A stretch of DNA of 45,249 bases from Ruminiclostridium sp. (GTDB taxonomy: Bacteria > Bacillota > Clostridia > Oscillospirales > Ruminococcaceae), in NCBI GenBank assembly GCA_017625405.1, contig JAGALB010000041.1, forward strand, positions 1-45,249, given 5' to 3'. A model generated the notes under the pieces. It was not told the origin of the DNA, made no database searches, and worked only from the letters and a program-made list of their open reading frames with translations. Of this stretch, positions 1 to 45,249 are shown in pieces (within the stretch, counting starts at the first letter, position 1; every line of letters begins with the position of its first letter). The position numbers and the translations under genes are program-made.

Positions 1-533
1 ATGGGAGCGTAGTCGTTAAGAGCCTTAGCCATAGGAGCGAGGCAGTTTGTTGTGCAGGAAGCTGCAGAAATGATTGTATCGTCCTTTGTAAGTGTATTTT
101 CGTTTACAGAGAATACGATTGTGGGGAGATCGTTACCAGCAGGAGCAGAGATAACAACCTTCTTAGCACCAGCGTCGATGTGAGCCTGTGCCTTATCCTT
201 GGAGCAGTAGAAACCTGTGCATTCGAGAACTACGTCAACACCGAGTTCGCCCCATGGGAGTTCTGCAGCGTTAGCCTTAGCATAGATCTTGAGAGTCTTG
301 CCGTCAACTGTGATTGTACCAGCTTCATCATCAGCGGAAACAGTGTGAAGGTTTTCACCCATCTTACCGCAGTAACCACCCTGTGCTGTGTCATACTTTA
401 AAAGATGAGCAAGCATGGAGGGCTTTGTAAGGTCATTGATAGCAACAACCTCGTAACCTTCTGCACCAAACATCTGTCTGAATGCAAGACGGCCGATACG
501 GCCGAAACCGTTAATAGCAACTTTAACTGACAT
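1..533 (-). CDS. gap: Glyceraldehyde-3-phosphate dehydrogenase, N-terminal part (cut by window edge)
   Basis: NAD-dependent glycolytic enzyme converting glyceraldehyde 3-phosphate to 1,3-bisphosphoglycerate in the cytoplasm. The first 177 residues are visible and the gene runs off the left edge. The start reads [16 protein letters not shown], a Rossmann NAD-binding motif. The catalytic segment SCTTNC is present with its Cys near residue 160, and the ECTGFY and SAPAG motifs precede it. The ATG at 531-533 is preceded by an AGGAGG site (541-548) and a near-consensus SigA promoter. Family assignment is firm; the C-terminal catalytic domain cannot be inspected. Confidence 0.97.
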
Positions 534-577
534 TGGAATATTCCTCCTGAAATTTATTGATACTTTGTACCTCTATT

Positions 578-606
578 ATTATACAAGATTTGGACATGAA
601 TATCAA
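578..606 (-). promoter_or_regulatory. SigA-type promoter of gap
   Basis: On the minus strand, -35 TTGATA (601-606), a 17-nt spacer and -10 TATAAT (578-583), about 45 bases upstream of the gap start codon. This strong consensus match fits a highly expressed glycolytic gene. Confidence 0.85.
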
Positions 607-690
607 GTGTTTTGATAAAATTTTAACGTAAATTTTAGTAAAATAAGTGTAAAAATATGGTGTTAAAAATTGTGCAATTTGACATACATC

Positions 691-718
691 TTGATTTTTT
701 ATTATTTTGTGATACAAT
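691..718 (+). promoter_or_regulatory. Probable SigA promoter of the HAD fusion gene
   Basis: -35 TTGATT (691-696), 16-nt spacer, -10 TACAAT (713-718), followed by the ribosome binding site at 731-738. A TTGACA at 679-684 is an alternative -35 but has no well-spaced -10. The promoter diverges from that of gap. Confidence 0.6.
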
Positions 719-744
719 ATATAGTGTAACAAGGGGGGATAGAC

Positions 745-2304
745 TTGACTTTATATATAAGCGATCTTGATGGCACTTTGCTTAACAGCTCAAAAAAGAT
801 AAAGCCCAGAGCGGCTCAGATGCTCAACGATATGGTTGATAATGGTACAATGTTTACTTATTGCACTGCAAGGCGTATTCATTCAGCCGGCCCTATAATG
901 GAGAGTGTCAATATTCAGCTTCCTGTTGCGCTTATGAATGGCGTGTTCATATATGATCCGATAAAGAACGAATATATCAAAAAAAATTTCCCGACATCTG
1001 AAGCTGTCGAAAAGCTGAAAGAAGCGGTTATAAAGTACGGCGAAAAGCCAATGATACATGCTATAATAGACGGTGAGTTAAGAAACAGTTATCTGAAAGG
1101 CTCTGAAACCCTGAAAACTTATGTCGATGACCGTAAGCACGATAAAAGTATGCGGCCTGTTGAAGCATATGAAGAATTATTTGAAGGTGAAGTCTTTTAT
1201 GCTGTTTTTATCAATCCTGTGAATAAAGAAGAGCTTGACAGGATATTCACGCCCGAAAACGGTTTTTCCCACACATATTACAGGGATGTTTACCATAACG
1301 ATGAATACTGGTATGAAGTTTACAGCAATACTGCAAGTAAAGCCAACGCAGTTCTGCAATTAAAAGAAATAACAGGAGCAGATGAAATAGTCTGCTTTGG
1401 CGACAGCGATAACGACTTACCCATGTTCTCCGTTTCTGACCGATGCTACGCTGTTGAGAACGCCTCAGAAGAAGTCAGGGAGTCTGCCGATGGAATTGTA
1501 GGGTCAAATGAAGCTATGGGCGTGCCTGTTTTTATTGAACAGGAAATTTTTGAAAAGTTTGACTACACTCGTCCCGAGAGTGATATTCCTGATGAAGAAA
1601 GATTTGCTTCGGCAATTGAAAAGGCATTGTCGAGAGAACGCAGCACAATAGGTACTCTCAATGAGAAAACAATTCATAATACACTGAAAAATTATTATTC
1701 GTCCGAAATAAGTCATGAAGCTAAAATTGGCGGATTCTATGCTGACGCAGCAGGAGAAAATGGAATAGTTGAGGTTCAGACGGCTAATTTTCTGAAGCTT
1801 AATAATAAATTATCAAAAATGCTTCGTGCCTGTCATGTTACAGTTGTGTATCCTTTTGAAAAAAATGTACACAACTTTTCAATCAACGAACAGACAGGCG
1901 AGGTTATTTCTTCATCAAGCAGGAAAAACAATTCATATTCTAAGTTTTTTCTTGAATTATACAGAATAAAGGCTTTTCTTACAAATCCTAATCTCACGAT
2001 TTGCATTGCAGAGCTTGAAATCAACAAAAAGACTTATTATAAGGATGAACGTCGTATACGTTATAGGGGAATTCCAAAAGAAAAAATTCCTGTCCGATAT
2101 ATAAAGGAAATTCGTCTTGACAGCAAGCAGGATTATATGCAGTTTATCCCTGATGGGTTACCTGTGCAGTTTACCAAAAAGGATTTAGGCAAACTATGTA
2201 AGGCAACTGATCCGTCGATAATGCTTGAAATACTGGAGTATGTGGGTGCAGTCAAGCGTGTCGGCAAGAATGGAAATGCAGTTTTATACTCTGTTGATTC
2301 ATAA
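745..2304 (+). CDS. Cof-type HAD phosphatase fused to a nuclease-like C-terminal domain
   Basis: Residues 1 to about 270 are a HAD hydrolase of the Cof/sugar-phosphatase type. Motif I is DLDGTLLN at the N-terminus and motif IV is GDSDND near residue 225, with a C2-type cap between them. Such enzymes dephosphorylate small phosphometabolites. Residues about 300-519 form a second domain that opens NEKTIHNTLK and contains HEAKIGGFYADA followed by EVQT, an arrangement like the D...ExQ/K active site of PD-(D/E)XK nuclease folds. It ends in a short helix-rich segment (ILEYVGAVKRVG) resembling a winged helix. The nuclease reading is an inference. The start is TTG at 745, chosen because AGGGGGG lies at 732-738 and no nearby ATG has a site. 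At 519 residues it is about twice the usual Cof length, which supports a true fusion. A terminator follows. Confidence 0.8.
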   Translation: MTLYISDLDGTLLNSSKKIKPRAAQMLNDMVDNGTMFTYCTARRIHSAGPIMESVNIQLPVALMNGVFIYDPIKNEYIKKNFPTSEAVEKLKEAVIKYGEKPMIHAIIDGELRNSYLKGSETLKTYVDDRKHDKSMRPVEAYEELFEGEVFYAVFINPVNKEELDRIFTPENGFSHTYYRDVYHNDEYWYEVYSNTASKANAVLQLKEITGADEIVCFGDSDNDLPMFSVSDRCYAVENASEEVRESADGIVGSNEAMGVPVFIEQEIFEKFDYTRPESDIPDEERFASAIEKALSRERSTIGTLNEKTIHNTLKNYYSSEISHEAKIGGFYADAAGENGIVEVQTANFLKLNNKLSKMLRACHVTVVYPFEKNVHNFSINEQTGEVISSSSRKNNSYSKFFLELYRIKAFLTNPNLTICIAELEINKKTYYKDERRIRYRGIPKEKIPVRYIKEIRLDSKQDYMQFIPDGLPVQFTKKDLGKLCKATDPSIMLEILEYVGAVKRVGKNGNAVLYSVDS

Positions 2305-2308
2305 AAAC

Positions 2309-2351
2309 ATCCTCCTGAGATCTGAAAATAAGAATCTCAGGAGGATTTTTT
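2309..2351. terminator. Bidirectional intrinsic terminator
   Basis: A 13-bp perfect stem (2309-2321 with 2334-2346, arm ATCCTCCTGAGAT) with a T-run on the plus strand and an A-run before it that serves the minus strand. It separates the convergent HAD and PEBP genes. Confidence 0.9.
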
Positions 2352-2352
2352 G

Positions 2353-2820
2353 TTATTCGTAAAATGAACAGAGTGTGCCTTTTTGGATTATGTGGTTTCT
2401 TGCTTTGGATAAAACTCTGCTTTTGGTTGAAAAGCTTGATAAATTAAGGTAGCAGTCCAATGCATAAATTGTAAAACAATATTTGTGAGTTTTACCTTTG
2501 GGCTGTTTTGGCCCGGCATATCTGTGATATCCGTATGCAATACCCTGTATTGCATTGTTAAGAAAAGAAACCGTTTTGCCATCGGGAATATTTCCGGGGA
2601 TTATAGTTGTCGCCGGTATGTTCCAGATAATCCAATGAGTAAAGTTTTTTATGGGATGGTTAAGATCTTCGAGAGTGATAATGTAAGATTTAACCTCAGG
2701 TGATAAATTATCAATAATAAACTCAGGGGAAATATCTTCTCCGTATCCCGTGTATTTTACAGGAAATCTATCATCGTTTTTTAAATCCGCACACTTAATA
2801 ATCAGATTATCATTGTTCAT
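2353..2820 (-). CDS. YbhB/YbcL-family (PEBP, Raf-kinase-inhibitor-like) protein
   Basis: Small cytoplasmic protein of the phosphatidylethanolamine-binding-protein fold. Bacterial members (YbhB/YbcL) have no settled biochemical role. Family hallmarks are visible: DISPEF near the N-terminus, LEDLNHP, FTHWIIWNIP, and the GYHRYAGPKQPKGKTHKYCF core ending in YALD. The usual D-P-D is altered to EDLNHP, as in several clostridial homologues. At about 155 residues it has normal length. The start is uncertain: ATG at 2820 is taken, while TTG at 2826 would overlap the preceding stop by 4 bases. It is the last gene of a DUF1015-LUD-PEBP run. Confidence 0.85.
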   Translation of the reverse strand: MNNDNLIIKCADLKNDDRFPVKYTGYGEDISPEFIIDNLSPEVKSYIITLEDLNHPIKNFTHWIIWNIPATTIIPGNIPDGKTVSFLNNAIQGIAYGYHRYAGPKQPKGKTHKYCFTIYALDCYLNLSSFSTKSRVLSKARNHIIQKGTLCSFYE

Positions 2821-2822
2821 TA

Positions 2823-3464
2823 TCAATACCCATAATTTCCATCAACGAATATGACTTTTATTCTGTCTTTCTTACGCTGCTGAGCAAGAGTAACATAAGA
2901 ACAGCATATACGTGCAGGTGAATGACAGTTCTGACATTCGCCGACAATCTTACAAGGTGTATCACAGTTGAGACGTACCGTATTGGCGGGGCAGGCAATT
3001 TTTGCAAGACGAGTCTTCGCAGCGTCGAGGTCGCTGACGATTTTATTGGTGCCGACAACAAGAATAACCTGCTTCGGGCCGAAAATCATTGCAGAAACAC
3101 GGTTTCCGTTTCCGTCGATATTATAAAGCTCACCGTTTTCTGTAACGGCATTTGTACTTGCAAAAAATGTATCACTTATAAATGCTTTTCTGAAAACCTC
3201 TTCAATTTCTTCAGGTGAGCTGCAGCTGGCACGATCTGCGAAAATGCTGCTGTATTTTTCGTTGAGGTGAGCGATAACGCCTGTTTCAGTCAGCGTCATT
3301 GAGCCGCCTGCGGTAATGAGCTTGTCGTCAGCAATAAGACTGTCAATCAGTGTCATCAGTTCAGACTGGGACTTGACATAATAACCTTTCATCAGGTTCT
3401 TTTCAAGCGCTTTTATTGTCTTTTCGACTCTGAGATCAATAATTTTCTGGAGATTGTTATCCAT
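2823..3464 (-). CDS. LUD-domain (DUF162, LutC/YkgG-like) protein
   Basis: About 213 residues. The LUD fold is shared with lactate-utilisation proteins LutB/LutC, but stand-alone clostridial copies are functionally unassigned. Visible features are an N-terminal helical segment with GYYVKS, a glycine-rich GGSMTLTETG, the segment FFASTNAVTENGELYNIDGNGNRV typical of the family, and VVGTNKIV. A C-terminal Cys cluster (CPAN, CDTPCK, CQNC, CC) could bind a metal. The start is ATG 3464 because GGAGG sits 5-9 bases upstream; the GTG at 3479 would lie upstream of that site. The gene follows DUF1015 with only 11 intervening bases, so the two are probably cotranscribed. Confidence 0.85.
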   Translation of the reverse strand: MDNNLQKIIDLRVEKTIKALEKNLMKGYYVKSQSELMTLIDSLIADDKLITAGGSMTLTETGVIAHLNEKYSSIFADRASCSSPEEIEEVFRKAFISDTFFASTNAVTENGELYNIDGNGNRVSAMIFGPKQVILVVGTNKIVSDLDAAKTRLAKIACPANTVRLNCDTPCKIVGECQNCHSPARICCSYVTLAQQRKKDRIKVIFVDGNYGY

Positions 3465-3475
3465 TATATCCTCCG

Positions 3476-4735
3476 TCACTTGATTTTACGGCATTCAACG
3501 TAGAAACGCTTGTCTTCGGCATGACCCATTGAGAATGTCTTTCTGGGGAGCGCTCCATCCTTTATAACGGTAGGGAAAAGCTCGGATTTAAGCATATCAG
3601 GAAGAATGAAGCCGATGCTGTTTGCCTGTTCAGCAAGTGATTTTACTACATCGATACCGTGAATATAGTCGATTTTTGCATCTGTTTTCTTCAGATATGC
3701 ATCCAAGAATTCCTGTAAGCTGCCAACTGTAAGCTGGGAGGTAGGCTTATGGATATACAGTGTCTTTTCTGTTCCGTTCAGAATAACGGTAAATGCCTGT
3801 TCCGCCTTTTCTTCGCTTAATCCGAGTGTTTCAGTCATTTCAGCCATAAGTTCATCTGTGTTTACGTTTGTTACAATTCTATGAATTGCTTCAAATTCAA
3901 GAGCAGGGCTATGTAAGTTCACGATTTCAACAAGAGCATAGCGTGCGGGATGATCGGATAAATCCTTGTCGGGATTTGCCTGCTTGAGCTGTTCATAGAA
4001 TTCTTTTGCTGTTGCAAGTGAGTGGTTGCCGTCGCCCATAGCATAAAGCAGGGTAGGATAGCCGTTAAGATTGTATTTCTTGTTGAAAAGCTCGTTGTCA
4101 TTAAGTTTGTCGAGAGCGTTCATTACGGAATCTGTAAGCTTTTCATCAAGTACATAGCCGCAGATTTTACCGCCCTTTTCCATAAGTGTGAAATCATATA
4201 CTGCTTCGGAGTTGCTCTTGATTGCTTCACAAGGCTCAACTACTGTCTTTTCTACGTCATCAATGAGAATCATAATGTGGGGAAGCTCCATGGGTGCGCC
4301 CTGTCTTACCTTGATTCTTGGGGGAATACGCTCAACAACGGTAGCTTCTGTTGCACGCACAGAGGATGTGCTGCCTTTACGGTAGTCATATTCTTCGAGG
4401 TCAATCATACCGATAAGTCCCTGTCTTACTTTTCCGTCAGACTGAACTCGCTCAATATAGATTACGGAATTCTTGTATTCCCTGAGAGTATCAGTTCCGA
4501 GAATACGGTTCATCTCATTATGGATTTTTTCGATTCTTTCTTCAGAATCATCATCTTCAAGATAAACCTCAGGTAAAATAAGCTTTAAGGTAGAGTCTGC
4601 GTCGCCTACTGTTTCTTCTACTCTTTTCCAGTAATCAGGCTGGCCTGTGTACTGGTCACATGCAACGACTGCCCACTTTTCCATATCGGCATTCTGGGGT
4701 AAAAGAATATCTGCGGGTTTAAAAGCTGTACTCAT
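3476..4735 (-). CDS. DUF1015 family protein
   Basis: 419 residues, matching the usual DUF1015 length. The family is widespread in anaerobes and was sometimes annotated as an SpoOJ/ParA/ParB/repB-type protein without good evidence; its biochemical role is unknown. Recognisable landmarks are the N-terminal FKPADILLP, VVACDQYTGQPDYW, a central VRATEATVVERIPPR, and the highly conserved GDGNHSLATAK segment in the middle of the protein. The soluble sequence shows no signal peptide or membrane segment. It heads the minus-strand run with LUD and PEBP and has its own promoter upstream. Family identity is firm; function is not. Confidence 0.9.
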   Translation of the reverse strand: MSTAFKPADILLPQNADMEKWAVVACDQYTGQPDYWKRVEETVGDADSTLKLILPEVYLEDDDSEERIEKIHNEMNRILGTDTLREYKNSVIYIERVQSDGKVRQGLIGMIDLEEYDYRKGSTSSVRATEATVVERIPPRIKVRQGAPMELPHIMILIDDVEKTVVEPCEAIKSNSEAVYDFTLMEKGGKICGYVLDEKLTDSVMNALDKLNDNELFNKKYNLNGYPTLLYAMGDGNHSLATAKEFYEQLKQANPDKDLSDHPARYALVEIVNLHSPALEFEAIHRIVTNVNTDELMAEMTETLGLSEEKAEQAFTVILNGTEKTLYIHKPTSQLTVGSLQEFLDAYLKKTDAKIDYIHGIDVVKSLAEQANSIGFILPDMLKSELFPTVIKDGALPRKTFSMGHAEDKRFYVECRKIK

Positions 4736-4773
4736 AGCGTTAAAATCCTTTCGTTCAATAAAATGTTAAATTA

Positions 4774-4802
4774 ATTATATCATACTTTTTTATGTAAAGC
4801 AA
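4774..4802 (-). promoter_or_regulatory. SigA-type promoter of the DUF1015 operon
   Basis: On the minus strand, -35 TTGCTT (4797-4802), a 17-nt spacer and a perfect -10 TATAAT (4774-4779), with an AAAGGA ribosome binding site before the ATG at 4735. Confidence 0.7.
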
Positions 4803-4844
4803 CGGTTTGTGTTATTTTTTTGCTGTCATTTTCATAAAAATCCC

Positions 4845-4873
4845 TTTACAACACGGAGTATTTATGTTATAAT
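4845..4873 (+). promoter_or_regulatory. SigA-type promoter of the MATE gene
   Basis: -35 TTTACA (4845-4850), 17-nt spacer, -10 TATAAT (4868-4873). It is followed by GAGGTGA just before the ATG at 4910. Confidence 0.8.
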
Positions 4874-4909
4874 ACATTCTTGTTTGCAGAAATATTTTGA
4901 GGTGAAAAA

Positions 4910-6319
4910 ATGGGAAAATTAATCGGCTCATGGAGCTTTTATAAAAAGACACTTATGATTGCGATTCCTGTTATGGTGCAGAATCTCATCACTAATTTTG
5001 TAGCTTTGATAGACAATATAATGGTAGGTCAGGTAGGCACGGAACAGATGTCGGGCGTTGCGATTGTAAACCAGCTGTTTTTTGTCTATAACCTTACGAT
5101 TTTCGGTGCTATTTCAGGTGCCGGCATCTTTTGTGCACAGTTTTTCGGCAAGGGTGATATCGAAGGTGTAAGAAATACCTTCAGATTCAAAATACTGACA
5201 GTTTCAGTACTTACAGGAATAGGTATTGCTGTGTTTCTTTTATTCGGTGATAATCTAATAACCATGTATCTTCACGATGCGGAAGAGGGTATTGATCTTG
5301 CCGCTACCTTTGAATATGCCAAGCGGTATATGCTTATAATGCTGATTGGTCTTGTTCCTTTTTCGTTTGAGCAGGCTTATTCAAGCACTCTCAGAGAAGG
5401 TGAGATCGCAACACCTCCCATGGCTGCAGGTATAGTTGCCGTTGTTGTGAATACAGTTTTAAATTACCTGCTTATTTTCGGTATCGGTATTTTTCCTGAG
5501 CTCGGTGTTGAGGGAGCGGCAATTGCAACGGTAATATCCAGATTTATACAGGTGACAATTGTAATTTTATGGACTCATACACATAGTAACAGACTTGCAT
5601 TTGTCAGAGGTTTATATAAATCCTTCAGAGTACCTAAAGAGCTTGTATCAAGAATAACTGTAAAAGGACTTATTCCTCTCATGGCAAACGAATGCCTGTG
5701 GTCTGCAGGTGTATCGGCACTTGTGCAGAATTATTCATTACGAGGCATTGATGTAGTGGCCGGTCTGAATATTGCGAATACAGTAATTAATCTTTTCAAT
5801 GTTATGTTTATCGCTTTCGGTTCAGGTGTATCGGTAGTAATCGGACAGATGCTCGGCGCAAACGAACTGAAGAGGGCTAAGGAGTCGGCACCTAAGCTTA
5901 TCTTTTTCTCTGCAATGCTATGTGTAGTTGTAGGCGGAATTATGGCTTGTTTTTCCGGTCTATTCCCGCTTGCTTACAATACTTCGGAAAATGTTCGCTC
6001 GCTTGCATCGGTGTTTATATTGATAAGTGCCGTTTTAATGCCTGTGCACGGCGCTCTGCACTGTACTTATTTTACTCTGCGTTCCGGTGGTAAGACACTG
6101 ATAACATTCCTCTTTGACTGTGGATTTTCGTGGGGAGTAAGCGTACCGCTCGCTTTTTGCCTTGCCAATTTCACAGATATGGGGATAATACCGCTATATC
6201 TGTGTTGTCAGTCTGTTGAAGCTGTCAAATGTGTGATTGGTCTTATTCTTATAAAAAAAGGTATATGGCTTTCAAACATAGTTTCCGACAAAAATGAAGC
6301 AAAGGTTATTGACAATTAA
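4910..6319 (+). CDS. MATE family multidrug/cation antiporter
   Basis: 469 residues with about 12 membrane segments, the normal size for MATE (MatE) transporters, which export organic cations or drugs in exchange for sodium or protons. The N-terminus reads KKTLMIAIPVMVQNLITNFVALIDNIMVGQVGTEQMSGVAI, here described in parts: IPVMVQN, the DNIMVGQ motif of the first repeat, and the second repeat GLNIANTVINLFNV with VVIGQMLGAN. The inner-membrane location is inferred from hydrophobicity. The substrate cannot be read from sequence. It is a single gene with its own promoter; the following ligase gene starts 62 bases later with no clear terminator between them. Confidence 0.93.
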   Translation: MGKLIGSWSFYKKTLMIAIPVMVQNLITNFVALIDNIMVGQVGTEQMSGVAIVNQLFFVYNLTIFGAISGAGIFCAQFFGKGDIEGVRNTFRFKILTVSVLTGIGIAVFLLFGDNLITMYLHDAEEGIDLAATFEYAKRYMLIMLIGLVPFSFEQAYSSTLREGEIATPPMAAGIVAVVVNTVLNYLLIFGIGIFPELGVEGAAIATVISRFIQVTIVILWTHTHSNRLAFVRGLYKSFRVPKELVSRITVKGLIPLMANECLWSAGVSALVQNYSLRGIDVVAGLNIANTVINLFNVMFIAFGSGVSVVIGQMLGANELKRAKESAPKLIFFSAMLCVVVGGIMACFSGLFPLAYNTSENVRSLASVFILISAVLMPVHGALHCTYFTLRSGGKTLITFLFDCGFSWGVSVPLAFCLANFTDMGIIPLYLCCQSVEAVKCVIGLILIKKGIWLSNIVSDKNEAKVIDN

Positions 6320-6381
6320 TATAAAATATGTTAAAATATTAATAATTTGACAATTTATTACTTTAAATGGAGATGATTGAA

Positions 6382-7686
6382 ATGATCTGGGCGAAGGAGG
6401 AAACCCTTTCCCGTCAGGAAATTGAGGCAATCCAGCTGGATAAGCTTCAGAAGGTCGTTGCAAGAGTTTACGAAAAAGTTCCTTATTACAGAGAAAAAAT
6501 GGACGCAATCGGTATGAAGCCCGAAGACGTCAAAACGCTTGATGACCTTAAAAAACTTCCTTTCACAACAAAACAGGATATGCGTGATACATATCCTTTC
6601 GGATTATTCGCTGTTGACAAGAGCGAGCTTGCAAGAATCCATGCTTCATCCGGTACCACTGGTAAGCCTACCGTTGTAGGTTACACCAAAAAGGACCTTG
6701 ATGTGTGGTCTGAATGTGTTGCACGTCTTGCTGTAATGGGCGGCGCAACAAAAGAAGACGTATGCCAGATTTGCTTTGGCTATGGTATGTTTACTGGTGC
6801 GCTCGGCTTACATAACGGTCTTGAACATATCGGTGCCTGCATTATCCCTGCATCAACAGGTAACTCTGAAAAGCAGATTATGTATATGAAGGATTTCGGA
6901 ACAACACTTCTTGTCGCAACTCCTTCCTATGCATTAAGACTCGGTGAAGTTGCAACCCAGATGGGACTTAACCCTCAGACAGATCTTGCTTTAAAGACTG
7001 CGCTTGTAGGCAGCGAGCTTATGACTGAGCCTATGAGAGCTGAAATGAAGAAGCTCTATGGCGATAAGCTTGTGGTTACTCAGAACTATGGTATGAGTGA
7101 GCTTATGGGACCCGGTGTTTCGGGTGAGTGTACCGAGCTTTGCGGTATGCACGTAAATGAGGATCATTTTATCGCTGAAGTAATTGATCCTGTTACCGGT
7201 GAAAATCTTCCTGCTGGTGAGAAGGGTGAGCTTGTTGTTACTTGCCTTTCCAAGGATGCTATCCCGCTTATCCGTTACAGAACACGTGATATTACACGTC
7301 TTATGTATGAACCCTGTAAGTGCGGCAGAACAACTGTGAGAATGGAAAACCTCAGCGGCAGAACTGATGATATGCTCAAAATCAAGGGTGTTAATGTGTT
7401 CCCCAGCCAGATTGAAGAGGTTCTTCTCAATACTGAGGAAATCGGACCGCATTATGAAATCATCGTTGACAGAAAGAATCATACAGATATTCTTACAATC
7501 CGCGTTGAGCTTGCACCTGCAAGTATGACCGATGATTATAAGGCACTTGAAAAAATCAAGCTCAAACTCAGAGGTTCGCTCAGAACAATGCTTGGTCTTG
7601 ATGCCATTATAAATCTTGAATCACCCAATACACTTCAGAGATTTGAAGGTAAGGCAAAACGTGTTACCGACAATCGCAAAAAATAA
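6382..7686 (+). CDS. paaK: Phenylacetate-CoA ligase family AMP-forming enzyme
   Basis: 434 residues, the usual PaaK length. The enzyme activates an aryl acid (phenylacetate, or indoleacetate in some anaerobes) to its CoA thioester using ATP. The adenylate-forming P-loop is SSGTTGKPTVVGYT, followed by QNYGMSELMGPGVSGEC and the hinge region IRYRTRDITRLMYEPC with a CKCGRT pair of cysteines typical of PaaK. The start is ATG 6382: GGAG at 6369-6372 is well spaced for it, while the ATG at 6367 has no ribosome binding site. The next gene encodes an ACT-domain protein 18 bases downstream, a pairing often seen in archaea and clostridia, where it accompanies aromatic amino acid or aryl-CoA metabolism. 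The exact substrate is an inference. Confidence 0.9.
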   Translation: MIWAKEETLSRQEIEAIQLDKLQKVVARVYEKVPYYREKMDAIGMKPEDVKTLDDLKKLPFTTKQDMRDTYPFGLFAVDKSELARIHASSGTTGKPTVVGYTKKDLDVWSECVARLAVMGGATKEDVCQICFGYGMFTGALGLHNGLEHIGACIIPASTGNSEKQIMYMKDFGTTLLVATPSYALRLGEVATQMGLNPQTDLALKTALVGSELMTEPMRAEMKKLYGDKLVVTQNYGMSELMGPGVSGECTELCGMHVNEDHFIAEVIDPVTGENLPAGEKGELVVTCLSKDAIPLIRYRTRDITRLMYEPCKCGRTTVRMENLSGRTDDMLKIKGVNVFPSQIEEVLLNTEEIGPHYEIIVDRKNHTDILTIRVELAPASMTDDYKALEKIKLKLRGSLRTMLGLDAIINLESPNTLQRFEGKAKRVTDNRKK

Positions 7687-7704
7687 AGAGCAGAAGGTGA
7701 ATAT

Positions 7705-8121
7705 ATGAAACAGCTTACAGTATTTATCGAAAACAGAATGGGACGTCTTGAAGAAGTCACTGACATTCTTTCAAAAAACAATATCAATATCATCTGCATC
7801 AGTCTTGCTGATACAAGTGAATACGGCATGCTCAGAATGATTGTTTCACAGCCTGCGGCTGCCTGTGAGGTACTTTGCAATTCAGGCTTTTCTGCATTGC
7901 TTACAGATGTTACCGCTGTAAAGCTTCCTCACCATTTCGGTTCGCTTAAAAAGTTAAGTGGATTGCTCAGCAGCAATTCAATTGATATCAGTTATATGTA
8001 TGCACTGACATCAGGTGATGATGCCGCAATAGTTATCAAAACATCTGATAACGAAAAAGCGGAAGCACTTATTTCGGAAGAATATGAAATTCTCGGTGCT
8101 TCAAAGGTTTATAATATGTAA
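7705..8121 (+). CDS. Tandem ACT-domain protein, partner of the CoA ligase
   Basis: 138 residues consisting of two ACT domains. The first opens KQLTVFIENRMGRLEEVTDIL, a typical ACT strand-helix; the second runs from about residue 70 (FGSLKKLSGLLSSN, then DISYMYAL). ACT domains bind amino acids and act as regulatory sensors. There is no catalytic domain. The gene begins 18 bases after paaK with a GAAGGTG ribosome site, so the two are probably cotranscribed. It may sense an aromatic amino acid and tune the ligase, which is an inference from the pairing. Confidence 0.88.
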   Translation: MKQLTVFIENRMGRLEEVTDILSKNNINIICISLADTSEYGMLRMIVSQPAAACEVLCNSGFSALLTDVTAVKLPHHFGSLKKLSGLLSSNSIDISYMYALTSGDDAAIVIKTSDNEKAEALISEEYEILGASKVYNM

Positions 8122-8129
8122 TTTTATTG

Positions 8130-8149
8130 GAAGCCGTGTATGCGGCTTC
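8130..8149 (+). terminator. Hairpin after the paaK-ACT pair
   Basis: A 7-bp perfect stem GAAGCCG/CGGCTTC with a 6-base loop, starting 8 bases after the stop codon. The T-run is poor (TATAAAAA), so termination efficiency is doubtful. Confidence 0.5.
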
Positions 8150-8166
8150 TATAAAAATACAATAGC

Positions 8167-8215
8167 ACTTTAAAAATTTAAAGTAAAGCGACTTTAAAGT
8201 CTTGTTGGTTTAAAG
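8167..8215. promoter_or_regulatory. Cluster of TTTAAAGT palindromes upstream of the symporter
   Basis: Three related AT-rich sites lie in the 118-bp gap before the symporter: an 18-base palindrome-like site ACTTTAAA..TTTAAAGT (8167-8184), a perfect 12-base palindrome GACTTTAAAGTC (8190-8201), and a half site TTTAAAGT (8210-8217). No standard SigA promoter is obvious nearby. They could be operator sites; no known regulator's consensus is claimed. Confidence 0.45.
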
Positions 8216-8239
8216 TTGCAAAGAAAGGAATCAATTATT

Positions 8240-9781
8240 ATGTTATGGGCTATTTTGATTATCTATCTTGCAGTTATGATAGGTATAGGTGTTTACTGTC
8301 GCAAGGCAACTTCAACAGTAAATGATTTTGTACTTGGTGGCAGAAGTATCGGACCGTGGTTTACAGCCTTCGCATATGGTACATCTTACTTTTCGGCGGT
8401 TGTTTTTATTGGTTATGCAGGCCAGTTTGGCTGGCTCTATGGTGCATCTGCAACATGGATCGGTATTGGTAACGCAGTTATCGGTTCACTCCTCGCCTGG
8501 TTCATGCTTGGTAAACGTACAAGGATTATGACAAAGCATCTCTCGGCGTCAACTATGCCTGAATTCTTTGAAAAGAGATATGGCTCAAACAGACTTAAGT
8601 TTTCTTCTGCTGTAATTATCTTTATTTTCCTTATTCCTTATACAGCTTCTGTTTATAATGGTTTATCCAGACTTTTTGAGTCTGCTTTTGGTATTCCTTA
8701 TAATTACTGTATTATCGGTATGGCTGTATTTACAGCGATTTATGTAATTATCGGCGGTTACAAGGCAACAGCTCTTAATGACTTTGTTCAGGGTATTATA
8801 ATGCTGATTGGTATTGCGGCTGTTGTAATCTGCGTTGTTTCCAACAAGGGCGGTCTTACAGCTTCCTTTGAAGAACTTGGTGCAATCAAGGACAGTGCTG
8901 GTAATTCTGAAGTGTTCAACAGCCTTTTAGGTCCTGATCCCATTAACCTTATTGGCGTTGTTATTCTTACATCTCTCGGTACATGGGGACTTCCTCAGAT
9001 GGTTCAGAAGTTCTATGCAATCAAGGATGACGCTGCAATCACAAGAGGCAGCATCATTTCTACAATCTTTGCTCTTGTAGTTGCAGGCGGCTCTTATTTT
9101 ATCGGTGGTTTCGGCAGAATTTATACAACAGCAGATGCTATTACAAATGCAAATACAAATAAGCTCGAATATGACGCAATTGTTCCCATGATGATGAATG
9201 AAGCCCTTCCTGAAGTTCTTCTGGGCGTACTTATCGTGCTGGTTCTTTCCGCATCAATGTCAACACTTTCTTCTCTTGTCCTTACATCAAGCTCTACAAT
9301 GACAATTGACATGATCAAGCCTTTCAAGAAGGATATGGATGACAAGAAGCAGGTACTTATCATGAGAGTACTCATAGTTGTATTCCTCGCACTCTCTGTA
9401 ATTCTTGCTATGAATAAGAATGCTTATATTACAACACTTATGTCTATTTCATGGGGTGCTCTTGCTGGCTCATTCCTAGCGCCTTTCCTCTGGGGTCTTT
9501 TCTCAAAGAAGATTTCCAAGGCTGCTGTTGCAGTATGCTTTATCTGGGGTGTAGGCGTGACAGTAGTACATACCGTTTTATTCAGCCTCGGATGGTTCCC
9601 TGAAATAGCTGAAGCAGCAAGAGGTCTTTGCGCACTTAATATCACATCCCCTCTTAACTGCGGTGCATTTACTATGCTTTCTTCCCTTATCATCTGTCCG
9701 CTGGTAAGCATGTTTACAATGAAAAAAGATGGCAGCGAATTGAAGGTTGCTGAAAATGCTTTTGAAGGTTATAATAAGTAA
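8240..9781 (+). CDS. Sodium/solute symporter (SSS family, PutP-like)
   Basis: 513 residues with about 13 membrane segments, normal for the SSS family, which imports proline, pantothenate, sugars or other solutes with sodium. Landmarks are an N-terminal FVLGGRSIGPW, FAYGTSYFSAVVFIGYAG, TMPEFFEKRYGSNRLK, and the sodium-site helix with SASMSTLSSLVLTSSS (TM8-like serines). The best family match is PutP, but the substrate cannot be fixed. The start is ATG 8240, preceded by AAAGGAA; the upstream TTG at 8216 lacks a site. It follows paaK-ACT and could import the aromatic or amino acid substrate they handle (inference). A strong terminator follows. Confidence 0.92.
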   Translation: MLWAILIIYLAVMIGIGVYCRKATSTVNDFVLGGRSIGPWFTAFAYGTSYFSAVVFIGYAGQFGWLYGASATWIGIGNAVIGSLLAWFMLGKRTRIMTKHLSASTMPEFFEKRYGSNRLKFSSAVIIFIFLIPYTASVYNGLSRLFESAFGIPYNYCIIGMAVFTAIYVIIGGYKATALNDFVQGIIMLIGIAAVVICVVSNKGGLTASFEELGAIKDSAGNSEVFNSLLGPDPINLIGVVILTSLGTWGLPQMVQKFYAIKDDAAITRGSIISTIFALVVAGGSYFIGGFGRIYTTADAITNANTNKLEYDAIVPMMMNEALPEVLLGVLIVLVLSASMSTLSSLVLTSSSTMTIDMIKPFKKDMDDKKQVLIMRVLIVVFLALSVILAMNKNAYITTLMSISWGALAGSFLAPFLWGLFSKKISKAAVAVCFIWGVGVTVVHTVLFSLGWFPEIAEAARGLCALNITSPLNCGAFTMLSSLIICPLVSMFTMKKDGSELKVAENAFEGYNK

Positions 9782-9782
9782 T

Positions 9783-9820
9783 AAAAGAACTCCTGAGATT
9801 TTAATCTCAGGAGTTCTTTT
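9783..9820. terminator. Bidirectional intrinsic terminator
   Basis: A very long perfect stem (arm GAACTCCTGAGATT, 9787-9800 with 9803-9816, extended by AAAA/TTTT) separates the convergent symporter and nspC genes. The core CTCCTGAGAT is shared with the terminator at 2309. Confidence 0.93.
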
Positions 9821-9823
9821 ATG

Positions 9824-10990
9824 TTATTTTCCAAGTCTGTATTTGAAATCCTCGTATCCGAAGCGTGCAAGAAGTTCAAAACTGCCGTCTTTTCTTAATA
9901 CCCATATATCAGGCAATGGCATACCGTTGAAGGTATTATTCTTACAGGTTGAATAAATGGCCATATCTTCAAAGATCAGACCATCACCGTCTGCAAGTTG
10001 TCTGTCAAAGCTATAATCACCGATAATATCGCCGGCAAGGCATGTGGGGCCACCAAGACGATATGTATATTTTTTTTCTTCAGGTAAACCGGAATTATAA
10101 AGAGGCGGGCGATAAGGCATTTCTATGACATCAGGAGTGTGGCAGGCTGCTGACATATCCGTAATGGCGATATTTGTATCGCCGTTTTTTATTGTATCAA
10201 GCACCTTTGTGTAAAGATAACCTGCATTGAGTGCAACCGCTTCGCCAGGCTCAAGGTATACCTGAATACCATATTTGTCCTGAATACTTGTAATGCACTT
10301 TTCAAGGCGGTCTATATCATAATCCTGACGGGTTATATGATGTCCGCCGCCCATATTGAGCCATTTGATTTTATGGAGCATAAACCCGAACTTTTCCTCA
10401 ACAGCTGCGAGTGTCGCTTCAAGTGCATCTGAATTCTGCTCACATAACGTGTGGAAATGAAGTCCGTCAAGCATCTCAACAAACTCATCGTTCATAAGTT
10501 CATTCCATTGTGAAATAGTTGTACCAAGTCGGCTGCCATCAGCACATGGATCGTATATTTCGTGCGCGTCCTGCGTGGAAAATTCGGGGTTTATCCGAAG
10601 ACCTATTTGTTTACCAGCCAGTTTAGCTTTCATGCCGAATTTTTTCAGCTGTGACGGACTGTTAAACACGATGTGACCTGCATATTTAAGCAGTTCATCA
10701 AATTCCTGCTCCTTATATGCGGCACAGAAAACATGACATTCCTTATCAGGCATTTCCTCCGCTCCAAGTCTTGCTTCAAACAGGCCGCTTGCTTCTGTAC
10801 CTGCAAGATACGGTGCAATAACAGGGTACATGTTGAAATTTGAAAAAGCCTTCTGAGCAAGAAGAATTTTACAGCCTGTTCTGTCTTGTATATCTTTAAG
10901 AATTTTTCCGTTTTCAATCAGTTTTGCCTCATCAAGTATATAGCAGGGAGTTGGCAGCTCCGATTCGAGTATTTTAGTATATGTGTTCAA
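9824..10990 (-). CDS. nspC: Carboxynorspermidine/carboxyspermidine decarboxylase
   Basis: 388 residues; a PLP-dependent fold-III (alanine-racemase-like) decarboxylase that removes CO2 from carboxy(nor)spermidine to give (nor)spermidine. The PLP lysine is in LLAQKAF near residue 47. Other landmarks are SGLFEARLG, GLHFHTLCEQ, LNMGGGHHI, the YLEPGEA phosphate-binding motif, and the partner-subunit active-site segment GGPTCLAGD. It is the last gene of the polyamine operon, 12 bases after the dehydrogenase gene, whose product supplies its substrate. A related enzyme in cyanobacteria decarboxylates carboxyaminopropylagmatine, so the natural substrate could include that compound. Confidence 0.93.
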   Translation of the reverse strand: MNTYTKILESELPTPCYILDEAKLIENGKILKDIQDRTGCKILLAQKAFSNFNMYPVIAPYLAGTEASGLFEARLGAEEMPDKECHVFCAAYKEQEFDELLKYAGHIVFNSPSQLKKFGMKAKLAGKQIGLRINPEFSTQDAHEIYDPCADGSRLGTTISQWNELMNDEFVEMLDGLHFHTLCEQNSDALEATLAAVEEKFGFMLHKIKWLNMGGGHHITRQDYDIDRLEKCITSIQDKYGIQVYLEPGEAVALNAGYLYTKVLDTIKNGDTNIAITDMSAACHTPDVIEMPYRPPLYNSGLPEEKKYTYRLGGPTCLAGDIIGDYSFDRQLADGDGLIFEDMAIYSTCKNNTFNGMPLPDIWVLRKDGSFELLARFGYEDFKYRLGK

Positions 10991-11002
10991 ATCAAATTCC
11001 TC

Positions 11003-12262
11003 TTAATCAACCAGTACAGGTTCAAAGCTTTCCTTATGGGGAAGACCGTACTTTCCGAGTGCTTCAATATAAGGATCGGGATCAAATTCTTCCACAGTGT
11101 ATACGCCCGCCTTGTTCCATTTTCCTGTAAGCAGCATCATAGCGCCGCACATTGCAGGAACGCCTGTTGTGTAGGAAATCGCCTGTGAGCCAACTTCCTT
11201 GTAGCATTCCTCATGGTCACATACGTTGTAGATATAGTATGTCTTGTCCTTGCCGTCCTTTTTACCTGTAAAGATGCAACCGATGTTTGTTTTACCCTTG
11301 GTACGTGGACCGAGGGTTGCAGGGTCGGGGAGGAGAGTCTTTAAAAACTGGATAGGCACAATTTCGTGTCCTTCGTGAACAACAGGGGTTGTGGAAAGCA
11401 TACCTACATTTTCAAGACACTTCATATGTGTAAGATAGCTCTGACCAAATGTCATAAAGAATCTGATACGCTTGACATCAGGAATTGTTTTGGCGAGAGA
11501 TTCAATTTCCTCATGGTGGAGAAGATACATATCCTTATCGCCGACTTCATCGAAATTGTATTCTCTCTTTATGCTCATAGCGGGGATTTCAACCCATCTG
11601 CCGTTTTCCCAGTAGCTTCCGGGAGCGGAAACTTCACGAAGGTTGATTTCGGGGTTGAAGTTCGTTGCAAAGGGATATCCATGGTCGCCGCCGTTGCAGT
11701 CGAGAATATCAATTGTGTCAATTGTGTCAAAATGATGCTTAAGGGCATATGCGCAGTATGCCTGTGTAACACCGGGGTCAAAACCTGAGCCGAGGAGAGC
11801 GGTAAGACCTGCTTTTTCAAACTTCTCCTTGTAAGCCCACTGCCATGAATAGTCAAAATAAGCTGAAAATCCTTCTTCCTTACAACGCTTTTCGTATATT
11901 TCGCGCCATTCGGGGTCATCGATGTTTTCAGGCTCATAGTTAGCTGTATCCATATAGTTTACGCCGCAAGCAAGACAAGCGTCCATAATAGTAAGATCCT
12001 GATAGGGAAGGGCAATATTCATTACAAGCTCAGGCTTGTAGCTGTTGATAAGTTCAATAACTTCGTCAACATTGTCTGCGTTTACCTGTGCTGTTGTAAT
12101 CTTTGTTGCGGTTTTGCCGTTAAGCTTTTCGGCAAGTGCGTCACACTTGGACTTGGTTCTGCTGGCAATGCAGATTTCTGTAAATACATCACTTGCCTGA
12201 CAGCACTTCTGAATTGCTACGGAAGCAACACCACCGCAGCCGATAATTAAAACTCTGCTCAT
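11003..12262 (-). CDS. Carboxynorspermidine/carboxyspermidine dehydrogenase (saccharopine dehydrogenase family)
   Basis: 419 residues. NADPH-dependent enzyme that condenses L-aspartate semialdehyde with a diamine (putrescine or diaminopropane) to give carboxyspermidine or carboxynorspermidine. It belongs to the Lys1/saccharopine dehydrogenase family: the N-terminal Rossmann motif is VLIIGCGGVASVAIQKC, and the later segments MDTANYEP, GSGFDPGVTQAYCAYA and the glycine-rich CGAMMLLTGKW match this family. It lies directly after speB with the stop and start adjoining, and before nspC. The diamine specificity (putrescine versus agmatine) cannot be told from sequence. Confidence 0.92.
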   Translation of the reverse strand: MSRVLIIGCGGVASVAIQKCCQASDVFTEICIASRTKSKCDALAEKLNGKTATKITTAQVNADNVDEVIELINSYKPELVMNIALPYQDLTIMDACLACGVNYMDTANYEPENIDDPEWREIYEKRCKEEGFSAYFDYSWQWAYKEKFEKAGLTALLGSGFDPGVTQAYCAYALKHHFDTIDTIDILDCNGGDHGYPFATNFNPEINLREVSAPGSYWENGRWVEIPAMSIKREYNFDEVGDKDMYLLHHEEIESLAKTIPDVKRIRFFMTFGQSYLTHMKCLENVGMLSTTPVVHEGHEIVPIQFLKTLLPDPATLGPRTKGKTNIGCIFTGKKDGKDKTYYIYNVCDHEECYKEVGSQAISYTTGVPAMCGAMMLLTGKWNKAGVYTVEEFDPDPYIEALGKYGLPHKESFEPVLVD

Positions 12263-13132
12263 TTATTTTCTTTCCTTTCTGTTTTTAAGAATTGCTAAAA
12301 TTAACTCTCTTGCTGTTTTACATGCAATTGCTGTACTTGCTCCGCTATGGTCAAGATTGGGTGCAAGCTCGTTTATATCTGCTCCCACAACATTGCCTTT
12401 GCATACAGTTTCTATTGCATACATCATTTCGTGAAAGCTGATTCCGCCGGCTTCAGGTGTGCCTGTTCCGCAGAAATATGCGGGATCAAAGCAGTCCAGG
12501 TCAATTGTGAAATAAATCGGTGTATTTCCGATTTTTTTAATTACATCCTCCAGGTTATCAAGCCTGAACTTGTGCATATCTGTATGTTCAGCCGCAAAAC
12601 GGAATTCTTCACGGTCGCCGCTTCTGATACAGAACTGATGTATTTTTCCGTCCCCGATAATATCGTGACATCTGCGTATTACACATGCATGGCTGAGCTT
12701 TGCTCCCAGATAATCGTCACGCAGATCTGCATGTGCATCAAGATGGATAATATGCACGTCAGGATATTTTCGTTGTACAGCACGGAATGAACCGAGTGTA
12801 ACCAGATGTTCACCGCCTATAAGAAGGGGGAATTTATTGTCCTTCAGAATAGTTTCAGCTCTTTCTTCTATGTCTGCTAATGCTGCTTCTGCAGAACCGA
12901 AGCAGAGCTCCAGATCTCCGCTATCGAAAATATTATAGTCTGTTAAATCTTCATCCTGATAAGGACTGTAGGTTTCAATTCCGAAGCTTTCGTGCCTTAT
13001 AGCAGACGGACCGAAGCGTGCTCCGGGACGGTAGCTTGTTGTACTGTCAAAGGGAGCACCGAAAATAACCATTTCTGCAGTTTCATAATCGGAGTCGCAA
13101 CCGATAAAGTTTTCTACATTACGTTCAAGCAT
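12263..13132 (-). CDS. speB: Agmatinase (agmatine ureohydrolase)
   Basis: 289 residues; dimanganese ureohydrolase that converts agmatine to putrescine and urea. All metal motifs are visible: GGEH (near residue 100), DAHADLRDD, and DLDCFDPAYFCGTGTPEAGG here split as DLDCFDP and GTGTPEAGG. The N-terminal FDSTTSYRPGARFGP is the usual substrate-loop segment of agmatinases. The ATG overlaps the speE stop in a TAATG arrangement, showing translational coupling. In the carboxyaminopropylagmatine route known from cyanobacteria, a homologous ureohydrolase acts on aminopropylagmatine instead, so substrate assignment is probable rather than certain. Confidence 0.93.
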   Translation of the reverse strand: MLERNVENFIGCDSDYETAEMVIFGAPFDSTTSYRPGARFGPSAIRHESFGIETYSPYQDEDLTDYNIFDSGDLELCFGSAEAALADIEERAETILKDNKFPLLIGGEHLVTLGSFRAVQRKYPDVHIIHLDAHADLRDDYLGAKLSHACVIRRCHDIIGDGKIHQFCIRSGDREEFRFAAEHTDMHKFRLDNLEDVIKKIGNTPIYFTIDLDCFDPAYFCGTGTPEAGGISFHEMMYAIETVCKGNVVGADINELAPNLDHSGASTAIACKTARELILAILKNRKERK

Positions 13133-13983
13133 TATTCTACCTCCTCAAGCATTTCTTCAAGAAAGGCGGGCAGATAGAAAGCGCCCTTATGAAGTCGTGT
13201 CGTATAATATTTTGTACGAAGATGCTGCTTGTTCCAGCTTTCGGCATCAAGATCGTCAATAGGATGATATTTTTTACTTGCAAAGCCAAATAGCCAGTAT
13301 CCTGCCGCATAGGTAGGGATGTGTGCCTGATATACACGGCATATGGGGAAGGTGTTTGCAATTCGCTTGTGGCTTCTTTGCATAGCGTCAGCATCCTGTT
13401 TATAGAACGGACTACCTTGCTGATTTACCATAATACCATCCTCTTTGAGGGATTTATAGCAATTTCCGTAGAATTCCTTTGTGAATAATCCTTCCGAAGG
13501 GCCGTAAGGGTCATTAGAGTCGACAATAATAAGGTCATATTCACATTCTCTGTAACGAATGAATTTAAGTGCATTCTCATAATGTATATGAACACGCTCA
13601 TCATCAAGCTGACAGGCGTTTCCCGGGAGATACTGTCGGCACGCCTCTACTACCATTTCATCCATTTCTACAATATCAATGTGGCTTATTCTTTCATATC
13701 TTGTAAGCTCTTTTACTACGCCACCATCGCCTGCGCCGATTACAAGAACCTTGCGGATGTTCTGGTGCACTGCCATGGGAACATGAACAATCATTTCGTT
13801 ATATATGAAAGCATCACGCTCAGTTAGCATTATATTTCCGTCAAGTGAAAGTACACGACCGAATTCACAGCTCTCAAAAATATCAATGCGCTGATAATCG
13901 CTTGTTTTGGAAAAAAGCTGTTTTTCAATACGAAGGCTAAGCTTTACATCAGGTGTATGCTTTTCGCTGAACCATAAATCCAT
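13132..13983 (-). CDS. speE: Polyamine aminopropyltransferase (spermidine synthase)
   Basis: 283 residues. SpeE transfers the aminopropyl group of decarboxylated SAM to putrescine. Recognisable segments are the N-terminal LWFSEKHTPDVKLSLRIE split here as LWFSEKHTPD, the tetramer/beta motif DGNIMLTERDAFIYNEM, the nucleotide motif VIGAGDGGVVKEL (G-A-G-D-G-G instead of GGGDGG), and the catalytic DSNDPYGPSEGLF. It is the second gene of the operon. No speD (SAM decarboxylase) gene is present in the window, so the donor must come from elsewhere or the enzyme has another role. The start ATG at 13983 follows GAAAGGAAGC. Confidence 0.93.
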   Translation of the reverse strand: MDLWFSEKHTPDVKLSLRIEKQLFSKTSDYQRIDIFESCEFGRVLSLDGNIMLTERDAFIYNEMIVHVPMAVHQNIRKVLVIGAGDGGVVKELTRYERISHIDIVEMDEMVVEACRQYLPGNACQLDDERVHIHYENALKFIRYRECEYDLIIVDSNDPYGPSEGLFTKEFYGNCYKSLKEDGIMVNQQGSPFYKQDADAMQRSHKRIANTFPICRVYQAHIPTYAAGYWLFGFASKKYHPIDDLDAESWNKQHLRTKYYTTRLHKGAFYLPAFLEEMLEEVE

Positions 13984-13998
13984 TTTATGCTTCCTTTC

Positions 13999-15453
13999 TT
14001 ATTCAAGTACGTTGAGGTATTCAATTTCAGGGTCTTCAGGACCGGTCATGCTGCAACCTTTCTCTTTTGCATAAGCAATATAGTCAAGAATATCCTTTGT
14101 AATACGTTCGCCAGGAGCCAGAATCGGAATTCCGGGAGGGTAGCACATTACAAATTCGCTACAAACTCTGCCTTCAGTTTTCATAATAGGCATACTGACT
14201 TTTTCTGCATAGAAGGATTCCTGAGGACTTGCGACCACCTGAGGGGGAATATATTCCTGCGTCAGCATACCGGTTTTGTCACGTTGGTGAAGTCTGCGGA
14301 TTTCTGCCAGTGCACTTACAAGGCGCTCAACCTCCTGTATGCGGTCACCGATTGAAAGATAAGCCAGAATGTTACCGATATCACCGAACTCAATCTGAAT
14401 ATCATAATCATCACGCAGAAGATCATATACTTCGATTCCTGCAAGACCGATATCAAGTGTATGTACACTGAGTTTTATAGGATCAAAATCAAAAATAGAA
14501 TCACCGTTTATCATTTCGGGTCCGAAAGCGTAATATCCGCCTATTGCGTTGATTTCGCCTCTTGCATATTCCGCAATGCGTCTTACATGACCAAAAATCT
14601 CCTCGCCACGGAGTGCAAGGTTTCTTCTTGAAATATCAAGGCTGCTCATAAGCAGGTAACTTCCTGAAGTGGTCTGTGTGAGGTTGATGATCTGGCGAAC
14701 ATATCCTGCATTAACATTCGGTCCTGCCAGCAGAAAACTGGACTGTGTAAGGCTTCCTCCGCTTTTGTGCATGGATACGGATGCCATATCAGCGCCTGCT
14801 GCCATAGCAGAAACAGGCAAATCCTTACCAAAATAGAAATGCGTTCCATGCGCTTCATCTGCAAGGCAAAGCATACCGTGCTCGTGCGCCATTCTGACAA
14901 TTTCACGAAGATCTGAACAGACACCGTAATATGTAGGATTGTTTACAAGAATAGCAACTGCGTCGGGATGCTCTTCAATTGCTTTCTGTACCTGTTCACG
15001 CTTCATTCCGAGAGAAATACCCAATCTGTGATCTACCTCGGGGTTTACATATACAGGCACCGCACCGCAAAGGATAAGTGCGTTGATAACGCTTCTGTGT
15101 ACATTACGGGGGAGAATAATCTTATCGCCTCGTTTACATGCTGTAAGCACCATACTCTGTACAGAACTGGTCGTTCCGCCTACCATGAGGAAGGCTTCTG
15201 CGGCGCCGAATGCTTCCGCTGCCAGCATTTCCGCTTCACGAATAACCGAAACGGGATGACAGAGATTATCGAGAGGTTTCATGCTGTTTACGTCTACGGA
15301 AACGCACTGCTGACCCAGGAAGTCGGTAAGCTCAGGGTTTCCACGGCCGCGCTTATGTCCTGGTACGTCGAAAGGAACAACACGCATCTGCCTGAATTGC
15401 TCAAGTGCTGCATGAATAGGGGCTTTATTCTGGTCGAGAGGGATACGATTCAT
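13999..15453 (-). CDS. speA: Arginine decarboxylase, Orn/Lys/Arg decarboxylase class I fold
   Basis: 484 residues, matching Bacillus-type SpeA. It is a PLP enzyme that converts arginine to agmatine, the first step of the operon's pathway. Evidence: the N-terminal FDVPGHKRGRG, MVGGTTSSVQSM, LADEAHGTHF, and the PLP-lysine motif SMHKSGGSLTQSS with Lys near residue 230. The substrate is inferred to be arginine because speB (agmatinase) follows; lysine or ornithine decarboxylases share the fold. The start is ATG 15453, with AAGGAG directly upstream and in phase with the family N-terminus. The frame stays open upstream to 15528, but that stretch is the leader terminator. It lies directly downstream of the structured leader. 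Confidence 0.92.
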   Translation of the reverse strand: MNRIPLDQNKAPIHAALEQFRQMRVVPFDVPGHKRGRGNPELTDFLGQQCVSVDVNSMKPLDNLCHPVSVIREAEMLAAEAFGAAEAFLMVGGTTSSVQSMVLTACKRGDKIILPRNVHRSVINALILCGAVPVYVNPEVDHRLGISLGMKREQVQKAIEEHPDAVAILVNNPTYYGVCSDLREIVRMAHEHGMLCLADEAHGTHFYFGKDLPVSAMAAGADMASVSMHKSGGSLTQSSFLLAGPNVNAGYVRQIINLTQTTSGSYLLMSSLDISRRNLALRGEEIFGHVRRIAEYARGEINAIGGYYAFGPEMINGDSIFDFDPIKLSVHTLDIGLAGIEVYDLLRDDYDIQIEFGDIGNILAYLSIGDRIQEVERLVSALAEIRRLHQRDKTGMLTQEYIPPQVVASPQESFYAEKVSMPIMKTEGRVCSEFVMCYPPGIPILAPGERITKDILDYIAYAKEKGCSMTGPEDPEIEYLNVLE

Positions 15454-15825
15454 TGATTTCTCCTTAAAATAAAAAACAAGCTGTACACAAGTACAGCTTG
15501 TAAATCGCAAAAACTGAAAATACTCCACGGAGCATTACATAAAAATGCAATAATTCAGTAGGGATTCGGAATTATCAGAGTCTATATAGCAATCACTTTT
15601 ACTACTCTTATTGACCGTTTCACAAGTCTGCACAAGGCATATTTCGGTTATGAAGTAACCAACTTATAAAATTTGAGCTTTTAACTCAATCAATAAGGCG
15701 GTATAATCCGCCGATCGGCAGTGGACCCGGCTGTCCGTATGGCCTTAACCCCACAGGGTGGTCCTATAATTGCTTGGAAAGGCTCTAATCCTCCCAAATG
15801 CTTTAGCGCAGTTAAACGCTAACAT
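15454..15825 (-). ncRNA. Long structured leader RNA of the polyamine operon (possible attenuator or riboswitch-like RNA, or separate ncRNA)
   Basis: Minus-strand transcript of about 370 nt between a consensus promoter and the speA start. Hairpins readable by eye (plus-strand coordinates): 15798-15825, at the very 5' end (9 paired bases with a 2-base bulge); 15774-15797; 15723-15764 (GGACC/GGTCC stem enclosing ACCC/GGGT); 15697-15712 (GGCGG/CCGCC); 15673-15689; 15646-15660 (GGTTA/TAACC); and the terminator 15477-15500. The 5' 180 nt (about 15650-15825) are dense in short GC stems, unlike ordinary leaders. Segment 15622-15633 can pair with the 5' arm of the terminator, an antiterminator candidate. 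No known riboswitch core (SAM, lysine, guanidine, T-box, cobalamin, glycine) was recognised. The length would suit raiA-type or another large clostridial RNA, but the family is unassigned. Confidence 0.7.
15477..15500 (-). terminator. Intrinsic terminator in the speA leader
   Basis: A perfect 10-bp stem (arm CAAGCTGTAC) with a 4-base loop, followed on the minus strand by TTTTTTATTTT and directly by the AAGGAG of speA. Its position between the leader RNA and the first gene is typical of an attenuator. Confidence 0.85.
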
Positions 15826-15831
15826 GGTGAT

Positions 15832-15860
15832 ATTATAGATTATTTTTGTGATAATGTCAA
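15832..15860 (-). promoter_or_regulatory. Consensus SigA promoter of the polyamine operon/leader RNA
   Basis: On the minus strand, -35 TTGACA (15855-15860), exactly 17 nt, -10 TATAAT (15832-15837): a perfect consensus. Transcription should start near 15825, at the base of the first leader hairpin. Unusually strong for a biosynthetic operon. Confidence 0.92.
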
Positions 15861-15926
15861 TAGTTTTTTTGAAAAAATCTGATGAATTGAAAAAAATTAT
15901 TTATTATGATAAAATTTTAATAGTTT

Positions 15927-15953
15927 TGTAACAATTTTTGACTTTTAGTTGTC
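15927..15953 (+). promoter_or_regulatory. Candidate ECF-type autoregulatory promoter
   Basis: TGTAAC (15927-15932), 17 nt, TGTC (15950-15953), resembling the AAC/CGTC boxes of ECF sigma promoters. It sits about 21 bases before the AAGGAG of the sigma gene. Inference from pattern only. Confidence 0.4.
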
Positions 15954-15987
15954 TTTTAATTGAAAGCGCTTTTAAGGAGTGAGAAAA

Positions 15988-16470
15988 TTGACTGAAAATG
16001 AATTTGAGAGCTACATAGCCCTGTATCGAAAAAATATATATCGTCTTGCTTTCAGTTATGTAAAGAACAACGAAGACGCAGAGGATATTTCACAGGAAGC
16101 ATTTCTTAAGCTGTATAAATGCGAGGAAGTGTTTGATTCTCCTGAAAATGTCAGGGCATGGCTCATTCGTGTAACAATCAATCTCTCTAAGAATTTATTG
16201 AAAAACTTCTGGCGGCAGCGACGAAGTGAGCTGTCTTATGAAATTTCTGTATATAGCGCCAGAGAAGAAGCGGTGGTTGAATTTTTAAGAAGATTAAAAC
16301 CAAAATATGCAGTTGTCCTGCATCTTTTTTATTACGAGGACTATTCAACGGATGAAATTGCTTCTATTCTCGGTTTATCGTCAGGAACAGTAAGGACAAG
16401 ACTTGTACGTGCACGCCGTCAGCTGAAGGAAATGCTCTTGAAGGAGGGTTATAATGAAAAAGGAATATAA
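15988..16470 (+). CDS. ECF-type RNA polymerase sigma factor
   Basis: 160 residues with region 2 (YRLAFSYVKNNEDAEDISQEAFLKLY) and region 4 (YYEDYSTDEIASILGLSSGTVRTRLVRAR) readable in parts: NNEDAEDISQEAF and SSGTVRTRLVRAR. ECF factors direct RNA polymerase to stress or envelope promoters. The start is taken as TTG 15988, 8 bases after AAGGAG; the GTG at 15979 overlaps that site. The gene overlaps the following DUF4179 gene by 17 bases, a usual sigma/anti-sigma arrangement. The target regulon may include itself through the candidate promoter just upstream. Confidence 0.92.
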   Translation: MTENEFESYIALYRKNIYRLAFSYVKNNEDAEDISQEAFLKLYKCEEVFDSPENVRAWLIRVTINLSKNLLKNFWRQRRSELSYEISVYSAREEAVVEFLRRLKPKYAVVLHLFYYEDYSTDEIASILGLSSGTVRTRLVRARRQLKEMLLKEGYNEKGI

Positions 16471-17536
16471 TGAACTTTTTAACCGAATATCTCCGCAGAG
16501 CAGTAATGAGGAGTTTCTTTCACAGATACTCAGAAAGGCGGAAAAAGTGGAGAAAAAGAACAAAATTAGTATAAAAAAGCCTGTTATTGCTGTGTTTGCA
16601 GCTGTATTGGCACTTACTACAGCTACCGTAACAGTTGGAGCAGCTACAGGCTGGGATTTCAACGGCGGATTTGATGCTGTTTTCAAGAACAGAACAGAAC
16701 AATATTCATCAGAGCATCAGGCTTATGAAACAGGTTTTGATTTTGCAAAATACGGTAAGGAGCTTGACCAGCACTATATATTCGATGATTACACTCTTAA
16801 TATCTATGGTGTAATAGCGGATAAAAGTACAGCTTATGTAATGTATGATGTTGTTTTTGATGAGGATTTTGACTACAAAGAAAAAAAGAATTATACAGAA
16901 TGGGACATGAAAGCTATTCTGGAAACAGCTGATTCAGCGATGACTACTAATGATGGAAACCTTATAGCGGTTGATGGGAATCGATTTACATTCTATAAGA
17001 TGGCAACAAGCGGAAAAGAGAACATTAATCTTGTAGGAAATACGCTTATCTTTAATCTTTACAGACTTGAACGTGGTATTGAAAATAGTGTTGAAAGTGA
17101 TGAACTGTATTCTGAATCGCAAATTGTTGATTGCGGTATTACTGTTGAGATACCGGTAGATTTTCCTATTTATAGTCCTGTAACTTATTCATTTTCAGGT
17201 GATAGCAATACGTTTTATCTTATAGATTACGCTGGTGGTAAAGAATTTTATGTTGAAGCGATGCTTGAAAAAATAGAAATCTCGCCATTAAGCTGTGAAT
17301 TTTCGTTTATGACTGATATCGGAGAAAGATGGGCAGAAAAGGGTGATTGCTATTCACTTGGTGATTTTGTTATAACTTATAATGATGGCACAGAAATAGT
17401 TTTCACGAATAACTCATATTCTATAGATGTTGATGAAACAGGAAGACAGCGTTATCACATACATCTTAATCAGCCTATTGATCCTGACAGAATAAGTTCA
17501 GTTACTGTAGGCGGTACAACAATTGCAATTGTATAA
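16454..17536 (+). CDS. DUF4179-type membrane protein, putative anti-sigma factor
   Basis: 360 residues. A short cytoplasmic N-terminus (about 38 residues, helix-forming) precedes one membrane segment (residues about 40-62, VIAVFAAVLALTTATVTVGA) and a large extracellular part of about 295 residues beginning ATGWDF. This matches DUF4179 proteins that follow ECF sigma genes in clostridia and are thought to bind the sigma factor and sense the outside. It overlaps the sigma gene, so they are translationally coupled. There is no zinc-binding HxxxCxxC motif, so it is not a ZAS-type anti-sigma factor. The signal sensed is unknown. Confidence 0.8.
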   Translation: MKKEYNELFNRISPQSSNEEFLSQILRKAEKVEKKNKISIKKPVIAVFAAVLALTTATVTVGAATGWDFNGGFDAVFKNRTEQYSSEHQAYETGFDFAKYGKELDQHYIFDDYTLNIYGVIADKSTAYVMYDVVFDEDFDYKEKKNYTEWDMKAILETADSAMTTNDGNLIAVDGNRFTFYKMATSGKENINLVGNTLIFNLYRLERGIENSVESDELYSESQIVDCGITVEIPVDFPIYSPVTYSFSGDSNTFYLIDYAGGKEFYVEAMLEKIEISPLSCEFSFMTDIGERWAEKGDCYSLGDFVITYNDGTEIVFTNNSYSIDVDETGRQRYHIHLNQPIDPDRISSVTVGGTTIAIV

Positions 17537-17540
17537 ATTA

Positions 17541-17572
17541 AAATCCAGTCACTTTCGTGACTGGATTTCTTT
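17541..17572. terminator. Bidirectional intrinsic terminator
   Basis: A 12-bp perfect stem (arm AAATCCAGTCAC, 17541-17552 with 17557-17568), TTTC loop and T-run. It separates the converging sigma/DUF4179 pair and vWA genes. Confidence 0.9.
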
Positions 17573-19839
17573 TACTTTATTTCTGTATCATAGAAAGTTA
17601 CTGATACCTGTTTTCCATCCCAGGTTGCACTGTATGTATAGTTGTTATGGAAGCTTCCGTCACCGTCAATTTTCATAGTTCTGTTTAAAGTAATTGTATC
17701 AACAGGATCGGTGTTGGTATCATAGATTTTGAGATTGAAGAGATTTGGGTTATCCATATCACGGCGTAATGCGATAAGATTGACAAATCTGCTGTAATAC
17801 TGTCCGTTTTCTTCCCATGTGAGCTTCATAACCATAGGAGAACCTGAACCGAGGATTTTCTTAACCTTATTAAGATCACCCTCATCACTGAGGACAAAGC
17901 CTTCTGCGGTATCACGGAAAGTATTGTAATAGTGAATTGCACGGAGCAGAGCATTATCGTTTTCGCCGTATTTTACTCTGATCTTACCCATAGCGTAATT
18001 GGGAACAAGATATTCGATTTTCTTCCACTTGTCAGAATTACCGGGATAATCGACTGTTTTGATAACCCAACCCAGTTCCTTGGCTTCCTTGAATACATCA
18101 CTTTTTACTTTGAGCGTATCGCCATCACTCAGAAAATCAAGATAGAAATCAGGATTTACATACTTAGAGGTCATGGAGGGGAGTAAAACCTTACTTAAAG
18201 GCTGTGTTACATCAAGAGTTGTTGAACTGAAATCGTATGCGACTTCGTCATTTCCTTGTCCGCCCTTTGTAATAATCTGGCCTTTGAACCAATCTCTCGC
18301 AAGAGCTGCCATTCCGAAATCCATGGTTTCAAAATCCTTTGATTTGAAATTTAAGAATCTGAAGCCGTTTTCTTCAGCACGGAAACCTGTGTCGTAGAGG
18401 GAATAGCTATCCGGTGTACCATCCATATTTTCATCGACAATATCATTTTCCATAGTGGCGATAATTGTTGAATACAGACCTTCCAGTGTGTTTGCATCGG
18501 CAATAGGGAAGTAATTTCCGCCTGTGCCGTCAGCAATTTTCTGAAGCAATTCTCGGTCAATATCATCGCCCAAGCTGATGGTCATGACTGTAACATTCTT
18601 GGCGTTTGCGCCATTTACAATATCATCAAGCTTATAGCCTGCGGTATCGGTGGAGATACCGTCAGTAAGCATAATGATGATATTTCTTTCTTCCTTTGTT
18701 TCTTCGCCGAAACTCTTAAGAGCGAGCATAATGGCACGTTCGACGCTTGTACCGTCATATCCGGGGCCGATGCTTCTTATATCATTTATAGATTTGGTAA
18801 TATCAGTTTTGTTGTTGGTGAAATCACATAATGTATCGAAAGAGAAGGTAAAAGCGGTAATTGCCACATCAGTATTGGCTGAAAGCTTGGATACAAGATT
18901 ATTGGCAAAGGATAATCTTTTGAAGAATACATCGTTTTCTTCTGATTTGTAATTGGCGTTGGAAGCATACATTGAGCCTGAGTTATCAATCAGAAGATGA
19001 ATGTTGATATTTGTGTTTTCATCAATAACGGTGTGAATAATATGGTTGGCACCTATAAGATAAACGCCGTTTTCAGTGATTTTACAGGAAACAGTATTGT
19101 TTTCGGTATCATGTGTTCCGCCTATATCGGTAAATTGTTTGGTTCTGGGATTGAACTTATAAATATGAAGATCGTCAGCCTTAAGACCTGCAGCTGTAAG
19201 AAGTCCGGGGCTGTAGCTGAAAGTTATATTAGCCTCGTCAAATTCAGATTTGCAGTAAAATTCATAAGGGGCAGAATACGCACCCACATTGGCTTCAACT
19301 GAATAAAGGGATAATTTTTCGACATTGGCGGAATATACATTGACATTTCCGCTTATATCGAGAAAACCTTCATCAAAATTGATCCTGTTGCTGACTCTTA
19401 CATCAGCATCAGGCTTGCCGTTTGTCTTATCGGATGTGGGACTGAGTTTGGCGATAATTTCAACACCGTCCGCAAGTCCATCCTTATCAGTGTCGGGATT
19501 CAGAGGATCCGTTCCATACCGTTCCTCAAATCCATCGATGATGCCGTCGGAATCCGTATCAGCAACACTGCCGTTGGTGCTGAGGGAAAGCTCAATTGCA
19601 TTGGTAAGATTATCCTTGTCATAATCGTTTTCGGCGTCAATAATTTCATACGAGTTGAATGTTCTGGGATAATCCTGATTGAAAGCATATTTTAAAGCAG
19701 CGATTTTGTTATCTGCATTTGTTTTATAGGCAATAACCCCCAGAACGCCGCCAAATACCGCAATTGCACTGACAGTTGTAATTATAATCGGCTTTTTGCG
19801 TAATAGAGGTTGTTTATATCCATATTTGTTTTTAGCCAT
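17572..19839 (-). CDS. Membrane-anchored protein with Ca-binding thrombospondin-3-type repeats and a von Willebrand factor A domain
   Basis: 755 residues. A basic N-terminus and one membrane segment (about residues 17-37) anchor it, with the rest probably outside. Residues about 67-130 hold DxDxDG-type repeats (DYDKDN, DTDSDGIIDGFE, DTDKDGLADGVE) that bind calcium in thrombospondin-3 repeats. A vWA domain runs from about residue 275 to 460, with MIDAS residues DNSGSM, a GTS and LTDG, so metal-dependent ligand binding is likely. The C-terminal about 130 residues (SPMVMKLTW, then SRFVNLIALRR and YDTN) resemble the C39-like peptidase layout but lack an evident catalytic His. It converges on the sigma/DUF4179 genes and has a strong promoter. 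Its substrate or partner is unknown; the name is by domain only. Confidence 0.8.
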   Translation of the reverse strand: MAKNKYGYKQPLLRKKPIIITTVSAIAVFGGVLGVIAYKTNADNKIAALKYAFNQDYPRTFNSYEIIDAENDYDKDNLTNAIELSLSTNGSVADTDSDGIIDGFEERYGTDPLNPDTDKDGLADGVEIIAKLSPTSDKTNGKPDADVRVSNRINFDEGFLDISGNVNVYSANVEKLSLYSVEANVGAYSAPYEFYCKSEFDEANITFSYSPGLLTAAGLKADDLHIYKFNPRTKQFTDIGGTHDTENNTVSCKITENGVYLIGANHIIHTVIDENTNINIHLLIDNSGSMYASNANYKSEENDVFFKRLSFANNLVSKLSANTDVAITAFTFSFDTLCDFTNNKTDITKSINDIRSIGPGYDGTSVERAIMLALKSFGEETKEERNIIIMLTDGISTDTAGYKLDDIVNGANAKNVTVMTISLGDDIDRELLQKIADGTGGNYFPIADANTLEGLYSTIIATMENDIVDENMDGTPDSYSLYDTGFRAEENGFRFLNFKSKDFETMDFGMAALARDWFKGQIITKGGQGNDEVAYDFSSTTLDVTQPLSKVLLPSMTSKYVNPDFYLDFLSDGDTLKVKSDVFKEAKELGWVIKTVDYPGNSDKWKKIEYLVPNYAMGKIRVKYGENDNALLRAIHYYNTFRDTAEGFVLSDEGDLNKVKKILGSGSPMVMKLTWEENGQYYSRFVNLIALRRDMDNPNLFNLKIYDTNTDPVDTITLNRTMKIDGDGSFHNNYTYSATWDGKQVSVTFYDTEIK

Positions 19840-19895
19840 TTATGATTTTTCCTTTCAGAAATCTAAATTGTGCTTTATTATATCTGTATTCAATT

Positions 19896-19924
19896 ATTAT
19901 ACCATTTTTTGTTTATTTCGTCAA
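19896..19924 (-). promoter_or_regulatory. SigA-type promoter of the vWA gene
   Basis: On the minus strand, -35 TTGACG (19919-19924), 17 nt, -10 TATAAT (19896-19901), followed by GAAAGGAAAAATC before the ATG at 19839. Confidence 0.85.
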
Positions 19925-20021
19925 GAAATATTATCAATAACAAAAATTTTTTACACAATTGATAGAATAATTGGTGTTTTTTTGTTGAAAATGAGAAATA
20001 TAAAATGTAGAGGAGTTTACT

Positions 20022-20465
20022 ATGAAACTTACAGAAAAAGAATACAGTTATTTAACAAAAAAGATCTCACCTGATACCAAATACTATAAAACTTTGCCAA
20101 CGGCATTTATTATCGGAGGGCTTATTTGTTGTATAGGGCAGGCAATAGGCGATTTATATAAATATTTAGGCATTAATGAAACAGATACAGGTACTCTTAC
20201 ATCAATAACACTTGTGTTTTTAAGTGCTTTCCTTACAGGTGCAGGAATATATGGGCGAATTGCAAAATCGGCAGGTGCAGGAACACTTGTACCGATAACG
20301 GGCTTTGCTAATGCAGTTGTTTCGCCTGCGCTTGAATTCAAAACAGAGGGCTACATTCTAGGTGTGGGTGCCAAGATATTTATAATAGCAGGTCCCGTAA
20401 TCGTATATGGATTGGCAGCATCGGTAATTTATGGGGTAATTCTGTATATTACACAACTATTCTGA
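20022..20465 (+). CDS. spoVAC: Stage V sporulation protein AC
   Basis: 147 residues with about four membrane segments. SpoVAC is a mechanosensitive-like channel component of the SpoVA complex that moves dipicolinic acid (as Ca-DPA) into the forespore and out during germination. Family landmarks are the N-terminal LTEKEYSYLTKKISP, IGGLICCIGQAIGDLY, FLSAFLTGAGIYGRIAKSAGAGTLVPITGFANAVVSPA (split as GIYGRIAKSAGAG and GFANAVVSPA). GAGGAG lies 9-14 bases before the ATG. No SigG consensus is visible upstream. First of three spoVA genes. Confidence 0.94.
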   Translation: MKLTEKEYSYLTKKISPDTKYYKTLPTAFIIGGLICCIGQAIGDLYKYLGINETDTGTLTSITLVFLSAFLTGAGIYGRIAKSAGAGTLVPITGFANAVVSPALEFKTEGYILGVGAKIFIIAGPVIVYGLAASVIYGVILYITQLF

Positions 20466-20474
20466 GGTGAAAAT

Positions 20475-21485
20475 ATGAGTGAATATCTGAATGAAGGAAC
20501 AATAATTCTGACAACAGAACCGTCTGTGTATTCATACGCAGCTGCCGGCGGAAAAATGGAAGGCGACGGACCGCTGGGAAGCTGCTTTGATTACATCAGT
20601 CAGGAATCAGATTTCGGCGAATCAACCTGGGAAAAATCAGAAAGCAGATTGCAGCAGCTTGCATTTTCGCATGCGCTTTCAAAAGGCGGAATATCAGAAG
20701 GTGAGTTAAGTTTTATTTTTGCAGGAGATCTGCAAAATCAATGCACAGGCTCTGCTTACGGAATCAGAGATACAGGAATACCCTTTATCGGGCTGTACGG
20801 CGCATGTTCAACTATGGCGGAAAGTCTGGTACTGGCAAGTATTTTTGTTGATAATAATGCAGCTGAATATTGCGCTGCACTGACATCATCACATTTCTGT
20901 TCGGCTGAGAGACAATTCCGCTTTCCCGAAACCTATGGCGGACAGCGCACGCCTACGGCACAGTGGACAGTAACTGGAAGCGGATGTGCAATAGTCGGAA
21001 AACACAACAATCCTCCCTATATAAAGGGTGTGACAATAGGGAAAATTGTCGATCTGGGTATTAAGGATGCCAATAACATGGGAGCAGCCATGGCGCCTGC
21101 CGCTTATGAGACAATAAAATCGTATCTGAAGGTACAGAAAAAAACAGTAAATGATTTTGATCTGATACTTACAGGGGATTTAGGCTCTGTGGGTTCTGAA
21201 ATACTGTATGAGTTATTCCGCAAGGACGGTGTAGATATTTCAACGGTTCATAATGATTGCGGATTAATGATATACGATTTTGAAAAACAGGATGTTCACG
21301 CCGGAGGTTCAGGTTGCGGTTGCAGTGCTTCGGTGCTCTGCGGCCACATACTTGAACGTGTAAAAAAGGGTGAGCTTAAAAATGTGCTGTTTGCGGCAAC
21401 AGGGGCGCTTATGTCTACAACAGTAGTTCAGCAGGGAGAAAGTATACCTGGAATTTCTCATGCTGTTCATATTTCCTGCGAGTAG
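20475..21485 (+). CDS. spoVAD: Stage V sporulation protein AD
   Basis: 336 residues. SpoVAD has a thiolase-like fold and binds dipicolinate for transport in the SpoVA complex. Recognisable points: the thiolase-like LQNQCTGSAYGIRDTGIPFIGLYGACSTMAESL region (split as GIPFIGLYGACSTM), TGSGCAIVG, and the conserved GGSGCGCSASVLCGH near the C-terminus. It starts 9 bases after spoVAC with GAGGTGA, so the genes are cotranscribed. Confidence 0.95.
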   Translation: MSEYLNEGTIILTTEPSVYSYAAAGGKMEGDGPLGSCFDYISQESDFGESTWEKSESRLQQLAFSHALSKGGISEGELSFIFAGDLQNQCTGSAYGIRDTGIPFIGLYGACSTMAESLVLASIFVDNNAAEYCAALTSSHFCSAERQFRFPETYGGQRTPTAQWTVTGSGCAIVGKHNNPPYIKGVTIGKIVDLGIKDANNMGAAMAPAAYETIKSYLKVQKKTVNDFDLILTGDLGSVGSEILYELFRKDGVDISTVHNDCGLMIYDFEKQDVHAGGSGCGCSASVLCGHILERVKKGELKNVLFAATGALMSTTVVQQGESIPGISHAVHISCE

Positions 21486-21500
21486 AGAACGGAGTTTGTT

Positions 21501-21878
21501 ATGGAAATTTTTATGGAATATCTGAAAACCTTTCTTATCGGCGGCCTGTTTTGCCTGATAGGACAACTGCTGATTGATTTTACAAAGCTTACTCCTGCAA
21601 GAATACTTGTATCGTATGTGGTTGCAGGTGTAATTATGGGCGCAATCGGCTGGTATGAGCCTATTACAGATTTTGCAGGGGCAGGGGCTACGGTTCCTCT
21701 CACGGGATTTGGTTATCTGCTTTCAAAAGGAGTAAAGCAAGCGGTTATGGAAAAAGGATTACTCGGCGCTTTTACAGGTGGTCTTGAAGCGAGTGCAGGC
21801 GGTATAACCGCAGCTGTTATTGCGGGTCTTATTGTAGCATTACTGTTTAAAAGAGGAGACAAAACAAAGCAGATGTAA
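21501..21878 (+). CDS. spoVAE: Stage V sporulation protein AE (SpoVAEb type)
   Basis: 125 residues with three to four membrane segments; part of the SpoVA channel. Landmarks: FLIGGLFCLIGQLLIDFTKLTPARILVSYV in parts (GLFCLIGQLLID, TKLTPARILV), and GAGATVPLTGFGYLLSKG. Third gene of the minimal clostridial set AC-AD-AE. spoVAA, AB and AF are not present here. A terminator follows immediately. Confidence 0.94.
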   Translation: MEIFMEYLKTFLIGGLFCLIGQLLIDFTKLTPARILVSYVVAGVIMGAIGWYEPITDFAGAGATVPLTGFGYLLSKGVKQAVMEKGLLGAFTGGLEASAGGITAAVIAGLIVALLFKRGDKTKQM

Positions 21879-21881
21879 AGA

Positions 21882-21913
21882 AAAGCGGCTTTTGAAAATT
21901 CAAAAGCCGCTTT
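21882..21913. terminator. Bidirectional intrinsic terminator
   Basis: A 15-bp perfect stem (arm AAAGCGGCTTTTGAA) with a 2-base loop, between the converging spoVAE and ABC-permease genes. Confidence 0.9.
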
Positions 21914-21925
21914 ATAGTTATAATT

Positions 21926-24793
21926 TTAATCTTCACCAAGCTTGAGAGCTTTATTGATATCAAGCTTTTTGATAAGGTTGCCGAGTATCGCAAAACCGCC
22001 GCCAAGCATTATGACAATAATAACATATATCTTGATGTAATCGCTCTGGAGCGCTGCAACACGGAAGGGTGGTACCTGGTCAATGGGATTATACATAGAA
22101 CGGAATAACGGAACGAATAAATCGCTTGCAATGCCGCCGATTATGAATGCCATTGCAATTGATACACCTGAAACAAGTATCTGTTCATAACCTATCATTC
22201 CGATAATTTCACGGAAGGTAACACCCATTGCACGGAGAATACCGAACTGGAGATGTCTGCTTCTGATTGATAAAATCCAGTAGATAAGGAAGCCGATTAT
22301 CGTCATTATCATGATGATAACAAAGCTCATTGTAAGCGCACCGTTCATACCCTGAAGCTGAGGCTGATTCTTTTCTCTGATAAGAAGCTGTGAGGCGTCA
22401 GTAATGTATTCAATCGGTATACGCTGTTCGGAAATATCATTGTAGAGTGCTTCACTTGTAGCGTTATCCTCAAGATCAATCCATACTTCATAAGGCTCAA
22501 TGTCAGTAAGATTATAAATATAAGCATAATTCATAATCATAAAATATTTGGTTGCGTATGAAGCTGTGGTTTCTTCAGTAATTTCGCCGTTTTCTTCCGC
22601 CTTTTCAAGCTCGCGTTCTTCCTTGGGTGTAAGGCTGGTTTTCTGCGATTCATTGGGATTGATACCGGGCCAGTAATCAGCAACAGCAACTACCGTAGAG
22701 CTTACATTATCGTTTCCCGACCATTTTGTAAGAACAACATCACCCAGTTCAAGCTCAAAAGCATCAGCCAGTGCTCTTGAAACAATGATGCCTGAAGGGT
22801 AATCCTGCAATGCATTAGTATAATTCCACCAGTGAACAGGGAGAAGGTCATTTCTGAACCATGCGGTTGTAGCAAACTTATAGGGTTCAATAGCCATAAG
22901 AGTGATATTGCTTTCGGTTTCCTTATCTACGGTCATTTTCGCCTTTTTGTTGATAAGGACTCTTGTAGCCTGCTTTACACCTGTAAGTTTTTCAAATCGT
23001 TCAAAATCCTTTTCAACATAACCTGTGGTGGTCATGCTTTCGTCAGAAGTCGTTGTTTCCTGCCAGTATTCCTTCAGCCTGATATCGGCACCGGTTGAGT
23101 AGTAAATTCTGTCCTCTTTCTGGTTATTGATTGTTCTTGCAGTATTTGCGGAGAAAATACCGAGAGAAAAAGTAACAATAAGGAACAGCATGAGGAAATT
23201 GACTTTACCGCCCTGGCCTCTTGATACAGATGTAATAGCCATGTACTGTGCAGGTGACCATAAAGGCTTAAAAACAGTGTAAACTGCACGTAGAATATAA
23301 GGATATACACGCACAAACAACAATCCGAGTCCAAGTACAAGACAGGTAGAGAAAATAAAGAAGAGGGAATTGATTTCTCCTGTTGATTCAACCGAAACAA
23401 CTTCGTTTGCCGTATAAATCAAATAGAATACGACAGCGGCTGCGATGAGAATGATGTCAATACAGAGCTTTTCCCATAGTGCAACCTTTACAACCTTGGT
23501 CTTGCTTGCCTTATATTCGACAATTGACAATTTGGAAGCAGGAATAATAGGAATCATTGTAGTAAGGAAGAAAACTATTATTGCAAGCAGGGCATAAAGA
23601 ATTGCAGTTCCTGTAATTTTTGCAGCTATGCCTGTTCTGTTGACAAATTCAAGGAATCCGTTTGATACGCCGAGAAAACGGCAGAGAAGAAGTCCGATAA
23701 AAGGAGCAGTCACAAGAGTTATCAGACCAAGTGTACCCGCTTCAGCTGCATAAAGGAAGAAAATCTGTTTTGAACTCGCACCACGGCTTTTGAAAATTGC
23801 AATTTCATTCTTTTCCTGCTCAACATTAAGCTGAGAAACCATGAAGAGATAGAAAGCAAGCATTACCATTGTAGGTATCTGGAGAATCCAGAGAATGCTG
23901 GTAAGCTTTGCTGCTTCAACAGCATAATCCTCAAGAATATCGGATATTCCCATGCTGAAGTCATATCCGAGTTCAGCGTATAAATTAAAATCATCTTCAA
24001 TTTCAGCGGTTATGGAGTTCAAGTCGTTCATATCCATTGACTGATATGAAAGGGAATATCTGGTTGAAATTTCCGTAAGCTGTACAGAGCCACCAGATGA
24101 AAGCATATTGCAGAAACAATCGTAATCAGTGATGATTGAGCTGAGATAAGGTGTCATTGTTTCTGACCAGTAAACGTCATTAGGGTCTGACTGCTCGTAT
24201 ATACCGACAATACGGACACGAACAGGAGTGCGGCTTGTGTCGACTGAGCGCAGTTCATATTCGCCGTTTAAAACGATACCTAAAGCCTTTATGGCAGAAT
24301 CATTTGCAACGGCTTCATACACACCGTCTTCGGCAATGCCTCCATCACAGTACATACGACCGCTTTTTATCACGACATGATCCTTGAATCCTGTCATTGC
24401 AGTAAGTTTTGTACGGATAGTTGTTGAGCTTCCGGCAGTTGTACCGACAGAGAGATACTGCATATTGTCAACGACAATTGTCTTTTCAGAACCTACAGGA
24501 ATTCTGATTGCAGAAACCTGATCGTCTACAAGAGTTGGAAGTTCATTAATAAGATTAACCTGCTCTGCAGTTCCCATATTTGCAGATATGGTCTTGCTGA
24601 CAGAGTATATACCGGGATAATCGCCTGTTGAAAGCTGGTAGGATTCCATATCCTTTATCAGCATACGCTGTAAGGAAGCATCCATATAAATCGGCACGGC
24701 ACTCATCATACCTGCTGCCATCAGAAAACCGATGAATAGGCACAAAACCATCCATTTGGTTTTCATCATTTTTCTTATTAATAATGTAAACAA
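21926..24793 (-). CDS. Large FtsX/MacB-type ABC transporter permease
   Basis: 955 residues. The membrane-spanning layout fits a double FtsX-domain permease: an N-terminal membrane helix (WMVLCLFIGFLMAAGMM), an extracellular domain of about 240 residues, FtsX-type helices around residues 295-450 (with IAIFKSRGASSKQIF), further helices, a second extracellular domain (about 540-820), and a final FtsX segment containing LQFGILRAMGVTFREI. Such permeases work with an ATPase to drive outer-face export or peptide shedding. No ATPase gene adjoins it. The start 24793 follows AAGGAGAGC and lies 10 bases after the adaptor gene stop. Likely cotranscribed with that adaptor. Confidence 0.88.
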   Translation of the reverse strand: MFTLLIRKMMKTKWMVLCLFIGFLMAAGMMSAVPIYMDASLQRMLIKDMESYQLSTGDYPGIYSVSKTISANMGTAEQVNLINELPTLVDDQVSAIRIPVGSEKTIVVDNMQYLSVGTTAGSSTTIRTKLTAMTGFKDHVVIKSGRMYCDGGIAEDGVYEAVANDSAIKALGIVLNGEYELRSVDTSRTPVRVRIVGIYEQSDPNDVYWSETMTPYLSSIITDYDCFCNMLSSGGSVQLTEISTRYSLSYQSMDMNDLNSITAEIEDDFNLYAELGYDFSMGISDILEDYAVEAAKLTSILWILQIPTMVMLAFYLFMVSQLNVEQEKNEIAIFKSRGASSKQIFFLYAAEAGTLGLITLVTAPFIGLLLCRFLGVSNGFLEFVNRTGIAAKITGTAILYALLAIIVFFLTTMIPIIPASKLSIVEYKASKTKVVKVALWEKLCIDIILIAAAVVFYLIYTANEVVSVESTGEINSLFFIFSTCLVLGLGLLFVRVYPYILRAVYTVFKPLWSPAQYMAITSVSRGQGGKVNFLMLFLIVTFSLGIFSANTARTINNQKEDRIYYSTGADIRLKEYWQETTTSDESMTTTGYVEKDFERFEKLTGVKQATRVLINKKAKMTVDKETESNITLMAIEPYKFATTAWFRNDLLPVHWWNYTNALQDYPSGIIVSRALADAFELELGDVVLTKWSGNDNVSSTVVAVADYWPGINPNESQKTSLTPKEERELEKAEENGEITEETTASYATKYFMIMNYAYIYNLTDIEPYEVWIDLEDNATSEALYNDISEQRIPIEYITDASQLLIREKNQPQLQGMNGALTMSFVIIMIMTIIGFLIYWILSIRSRHLQFGILRAMGVTFREIIGMIGYEQILVSGVSIAMAFIIGGIASDLFVPLFRSMYNPIDQVPPFRVAALQSDYIKIYVIIVIMLGGGFAILGNLIKKLDINKALKLGED

Positions 24794-24803
24794 AATGCTC
24801 TCC

Positions 24804-25778
24804 TTACTTTACAATAACCTGATCGCCTTCTTTTAAACCGCTGATAATTTCGATTTCAGTTGCATTTGTTATACCTGTTACAACATCAACTTCAATTTTT
24901 TCACCATCAGCAAAAACCTGAACATAACTTCTGTCTCCGTCAGATTTTACCAGATGCTTAGGAATAACAATTGCGTTTTCGGATGAAGCTTTTACTTTTT
25001 TGATGTCGGCAAGTGCACCGAGATATGCAAAAGCTGGCTTTTCGTTGTCAAAGGAGGCATAAAGAGCATTGCCGTTTTCGTCGCCGGCTTCACGGGCTTC
25101 GGTAGGACTGTATGAAATAGTGCCCTGATAATCAACATCGCCTACTGTAATAACAACCTTGTCGCCTTTTTTAAAGGTAATTGATTCGGCGAATTCGGCA
25201 TTTACGTATAAAGCCTCAGGGTCAGCTACTCTTGCGAGAACCTTGTAGGGATCCATTTCTGTACCGGGTTCAAGGTCATATACATAGGAAACCTGTCCGC
25301 TCATCGGGGCAAGAATCTTTGCACCGTCGTATTCGGCCTGATACATAGCCAATGTGTTCTGCTCAATTTCGAGCTGGAGCTTGTCAGCCTGTGAACCCGT
25401 TGCATTGTAGGTAAGCTGTGCTTTTTTTACCTTGAGATTCTGTATTTCAAGTTCATATTCAAGAGCACCTGTGTTCATTTCGGCTATGAGATCTCCTTCT
25501 TCAACGAAATCTCCCGCTTTTACATAGATGTTCTTGACCTGACCTGTATAATCAGTGAAATAGCACTCCTTTTCTGTTTCGGATTTAAGGTATCCTGTGA
25601 CAGTAACAGTGTTTTCAATAGTCTTAAGCTTTGCTGTATATGTAGAATAAGTAACCTCATCAGGAGCGATTGTCGGAGGTTCAAGGAGTTCTTCTTCAGC
25701 AGGGAAGAAATAACAGCCCGATGCTGATAATGTGAGCAATGCCGCAGCAGAAAGCGCTGCGATTTTTCTGATTTTCAT
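24804..25778 (-). CDS. HlyD/MacA-like membrane-fusion adaptor lipoprotein
   Basis: 324 residues. The N-terminus has a lipobox LSASGC (Cys near residue 22), so it is a lipoprotein. The body fits periplasmic-adaptor proteins: YIVKAGDFVEEGDLIAEM-like lipoyl half motifs (here NIYVKAGDFVEEGDLIAEMN, split), a coiled-coil helix around residues 110-150, ILAPMSGQVSYV, and the C-terminal GLKEGDQVIVK. In Gram-positives, such adaptors act with FtsX/MacB permeases to export peptides or modulate envelope. The next gene is that permease 10 bases downstream. Confidence 0.88.
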   Translation of the reverse strand: MKIRKIAALSAAALLTLSASGCYFFPAEEELLEPPTIAPDEVTYSTYTAKLKTIENTVTVTGYLKSETEKECYFTDYTGQVKNIYVKAGDFVEEGDLIAEMNTGALEYELEIQNLKVKKAQLTYNATGSQADKLQLEIEQNTLAMYQAEYDGAKILAPMSGQVSYVYDLEPGTEMDPYKVLARVADPEALYVNAEFAESITFKKGDKVVITVGDVDYQGTISYSPTEAREAGDENGNALYASFDNEKPAFAYLGALADIKKVKASSENAIVIPKHLVKSDGDRSYVQVFADGEKIEVDVVTGITNATEIEIISGLKEGDQVIVK

Positions 25779-25856
25779 TGAAAATTTTCCTTTCGCCGCA
25801 GGTAAATAAGCTTAAACGTTTACAGTTTATACCTGAAAAATTGCTTTAACATTTCT

Positions 25857-25885
25857 ATGATAACATATTATATAGAAATTTTCAA
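25857..25885 (-). promoter_or_regulatory. Probable SigA promoter of the adaptor-permease operon
   Basis: On the minus strand, -35 TTGAAA (25880-25885), 17 nt, -10 TATCAT (25857-25862). The leader of about 75 bases contains no terminator-like hairpin. Confidence 0.55.
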
Positions 25886-25942
25886 TATTTTACAGTAAAT
25901 TTATTCAGTTTTTTAATATAAATTTAAGTAATATGAGATAAA

Positions 25943-26119
25943 TTATTGCTTTCTTGCCAAGAAGTAATCATCTTCAGGTCTGTAATAGGGGCAATTATAA
26001 TCCGAAGAGGAGAGAAATCTGTATAAATCGTCCTCGTCCATATTTACCGTACATTCATAACATTCCAGAAACTCATTATAAACATAGTAAGAACACTGGT
26101 CGCATGGAGTATTAGCCAT
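25943..26119 (-). CDS. Small Cys-rich DUF6472-type protein
   Basis: 58 residues, acidic, with five Cys: CDQCSYY, CYEC and NCPYY. The spacing pattern C-x2-C...C-x2-C...CPYY suggests a metal site. It resembles the small clostridial DUF6472 family, of unknown function. The start is ATG 26119, overlapping the last codons of the flavoprotein gene by 8 bases, with a GGCGGTGA site upstream. It is the last gene of a flavoprotein-containing run. The family name is from memory. Confidence 0.75.
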   Translation of the reverse strand: MANTPCDQCSYYVYNEFLECYECTVNMDEDDLYRFLSSSDYNCPYYRPEDDYFLARKQ

Positions 26120-27701
26120 TTTCAATCACCGCCTCGCCGCATTTTAGTCCATCTACTGCTGCGGATACAATTCCGCCTGCATATCCTGCGCCCTCACCGC
26201 AGGGATATAAGCCCTTTACTGAAAGCGACATAAGTTTATCATTTCTGTTGATTCTTACAGGGGAGGAGCTACGTGTTTCCGCACCTGTAATAATTGCGTC
26301 TTCTGCTTTGAAAAAGTCTGCTTTATGTGCTATCAACGGTATTCCTTCACGTAATGTATTGCTGATAAAATCAGGCAGGTATTCTTCGGGTCTTGCAAAC
26401 TTCACTCCCGGTCTGTATGTCGGCTTTACATTACCGAAGGCTGTTGATCTGACACCTTTGAGAAAGTCGCCTGTAAGGGATACGGGAGCGTCATAATTGC
26501 TGCCGCCTGCAATAAAGGCTGCCTTTTCGATTTTTCGTTGTAATTCCATGCCTGCAAGTACATAATCACTGCCGAAATCCGACGGGTTGGTGTTGACAAG
26601 CAAGGCAGAATTAGCGTTTAAACCATCACGTGCAAACAGGCTCATACCATTTGTAACAACACTGTTATCTTCCGATGCTGAAGCAACTACATATCCGCCT
26701 GGACACATACAGAATGTGTACAGGGAGCGTCCGTCCGGCAAATGAACAACATATTTGTAATCTGCAGCAGAAAGAGCAGGATGATTATGAAATTTTCCGT
26801 AAAGCGATTTGTTGACTTCAGACTGCAGATGCTCGATACGTACGCCCATAGCAAAGCTCTTCTGCGACATATCAATGCTTTTACCGTGAAGCATTTCAAA
26901 GGTATCTCTTGCGCTGTGACCGATAGCAAGAATTATGCTATCTGTTTCAATTTCCTGGTTTACCCCGTTTTTTTCATAAATAGCGGAGCTTATTCTGCCG
27001 TTTGTAATGCCATAATCGGTAAATCTGGCACCAAAAATAACGTCACCGCCGAGATTTATGATTTCTTTACGTATGTTTTTTATAACATTACGAAGTAAAT
27101 CGGTACCTATATGGGGCTTTGCAAGATACAGTATTTCCTCAGGTGCACCGAATTCAACAAGGGTCTTGAAAACATATCTTATGCGGATGTCTTTTATTCC
27201 TGTTGTGAGTTTGCCGTCGGAAAATGTGCCTGCACCGCCTTCACCGAACTGAACATTGCAATTAGTGTCAAGAATTCTGTCGTTGTGGAACTTTTCGATT
27301 GCTTTGATTCTGCTGTCACAGTCAAGTCCTCGTTCAAGCACAACAGGCTTCATGCCACTGCGTGCAAGTATAAGCGCAGAAAACATTCCTGCAGGTCCGA
27401 AACCTACAATTACAGGTCTTTTGTTAAGATTTCTGCCGTTCGGAACAGAATAGTCGTCATGGTTTGCAATATCAGCTTTGTTCTTAGGGAGCTTTCTGAG
27501 AATTTTACCTTCTGAAGATGCTTTGACTTCGACCGAAGCAGTGAAATGAACGTTGTCCTTTTTTCTTGCATCCACTGAACGCTTTACAAGCCTTATTTCA
27601 CTTATTTCTGTGGGTTTACAGCCTGTAATTCTGCAGACAGCAGCTTTTAAAATATCATCGTTGTAATCCAGCGGCAAAGTTATATCGCTAATTCTTATCA
27701 T
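26112..27701 (-). CDS. FAD-dependent dehydrogenase (COG2509-like)
   Basis: 529 residues. Cytoplasmic flavoprotein of unknown substrate. An N-terminal domain of about 85 residues (VKRSVDARKKDNVHF, typical of this family) precedes an FAD-binding GFGPAGMFSALILARSG near residue 100, then QFGEGGAGTFSDGKLTTGI, ILAIGHSARDTFEML, and the C-terminal PCGEGAGYAGGIVSAAVDG that closes the FAD site. It overlaps the previous gene (28918 flavoprotein) by four bases in an ATGA arrangement. These proteins are common in anaerobes but no reaction is assigned. Confidence 0.9.
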   Translation of the reverse strand: MIRISDITLPLDYNDDILKAAVCRITGCKPTEISEIRLVKRSVDARKKDNVHFTASVEVKASSEGKILRKLPKNKADIANHDDYSVPNGRNLNKRPVIVGFGPAGMFSALILARSGMKPVVLERGLDCDSRIKAIEKFHNDRILDTNCNVQFGEGGAGTFSDGKLTTGIKDIRIRYVFKTLVEFGAPEEILYLAKPHIGTDLLRNVIKNIRKEIINLGGDVIFGARFTDYGITNGRISSAIYEKNGVNQEIETDSIILAIGHSARDTFEMLHGKSIDMSQKSFAMGVRIEHLQSEVNKSLYGKFHNHPALSAADYKYVVHLPDGRSLYTFCMCPGGYVVASASEDNSVVTNGMSLFARDGLNANSALLVNTNPSDFGSDYVLAGMELQRKIEKAAFIAGGSNYDAPVSLTGDFLKGVRSTAFGNVKPTYRPGVKFARPEEYLPDFISNTLREGIPLIAHKADFFKAEDAIITGAETRSSSPVRINRNDKLMSLSVKGLYPCGEGAGYAGGIVSAAVDGLKCGEAVIENG

Positions 27702-28918
27702 AATAAATCCTCCGCACAGGTTTTTCCTGAAATTAAGCCGCTTCCGAAGGCAAAATGAAGGTTATATCCACCGCAGTCACCGATAATATCGAGAATTTCG
27801 CCGCAGAAATACATATTTCTGAATCTTTTGGAGCGGAAGAAAGTATCTGTTTCAGAGAAATGTACACCGCCTGCTGTTACCTGGGATTTTTCAAAGCCCG
27901 AAAGACCGCTTATCTTAAAGGAATAATCGGTAATTCCGGAAGCTATCTTTTCAATATCTTTATCTGTCAGAACGGAAGCGTTATCAGTAAGGGGATAACC
28001 GGTATTTTTCTTGATAATATCCATGCCTATTCTTTTATTTACGATACCAGTAAGAAAATCTTCAAGAGCAGCATTTTTGCGTATTTCTCTGAGCTTACAG
28101 ATATATTCCTTTACATCTCTGAAATTTACTTCTGGAAGCATATTGAGCGAGATACTGAGATTCTCTTTTCCGTAAGCAAGGCAGGAAAGATTGAAAACAC
28201 AGATTCCCGAAATTGTACCATCGCCGAATTGTACTTCACCTGTTTCGCTTCCGATTTTTTTGCCGTTTTCATAGAGTGTTACGATTGCGTTTACTCTTAT
28301 ACCTTTCAAGGAGCGTACCTGTCCGGGATTCACTTTGAAGGATGTAAGGGCAGGGGAAAGCGGTGCGATTTTAATACCGAGCTTTTTAAGAATTCTGATA
28401 ACAGAACCATCACTTCCGAGATTGGCCTGCGACATTCCTCCTCCTGCGACAATTACGGATTTTGCGTTGATGCTGTCGCTTTCTGAGGAGATAATATAAC
28501 CATTTTTTTCTGATTTAATGTCAGTCACAGCAAAATCATTTCTGATTTCGATGTCAGTATCGGCAATTCGGAGCCTGAGTGCATCAAGAACAGAAGAAGC
28601 GTTATTATTAACAGGGTATACACGGAATTCGTTATCTGCATAGCTCATAACACCAAGTTCGCTGAAAAAAAGTTCACAGTCAAAATTTTTCAGTGAATTG
28701 AAAAGACAGGCGCAGCTTCCGTGATAATTAGCTTCGGAAATATTATTGTTTGTAAAATTGCATCTTCCGTTTCCCGTTGCAAGCAGTTTTTTACCTACAC
28801 GTGAAAGTCTTTCAAGTATTACAATATTAAGCTTTGGATTTGTTTCGGATGCAGAAATTGCAGCTGCAAGCCCTGAGGCACCACCGCCTATTATGGCAAT
28901 GTCATAATTCTTTATCAT
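27698..28918 (-). CDS. HI0933/BaiN-like flavoprotein
   Basis: 406 residues. NAD(P)/FAD-dependent oxidoreductase of the HI0933-like family (YhiN/BaiN). The GGGASGLAAAISASE nucleotide motif is at the N-terminus, followed by KKLLATGNGRCNFTN, the middle VIVAGGGMSQANLGSDGSV, the TAGGVHF segment, and CGEILDIIGDCGGYNLHFAFGSG (split) that completes the FAD site. BaiN of Clostridium scindens was reported to reduce bile acid intermediates, but the family is broad and that role cannot be inferred here. It is cotranscribed with the next flavoprotein. Confidence 0.9.
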   Translation of the reverse strand: MIKNYDIAIIGGGASGLAAAISASETNPKLNIVILERLSRVGKKLLATGNGRCNFTNNNISEANYHGSCACLFNSLKNFDCELFFSELGVMSYADNEFRVYPVNNNASSVLDALRLRIADTDIEIRNDFAVTDIKSEKNGYIISSESDSINAKSVIVAGGGMSQANLGSDGSVIRILKKLGIKIAPLSPALTSFKVNPGQVRSLKGIRVNAIVTLYENGKKIGSETGEVQFGDGTISGICVFNLSCLAYGKENLSISLNMLPEVNFRDVKEYICKLREIRKNAALEDFLTGIVNKRIGMDIIKKNTGYPLTDNASVLTDKDIEKIASGITDYSFKISGLSGFEKSQVTAGGVHFSETDTFFRSKRFRNMYFCGEILDIIGDCGGYNLHFAFGSGLISGKTCAEDLL

Positions 28919-28934
28919 AATGATACTTCTTTCT

Positions 28935-29861
28935 TTAAATCAGTAGTGTTCCTATTTTCACAATAAGAGGAAGAGTGAACATTGATAGCAGGGTTGTAAC
29001 TGCAAAAATCTGGGAGCAGTATTCAGCATTTTTACCGTAAGTTATGGCAAACATCATTCCGATAGTAGCAGTGGGACATGCTATTTCAATCAATGTTACA
29101 AGTTTTGCTGTTTCAGATGCGGGCAGAAAAGCGATAAGTAAAAGTCCGATGAGCGGAAAAACAATAAGCTTTAAAACCGTAACCAGATAGATTCTTGGAT
29201 TCTTCAATGATTTTAATATGTTCGAGCTTGCTATGGAAGCACCTGCAACCAACATAGCTAATGGAGTAGTCATTTCCGCAACATGCTCAAGCGCTGTAAG
29301 CGGAATTTCAGGTAATCTCAGCTGCAGGAAAAAGCAGATCAATCCAAGGAAAACGGCAATCAGAGCGGGAGTTTTGAATGCTTTGAAAACGGATTTACTG
29401 TCTTTTTCGCTTTTGATTGTCATTAAACCGTGGCTCCAGACAAATATGTTGAAGACAGTTATAAACCCGTTCTGAAGAACTACACCTTCACTGCCGAAAA
29501 CGCCGAGAATAAGAGGTGTTCCCATAAATCCACAGTTTGAGTAAATGACAGAAAAACGTTCAATTGCAGCCTCTCTCTTTTCTTTATCCTTTAATGTCAG
29601 ATGCGAAAGCGGGATAAATACAACATACAGAATAACCGCCATCAATGCAGTCCAGGCAAGACCCTCCAGTAATTCAGCGTTGAAATCAGTCTGGTATGCA
29701 AGGAAAATCAACAGCGGATTTACAATATACATAACAAGTGAAGATAACTGTTTTTTTCCGTTTTCGGTAATAAGTCCGAATTTATAGCAAAGTGCGCCGA
29801 TAAAGACAATAATGAACATGATTATTGTCTGCTGAAGCACTGCCTGTGAAGCTGTTTCCAT
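28935..29861 (-). CDS. AEC-family (auxin-efflux-carrier-like) permease
   Basis: 308 residues with about 10 membrane segments and the AEC pattern: FIGALCYKFGLI, YIVNPLLIFLAYQTD, NCGFMGTPLILGVFG and CPTATIGMMFAITYGKNAEY. Related bacterial proteins export or import malate and other carboxylates. The start is ATG 29861, 8 bases after AAGGAT; a TTG at 29867 is also in frame. The preceding GNAT gene ends 2 bases upstream, so they are coupled. Confidence 0.88.
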   Translation of the reverse strand: METASQAVLQQTIIMFIIVFIGALCYKFGLITENGKKQLSSLVMYIVNPLLIFLAYQTDFNAELLEGLAWTALMAVILYVVFIPLSHLTLKDKEKREAAIERFSVIYSNCGFMGTPLILGVFGSEGVVLQNGFITVFNIFVWSHGLMTIKSEKDSKSVFKAFKTPALIAVFLGLICFFLQLRLPEIPLTALEHVAEMTTPLAMLVAGASIASSNILKSLKNPRIYLVTVLKLIVFPLIGLLLIAFLPASETAKLVTLIEIACPTATIGMMFAITYGKNAEYCSQIFAVTTLLSMFTLPLIVKIGTLLI

Positions 29862-29863
29862 AA

Positions 29864-30334
29864 TCAAACATCCTTATTCTTAATTTTTTTCATTTCATCG
29901 TAACAGAGAAAATCGCCATTATCTGTTTTGATTGTATTATATGAAATTTCTGTATAACCACGTCTCAGATAAATCTGTTTTGCGGGCAGGGAAGCTGAGA
30001 TAACGATTTTACCATATGATTCAAAGATTCTTTTTTCTGCAAAATCCAGCAGTAAGCTTCCGTATCCGTTTCCCTGATGCTCAGGCAGTACGAAAAGACG
30101 ATTTATTTCATTGTTTTTAATAGTAACGGTTCCGACAGTTTCTGAATTACCGTTGATAAGTATATAAATGCTACCTGATGCTATATCCTTTCTGATGTTT
30201 TCAATTCTGTGATAATAAAGGAAATAGTTAACTGCACCTGAAGGGTAGTATTTAGGATATATACTGCGGATTGTTTTTACAGTAATATCATAAACTATAT
30301 CAGCGTGTTTTTCATCAGCCTTACAGATTATCAT
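29864..30334 (-). CDS. GNAT-family N-acetyltransferase
   Basis: 156 residues. The acetyl-CoA-binding motif A is NRLFVLPEHQGNGYGSLLLDFAEKR in parts (LFVLPEHQGNGYGSLLL), the Gln/Arg-x-x-Gly-x-Gly/Ala signature. The C-terminal strand reads QIYLRRGYTEI. The substrate is unknown. First gene of the run GNAT-AEC-flavoprotein-flavoprotein-DUF6472, with GGAGAGAATCC before its ATG. Confidence 0.85.
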   Translation of the reverse strand: MIICKADEKHADIVYDITVKTIRSIYPKYYPSGAVNYFLYYHRIENIRKDIASGSIYILINGNSETVGTVTIKNNEINRLFVLPEHQGNGYGSLLLDFAEKRIFESYGKIVISASLPAKQIYLRRGYTEISYNTIKTDNGDFLCYDEMKKIKNKDV

Positions 30335-30355
30335 ACGGATTCTCTCCTTTTAAAA

Positions 30356-30380
30356 AGGCAGGACTGCGCCAGTCCTGCCT
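30356..30380 (-). terminator. Intrinsic terminator of ahcY
   Basis: An 11-bp perfect stem (arm AGGCAGGACTG) with a CGC/GCG loop, located just after the ahcY stop, then CTTTTTAAAA on the minus strand. Only about 20 bases separate it from the GNAT start, so the downstream run may depend on read-through or a promoter inside ahcY. Confidence 0.85.
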
Positions 30381-30386
30381 GAGTAA

Positions 30387-31637
30387 TTATTCAGCATTCC
30401 AGCTGCTGAGATATTTTTCCTGAACATCTGTAAGCTTATCAATTTCAAAGCCCCAGAATTTGATTTTACGTTCAGCAACTGCACGGTCAACTTCCTTGGG
30501 TACGTTTACAACCATGCTGTCAAGCTTACCCTTGTTCTTTACAAGGTAAAGGGCAGACTGAGCCTGAATAGCAAAGCTCATATCCATTATTTCAGCAGGG
30601 TGACCATCACCGGCTGCAAGGTTTACAAGTCTGCCTTCTGCGATGACATAGATAGTATTTCCATTGCTAAGCTTATAGCCCATGATGTTGTTTCTTGCGA
30701 GCTTTGCTTCGACAGCAATTTCACGGAGCTTTGCAACATCTACTTCAACGTCGAAATGACCTGCGTTACAGCAGATAGCACCGTCATGCATCTTGTAGAA
30801 GGATTCTTCGGTAATTACGTCACGGCAGCCTGTAACGGTAACAAAGAAATCACCGACTTCGGCAGCCTTGACCATGGGCATAACTGTGAAGCCGTCCATA
30901 ACAGCTTCCATTGCACGGATTGAATCAATTTCAGTTACGATAACCTTTGCACCAAGTCCCTTTGCACGCATAGCAACGCCCTTGCCGCACCAACCATAGC
31001 CGGCAACAACAACAGTCTTACCTGCGACAATGAGGTTAGTTGTACGGTTTATACCGTCCCATACAGACTGGCCTGTGCCGTATCTGTTGTCGAAAAGGTG
31101 CTTGCAGTCTGCGTCGTTAACGAGCATCATGGGGAACTTGAGCTTGCCTTCCTTGTTCATGGAAATAAGACGGATGATACCTGTTGTTGTTTCCTCACAA
31201 CCGCCGATAACATTGGGTATAAGGTGAGGATATTCGTTATGGATAAGGTTGACAAGGTCACCGCCGTCATCAATAATGATGTTGGGACCTACTTCGATAA
31301 CCTTGGATATATGTCTGTGATATTCTTCATCAGTAGCGTCATACCATGCAAATACATTAAGACCGTCATGAACGAGATCAGCAGCAACATCATCCTGTGT
31401 GGAAAGGGGATTGCTGCCTGTGATATACATTTCTGCACCGCCTGCTGCGAGAGTCTTACAAAGATATGCTGTTTTAGCTTCAAGATGAACAGAAAGTGCA
31501 ATTTTAAGGCCTGCGAAAGGCTTTTCCTGCTCAAATTCTTCCTTATAGCTTCTTAAAAGGGGCATGTTTTTTTCTACCCAGTCTATTTTGCGCTTACCCT
31601 CTTCCCAGAGGCCTAAGTTACGGATTTCACTTGCCAT
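30387..31637 (-). CDS. ahcY: S-adenosylhomocysteine hydrolase
   Basis: 416 residues, the length of the shorter bacterial/archaeal form. It hydrolyses S-adenosylhomocysteine to adenosine and homocysteine, recycling the product of methylation. Readable motifs are the N-terminal LKIALSVHLEAKTAYL, the active-site VNDADCKHLFDNRYGTGQS, and the NAD-binding GYGWCGKGVAMRAKGLGA, with CNAGHFDVEVDV and the C-terminal AEGRLVNLAAGDGHP. It has a strong promoter upstream, in line with a housekeeping enzyme. It is not part of a methionine cluster here. Confidence 0.96.
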   Translation of the reverse strand: MASEIRNLGLWEEGKRKIDWVEKNMPLLRSYKEEFEQEKPFAGLKIALSVHLEAKTAYLCKTLAAGGAEMYITGSNPLSTQDDVAADLVHDGLNVFAWYDATDEEYHRHISKVIEVGPNIIIDDGGDLVNLIHNEYPHLIPNVIGGCEETTTGIIRLISMNKEGKLKFPMMLVNDADCKHLFDNRYGTGQSVWDGINRTTNLIVAGKTVVVAGYGWCGKGVAMRAKGLGAKVIVTEIDSIRAMEAVMDGFTVMPMVKAAEVGDFFVTVTGCRDVITEESFYKMHDGAICCNAGHFDVEVDVAKLREIAVEAKLARNNIMGYKLSNGNTIYVIAEGRLVNLAAGDGHPAEIMDMSFAIQAQSALYLVKNKGKLDSMVVNVPKEVDRAVAERKIKFWGFEIDKLTDVQEKYLSSWNAE

Positions 31638-31692
31638 GATTTATTTACCATTCCTTATATTTATTGTGCTGTAAACAGCAATATTCTTAAAT

Positions 31693-31721
31693 ATTATACC
31701 ATATATATATAAATACGTCAA
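31693..31721 (-). promoter_or_regulatory. SigA-type promoter of ahcY
   Basis: On the minus strand, -35 TTGACG (31716-31721), exactly 17 nt, -10 TATAAT (31693-31698). The -35 overlaps the last codons of the upstream VanZ-like gene. Confidence 0.85.
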
Positions 31722-32161
31722 TGATTATTTTTAAAAATAATGTGTTGTATTCCGCAACCTATTGCCGAACCAATAGTGTTCAGAATGATGTCATCAACAT
31801 CAAAGCTTCCCGTAAGTGAAAACAGTTGTATCAGCTCTACAATGATGAGAATTATGATTGTTAAAAGAACGAGTTTTCCCATTTTTCTGCAATTGGCGTT
31901 AAATGCAGGCAGAAAGAACCCTAAAGGTATGAACATAACGATATTGCCTGCAAGATTTATAATTGCGTGGTCCAGTACTTCTTTGTCGGGATTAATGTAT
32001 TCGATTATTGTCCTGAAAGGTATGATGTTAAGATTATGTATAAGTGTTTCACCGTAATTTTCAAAGCTGATATATTTTATCCTCTGGACAAAAAGAAGCC
32101 ATATCATCAGAATAACATATATTACAAATAAAAGATTAAAGAGCGTTCTGCATTTTTTCAT
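31718..32161 (-). CDS. VanZ-like membrane protein
   Basis: 147 residues with four membrane segments and the VanZ motifs NLIPFRTI (here NIIPFRTI), GNIVMFIPLGFFLP and the terminal FDVDDIILNTIGSAIGC. VanZ proteins are associated with low-level teicoplanin resistance in enterococci, but most bacterial copies have no assigned role. The start is ATG 32161, 8 bases after GGGTG; the ATG at 32167 is too close to that site. It has a consensus promoter. Confidence 0.85.
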   Translation of the reverse strand: MKKCRTLFNLLFVIYVILMIWLLFVQRIKYISFENYGETLIHNLNIIPFRTIIEYINPDKEVLDHAIINLAGNIVMFIPLGFFLPAFNANCRKMGKLVLLTIIILIIVELIQLFSLTGSFDVDDIILNTIGSAIGCGIQHIIFKNNH

Positions 32162-32180
32162 ATTCATTTCACCCGCAATC

Positions 32181-32209
32181 ATTATATAGCTTAAAGTTAA
32201 TGTTGTCAA
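32181..32209 (-). promoter_or_regulatory. Consensus SigA promoter of the VanZ-like gene
   Basis: On the minus strand, -35 TTGACA (32204-32209), 17 nt, -10 TATAAT (32181-32186). A second TTGACA lies just upstream, giving the pattern TTGACATTGACA. Confidence 0.85.
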
Positions 32210-32255
32210 TGTCAACAATAAAGTTTACGCATATAATAATAATGAGGTGATATAT

Positions 32256-32762
32256 ATGCTAAAGGAAATTCCATATGACAGATACAGCGCAGTAGAGTAT
32301 GCTCTGAAGTGGGCGTATTCACGCAATCCGCGATTCTTTGATTTTGAAGGTATAGGGGGAGACTGTACAAATTTCGTTTCACAGTGCCTTTTTGCGGGTT
32401 GTGGGATAATGAATTATTCGGGATTTGAAAATGGTTGGTATTACATAAATGCCAATGACAGGTCTGCATCATGGACCGGGGTGCAGTATTTGCGTCGATT
32501 TCTGTTGACAAATGAGGGTGTGGCTGTATATGGAGAAGAAGCTCCGCTGGCGGAGCTTAAACCCGGTGATGTAATTCAGTTGAAAAACAGCAGTGGGATT
32601 TTGTATCACAGCGTTATTATATCGTATGTAAAGAACCCTGTTACACCGCAGAATATTTTTATCTGTGCTCATTCTAACGATGCCCGCGACAGGCGGCTGT
32701 CATCCTATAATTACACAGAAGCCAAAGGAATTCATATACTCGGCGCAAGATACGAGGAATAA
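32256..32762 (+). CDS. Amidase_6-like (NlpC/P60-type fold) protein
   Basis: 168 residues resembling the amidase_6 domain of putative clostridial amidases. The Cys-containing GGDCTNFVSQCLFAGCG is the likely catalytic region, and His occurs later in YHSVIISYV and CAHSNDA. The Cys-His arrangement supports a papain-like amidase or peptidase acting on peptidoglycan or another amide. There is no signal peptide, so it may be cytoplasmic or exported by an unusual route. The start is ATG 32256, 6 bases after GAGGTGA. Confidence 0.75.
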   Translation: MLKEIPYDRYSAVEYALKWAYSRNPRFFDFEGIGGDCTNFVSQCLFAGCGIMNYSGFENGWYYINANDRSASWTGVQYLRRFLLTNEGVAVYGEEAPLAELKPGDVIQLKNSSGILYHSVIISYVKNPVTPQNIFICAHSNDARDRRLSSYNYTEAKGIHILGARYEE

Positions 32763-32791
32763 TTGACAATACTTTTTTGTCATGATATAAT
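32763..32791 (+). promoter_or_regulatory. Consensus SigA promoter of the small membrane protein gene
   Basis: -35 TTGACA (32763-32768), 17 nt, -10 TATAAT (32786-32791), directly after the amidase-like stop codon. Confidence 0.9.
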
Positions 32792-32821
32792 ACCGTTAAA
32801 GCAATTTAGCGGGGTGTTATA

Positions 32822-33268
32822 ATGGAAATTCTGATGGGAATAGTAATTGTTTTTATTCTGTTGTTATGCCTTGGGGTCAGCATAAGCTTTCTGGCAACAA
32901 TAGCTCTCGCACTTATAGGGATAATTGTTATTGCAATGGATGTGTTTTTTATATACGCTACAATTATAATGCTTAAGGGCGAGAAGAAGGCAGGAAGATT
33001 TATCCGTTCGGAGCAATCAGGAAAAAGTAAGATACCATATGCTATTTACGAAATAGATGGAACAGAGTACAGAAATCTGTTACCGCTTGAGGTTTTACTG
33101 CGTAATAAAATATATAATCCCGAAAAAAATGTTTCATTGATACTTAACGAAAAAAAGAAATGCTGTTTTGATAATAACGCCAGAATTTGCTGTATTTTAG
33201 GTATTGTTGTAAGCTCATTTTTGATTTTTGAAATGGCTGTTCTTGTAATCAGAAATGTGTTGTTGTAA
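32822..33268 (+). CDS. Membrane protein of unknown function
   Basis: 148 residues. Two closely spaced membrane segments near the N-terminus (about 3-24 and 27-51), a central soluble part of about 60 residues containing IPYAIYEIDGTEYRNLLP, and a final membrane segment (about 122-145). The central strand pattern resembles the DUF3592-like soluble insert of some small membrane proteins, but I do not recognise a family. The promoter is perfect consensus and a terminator follows, so it is an independent unit. Confidence 0.7.
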   Translation: MEILMGIVIVFILLLCLGVSISFLATIALALIGIIVIAMDVFFIYATIIMLKGEKKAGRFIRSEQSGKSKIPYAIYEIDGTEYRNLLPLEVLLRNKIYNPEKNVSLILNEKKKCCFDNNARICCILGIVVSSFLIFEMAVLVIRNVLL

Positions 33269-33284
33269 AAAGTGTACAATTTCT

Positions 33285-33337
33285 TCAACGCTTTATGTGT
33301 GATTTATTGAAATTCAACAAAAAGCGTTGATTTTTTT
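33285..33337 (+). terminator. Intrinsic terminator of the small membrane protein gene
   Basis: A 10-bp perfect stem (TCAACGCTTT, 33285-33294, with AAAGCGTTGA, 33321-33330) and a T7 tract. The 26-base loop can form a small inner stem. The following promoter overlaps the terminator tail. Confidence 0.8.
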
Positions 33338-33355
33338 AACCGTTTATGCTATATT
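33327..33355 (+). promoter_or_regulatory. Probable SigA promoter of the EAL-domain gene
   Basis: -35 TTGATT (33327-33332), 17 nt, -10 TATATT (33350-33355); a TATAAT also sits at 33355-33360. The -35 lies inside the preceding terminator. Confidence 0.55.
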
Positions 33356-33389
33356 ATAATTATAATAAGCGCTAAAAGGGGCTTGTATA

Positions 33390-35918
33390 ATGACTAACCT
33401 TTCAGAAATACTGAAAAAGTATAATTGCATACCGGTCTGTATTGACACAAAAGGCGGTTTTATCCTTAATGTAAAAGGCAATTACGACGAGGAAGAGCTT
33501 CAGCGTTCTTTCCTTTTTTCCGATTTTGTCTATACCAATGATATACCTTCGCTCATGAACTGCTTTAACGACTTTGCAACGGGAAGTAAAAAGCGTCTTA
33601 ACACGCACTTCCGTATGGAGTTTGAAAAGGAGCTTCACTGGGCTTATTTGTGTTGTGAAAAAACTGACGGCAACATGGTTTACGATGGCGTTCTTCTTGA
33701 TGTTTTTGAGTATATGGAGTGCATTCAGTATGATAATGTTGTCAATGATTATGAACGCAGACAGAGCAAGAAAATTTCTGAACTGAATAAAAACGCCGCA
33801 TCACTCGAAGAGATTTATGGCGTTGACTATCTTGTAAAGCTTCAGCAACCGTTTTTAAAGTGCGGTATAGAATCTGCAATTTTTGATGATAATGGCAGAA
33901 TTATAGCGTCTGTTTCGCCTGATAACGCTGATTTTTCTCCCGAAAAATTCAAATATTTCAAATCGGAATTTATCAGATTCAATTATAAGAACAACGGCGT
34001 ATGGTGTATCGGAACTGATGATGAAGAGTCTTTCAACAGGTTTGTTCCATTTCTGGGGCTGATGTGTGAAAGTCTTTCGAAAATGACGGATTCATTCATT
34101 TTGCTATACAATGAAAAACAGAATTCAAAATCTATAAACCGACAGCTCGGCACAAATGTAGAACAGCAGATGCTTCTTAACGGAATTCACTCTATCATTA
34201 TGGAAGAGCACCAGGCTGAAAATGCACTGAGTCGAGTGCTTGAAACCGTCGGAAATTATCTTCATCTTGACAGAATTTCTATTTATTGCAAAAATCCTGA
34301 TGATAAAACACCTTACATAGTTTCTGAGTGGAAGGATAAAAAATATACACTATCATTACCTGATACTTATGTCAGGGAAAACTATGACAGTATCGGTGAA
34401 ATTCTTTCAGGCACAGAGAACTATTTTTCCAGAGGAAGCGAAGAGCAGCTTAAAGCGCTTTCGCTTGGTGTTTTTGCGGTTTCTGTAATTTATGGTTATA
34501 ATGATGAGAAGGCATTTTTATTCTACGAGTCATACGAAAAAGATAAAAAATGGAGCTACGAGGAAAAACGAATAATAAGAAGTATTTCTCAGTCTATTTC
34601 CAATATAATGCATAGATGTGAAATGGATCGCAAAATTCAGGAAAAGAACGAACAGCTTTCCCATCTGGCTTTCTATGATAACAATCTTTGTATAAAGAAC
34701 AGGGCAAAACTGGATATTGATATGAAAAATATCCTTGATAACAGCGGATATGGCGTTGTTATGGCAGTGCATATTGTCAACACTCGTTCTCTTAATGAGG
34801 TTTTCGGACAGGGTTATACCGACCGTCTTTTAAGGCTTGTTGTGAGTTATCTTGGAAACGAGGATGTCGGTGGGGAATTTGTATACAGATACTCGGGAAG
34901 CATTATGCTTATAGTGCTTAATGATTGTAAGCCCGACTATGCGCAGGAGATTGCCCGCAGGATTCTTGACAGATTTGAACAGCCGTTTGTTATTGATAAT
35001 GTAGAGCAGTATGCAGAAGCTGCAATTGGTGTTGCTGTCTTTGATGAATCGGTAAAGGAATGTGAGGATCTCTACCGTGCTGTTACACTTTCTTTATACA
35101 GAGCGAATGAGTATGGCAGGAATTCCTATGCGTTCTTTAATCATGAGTTCAGACGATCATCGGGTGATGTATATAACCTCGAACAGGAGCTAAGACGCTG
35201 CATTGCTGATGGAATGCGTAATTTTGAGCTTACATATCAGCCTGTTTTTGCAAAAGATAATACGATTCATCATTATGAAGCATTACTGCGCTGGAAAAGC
35301 GATAATACAGGTTTTGTTTCTCCGCGTGTATTTATGCGGTTGATGGAGAAAGTCGGTCTTGACACGGCAATTGATTTCTGGGTTATTCCTAAGGCGTGCA
35401 AGTTCTGTAAAAGAATGCAGGAAAAGTTTGGTGATGATATCCGTGTCAGTGTGAATCTCACAGTTCACGATTTGCAGGGCGGTTCCGTTTCCACAGTTGT
35501 CGCCAATGCTCTTTCCGAGGCAGGTTTAGCACCGTCTTCGTTCATTGTGGAAATACCAGAAAGTGCCCATTTACTGGCTTACAATGAGGCTTCTTCAACT
35601 CTCGGAAAACTGAAGAGACTGGGAATTCTTATATGTATCGATAGCTTCGGAAATGAATATCTTCCTCTCAATACGCTGAAATTCTCGTATGTTGACCTTA
35701 TAAAGGTGAGCAGCAGCTTTATTACCAATTCAGGTGATAAATTTGATGAGGAGCTTGTCAAAACAACGATTTACCTTGCAGGTAGCAGAAACATTGAAAT
35801 AATTGTAAAGAATATCGAACATAAAGCACAGCTTGAAGCCGCTTACTCTTATAATCTGAATATTCTTCAGGGCGGTTTTCTCAGTCTTCCTGAGAGTGCG
35901 GATAAGTATCTTGGTTAA
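33390..35918 (+). CDS. PAS/GAF sensor with degenerate GGDEF and EAL domains
   Basis: 842 residues, no membrane segment. Residues about 1-120 look like a PAS-type domain; about 145-240 resemble a PocR-like ligand-binding domain; about 265-410 a GAF domain. Then follow a GGDEF-type domain (about 430-575) and an EAL domain (about 590-840). The GGDEF signature is replaced by YRYSGSIMLIV, so cyclase activity is unlikely. The EAL keeps EALLRW, a lysine in DLIKVS, a Glu in KNIEH and a Gln in LQGG, but the DDFGTG loop reads IDSFGNE, losing one metal-binding Asp. It may therefore be a weak phosphodiesterase or a c-di-GMP receptor. The N-terminal domain calls are tentative. Confidence 0.82.
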   Translation: MTNLSEILKKYNCIPVCIDTKGGFILNVKGNYDEEELQRSFLFSDFVYTNDIPSLMNCFNDFATGSKKRLNTHFRMEFEKELHWAYLCCEKTDGNMVYDGVLLDVFEYMECIQYDNVVNDYERRQSKKISELNKNAASLEEIYGVDYLVKLQQPFLKCGIESAIFDDNGRIIASVSPDNADFSPEKFKYFKSEFIRFNYKNNGVWCIGTDDEESFNRFVPFLGLMCESLSKMTDSFILLYNEKQNSKSINRQLGTNVEQQMLLNGIHSIIMEEHQAENALSRVLETVGNYLHLDRISIYCKNPDDKTPYIVSEWKDKKYTLSLPDTYVRENYDSIGEILSGTENYFSRGSEEQLKALSLGVFAVSVIYGYNDEKAFLFYESYEKDKKWSYEEKRIIRSISQSISNIMHRCEMDRKIQEKNEQLSHLAFYDNNLCIKNRAKLDIDMKNILDNSGYGVVMAVHIVNTRSLNEVFGQGYTDRLLRLVVSYLGNEDVGGEFVYRYSGSIMLIVLNDCKPDYAQEIARRILDRFEQPFVIDNVEQYAEAAIGVAVFDESVKECEDLYRAVTLSLYRANEYGRNSYAFFNHEFRRSSGDVYNLEQELRRCIADGMRNFELTYQPVFAKDNTIHHYEALLRWKSDNTGFVSPRVFMRLMEKVGLDTAIDFWVIPKACKFCKRMQEKFGDDIRVSVNLTVHDLQGGSVSTVVANALSEAGLAPSSFIVEIPESAHLLAYNEASSTLGKLKRLGILICIDSFGNEYLPLNTLKFSYVDLIKVSSSFITNSGDKFDEELVKTTIYLAGSRNIEIIVKNIEHKAQLEAAYSYNLNILQGGFLSLPESADKYLG

Positions 35919-35928
35919 CAATCAATAA

Positions 35929-35960
35929 AAAAACACGGTATCATATGATACCGTGTTTTT
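35929..35960. terminator. Bidirectional intrinsic terminator
   Basis: A fully palindromic stem centred on CATATG (35942-35947) with A- and T-tracts on either side, between the converging EAL and oadB genes. Confidence 0.92.
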
Positions 35961-35972
35961 AATATGCAATTA

Positions 35973-37163
35973 TCAGCCAAAGATTGCCAGGAGAACGCCT
36001 GCTGCAACAGCAGAACCGATAACACCTGCAACGTTAGGACCCATAGCATGCATGAGAAGGAAGTTGGAGGGGTTTTCTTCCTGACCAACCTTCTGGGATA
36101 CACGTGCTGCCATAGGAACTGCGGATACACCGGCAGAACCGATAAGAGGGTTGATTGTGCCACCTGAAAGCTTGTTCATGAGCTTACCGAGGAGCAGACC
36201 ACAGGAAGTACCCATACTGAATGCCACAAGACCAAGAACAACAATGAGAATTGTTCTGATGGAAAGGAAGTTTGCAGCGGTAGCTGTCGCACCAACAACC
36301 GTACCGAGCATGATTGTTACAATATTCATAAGTTCGTTGGAAGCTGTCTTTACAAGTCTTTCAACAACACCGCTTTCCTTGAAAAGGTTACCAAGCATAA
36401 GCATACCAACAAGGGGTGCAGAGGAGGGAACGATAAAGGAAACGATAACTGTAACTGCGATAGGGAATACAATCTTTTCTGTCTTGGAAACAGGTCTGAG
36501 CTGTCCCATCTTGATAGAACGTTCCTTTTTGGTTGTAAGAAGCCTCATAATAGGCGGCTGAATTACGGGAACAAGTGCCATATATGAATATGCGGCAACG
36601 GCAATTGAACCGAGAAGTTCAGGAGCCAGTTTTGATGTAAGATAAATAGCAGTAGGACCGTCAGCACCACCGATAATACCGATAGAAGCAGCCTGGGGAA
36701 GTGTAAAGTCAACAATTCCTGTTGCTGTAAGTGCACAAGCGCCGAGGAATGTGAGGAAGATACCGCCCTGAGCAGCAGCACCGAGGAGGAAGCTCTTGGG
36801 GTTAGCAATGAGGGGACCGAAGTCAGTCATACAGCCGATGCCAAGGAAGATAAGAGGCGGGAAAAGCTGAAGCTTGACACCAAGATAAATGATATCAAGA
36901 AGACCGCCGTCGTGGAGTACCTGACCATAATCAACTTCACCTGAAAGGAAGAATTCGGGGTGATACATTTCCGCACCGGGAATATTTGTAAGAGCCATAC
37001 CGAATGCAATAGGGAGCATAAGCATAGGTTCGTACTGTTTTACAATAGCGAGATACATAAGGAAGAATGAGATAAGAAGCATAATGCCTTGCTGCAGTGT
37101 TATATTGCAGAATGCAGATTCTTCCAAAAGCTGTAATAATGTGTCAAGAAATATCTGAAACAT
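35973..37163 (-). CDS. oadB: Sodium-pumping carboxylic-acid decarboxylase, beta subunit
   Basis: 396 residues with about 9-11 membrane segments. The beta subunit of oxaloacetate/methylmalonyl-CoA/glutaconyl-CoA decarboxylases decarboxylates carboxybiotin and couples it to sodium export. Landmarks: LLISFFLMYLAIVKQYEPMLMLPIAFGMALTN (as EPMLMLPIAFGMALTN), IFLGIGCMTDFGPLIANP, SIGIIGGADGPTAIYLT and the C-terminal NFLLMHAMGPNVAGVIGSAV. The gamma gene precedes it by 24 bases. The carboxyltransferase and biotin-carrier genes are not in the window, so the substrate is undetermined. Confidence 0.94.
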   Translation of the reverse strand: MFQIFLDTLLQLLEESAFCNITLQQGIMLLISFFLMYLAIVKQYEPMLMLPIAFGMALTNIPGAEMYHPEFFLSGEVDYGQVLHDGGLLDIIYLGVKLQLFPPLIFLGIGCMTDFGPLIANPKSFLLGAAAQGGIFLTFLGACALTATGIVDFTLPQAASIGIIGGADGPTAIYLTSKLAPELLGSIAVAAYSYMALVPVIQPPIMRLLTTKKERSIKMGQLRPVSKTEKIVFPIAVTVIVSFIVPSSAPLVGMLMLGNLFKESGVVERLVKTASNELMNIVTIMLGTVVGATATAANFLSIRTILIVVLGLVAFSMGTSCGLLLGKLMNKLSGGTINPLIGSAGVSAVPMAARVSQKVGQEENPSNFLLMHAMGPNVAGVIGSAVAAGVLLAIFG

Positions 37164-37187
37164 ATTGTTTTAGTCCTTTCGTTATTT

Positions 37188-37649
37188 TTAGAAGCTGCGT
37201 GTGTTTTCTGCGATGCCAGCTGCACTCCAGCCGGAACGCTGAGACTTTTCACGCTTTTTGATTCCGCAGATTCTGTACTGCTTGCCTTCGGCTTCGCCGT
37301 ATGCGGCAATAGCTGCTGAAATTACTGCGATGATTTCATCATCGTCGCTTTCTTCATAAATTTCAGCTTCGTCAGTCTGTGACTCGGAAACAGCAGGTGC
37401 AACAGCAATGACCAATGCATTTTCTTCAGTTTTTTTCTTTTTTGCATTGCCGACTGCCTGGAAAATTTTACCCATCGCCCAGAGGAAGAAGATTAAGATA
37501 GCGAGAATAAGGAAAACAATAACAACACCCGTAACTACTGTTGACCCGATTAATTCCCAGTTACCTTCAACGAGAATCTCGTCCTTCACAGTTTCAGCGA
37601 CTGCTGCAACATCGGTTGCTTCAGCGGATAACGACATTAAGTTAATCAA
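37188..37649 (-). CDS. oadG: Sodium-pumping decarboxylase, gamma subunit (OadG family)
   Basis: About 153 residues: a short N-terminus, one membrane segment (STVVTGVVIVFLILAILIFFLWAMG in parts: TGVVIVFLILAILIF), a charged region, and the conserved C-terminal AVISAAIAAY and SGWSAAGIAENTRSF typical of clostridial gamma chains. It anchors the catalytic subunit to the beta subunit. The start is uncertain: TTG 37649, 9 bases after AAGGAG, is preferred, while ATG 37637 would be the nearest alternative. The longer open frame to 37730 contains the leader and is not credible as coding. Confidence 0.88.
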   Translation of the reverse strand: MINLMSLSAEATDVAAVAETVKDEILVEGNWELIGSTVVTGVVIVFLILAILIFFLWAMGKIFQAVGNAKKKKTEENALVIAVAPAVSESQTDEAEIYEESDDDEIIAVISAAIAAYGEAEGKQYRICGIKKREKSQRSGWSAAGIAENTRSF

Positions 37650-37680
37650 TGTGTTCAACTCCTTAATTATTACTTTTTGG

Positions 37681-37706
37681 TAAAAAAGCGGTAGTTTTAA
37701 AAACCG
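37681..37706 (-). terminator. Hairpin with U-run in the oadG leader (attenuator-like)
   Basis: GCGGT/ACCGC stem (37688-37706) extended by a few A-T pairs, with TTTTTT following on the minus strand, located between the promoter and the ribosome binding site. It could attenuate the operon, or be a weak terminator of unknown purpose. Confidence 0.45.
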
Positions 37707-37718
37707 CAAATCAAATAT

Positions 37719-37747
37719 ATTATACAACATTTGGTTGGAAATTTCAA
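37719..37747 (-). promoter_or_regulatory. SigA-type promoter of oadG-oadB
   Basis: On the minus strand, -35 TTGAAA (37742-37747), 17 nt, -10 TATAAT (37719-37724). Confidence 0.78.
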
Positions 37748-37802
37748 GTCATTTTTTGAAAAAATTAATCATATTTGTCAAATCTTAGGATATCTCAGAT
37801 AA

Positions 37803-37831
37803 TTGCAAAAAAGTTAAAAATGTGATATAAT
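37803..37831 (+). promoter_or_regulatory. SigA-type promoter of the DUF4317 gene
   Basis: -35 TTGCAA (37803-37808), 17 nt, -10 TATAAT (37826-37831), 31 bases before the ATG, with AGAGGA in between. Confidence 0.78.
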
Positions 37832-37861
37832 CATAAAAAACAGAAAAAAGAGGATTATAAA

Positions 37862-39058
37862 ATGAATAAAAAAGAACTTAATGATCTTAAAAAGAATTTT
37901 TCCGATAAATGTGGCTTTTTCACATTCAATCAGGTACTCAGTGCATTTGTGGATTCGGATAAGAATGTTATCTGCAAGCGTCATAATCTTCTTGGTGTAA
38001 TGCCTTCAGAAGAGCAGGAGCTTATTGTTGAAACATTACGTAAGGGACTCAGCGGTACACTCGGAAAAAATCTTGTGGAGTACAGATTTCCTGACAGCGA
38101 GTATCTTGAGGATGGTGCTCAGAATGTCTTGTATAAATCCTTGAAATCCAAATTTCTGGATGAAGCTGAAAATGATAATTTCCTGAGAAATATTACTGAT
38201 AATATTGAATATACATCTACATTCGTTGTTTTTGCGGCACATTGTACATACACGATGTTCAGGAGAGATAAGAATGATGAACAATCTGAAGAAAACAGTG
38301 ATTACAATTTCATATTAACCGTATTCTGTCCCGTTGAATTGGGAGAAGATATTCTTATTTTTGACGAAATTGATAATAATATCTGTCTTATTCCCAAGAA
38401 AAATCGCAATATAAGCCGTGTTCCAAGTGACGGTTTCCTGTTTCCTGTACTTACAGGTGGCGATCCTGACATTAACTCGGTTATTTGTTACAGTTCAAAG
38501 CCTAAAGAGCCTAATAAATCGATTGTTGAAAAAGTACTGGGATGCGAAACAAGCTTTACTGCAATAGGGGAGAAGGCAGTATTTGGTAAAGTTTTATCAG
38601 ATATTGTTGGTGATGATCTCGACTATACAGTTATAACGCAGGTAAACGAAAAGATTGCAGAGGAAATCAAAGAGCATCGCTTTGATGAGAAACCCACTGC
38701 AATTGATGATATAAAGCTGAAGAACATCCTTACGGATGTTGGCGTTTCTGAAGAGAAGCTTGAGAAAGTTCAGAAGGTATTTAATAATACAACAGGAGGC
38801 AAGCCTCTTACTGCAACAAATCTTGTAAATACAAAAACCGTTATTGCCTTACCGGAAATAACCGTGAATATAAGTAAGGATGCAACTGATAAAGTCAGAA
38901 CATCCCTTGTCGGCGGGCGCAGATGTCTTGTTATAGATATCGACGATCCCAATGTCGTTATAAATGGTCTGCCGACAACAATTGATATTCCTGTTGCAGG
39001 GGAAAAAACTGAGGACATTAAAGAAAAACCGGATAATGAGGATGACTATGAGCTTTAA
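37862..39058 (+). CDS. DUF4317 family protein
   Basis: 398 residues, soluble, of normal DUF4317 length. The family is common in clostridia with no assigned function. It opens MNKKELNDLKKNF and GFFTFNQVLSAFVDSDKNV, then VEYRFPD, FVVFAAHCTYTMF, a central FCPVELGEDILIFD, DGFLFPVLTGG, and the C-terminal VIDIDDPNVVINGL with an acidic tail. There is no signal peptide, no catalytic motif I recognise. It stands alone with its own promoter. Confidence 0.88.
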   Translation: MNKKELNDLKKNFSDKCGFFTFNQVLSAFVDSDKNVICKRHNLLGVMPSEEQELIVETLRKGLSGTLGKNLVEYRFPDSEYLEDGAQNVLYKSLKSKFLDEAENDNFLRNITDNIEYTSTFVVFAAHCTYTMFRRDKNDEQSEENSDYNFILTVFCPVELGEDILIFDEIDNNICLIPKKNRNISRVPSDGFLFPVLTGGDPDINSVICYSSKPKEPNKSIVEKVLGCETSFTAIGEKAVFGKVLSDIVGDDLDYTVITQVNEKIAEEIKEHRFDEKPTAIDDIKLKNILTDVGVSEEKLEKVQKVFNNTTGGKPLTATNLVNTKTVIALPEITVNISKDATDKVRTSLVGGRRCLVIDIDDPNVVINGLPTTIDIPVAGEKTEDIKEKPDNEDDYEL

Positions 39059-39116
39059 TCTGAAACTAATTAGTTTTATCTGATATAATATGTAACAAAA
39101 TAGGTCTGAAAAATCA

Positions 39117-39145
39117 TTGAAAACCGCACCTTATAGCTGTATAAT
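39117..39145 (+). promoter_or_regulatory. SigA-type promoter of the esterase lipoprotein gene
   Basis: -35 TTGAAA (39117-39122), 17 nt, -10 TATAAT (39140-39145), then AAGGAG (39161-39166) and ATG 39174. This promoter lies within the upstream extension of the reading frame, which argues against the earlier start. Confidence 0.85.
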
Positions 39146-39173
39146 GGAAGAAAACGTAATAAGGAGTTTTCAT

Positions 39174-40172
39174 ATGAGCAAAAGCACAAGCAAAATTCTG
39201 CCTGTTCTGGTTGCTGCATTTCTGCTTATTTCAGGATGTAAGAGCAATTCACCTGTAGAAACGCAGATCGTTACCGAAACAACCGCAGAAACTACAACTG
39301 TTACAACTACGACTGTTTTGACTACTACCGAAGAAATGCAGGAGGTGCCATATATGGAGCAATTCAAGGATATAATCGTTGAGCTGCCGCCTGAAGGCTA
39401 CGAAGACCCTATTGGCGGTGTAACATATTCAGAGTTCAGGAAGTATAAATATTATTCATCAACCGCAGAGCGTGATACGAGTGTCAATGTACTTCTGCCT
39501 CCCGATTACTCTGAAGATAAGGAATATCCCGTTCTGTACATCATGCACGGATTTTACGATAATGAGGACTGGATGACAAGATCAGTTGTAAATCTTACCA
39601 CTATATATGGTAACCTCCTGGCAAACGGTGAGGCAGAAGAAATGATAATTGTTCTCCCTTATATATTCTGTGATAAGGATATGCCGTACTGTACAGGAAT
39701 GGATATGGCTAACTGTCTCGCCTATGACAATTTTATAAATGACCTTACTACTGATCTTATGCCGTTTATTGAAAGTGAGTTTTCGGTTGCAAAGGGAAAG
39801 GAAAATACGGCGATAACAGGTTTTTCAATGGGCGGAAGAGAATCGCTTTTTATCGGTTTTAAACGTCCTGACCTGTTTGGTTACATAGGTTCTGCCTGTG
39901 CAGCACCCGGACTTGTGGAAATCCCAGATTCTCCTATGCATCCCGGACAGATGACAGCCGAGGAAATGAAATTCGACGAAAACAGTCCCTGCCTTATTTT
40001 TATCAGCTCTTCAAAGGCGGACGGCGTTGTGGGCTCCAATCCTGACAATTACCGCAGGATTATGGCGGAAAATGAGGTGGAATATCTCAGCCACGTGATG
40101 GCACGAACAGGGCATGATCACACAAGCGTAAAACCGCATCTTTACAATTTCCTTAAAATGCTTTTCAAATAA
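39174..40172 (+). CDS. Secreted esterase lipoprotein (CE1/esterase D-like)
   Basis: 332 residues. Signal peptide and lipobox LLISGC (Cys near residue 22), then a Thr-rich linker of about 30 residues before the alpha/beta-hydrolase domain. Esterase D/CE1-type features are VLLPPDYSEDKEYPVLYIMHGF (as YPVLYIMHGF), the nucleophile elbow GFSMGG with Ser near residue 217, and HDHTSVKPHL with the likely catalytic His. CE1-type enzymes release feruloyl or acetyl groups from hemicellulose; the substrate is inferred from the GH26 neighbour. The start follows AAGGAG; the upstream in-frame ATT/ATG codons lack ribosome sites. Confidence 0.85.
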   Translation: MSKSTSKILPVLVAAFLLISGCKSNSPVETQIVTETTAETTTVTTTTVLTTTEEMQEVPYMEQFKDIIVELPPEGYEDPIGGVTYSEFRKYKYYSSTAERDTSVNVLLPPDYSEDKEYPVLYIMHGFYDNEDWMTRSVVNLTTIYGNLLANGEAEEMIIVLPYIFCDKDMPYCTGMDMANCLAYDNFINDLTTDLMPFIESEFSVAKGKENTAITGFSMGGRESLFIGFKRPDLFGYIGSACAAPGLVEIPDSPMHPGQMTAEEMKFDENSPCLIFISSSKADGVVGSNPDNYRRIMAENEVEYLSHVMARTGHDHTSVKPHLYNFLKMLFK

Positions 40173-40177
40173 TAATG

Positions 40178-40214
40178 ATAATACCGCCTTTGCTTACCGC
40201 AAAGGCGGTATTAT
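40178..40214 (+). terminator. Intrinsic terminator after the esterase gene
   Basis: A 16-bp perfect stem (arm ATAATACCGCCTTTGC, 40178-40193 with 40199-40214) with a 5-base loop, ending in TTATTAT. Confidence 0.88.
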
Positions 40215-40222
40215 TATAAAAA

Positions 40223-40260
40223 GAAAATTGCTGTCTGAAACAGACAGCAGTTTTCTATTT
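40223..40260 (-). terminator. Intrinsic terminator after the GH26 gene
   Basis: A 15-bp stem (arm GAAAATTGCTGTCTG, one G-T pair), 3-base loop, with a pyrimidine-rich tail on each side. It stands back to back with the terminator at 40178. Confidence 0.82.
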
Positions 40261-40275
40261 TATGAGGAAACTTTA

Positions 40276-41334
40276 TTATGAATAAATGTCAGGGAGTTCA
40301 TCGAGAGTAATCGCTTTTTCATCGTTGTAAACATTGTTCAACACCTTTACGCTGTTGCCTGTGATATGTTCTGTGTGCCATATCATAAACCACGACCACA
40401 TTGCGCCATCACGTTCAAATACAGGGATACGGGGTACATTTCCGCATTCGTGGAAGGTAATAGGCTTGCCCGTTTCCATGGCAGAAAGCTTTTCCCACGC
40501 CTTTACATGAGTTGAGTTGTCATAAGTATCCGAGCCGATGATGTCGCAGTATTCGTCACCGGGATACCAACCATTCTTTACTTCTCCGCAGTAACCAAGC
40601 ACCCATATAAGGTTGGTGAGTCCGAATTCGTTTGTATAACGGTCATACATCATCTGCCAAAGCTTAATGAAGTTTTCTCCGCCGCCTTTGCCCCACCAGA
40701 ACCAGCCGCCATCAAATTCGTGGAAAGGACGCCATAACACAGGAACGCCTGCGTCACGCAGCTCCTGCAAAGCCACAGCTGCCTTGTCCCAGCTTTCAAT
40801 CATTTCGTTATATTCGTCCGTTCCTTCAGTAAGCAGTTTCTCAAAATCAGGGGTATCATCCTTTGACTCCTGATAGCCACTGCTTATAACACCTGTATGC
40901 CAGCAAATTGTGACGATTCCGCCCTTTTTGTGCCATTCGATTGAACGTTCAACAACTCCATCGAAATCATTGTTCATAAAATCAAGTCCACGGATAGCAG
41001 GGTACTTACCTGTTTTTTCAAAAATATAGTCCATTTCATAATCAGGCGAGCCCATCCATGTTGATTCCTGCTGACCCGTGATAATTGCAGTGCCGTATAC
41101 GTCATTGATATAATCATAAAGCTTTTTGGTGTTTATATCCGCATCGGGGTTAGAAAGTTTATAGCGACTCTCATAGCTTTCAACTGCAGGCTCAGTTTCA
41201 ACTGTTGTAACAATTTCTGTTGTTTCAGCCTGAGTAGTTGTTGTCGATTCCTTAATGGTTTCAGGTTTGCTGCATGAAGCAACTGATGTGAGCATTATAA
41301 GAAATGCACAAATGAATGATATTGATCTTTTCAT
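40276..41334 (-). CDS. Glycoside hydrolase family 26 beta-mannanase lipoprotein
   Basis: 352 residues. Signal peptide with lipobox SVASC (Cys near residue 21), Thr/Glu-rich linker of about 30 residues, then a GH26 (beta/alpha)8 catalytic domain. The acid/base is Glu near residue 206 in WRPFHEFDGGWFWWG and the nucleophile is Glu near residue 296 in ITFHECG, both hallmark motifs. ITGQQEST near the domain start matches the family too. GH26 enzymes cut beta-1,4-mannan, although some act on other beta-glucans. It is the second gene of an esterase-GH26 operon, 9 bases after the esterase stop. Confidence 0.94.
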   Translation of the reverse strand: MKRSISFICAFLIMLTSVASCSKPETIKESTTTTQAETTEIVTTVETEPAVESYESRYKLSNPDADINTKKLYDYINDVYGTAIITGQQESTWMGSPDYEMDYIFEKTGKYPAIRGLDFMNNDFDGVVERSIEWHKKGGIVTICWHTGVISSGYQESKDDTPDFEKLLTEGTDEYNEMIESWDKAAVALQELRDAGVPVLWRPFHEFDGGWFWWGKGGGENFIKLWQMMYDRYTNEFGLTNLIWVLGYCGEVKNGWYPGDEYCDIIGSDTYDNSTHVKAWEKLSAMETGKPITFHECGNVPRIPVFERDGAMWSWFMIWHTEHITGNSVKVLNNVYNDEKAITLDELPDIYS

Positions 41335-41343
41335 GTTAACTCC

Positions 41344-42399
41344 TTATCCGAACATTTTGGGAAGACCGTTATACATAACGTGCATTACTGTGTTCTTGTC
41401 GTGTCCACCGCCTTCATAAAGGCAGTGATAGAAATTCCCATCTGCGAAATTATCACAGAGAATAAAAGTATCGTCCAGCTTCTTCATTGCTTCAACCTGA
41501 GGCTCAAGATTTGCCTTTGCTATATCGTTACCGCCGCAGCCTGTATAAATGTAGAAATCTTCCGCTGTGTATCCACTGTTCTTTACGGCCTCAGCAAGAT
41601 GCAGTGCCGTTTCGTCCGGGCGGTATCCGCCCGCTGTTCCGCCCAGAGCCCAGCAGTCACCGCTCACAGGCAGATAATATGCAATATAATCAAGTCTGTT
41701 TTCAAAGGTTGCCCAGGTTGTTACAGCCCCCATGGAAAATCCTCCGAAGGCTCTGTGGAGTCTTGATGATTTTATACCTTCTGGTGTAACATCCTCAGCG
41801 TAGGTATGATATTTTGATTCAAACGCAGGAATAAGGTCATTTATAAGCTCATTATGAAAATTAAGGCAGTTCTGTGTGTCATCGGAACGATAATCCGTAT
41901 AATAAGAAACAAAGCACAGAATCATTGGCTCCATTTCTCCGTCAGCGATCATCTGATCAAAAAGATATGCGAACTGGCTTTTTTTACCTTCGCCTTTAAG
42001 AAACCAGTTTGGCGAATCACTTCCGCCGTGCATGAAATACATTACATTATAGCGTGTTTCTGTGTCGTTTTCATCATAACCTGCCGGCAGGTATACCAGT
42101 GCATATTTTTCGTATGTGGTATCACCTCCGCCTAAATTGTCTTTGGTTTCATATGTAAATTTGACAACTGTTCCTCTGTCGATTTCTTTTTCTTCAAGAA
42201 ATGAGCGGTCAAGTTCCTTATATGCATTGTCAGGATATATTCTTTCAGGTAATATCGGGATTTCCTCCTCTGTTGTGGTTATTTCGTTTGCAGTAACAAT
42301 TTCGGTTTGCGTAGTAGTTGCTGTTTTATTTTCATTAACCGCGCACCCGGATAATAATAAAACGATTGTTATTAATGCAGATAAATTTATTTTTTTCAA
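41344..42399 (-). CDS. Second esterase-like lipoprotein (CE1-type)
   Basis: 351 residues. Signal peptide with lipobox LLLSGC (Cys near residue 17), Thr-rich linker, then an alpha/beta-hydrolase domain with YNVMYFMHGG, the nucleophile elbow GGFSMGA (Ser), and GGHDKN near the C-terminus with the likely catalytic His. This is the fold of feruloyl/acetyl esterases and of enterochelin-esterase-type enzymes. The start is TTG 42399, 8 bases after AGGAGG; no in-frame ATG is near, and the ATG at about 42404 is in another frame. First gene of the operon with GH26. Substrate inferred from context. Confidence 0.85.
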   Translation of the reverse strand: MKKINLSALITIVLLLSGCAVNENKTATTTQTEIVTANEITTTEEEIPILPERIYPDNAYKELDRSFLEEKEIDRGTVVKFTYETKDNLGGGDTTYEKYALVYLPAGYDENDTETRYNVMYFMHGGSDSPNWFLKGEGKKSQFAYLFDQMIADGEMEPMILCFVSYYTDYRSDDTQNCLNFHNELINDLIPAFESKYHTYAEDVTPEGIKSSRLHRAFGGFSMGAVTTWATFENRLDYIAYYLPVSGDCWALGGTAGGYRPDETALHLAEAVKNSGYTAEDFYIYTGCGGNDIAKANLEPQVEAMKKLDDTFILCDNFADGNFYHCLYEGGGHDKNTVMHVMYNGLPKMFG

Positions 42400-42423
42400 A
42401 GCATTTACCTCCTTTTTGTACCC

Positions 42424-42452
42424 ATTATACAGCAAAACATATTGCTTTACAA
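42424..42452 (-). promoter_or_regulatory. SigA-type promoter of the esterase-GH26 operon
   Basis: On the minus strand, -35 TTGTAA (42447-42452), 17 nt, -10 TATAAT (42424-42429). Confidence 0.82.
42431..42446. promoter_or_regulatory. Palindromic operator candidate between -35 and -10
   Basis: AGCAA-6 bases-TTGCT fills almost exactly the promoter spacer of the esterase-GH26 operon. A bound protein here would block transcription. A candidate site for the divergently encoded regulator, not proven. Confidence 0.55.
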
Positions 42453-42525
42453 TGAGTTTTCGTATTGAATTTATGATGTATTGTATCATTTTTTTGAAAA
42501 ACAGACAAAATTCAGGGAAATGATA

Positions 42526-42554
42526 TTGCGTTTTCGAGCTTGTTGTGATACTCT
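42526..42554 (+). promoter_or_regulatory. Possible promoter of the hybrid regulator gene
   Basis: -35 TTGCGT (42526-42531), 17 nt, -10 TACTCT (42549-42554); a weaker match than the divergent promoter. Confidence 0.4.
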
Positions 42555-42573
42555 ATATACAGAGGTGAGATTT

Positions 42574-44673
42574 ATGTCAAACGGCAGAATTGCAGTGCTT
42601 ATACCATCAGTGTACGATGAACTTGATAAAGAGTTGATTTCGGGAATACATACAGCAGCTAACTCAATTGGGTTTGATACGCTTATTTTTACAGGTGTAT
42701 CAACAGAAAATCTTGATAGTTATACACAAGGCGAAAATAATATATATAATTTACCATTTGCAGCTGAAGTTGATGGAATTATTCTGGCAGCAAACAGATT
42801 CAGCAATAATGAGTTGAAAAACTCTGTGCTTAAGCAGATTGAAAAATCAAGGATACCATGTGTTGCTATTGAGGAAGAAACGGATTGTGTCAAAGGAGTT
42901 TTTCTTGATCAGGGTAAGGTTATATATGATATTACTACACATCTCATAACTTATCACGGATACAGGGATATTCTTTGTCTTACTGGACCGTGTGGTAATA
43001 ATGAAGCAGAAAAAAGAGCAGATGGGTACATGCAGGCAGCCAAGGAATTCGGAATACCTGTCAAATTGATATATGGGGATTTCTGGCGAAATGCACCATA
43101 TGAGCTTGCAAAAAATATAGCTTCAGGAAAAATTACAAAACCTGAAGCTATTGTATGTACGAGTGATGTAATGGCTGTTACATTATGTCAGGTGTTTACC
43201 GAAAATGGCATAAAAGTTCCTGATGATGTGGCAGTAACGGGGTATGACGGTAGCATTTATACACTTATGACAAAACCGGCTATAACCACTGCTTTTGGTG
43301 GTGATAAGTGTCTGGGTATGCTTTCTGTTAAAGAGCTTACTGAGCAGTTAGGTGTAAACTTTAATTCTGATTGCGGAGAAATCGGAATAAGATTCTGTGG
43401 AAGTTGTGGTTGTCGTAATATTGATGAAGAGAGAAATATTCTACTTGAACATACAGAAAAAATGGTGAGAACCCGTCTTGGCAGAAAACCGTTTATGTTT
43501 TCTAATTATATTGCCAAAATGTCTGATTGCGGAGATATACCTAAATTTGCCGCTGTGCTTGATAGTCTTCGGTACCTGTTGTATGATTGCAGATCAGTTA
43601 ATGTATGCTTGTGTGACGATTGGCGCAAGGAACATCCTGAATACAGGAAAAGCGGATTTTCTGAAAATATGAATCTTATTTATTCCGAAGGACAACCGGG
43701 TCAACTCGGGTTTTCGGTAAGAAAACTGTTGCCATGCCTTGATATTCCTCATGAACCGCAATTGTGGGTATTCAGTTCTCTTCATTACACAGATAAAATT
43801 ATGGGTTATATTGCTACATGTTATGACAGTGCTGAGCAGTTTACTGCCGATGAACACTATACAGGATGGTGCGATGCGGTTGCTAATGGACTTGATATTG
43901 TCATAAAGAAGAGTAATACCGAATATATCTGGCAGAAGCTCGAAGAAAAGAATAAGACTGACCTTTATACAGGATTACTGAGCAAAAGAGGCTTTGCAGC
44001 AAAAGCAACAGAGAATGACATGCTGATACTTGTTTCTTTTCCTCAAAGATACACAGAGATGCAGTATTTCGTGTCAATCGTTTCTGCTGTTCTGCGCTCG
44101 GATGATAGCACTAAAACAGCACTGTATCTCGGCGACACGGTATTTGGAGTTTCAATCAATAATAGCGCATATGAAGGGATGCTGGAAAAATTCTGCCGTT
44201 CTCTTTCTGAACTCGGTATTTACGTTGCCGAAAACGATCTTGAGATAATTACGGATAATATCGATATAAATTGTGATATAGAAAGAAAATTAACTGAAAT
44301 GATGAATCTCTTTTCAGAGAAAAACGGTTCAAGGGGCGGTGAGCTTTATTCGGAAATTTTTTCCGAACTCCGCAAATCAATGAAATATACACCGCAGGAT
44401 GATTGGTGTGTTAATGCTGCGTCGCAAAAGACCGGGCTCAGTGCAAGTCATTTTCAGCGACTTTACAAAAAATATTTTGGAATATCTTTTAATGAGGAGC
44501 TTATTGTCTTCAGGCTTGACAGAGCAAAATATCTGTTAAAAAATACCTCTATGTCGGTTCAGAGGATTGCCGAGGAATGCGGTTATGCCAGTGCCGCCCA
44601 TTTTATGCGCCAATTCAAGGAACGGGAAAAAATGAGTGCCGGTAAATACAGAAAGGAGAAAATTAATGAGTAA
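42574..44673 (+). CDS. Hybrid transcriptional regulator: LacI-type sensor, GGDEF-like remnant, AraC HTH
   Basis: 699 residues. Residues 1 to about 280 are a LacI/periplasmic-binding type sugar sensor (GRIAVLIPSVYDELDKELISGI, FLDQGKVIYDITTHLITYHGYRDILCLTGP in parts, and VPDDVAVTGYDGSIYT). A middle region of about 330 residues contains LYTGLLSKRGF near residue 463, which matches the opening DxLTGLxNRRGF of GGDEF domains, though no GGDEF core follows. The last about 90 residues are an AraC double HTH (KTGLSASHFQRLYKKYFGISFN, then MSVQRIAEECGYASAAHFMRQFK, in parts). The start is ATG 42574, after GAGGTGA. It is divergent from the esterase-GH26 operon and probably senses a sugar to control it. Confidence 0.88.
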   Translation: MSNGRIAVLIPSVYDELDKELISGIHTAANSIGFDTLIFTGVSTENLDSYTQGENNIYNLPFAAEVDGIILAANRFSNNELKNSVLKQIEKSRIPCVAIEEETDCVKGVFLDQGKVIYDITTHLITYHGYRDILCLTGPCGNNEAEKRADGYMQAAKEFGIPVKLIYGDFWRNAPYELAKNIASGKITKPEAIVCTSDVMAVTLCQVFTENGIKVPDDVAVTGYDGSIYTLMTKPAITTAFGGDKCLGMLSVKELTEQLGVNFNSDCGEIGIRFCGSCGCRNIDEERNILLEHTEKMVRTRLGRKPFMFSNYIAKMSDCGDIPKFAAVLDSLRYLLYDCRSVNVCLCDDWRKEHPEYRKSGFSENMNLIYSEGQPGQLGFSVRKLLPCLDIPHEPQLWVFSSLHYTDKIMGYIATCYDSAEQFTADEHYTGWCDAVANGLDIVIKKSNTEYIWQKLEEKNKTDLYTGLLSKRGFAAKATENDMLILVSFPQRYTEMQYFVSIVSAVLRSDDSTKTALYLGDTVFGVSINNSAYEGMLEKFCRSLSELGIYVAENDLEIITDNIDINCDIERKLTEMMNLFSEKNGSRGGELYSEIFSELRKSMKYTPQDDWCVNAASQKTGLSASHFQRLYKKYFGISFNEELIVFRLDRAKYLLKNTSMSVQRIAEECGYASAAHFMRQFKEREKMSAGKYRKEKINE

Positions 44674-45046
44674 AGTTATAATGACAATAAGCGTCAAGAC
44701 ATTTAAAGCTCAATCACTTGAAGGCAAAAATTCGAAGGTTGTAATGATTCCTTTTAAAGCTGAGGCAACAGGCGAATACTTTTGTGGTAAAACTGTTGAA
44801 TACGGTATTGATACTCAGAAAACTACAAAAAATGGATTTTCACTTTCTGCCCGTTATATGCTGGAAGGAACTGACTGTTCAGGAAAAAAGTGCAGGGTTT
44901 TTATTGAGAACAATGGTACATCACTTGAAAATTGCAGACCGAAAATTTATACCGATAGTGAAGCTTTGGCTTTCCTTGAAGAGCCTTTACTTACAGCCAG
45001 TATCAGCTGTGTGGAAAACGGAGTCATTGTGCAAATTTTAATGTAA
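44666..45046 (+). CDS. DUF3237 family protein
   Basis: 126 residues; small beta-barrel-like protein of unknown function. Family traits are the central GEYFCGKTVEYGIDTQKT and LSARYMLEGTDCSGKKCRVFIENNG (in parts), giving the usual DUF3237 length. The ATG overlaps the regulator's last codons by 8 bases, with AAAGGAG upstream, so it is coupled to it. DUF3237 proteins often sit near carbohydrate genes. A terminator follows. Confidence 0.85.
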   Translation: MSKVIMTISVKTFKAQSLEGKNSKVVMIPFKAEATGEYFCGKTVEYGIDTQKTTKNGFSLSARYMLEGTDCSGKKCRVFIENNGTSLENCRPKIYTDSEALAFLEEPLLTASISCVENGVIVQILM

Positions 45047-45054
45047 AAATAAAG

Positions 45055-45090
45055 AAGAGCTATCTGATTTAAAAATCAGATAGCTCTTAA
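45055..45090 (+). terminator. Intrinsic terminator after the DUF3237 gene
   Basis: A long perfect stem (arm AAGAGCTATCTGATTT) with a 2-base loop, a T/A-rich tail on either side. Confidence 0.9.
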
Positions 45091-45215
45091 TTTATAGTTT
45101 AGATAATTATTCCCACTCGCTCCCGACAAACCTGTCTTAAACAAATCTGTATAGGAGATTTGGCTTATAGTATTTGTATTACTTGAATTATCCATAGATT
45201 ATGGACTATCAGATT

Positions 45216-45249
45216 TTATGTTGCCATATTGTTGCCGAGGATTTCGGGA
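45216..45249 (-). CDS. Possible C-terminal tail of an integrase-like gene (edge fragment)
   Basis: Reading the minus strand from the right edge gives PEILGNNMAT and then TAA (45216-45218). GNNMAT-type tails occur in clostridial tyrosine recombinases, encoded by repeated GGCAAC (here GGCAACAATATGGCAAC). Eleven codons are too few to be sure. Another frame ends RQQYGNIKSDSP-stop. The rest of 45091-45215 holds no gene, only a 6-bp hairpin (TCCATA/TATGGA, 45191-45205). Confidence 0.2.
   Translation of the reverse strand, partial: PEILGNNMAT

Follow-up and report, generated by a model that had tools for sequence, protein, structure and literature searches.

A conserved structured leader RNA containing the Rfam SpF59 element precedes polyamine genes in Bacillota and is a candidate polyamine-responsive termination switch

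Polyamines are abundant in cells. In the literature that we searched, the sole class of polyamine riboswitch is rare and derived from SAM-I, and the accessible part of its description presents it as an off switch with the four-stem SAM-I fold, represented by 13 examples, with the authors expecting more such RNAs (Salvail et al. 2023, PMC10853860). An ABC-leader precedes potABCD in two gammaproteobacteria, Haemophilus somnus and Pasteurella multocida, according to the available text of PMC2965389. Also relevant is the pneumococcal RNA F59 (SN20, srn235), located between SP0915 and SP0916. In the accessible portions of the sources, a transposon screen gives srn235 a lung fitness of 0.05 (PMC3395615), a review includes F59/srn235 among the lung-related RNAs (PMC4387999), and a 2025 survey places srn235/F59/Spd_sr49 at 869478-869804, as a conserved candidate of 327 nt (PMC12323649). 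Here, we describe a leader of about 360 nt upstream of a polyamine operon in a 45,249-nt contig of Ruminiclostridium sp. (the whole stretch analyzed, referred to as the window) and compare it with its homologs and with these systems.

The leader and operon of the window

The features of the locus are listed in Table 1. A perfect SigA promoter had been claimed upstream of the leader in the initial annotation, and the predicted site at 15860-15832 was indeed the single perfect one in a promoter scan of 12000-16500, which returned 11 promoter-like sites versus 10.0 expected. The description of a large structured leader also held, as 367 nt folded to -112.3 kcal/mol versus a mean of -87.1 for dinucleotide shuffles (z = -4.9, with 0 of 100 shuffles as low). 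A 10-bp perfect terminator had been placed ahead of the speA ribosome site; the terminator and its place are right, but the stem has 11 pairs. An AAGGAG ribosome site follows the terminator tail, ahead of the speA ATG at 15453. Divergent to the leader, and sharing its intergenic region, we observed by eye an ECF-sigma-like gene with a membrane-protein gene after it (15979-17536), and farther away (20022-21878) there are three genes that by eye resemble spoVAC, spoVAD, and spoVAE.

The rival pairing proposed between 15622-15633 and the 5' arm of the terminator could be reproduced, with the RNA at 15633-15622 (GUGCAGACUUGU) and the arm at 15501-15491 (ACAAGCUGUAC) forming 11 pairs, including one G-U and leaving one bulged A, at -12.2 kcal/mol as a free duplex. 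The locus has the predicted mutually exclusive structures of a riboswitch expression platform. In folds of the window, whose energies ignore pseudoknots, the core helices plus terminator reached -108.3 kcal/mol, the antiterminator state reached -96.8, and the unconstrained minimum reached -111.5, so that enforcing the core helices costs 3.2 kcal/mol over the minimum-energy fold, which counts against the reading that we favor below.

The initial annotation recognized no known riboswitch class and suggested a search with Infernal against Rfam. This search (cmscan, whole window) gave one family at gathering, RF02440, and the earlier statement needs correcting accordingly, as a 54-nt piece of the leader corresponds to this family: the match spans 50 nt and model positions 1 to 54 of 54 and scores over the curated cutoff. 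For the rest of Rfam, at E values up to 1, the 15400-15900 region gave just four subthreshold matches (freshwater-2, ncr952, AaHKsRNA41, and GNAS-AS1_3) and no T-box match. On 20 homologous loci, Rfam reported RF02440 18 times and other families 0 times, with two loci (L014 and L156) unmatched. The link to pneumococcus is based on the Rfam match together with the papers cited above; SP0916, which we take to be the lysine decarboxylase gene, agrees with the Rfam label ldcC RNA.

Table 1. Features of the leader and of the operon behind it, in window coordinates
Feature	Position	Strand	Basis or remark
Predicted promoter TTGACA-17-TATAAT	15832..15860	-	12/12 consensus letters
Predicted transcript start	near 15825	-	inferred from promoter spacing
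5' hairpin of leader	15803..15822	-	minimum-energy fold; conservation not seen
P0 5' strand AGCAAUUAU, partner 15588-15596	15766..15774	-	duplex permutation test and column count
RF02440 match (SpF59 sRNA, ldcC RNA): P1, P2, P3, UGCCGA element	15715..15764	-	67.9 bits, cutoff 37.2
P1 5' strand GGACC, partner 15723-15727 GGUCC	15760..15764	-	outer pair U-A 32, G-C 20, C-G 3 of 58
Hairpin P2	15748..15759	-	4/4 pairs double-changed; 88.9% of cells paired
Probable pseudoknot, CGGAC with GCCG at 15716-15719	15733..15737	-	invariant, 58/58
Hairpin P3 GGC/GCC, loop CAUACGGACA	15729..15744	-	100% paired; one pair double-changed
Hairpin P4	15697..15712	-	6/6 pairs double-changed
P5 5' strand UUAUUGAU, partner 15608-15615 GUCAAUAA	15689..15696	-	96.1% paired; almost no variation
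Hairpin P6, first base common with P5 end	15673..15689	-	5/6 pairs double-changed
P7 5' strand UUUUAUAAGUU, partner 15618-15627 ACUUGUGAAA	15661..15671	-	98.3% paired; one-sided changes only
Hairpin P8	15646..15660	-	3/5 pairs double-changed
Antiterminator strand GUGCAGACUUGU	15622..15633	-	end of P9 plus 3' strand of P7
3' domain GAGUAGUAAAAGUGAUUGCUAUAUAGACUCU: P10a GAGU/ACUC and P0 3' strand 15588-15596	15577..15607	-	alignment and duplex tests
Terminator hairpin, 11 bp	15476..15501	-	-16.6 kcal/mol; directly before speA ribosome site
U-rich terminator tail, UUUUUUAUUUU after stem	15466..15476	-	sequence
speA/ldcC-like Orn/Lys/Arg decarboxylase gene	13999..15453	-	PF01276, 228.1 bits
speE, spermidine synthase	13132..13983	-	above cutoff
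speB, agmatinase	12263..13132	-	above cutoff
Carboxynorspermidine-synthase-like gene	11003..12262	-	405.8 bits, under curated cutoff of 800
nspC, carboxynorspermidine decarboxylase	9824..10990	-	above cutoff

The conserved core and the genes behind it

Homologs of the leader are alike over about 190 to 200 nt around the RF02440 matches, and in the window the conserved core including its closing helix occupies 15774-15577 on the reverse strand. As judged from this comparison, the 54-nt RF02440 model is a fragment of a larger RNA, covering roughly a quarter of the conserved length. A model of 198 positions built from the core alignment (R1) found one copy in the genome of the window (200 bits) and matched in 24 genomes out of 398 for the phylum and 31 out of 71 for the genus; RF02440 itself (E up to 0.001) was detected in 15/60 genus, 38/148 family, and 18/398 phylum genomes, and a pattern scan of named genomes gave at least 119 stretches. 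Among the matches listed, most were clostridial metagenome-assembled genomes, together with Bacillus, Neobacillus, Paenibacillus, Lactococcus, Acidaminococcus, and Phascolarctobacterium and with one spirochaete and one Synergistaceae metagenome-assembled genome. The viral contigs scanned with the 5' and 3' patterns contained 0 stretches. We retained 178 loci with 172 distinct 145-nt cores, a few of them from identical or almost identical genomes, leaving out a chance pattern match in Sphingomonas (L171) and a locus for which the locating pattern failed (L032).

The RNA common to these homologs would be closed by a long-range helix and have about ten helices and a probable pseudoknot within its 190 to 200 nt. 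In an alignment of 58 main-type loci (A1; 188 to 214 nt, <90% identity), 93.9% of the 3753 cells of the ten helices and the pseudoknot pair, and 25 of the 66 pairs have changed on both sides versus 12.3 in shuffles, with pairing dropping to 31 to 44% when the partner was moved by 1 to 3 columns. Conservation and covariation of the stems in relatives, which the initial annotation had put forward as a check, are thus both present. This evidence is not spread evenly over the helices, as P5, P7, and P10a vary very little and so are barely tested by covariation, P9 is weak in this alignment (57 to 70% paired), and the invariance of the CGGAC/GCCG pseudoknot means that covariation neither backs nor counters it. 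An inner hairpin, P10b (AGUAAA/UUUGCU), which was part of R1 as first built, was rejected: it had 0 double-changed pairs, 25 of 58 sequences cannot form its last pair, and its UUGCU strand fits P0 instead, so we keep it just as a possible rival state. Outside the helices, 14 of 66 unpaired consensus positions are invariant at the level of ≥97%.

The closing helix P0 joins the segment directly 5' of P1 (AGCAAUUAU) to the 3' domain, to which it is complementary in the window (GUGAUUGCU). Over 107 distinct loci of 132, the matched duplexes were stronger than permuted ones (z = -12.6, 0/5000; reversed control, z = -0.9), and they remained so inside gene classes (z = -8.6) and for 10 dissimilar loci (z = -3.8, 4/10000). 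By column count, 86.2% of the cells pair (78.8% in shuffles, 27 to 53% when slid), and there are 26 doubly changed cells versus 8.0 in shuffles, with the doubly changed pairs being just 2, no more than chance. In eight divergent loci, the 5' strand of P0 is relocated between P2 and P3 and still pairs over 9 to 11 bp. These leaders, with the strand moved inside the 5' domain, are L224-L227 and L229-L232, and three genomes among them have two small membrane-protein-like genes or similar between the RNA and a speA gene about 2.9 kb on. Because P0 crosses GAGU/ACUC, the 3' domain would contain a pseudoknot of its own. A pattern for this domain was found in 15 of 398 phylum genomes, always within an R1 match, and the reversed pattern gave 0 matches.

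The RNA is linked nearly exclusively to genes of polyamine synthesis and uptake. Downstream DNA was readable in 170 loci, and in 167 of these the RNA leads into speA, speD, potA, or carboxynorspermidine synthase genes. Counting the first searched gene within 1.3 kb in all 178 loci gave speA in 57, speD in 57, carboxynorspermidine synthase in 25, potA in 28, and none in 3, with the DNA ending too soon in 8. With NCBIfam, representatives scored over the cutoff for adenosylmethionine decarboxylase (415.9 bits) and the PotA-type ATPase (567.4 bits) and below it for the PotD-like protein (172.4 bits) and carboxynorspermidine synthase (418.5 bits). In L132, counted as potA, a gene for a P-II-like nitrogen regulator separates the RNA from potA (about 190 to 1730 nt past the core). 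One weak match, in Holdemania (L065, 40.3 bits), is followed by a gene unlike the polyamine ones. L014 had been a candidate for a leader lacking a polyamine gene and was dropped, since a speA gene follows in its genome (G028), on the same strand and about 2.9 kb away. The DNA of L180 stops at 444 nt. Within the genus, speA was present in 52 of 60 genomes. R1 matched in 26 of these 60, and in each of the 26 the RNA is followed, at a distance of up to about 2.9 kb, by a speA gene on its own contig and strand; for the remaining 26 of the 52 speA genomes there was no detectable RNA, which there would be optional or too divergent. A conserved structured core ahead of functionally linked genes, as in riboswitches, is therefore what the homologs display.

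Either end of the leader can be missing, which, like the lack of detectable RNA in 26 speA genomes, counts against the reading favored below. Five loci (L196, L201, L203, L204, and L233) are without the CGGACAG-type 5' domain and keep the 3' core before speA or speD, and in L228, also before one of these genes, the CGGACAG-type core is by eye seemingly absent. Conversely, leaders of a clade within the genus (L004-L013 and L015) are without P0 and the 3' domain and precede speA; L014 is of another type. This clade is without the TGCTATATAG string, and in 10/10 loci examined the -10 box sits 6 to 7 nt before P1, so the predicted transcript would begin at P1; the 5' strand of P0 is also gone. Of the four loci used for comparison, two (L001 and L002) contain the string, with the promoter at a distance, and two (L074 and L104) are without the exact string and without that promoter position. 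In this clade, the promoter appears to have moved in such a way that the predicted start still falls at the first helix, suggesting that promoter and RNA changed together. The ends may be dispensable, or they may sense different things. As a speculative extension, which we put forward tentatively, the leader could represent a new structural class of polyamine riboswitch with a modular build, in which the pseudoknotted domain at the 5' end, the switch helix in the middle, and the P0-closed pseudoknot at the 3' end are separable and lineages have dropped either end and kept the gene link. One leader might then integrate two inputs, e.g., spermidine plus another polyamine or a precursor, into one decision at the terminator.

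Terminator choice, candidate signal, and alternatives

Across loci, the 5' arm of the terminator covaries with the antiterminator strand that would hold it open. For 141 distinct loci (from 152 whose terminator lies at most 260 nt away; some terminator was present in 156 of the 178), the duplex of a leader with its own terminator averaged -12.03 kcal/mol versus -10.22 with the terminators of others (z = -9.9, 0/5000 permutations), and the effect persisted within gene classes (z = -8.8) and in 17 dissimilar loci (z = -3.8, 1/10000). Control segments gave z values of -2.6 (3' arm), -3.4 (reversed strand), +2.9 (CGGACAG segment), 0.0 (P10 segment), and -0.4 (P8 segment), and the first two indicate that relatedness makes up part of the signal. 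The match is an average effect: just 2 of 141 leaders fit their own terminator best of all, and 100 of the 141 fit it better than the median of their row; for the leader of the window, 23 foreign terminators score better than its own. The test kept a few mispicked terminators (e.g., that of L120). When terminators were defined strictly, one was found no more than 150 nt from the gene in 99 of 167 loci, versus 14 of 501 shuffled regions. The proposal that the leader is a cis-acting attenuator is supported by the conserved and covarying stems, the covarying leader-terminator pairing, and the position of the RNA before polyamine genes in many Bacillota, and we regard a cis-acting attenuator with a terminator/antiterminator choice as well supported by these comparisons.

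As to what the switch responds to, we think it rather probable that the leader is a cis-acting, riboswitch-like termination switch that shuts down polyamine synthesis and uptake when a polyamine, presumably spermidine, is plentiful. The conserved pseudoknotted RNA of about 190 to 200 nt would fold first. A signal favoring the core fold would keep P7 closed, so that the terminator forms and transcription stops before speA; with the signal absent, the P9/P7 3' strand would pair with the 5' arm of the terminator, and the operon would be read. If the ligand favors the core, plenty of ligand means stop. Spermidine has two routes, one through speD/speE and the other through carboxynorspermidine synthase and nspC, and it is the common product or cargo of these genes and of potABCD. 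SAM and MTA are foreign to the carboxynorspermidine route and to uptake, and pathway knowledge therefore makes spermidine the best guess. In this reading, we infer a polyamine signal, most likely spermidine, to which the RNA would bind directly and which would thereby repress the genes.

The same anatomy and gene links would be expected if the attenuator were real and an RNA-binding protein, perhaps together with a polyamine, decided termination instead of a small molecule alone, and sequence cannot separate these two readings. Protein-bound attenuators usually need less conserved structure than 190 to 200 nt, and the size of the core and its invariant unpaired letters exceed this usual need, for which we consider a protein sensor unlikely. 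A translation-coupled attenuator with a leader peptide, of the speF type, would find its reading frame in a TTG-started frame of at least 8 codons, whose start falls in a single alignment column for 49 of 58 sequences, or in a 26-codon AUG frame that in the window starts, by eye, at about the predicted transcript start. The common frame, however, overlies nearly invariant helix strands, has a TTG start with no evident ribosome site, and includes P6, which varies by paired changes; 172 of the 174 frames of the core contain a stop, and the 26-codon frame sits in a part of the leader not seen to be conserved. We consider a leader peptide very improbable.

The leader could also be an independent trans-acting small RNA ending at the terminator, with the operon expressed via read-through only. 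Rfam types the homolog as a small RNA, and in the accessible text of the screen, pneumococcal F59/srn235 was detected as one, with the lung fitness of 0.05. This detection is not decisive, because a prematurely ended leader would look identical, and a transposon insertion in the leader also affects the genes behind it. An RNA acting on its own would require neither the position before polyamine genes in 167 of 170 readable loci nor the covarying antiterminator, and we hold this alternative to be quite improbable, even if the ended leader may have a second role in trans. The termination switch sensing a polyamine directly is thus the reading that we carry into the comparison with described RNAs.

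Comparison with known systems

The SAM-I-variant spermidine riboswitch resembles the leader in part, as in its available description it likewise precedes ldcC, speE, and speB with a terminator/antiterminator choice, but its conserved letters and helix order differ from those of the leader of the window (PMC10853860). Consistent with this difference, the 15400-15900 region gave no SAM-family match at E up to 1, and there was likewise none at gathering for the whole window or the 20 homologous loci, so the leader does not have a recognizable SAM-I aptamer. The odc1 and potE motifs, the former with a pseudoknot, are likewise structured RNAs located ahead of polyamine-linked genes, and the accessible text describes them with other genes; it is by description that we set them apart (PMC8632094). 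By description as well, the ABC-leader resembles ours in being a predicted terminator/antiterminator leader before potABCD (PMC2965389, available part). A motif like this one was not found by term in the accessible text of PMC11109978, PMC8632094, PMC6429828, PMC2864571, and PMC7266159, and our search of the literature, with most subscription papers, supplements, and preprints outside its reach, found no description of the RNA as a leader or riboswitch; one may possibly exist elsewhere.

RF02440/SpF59 is related by sequence, as the start of the core matches its full 54-position model. Unlike the leader described here, it is typed in Rfam as a small RNA, and its entry is without a switch, a terminator, or a regulon. 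If our reading is right, a pneumococcal small RNA screened as a virulence RNA would be recast as the leader of a polyamine gene. Next to the SAM-I-derived class, the leader may be a candidate for a second natural class of polyamine sensor made of RNA, and a strongly conserved RNA located ahead of genes for synthesis as well as uptake (in 24 of the 398 phylum genomes sampled) would make such a second class directly testable.
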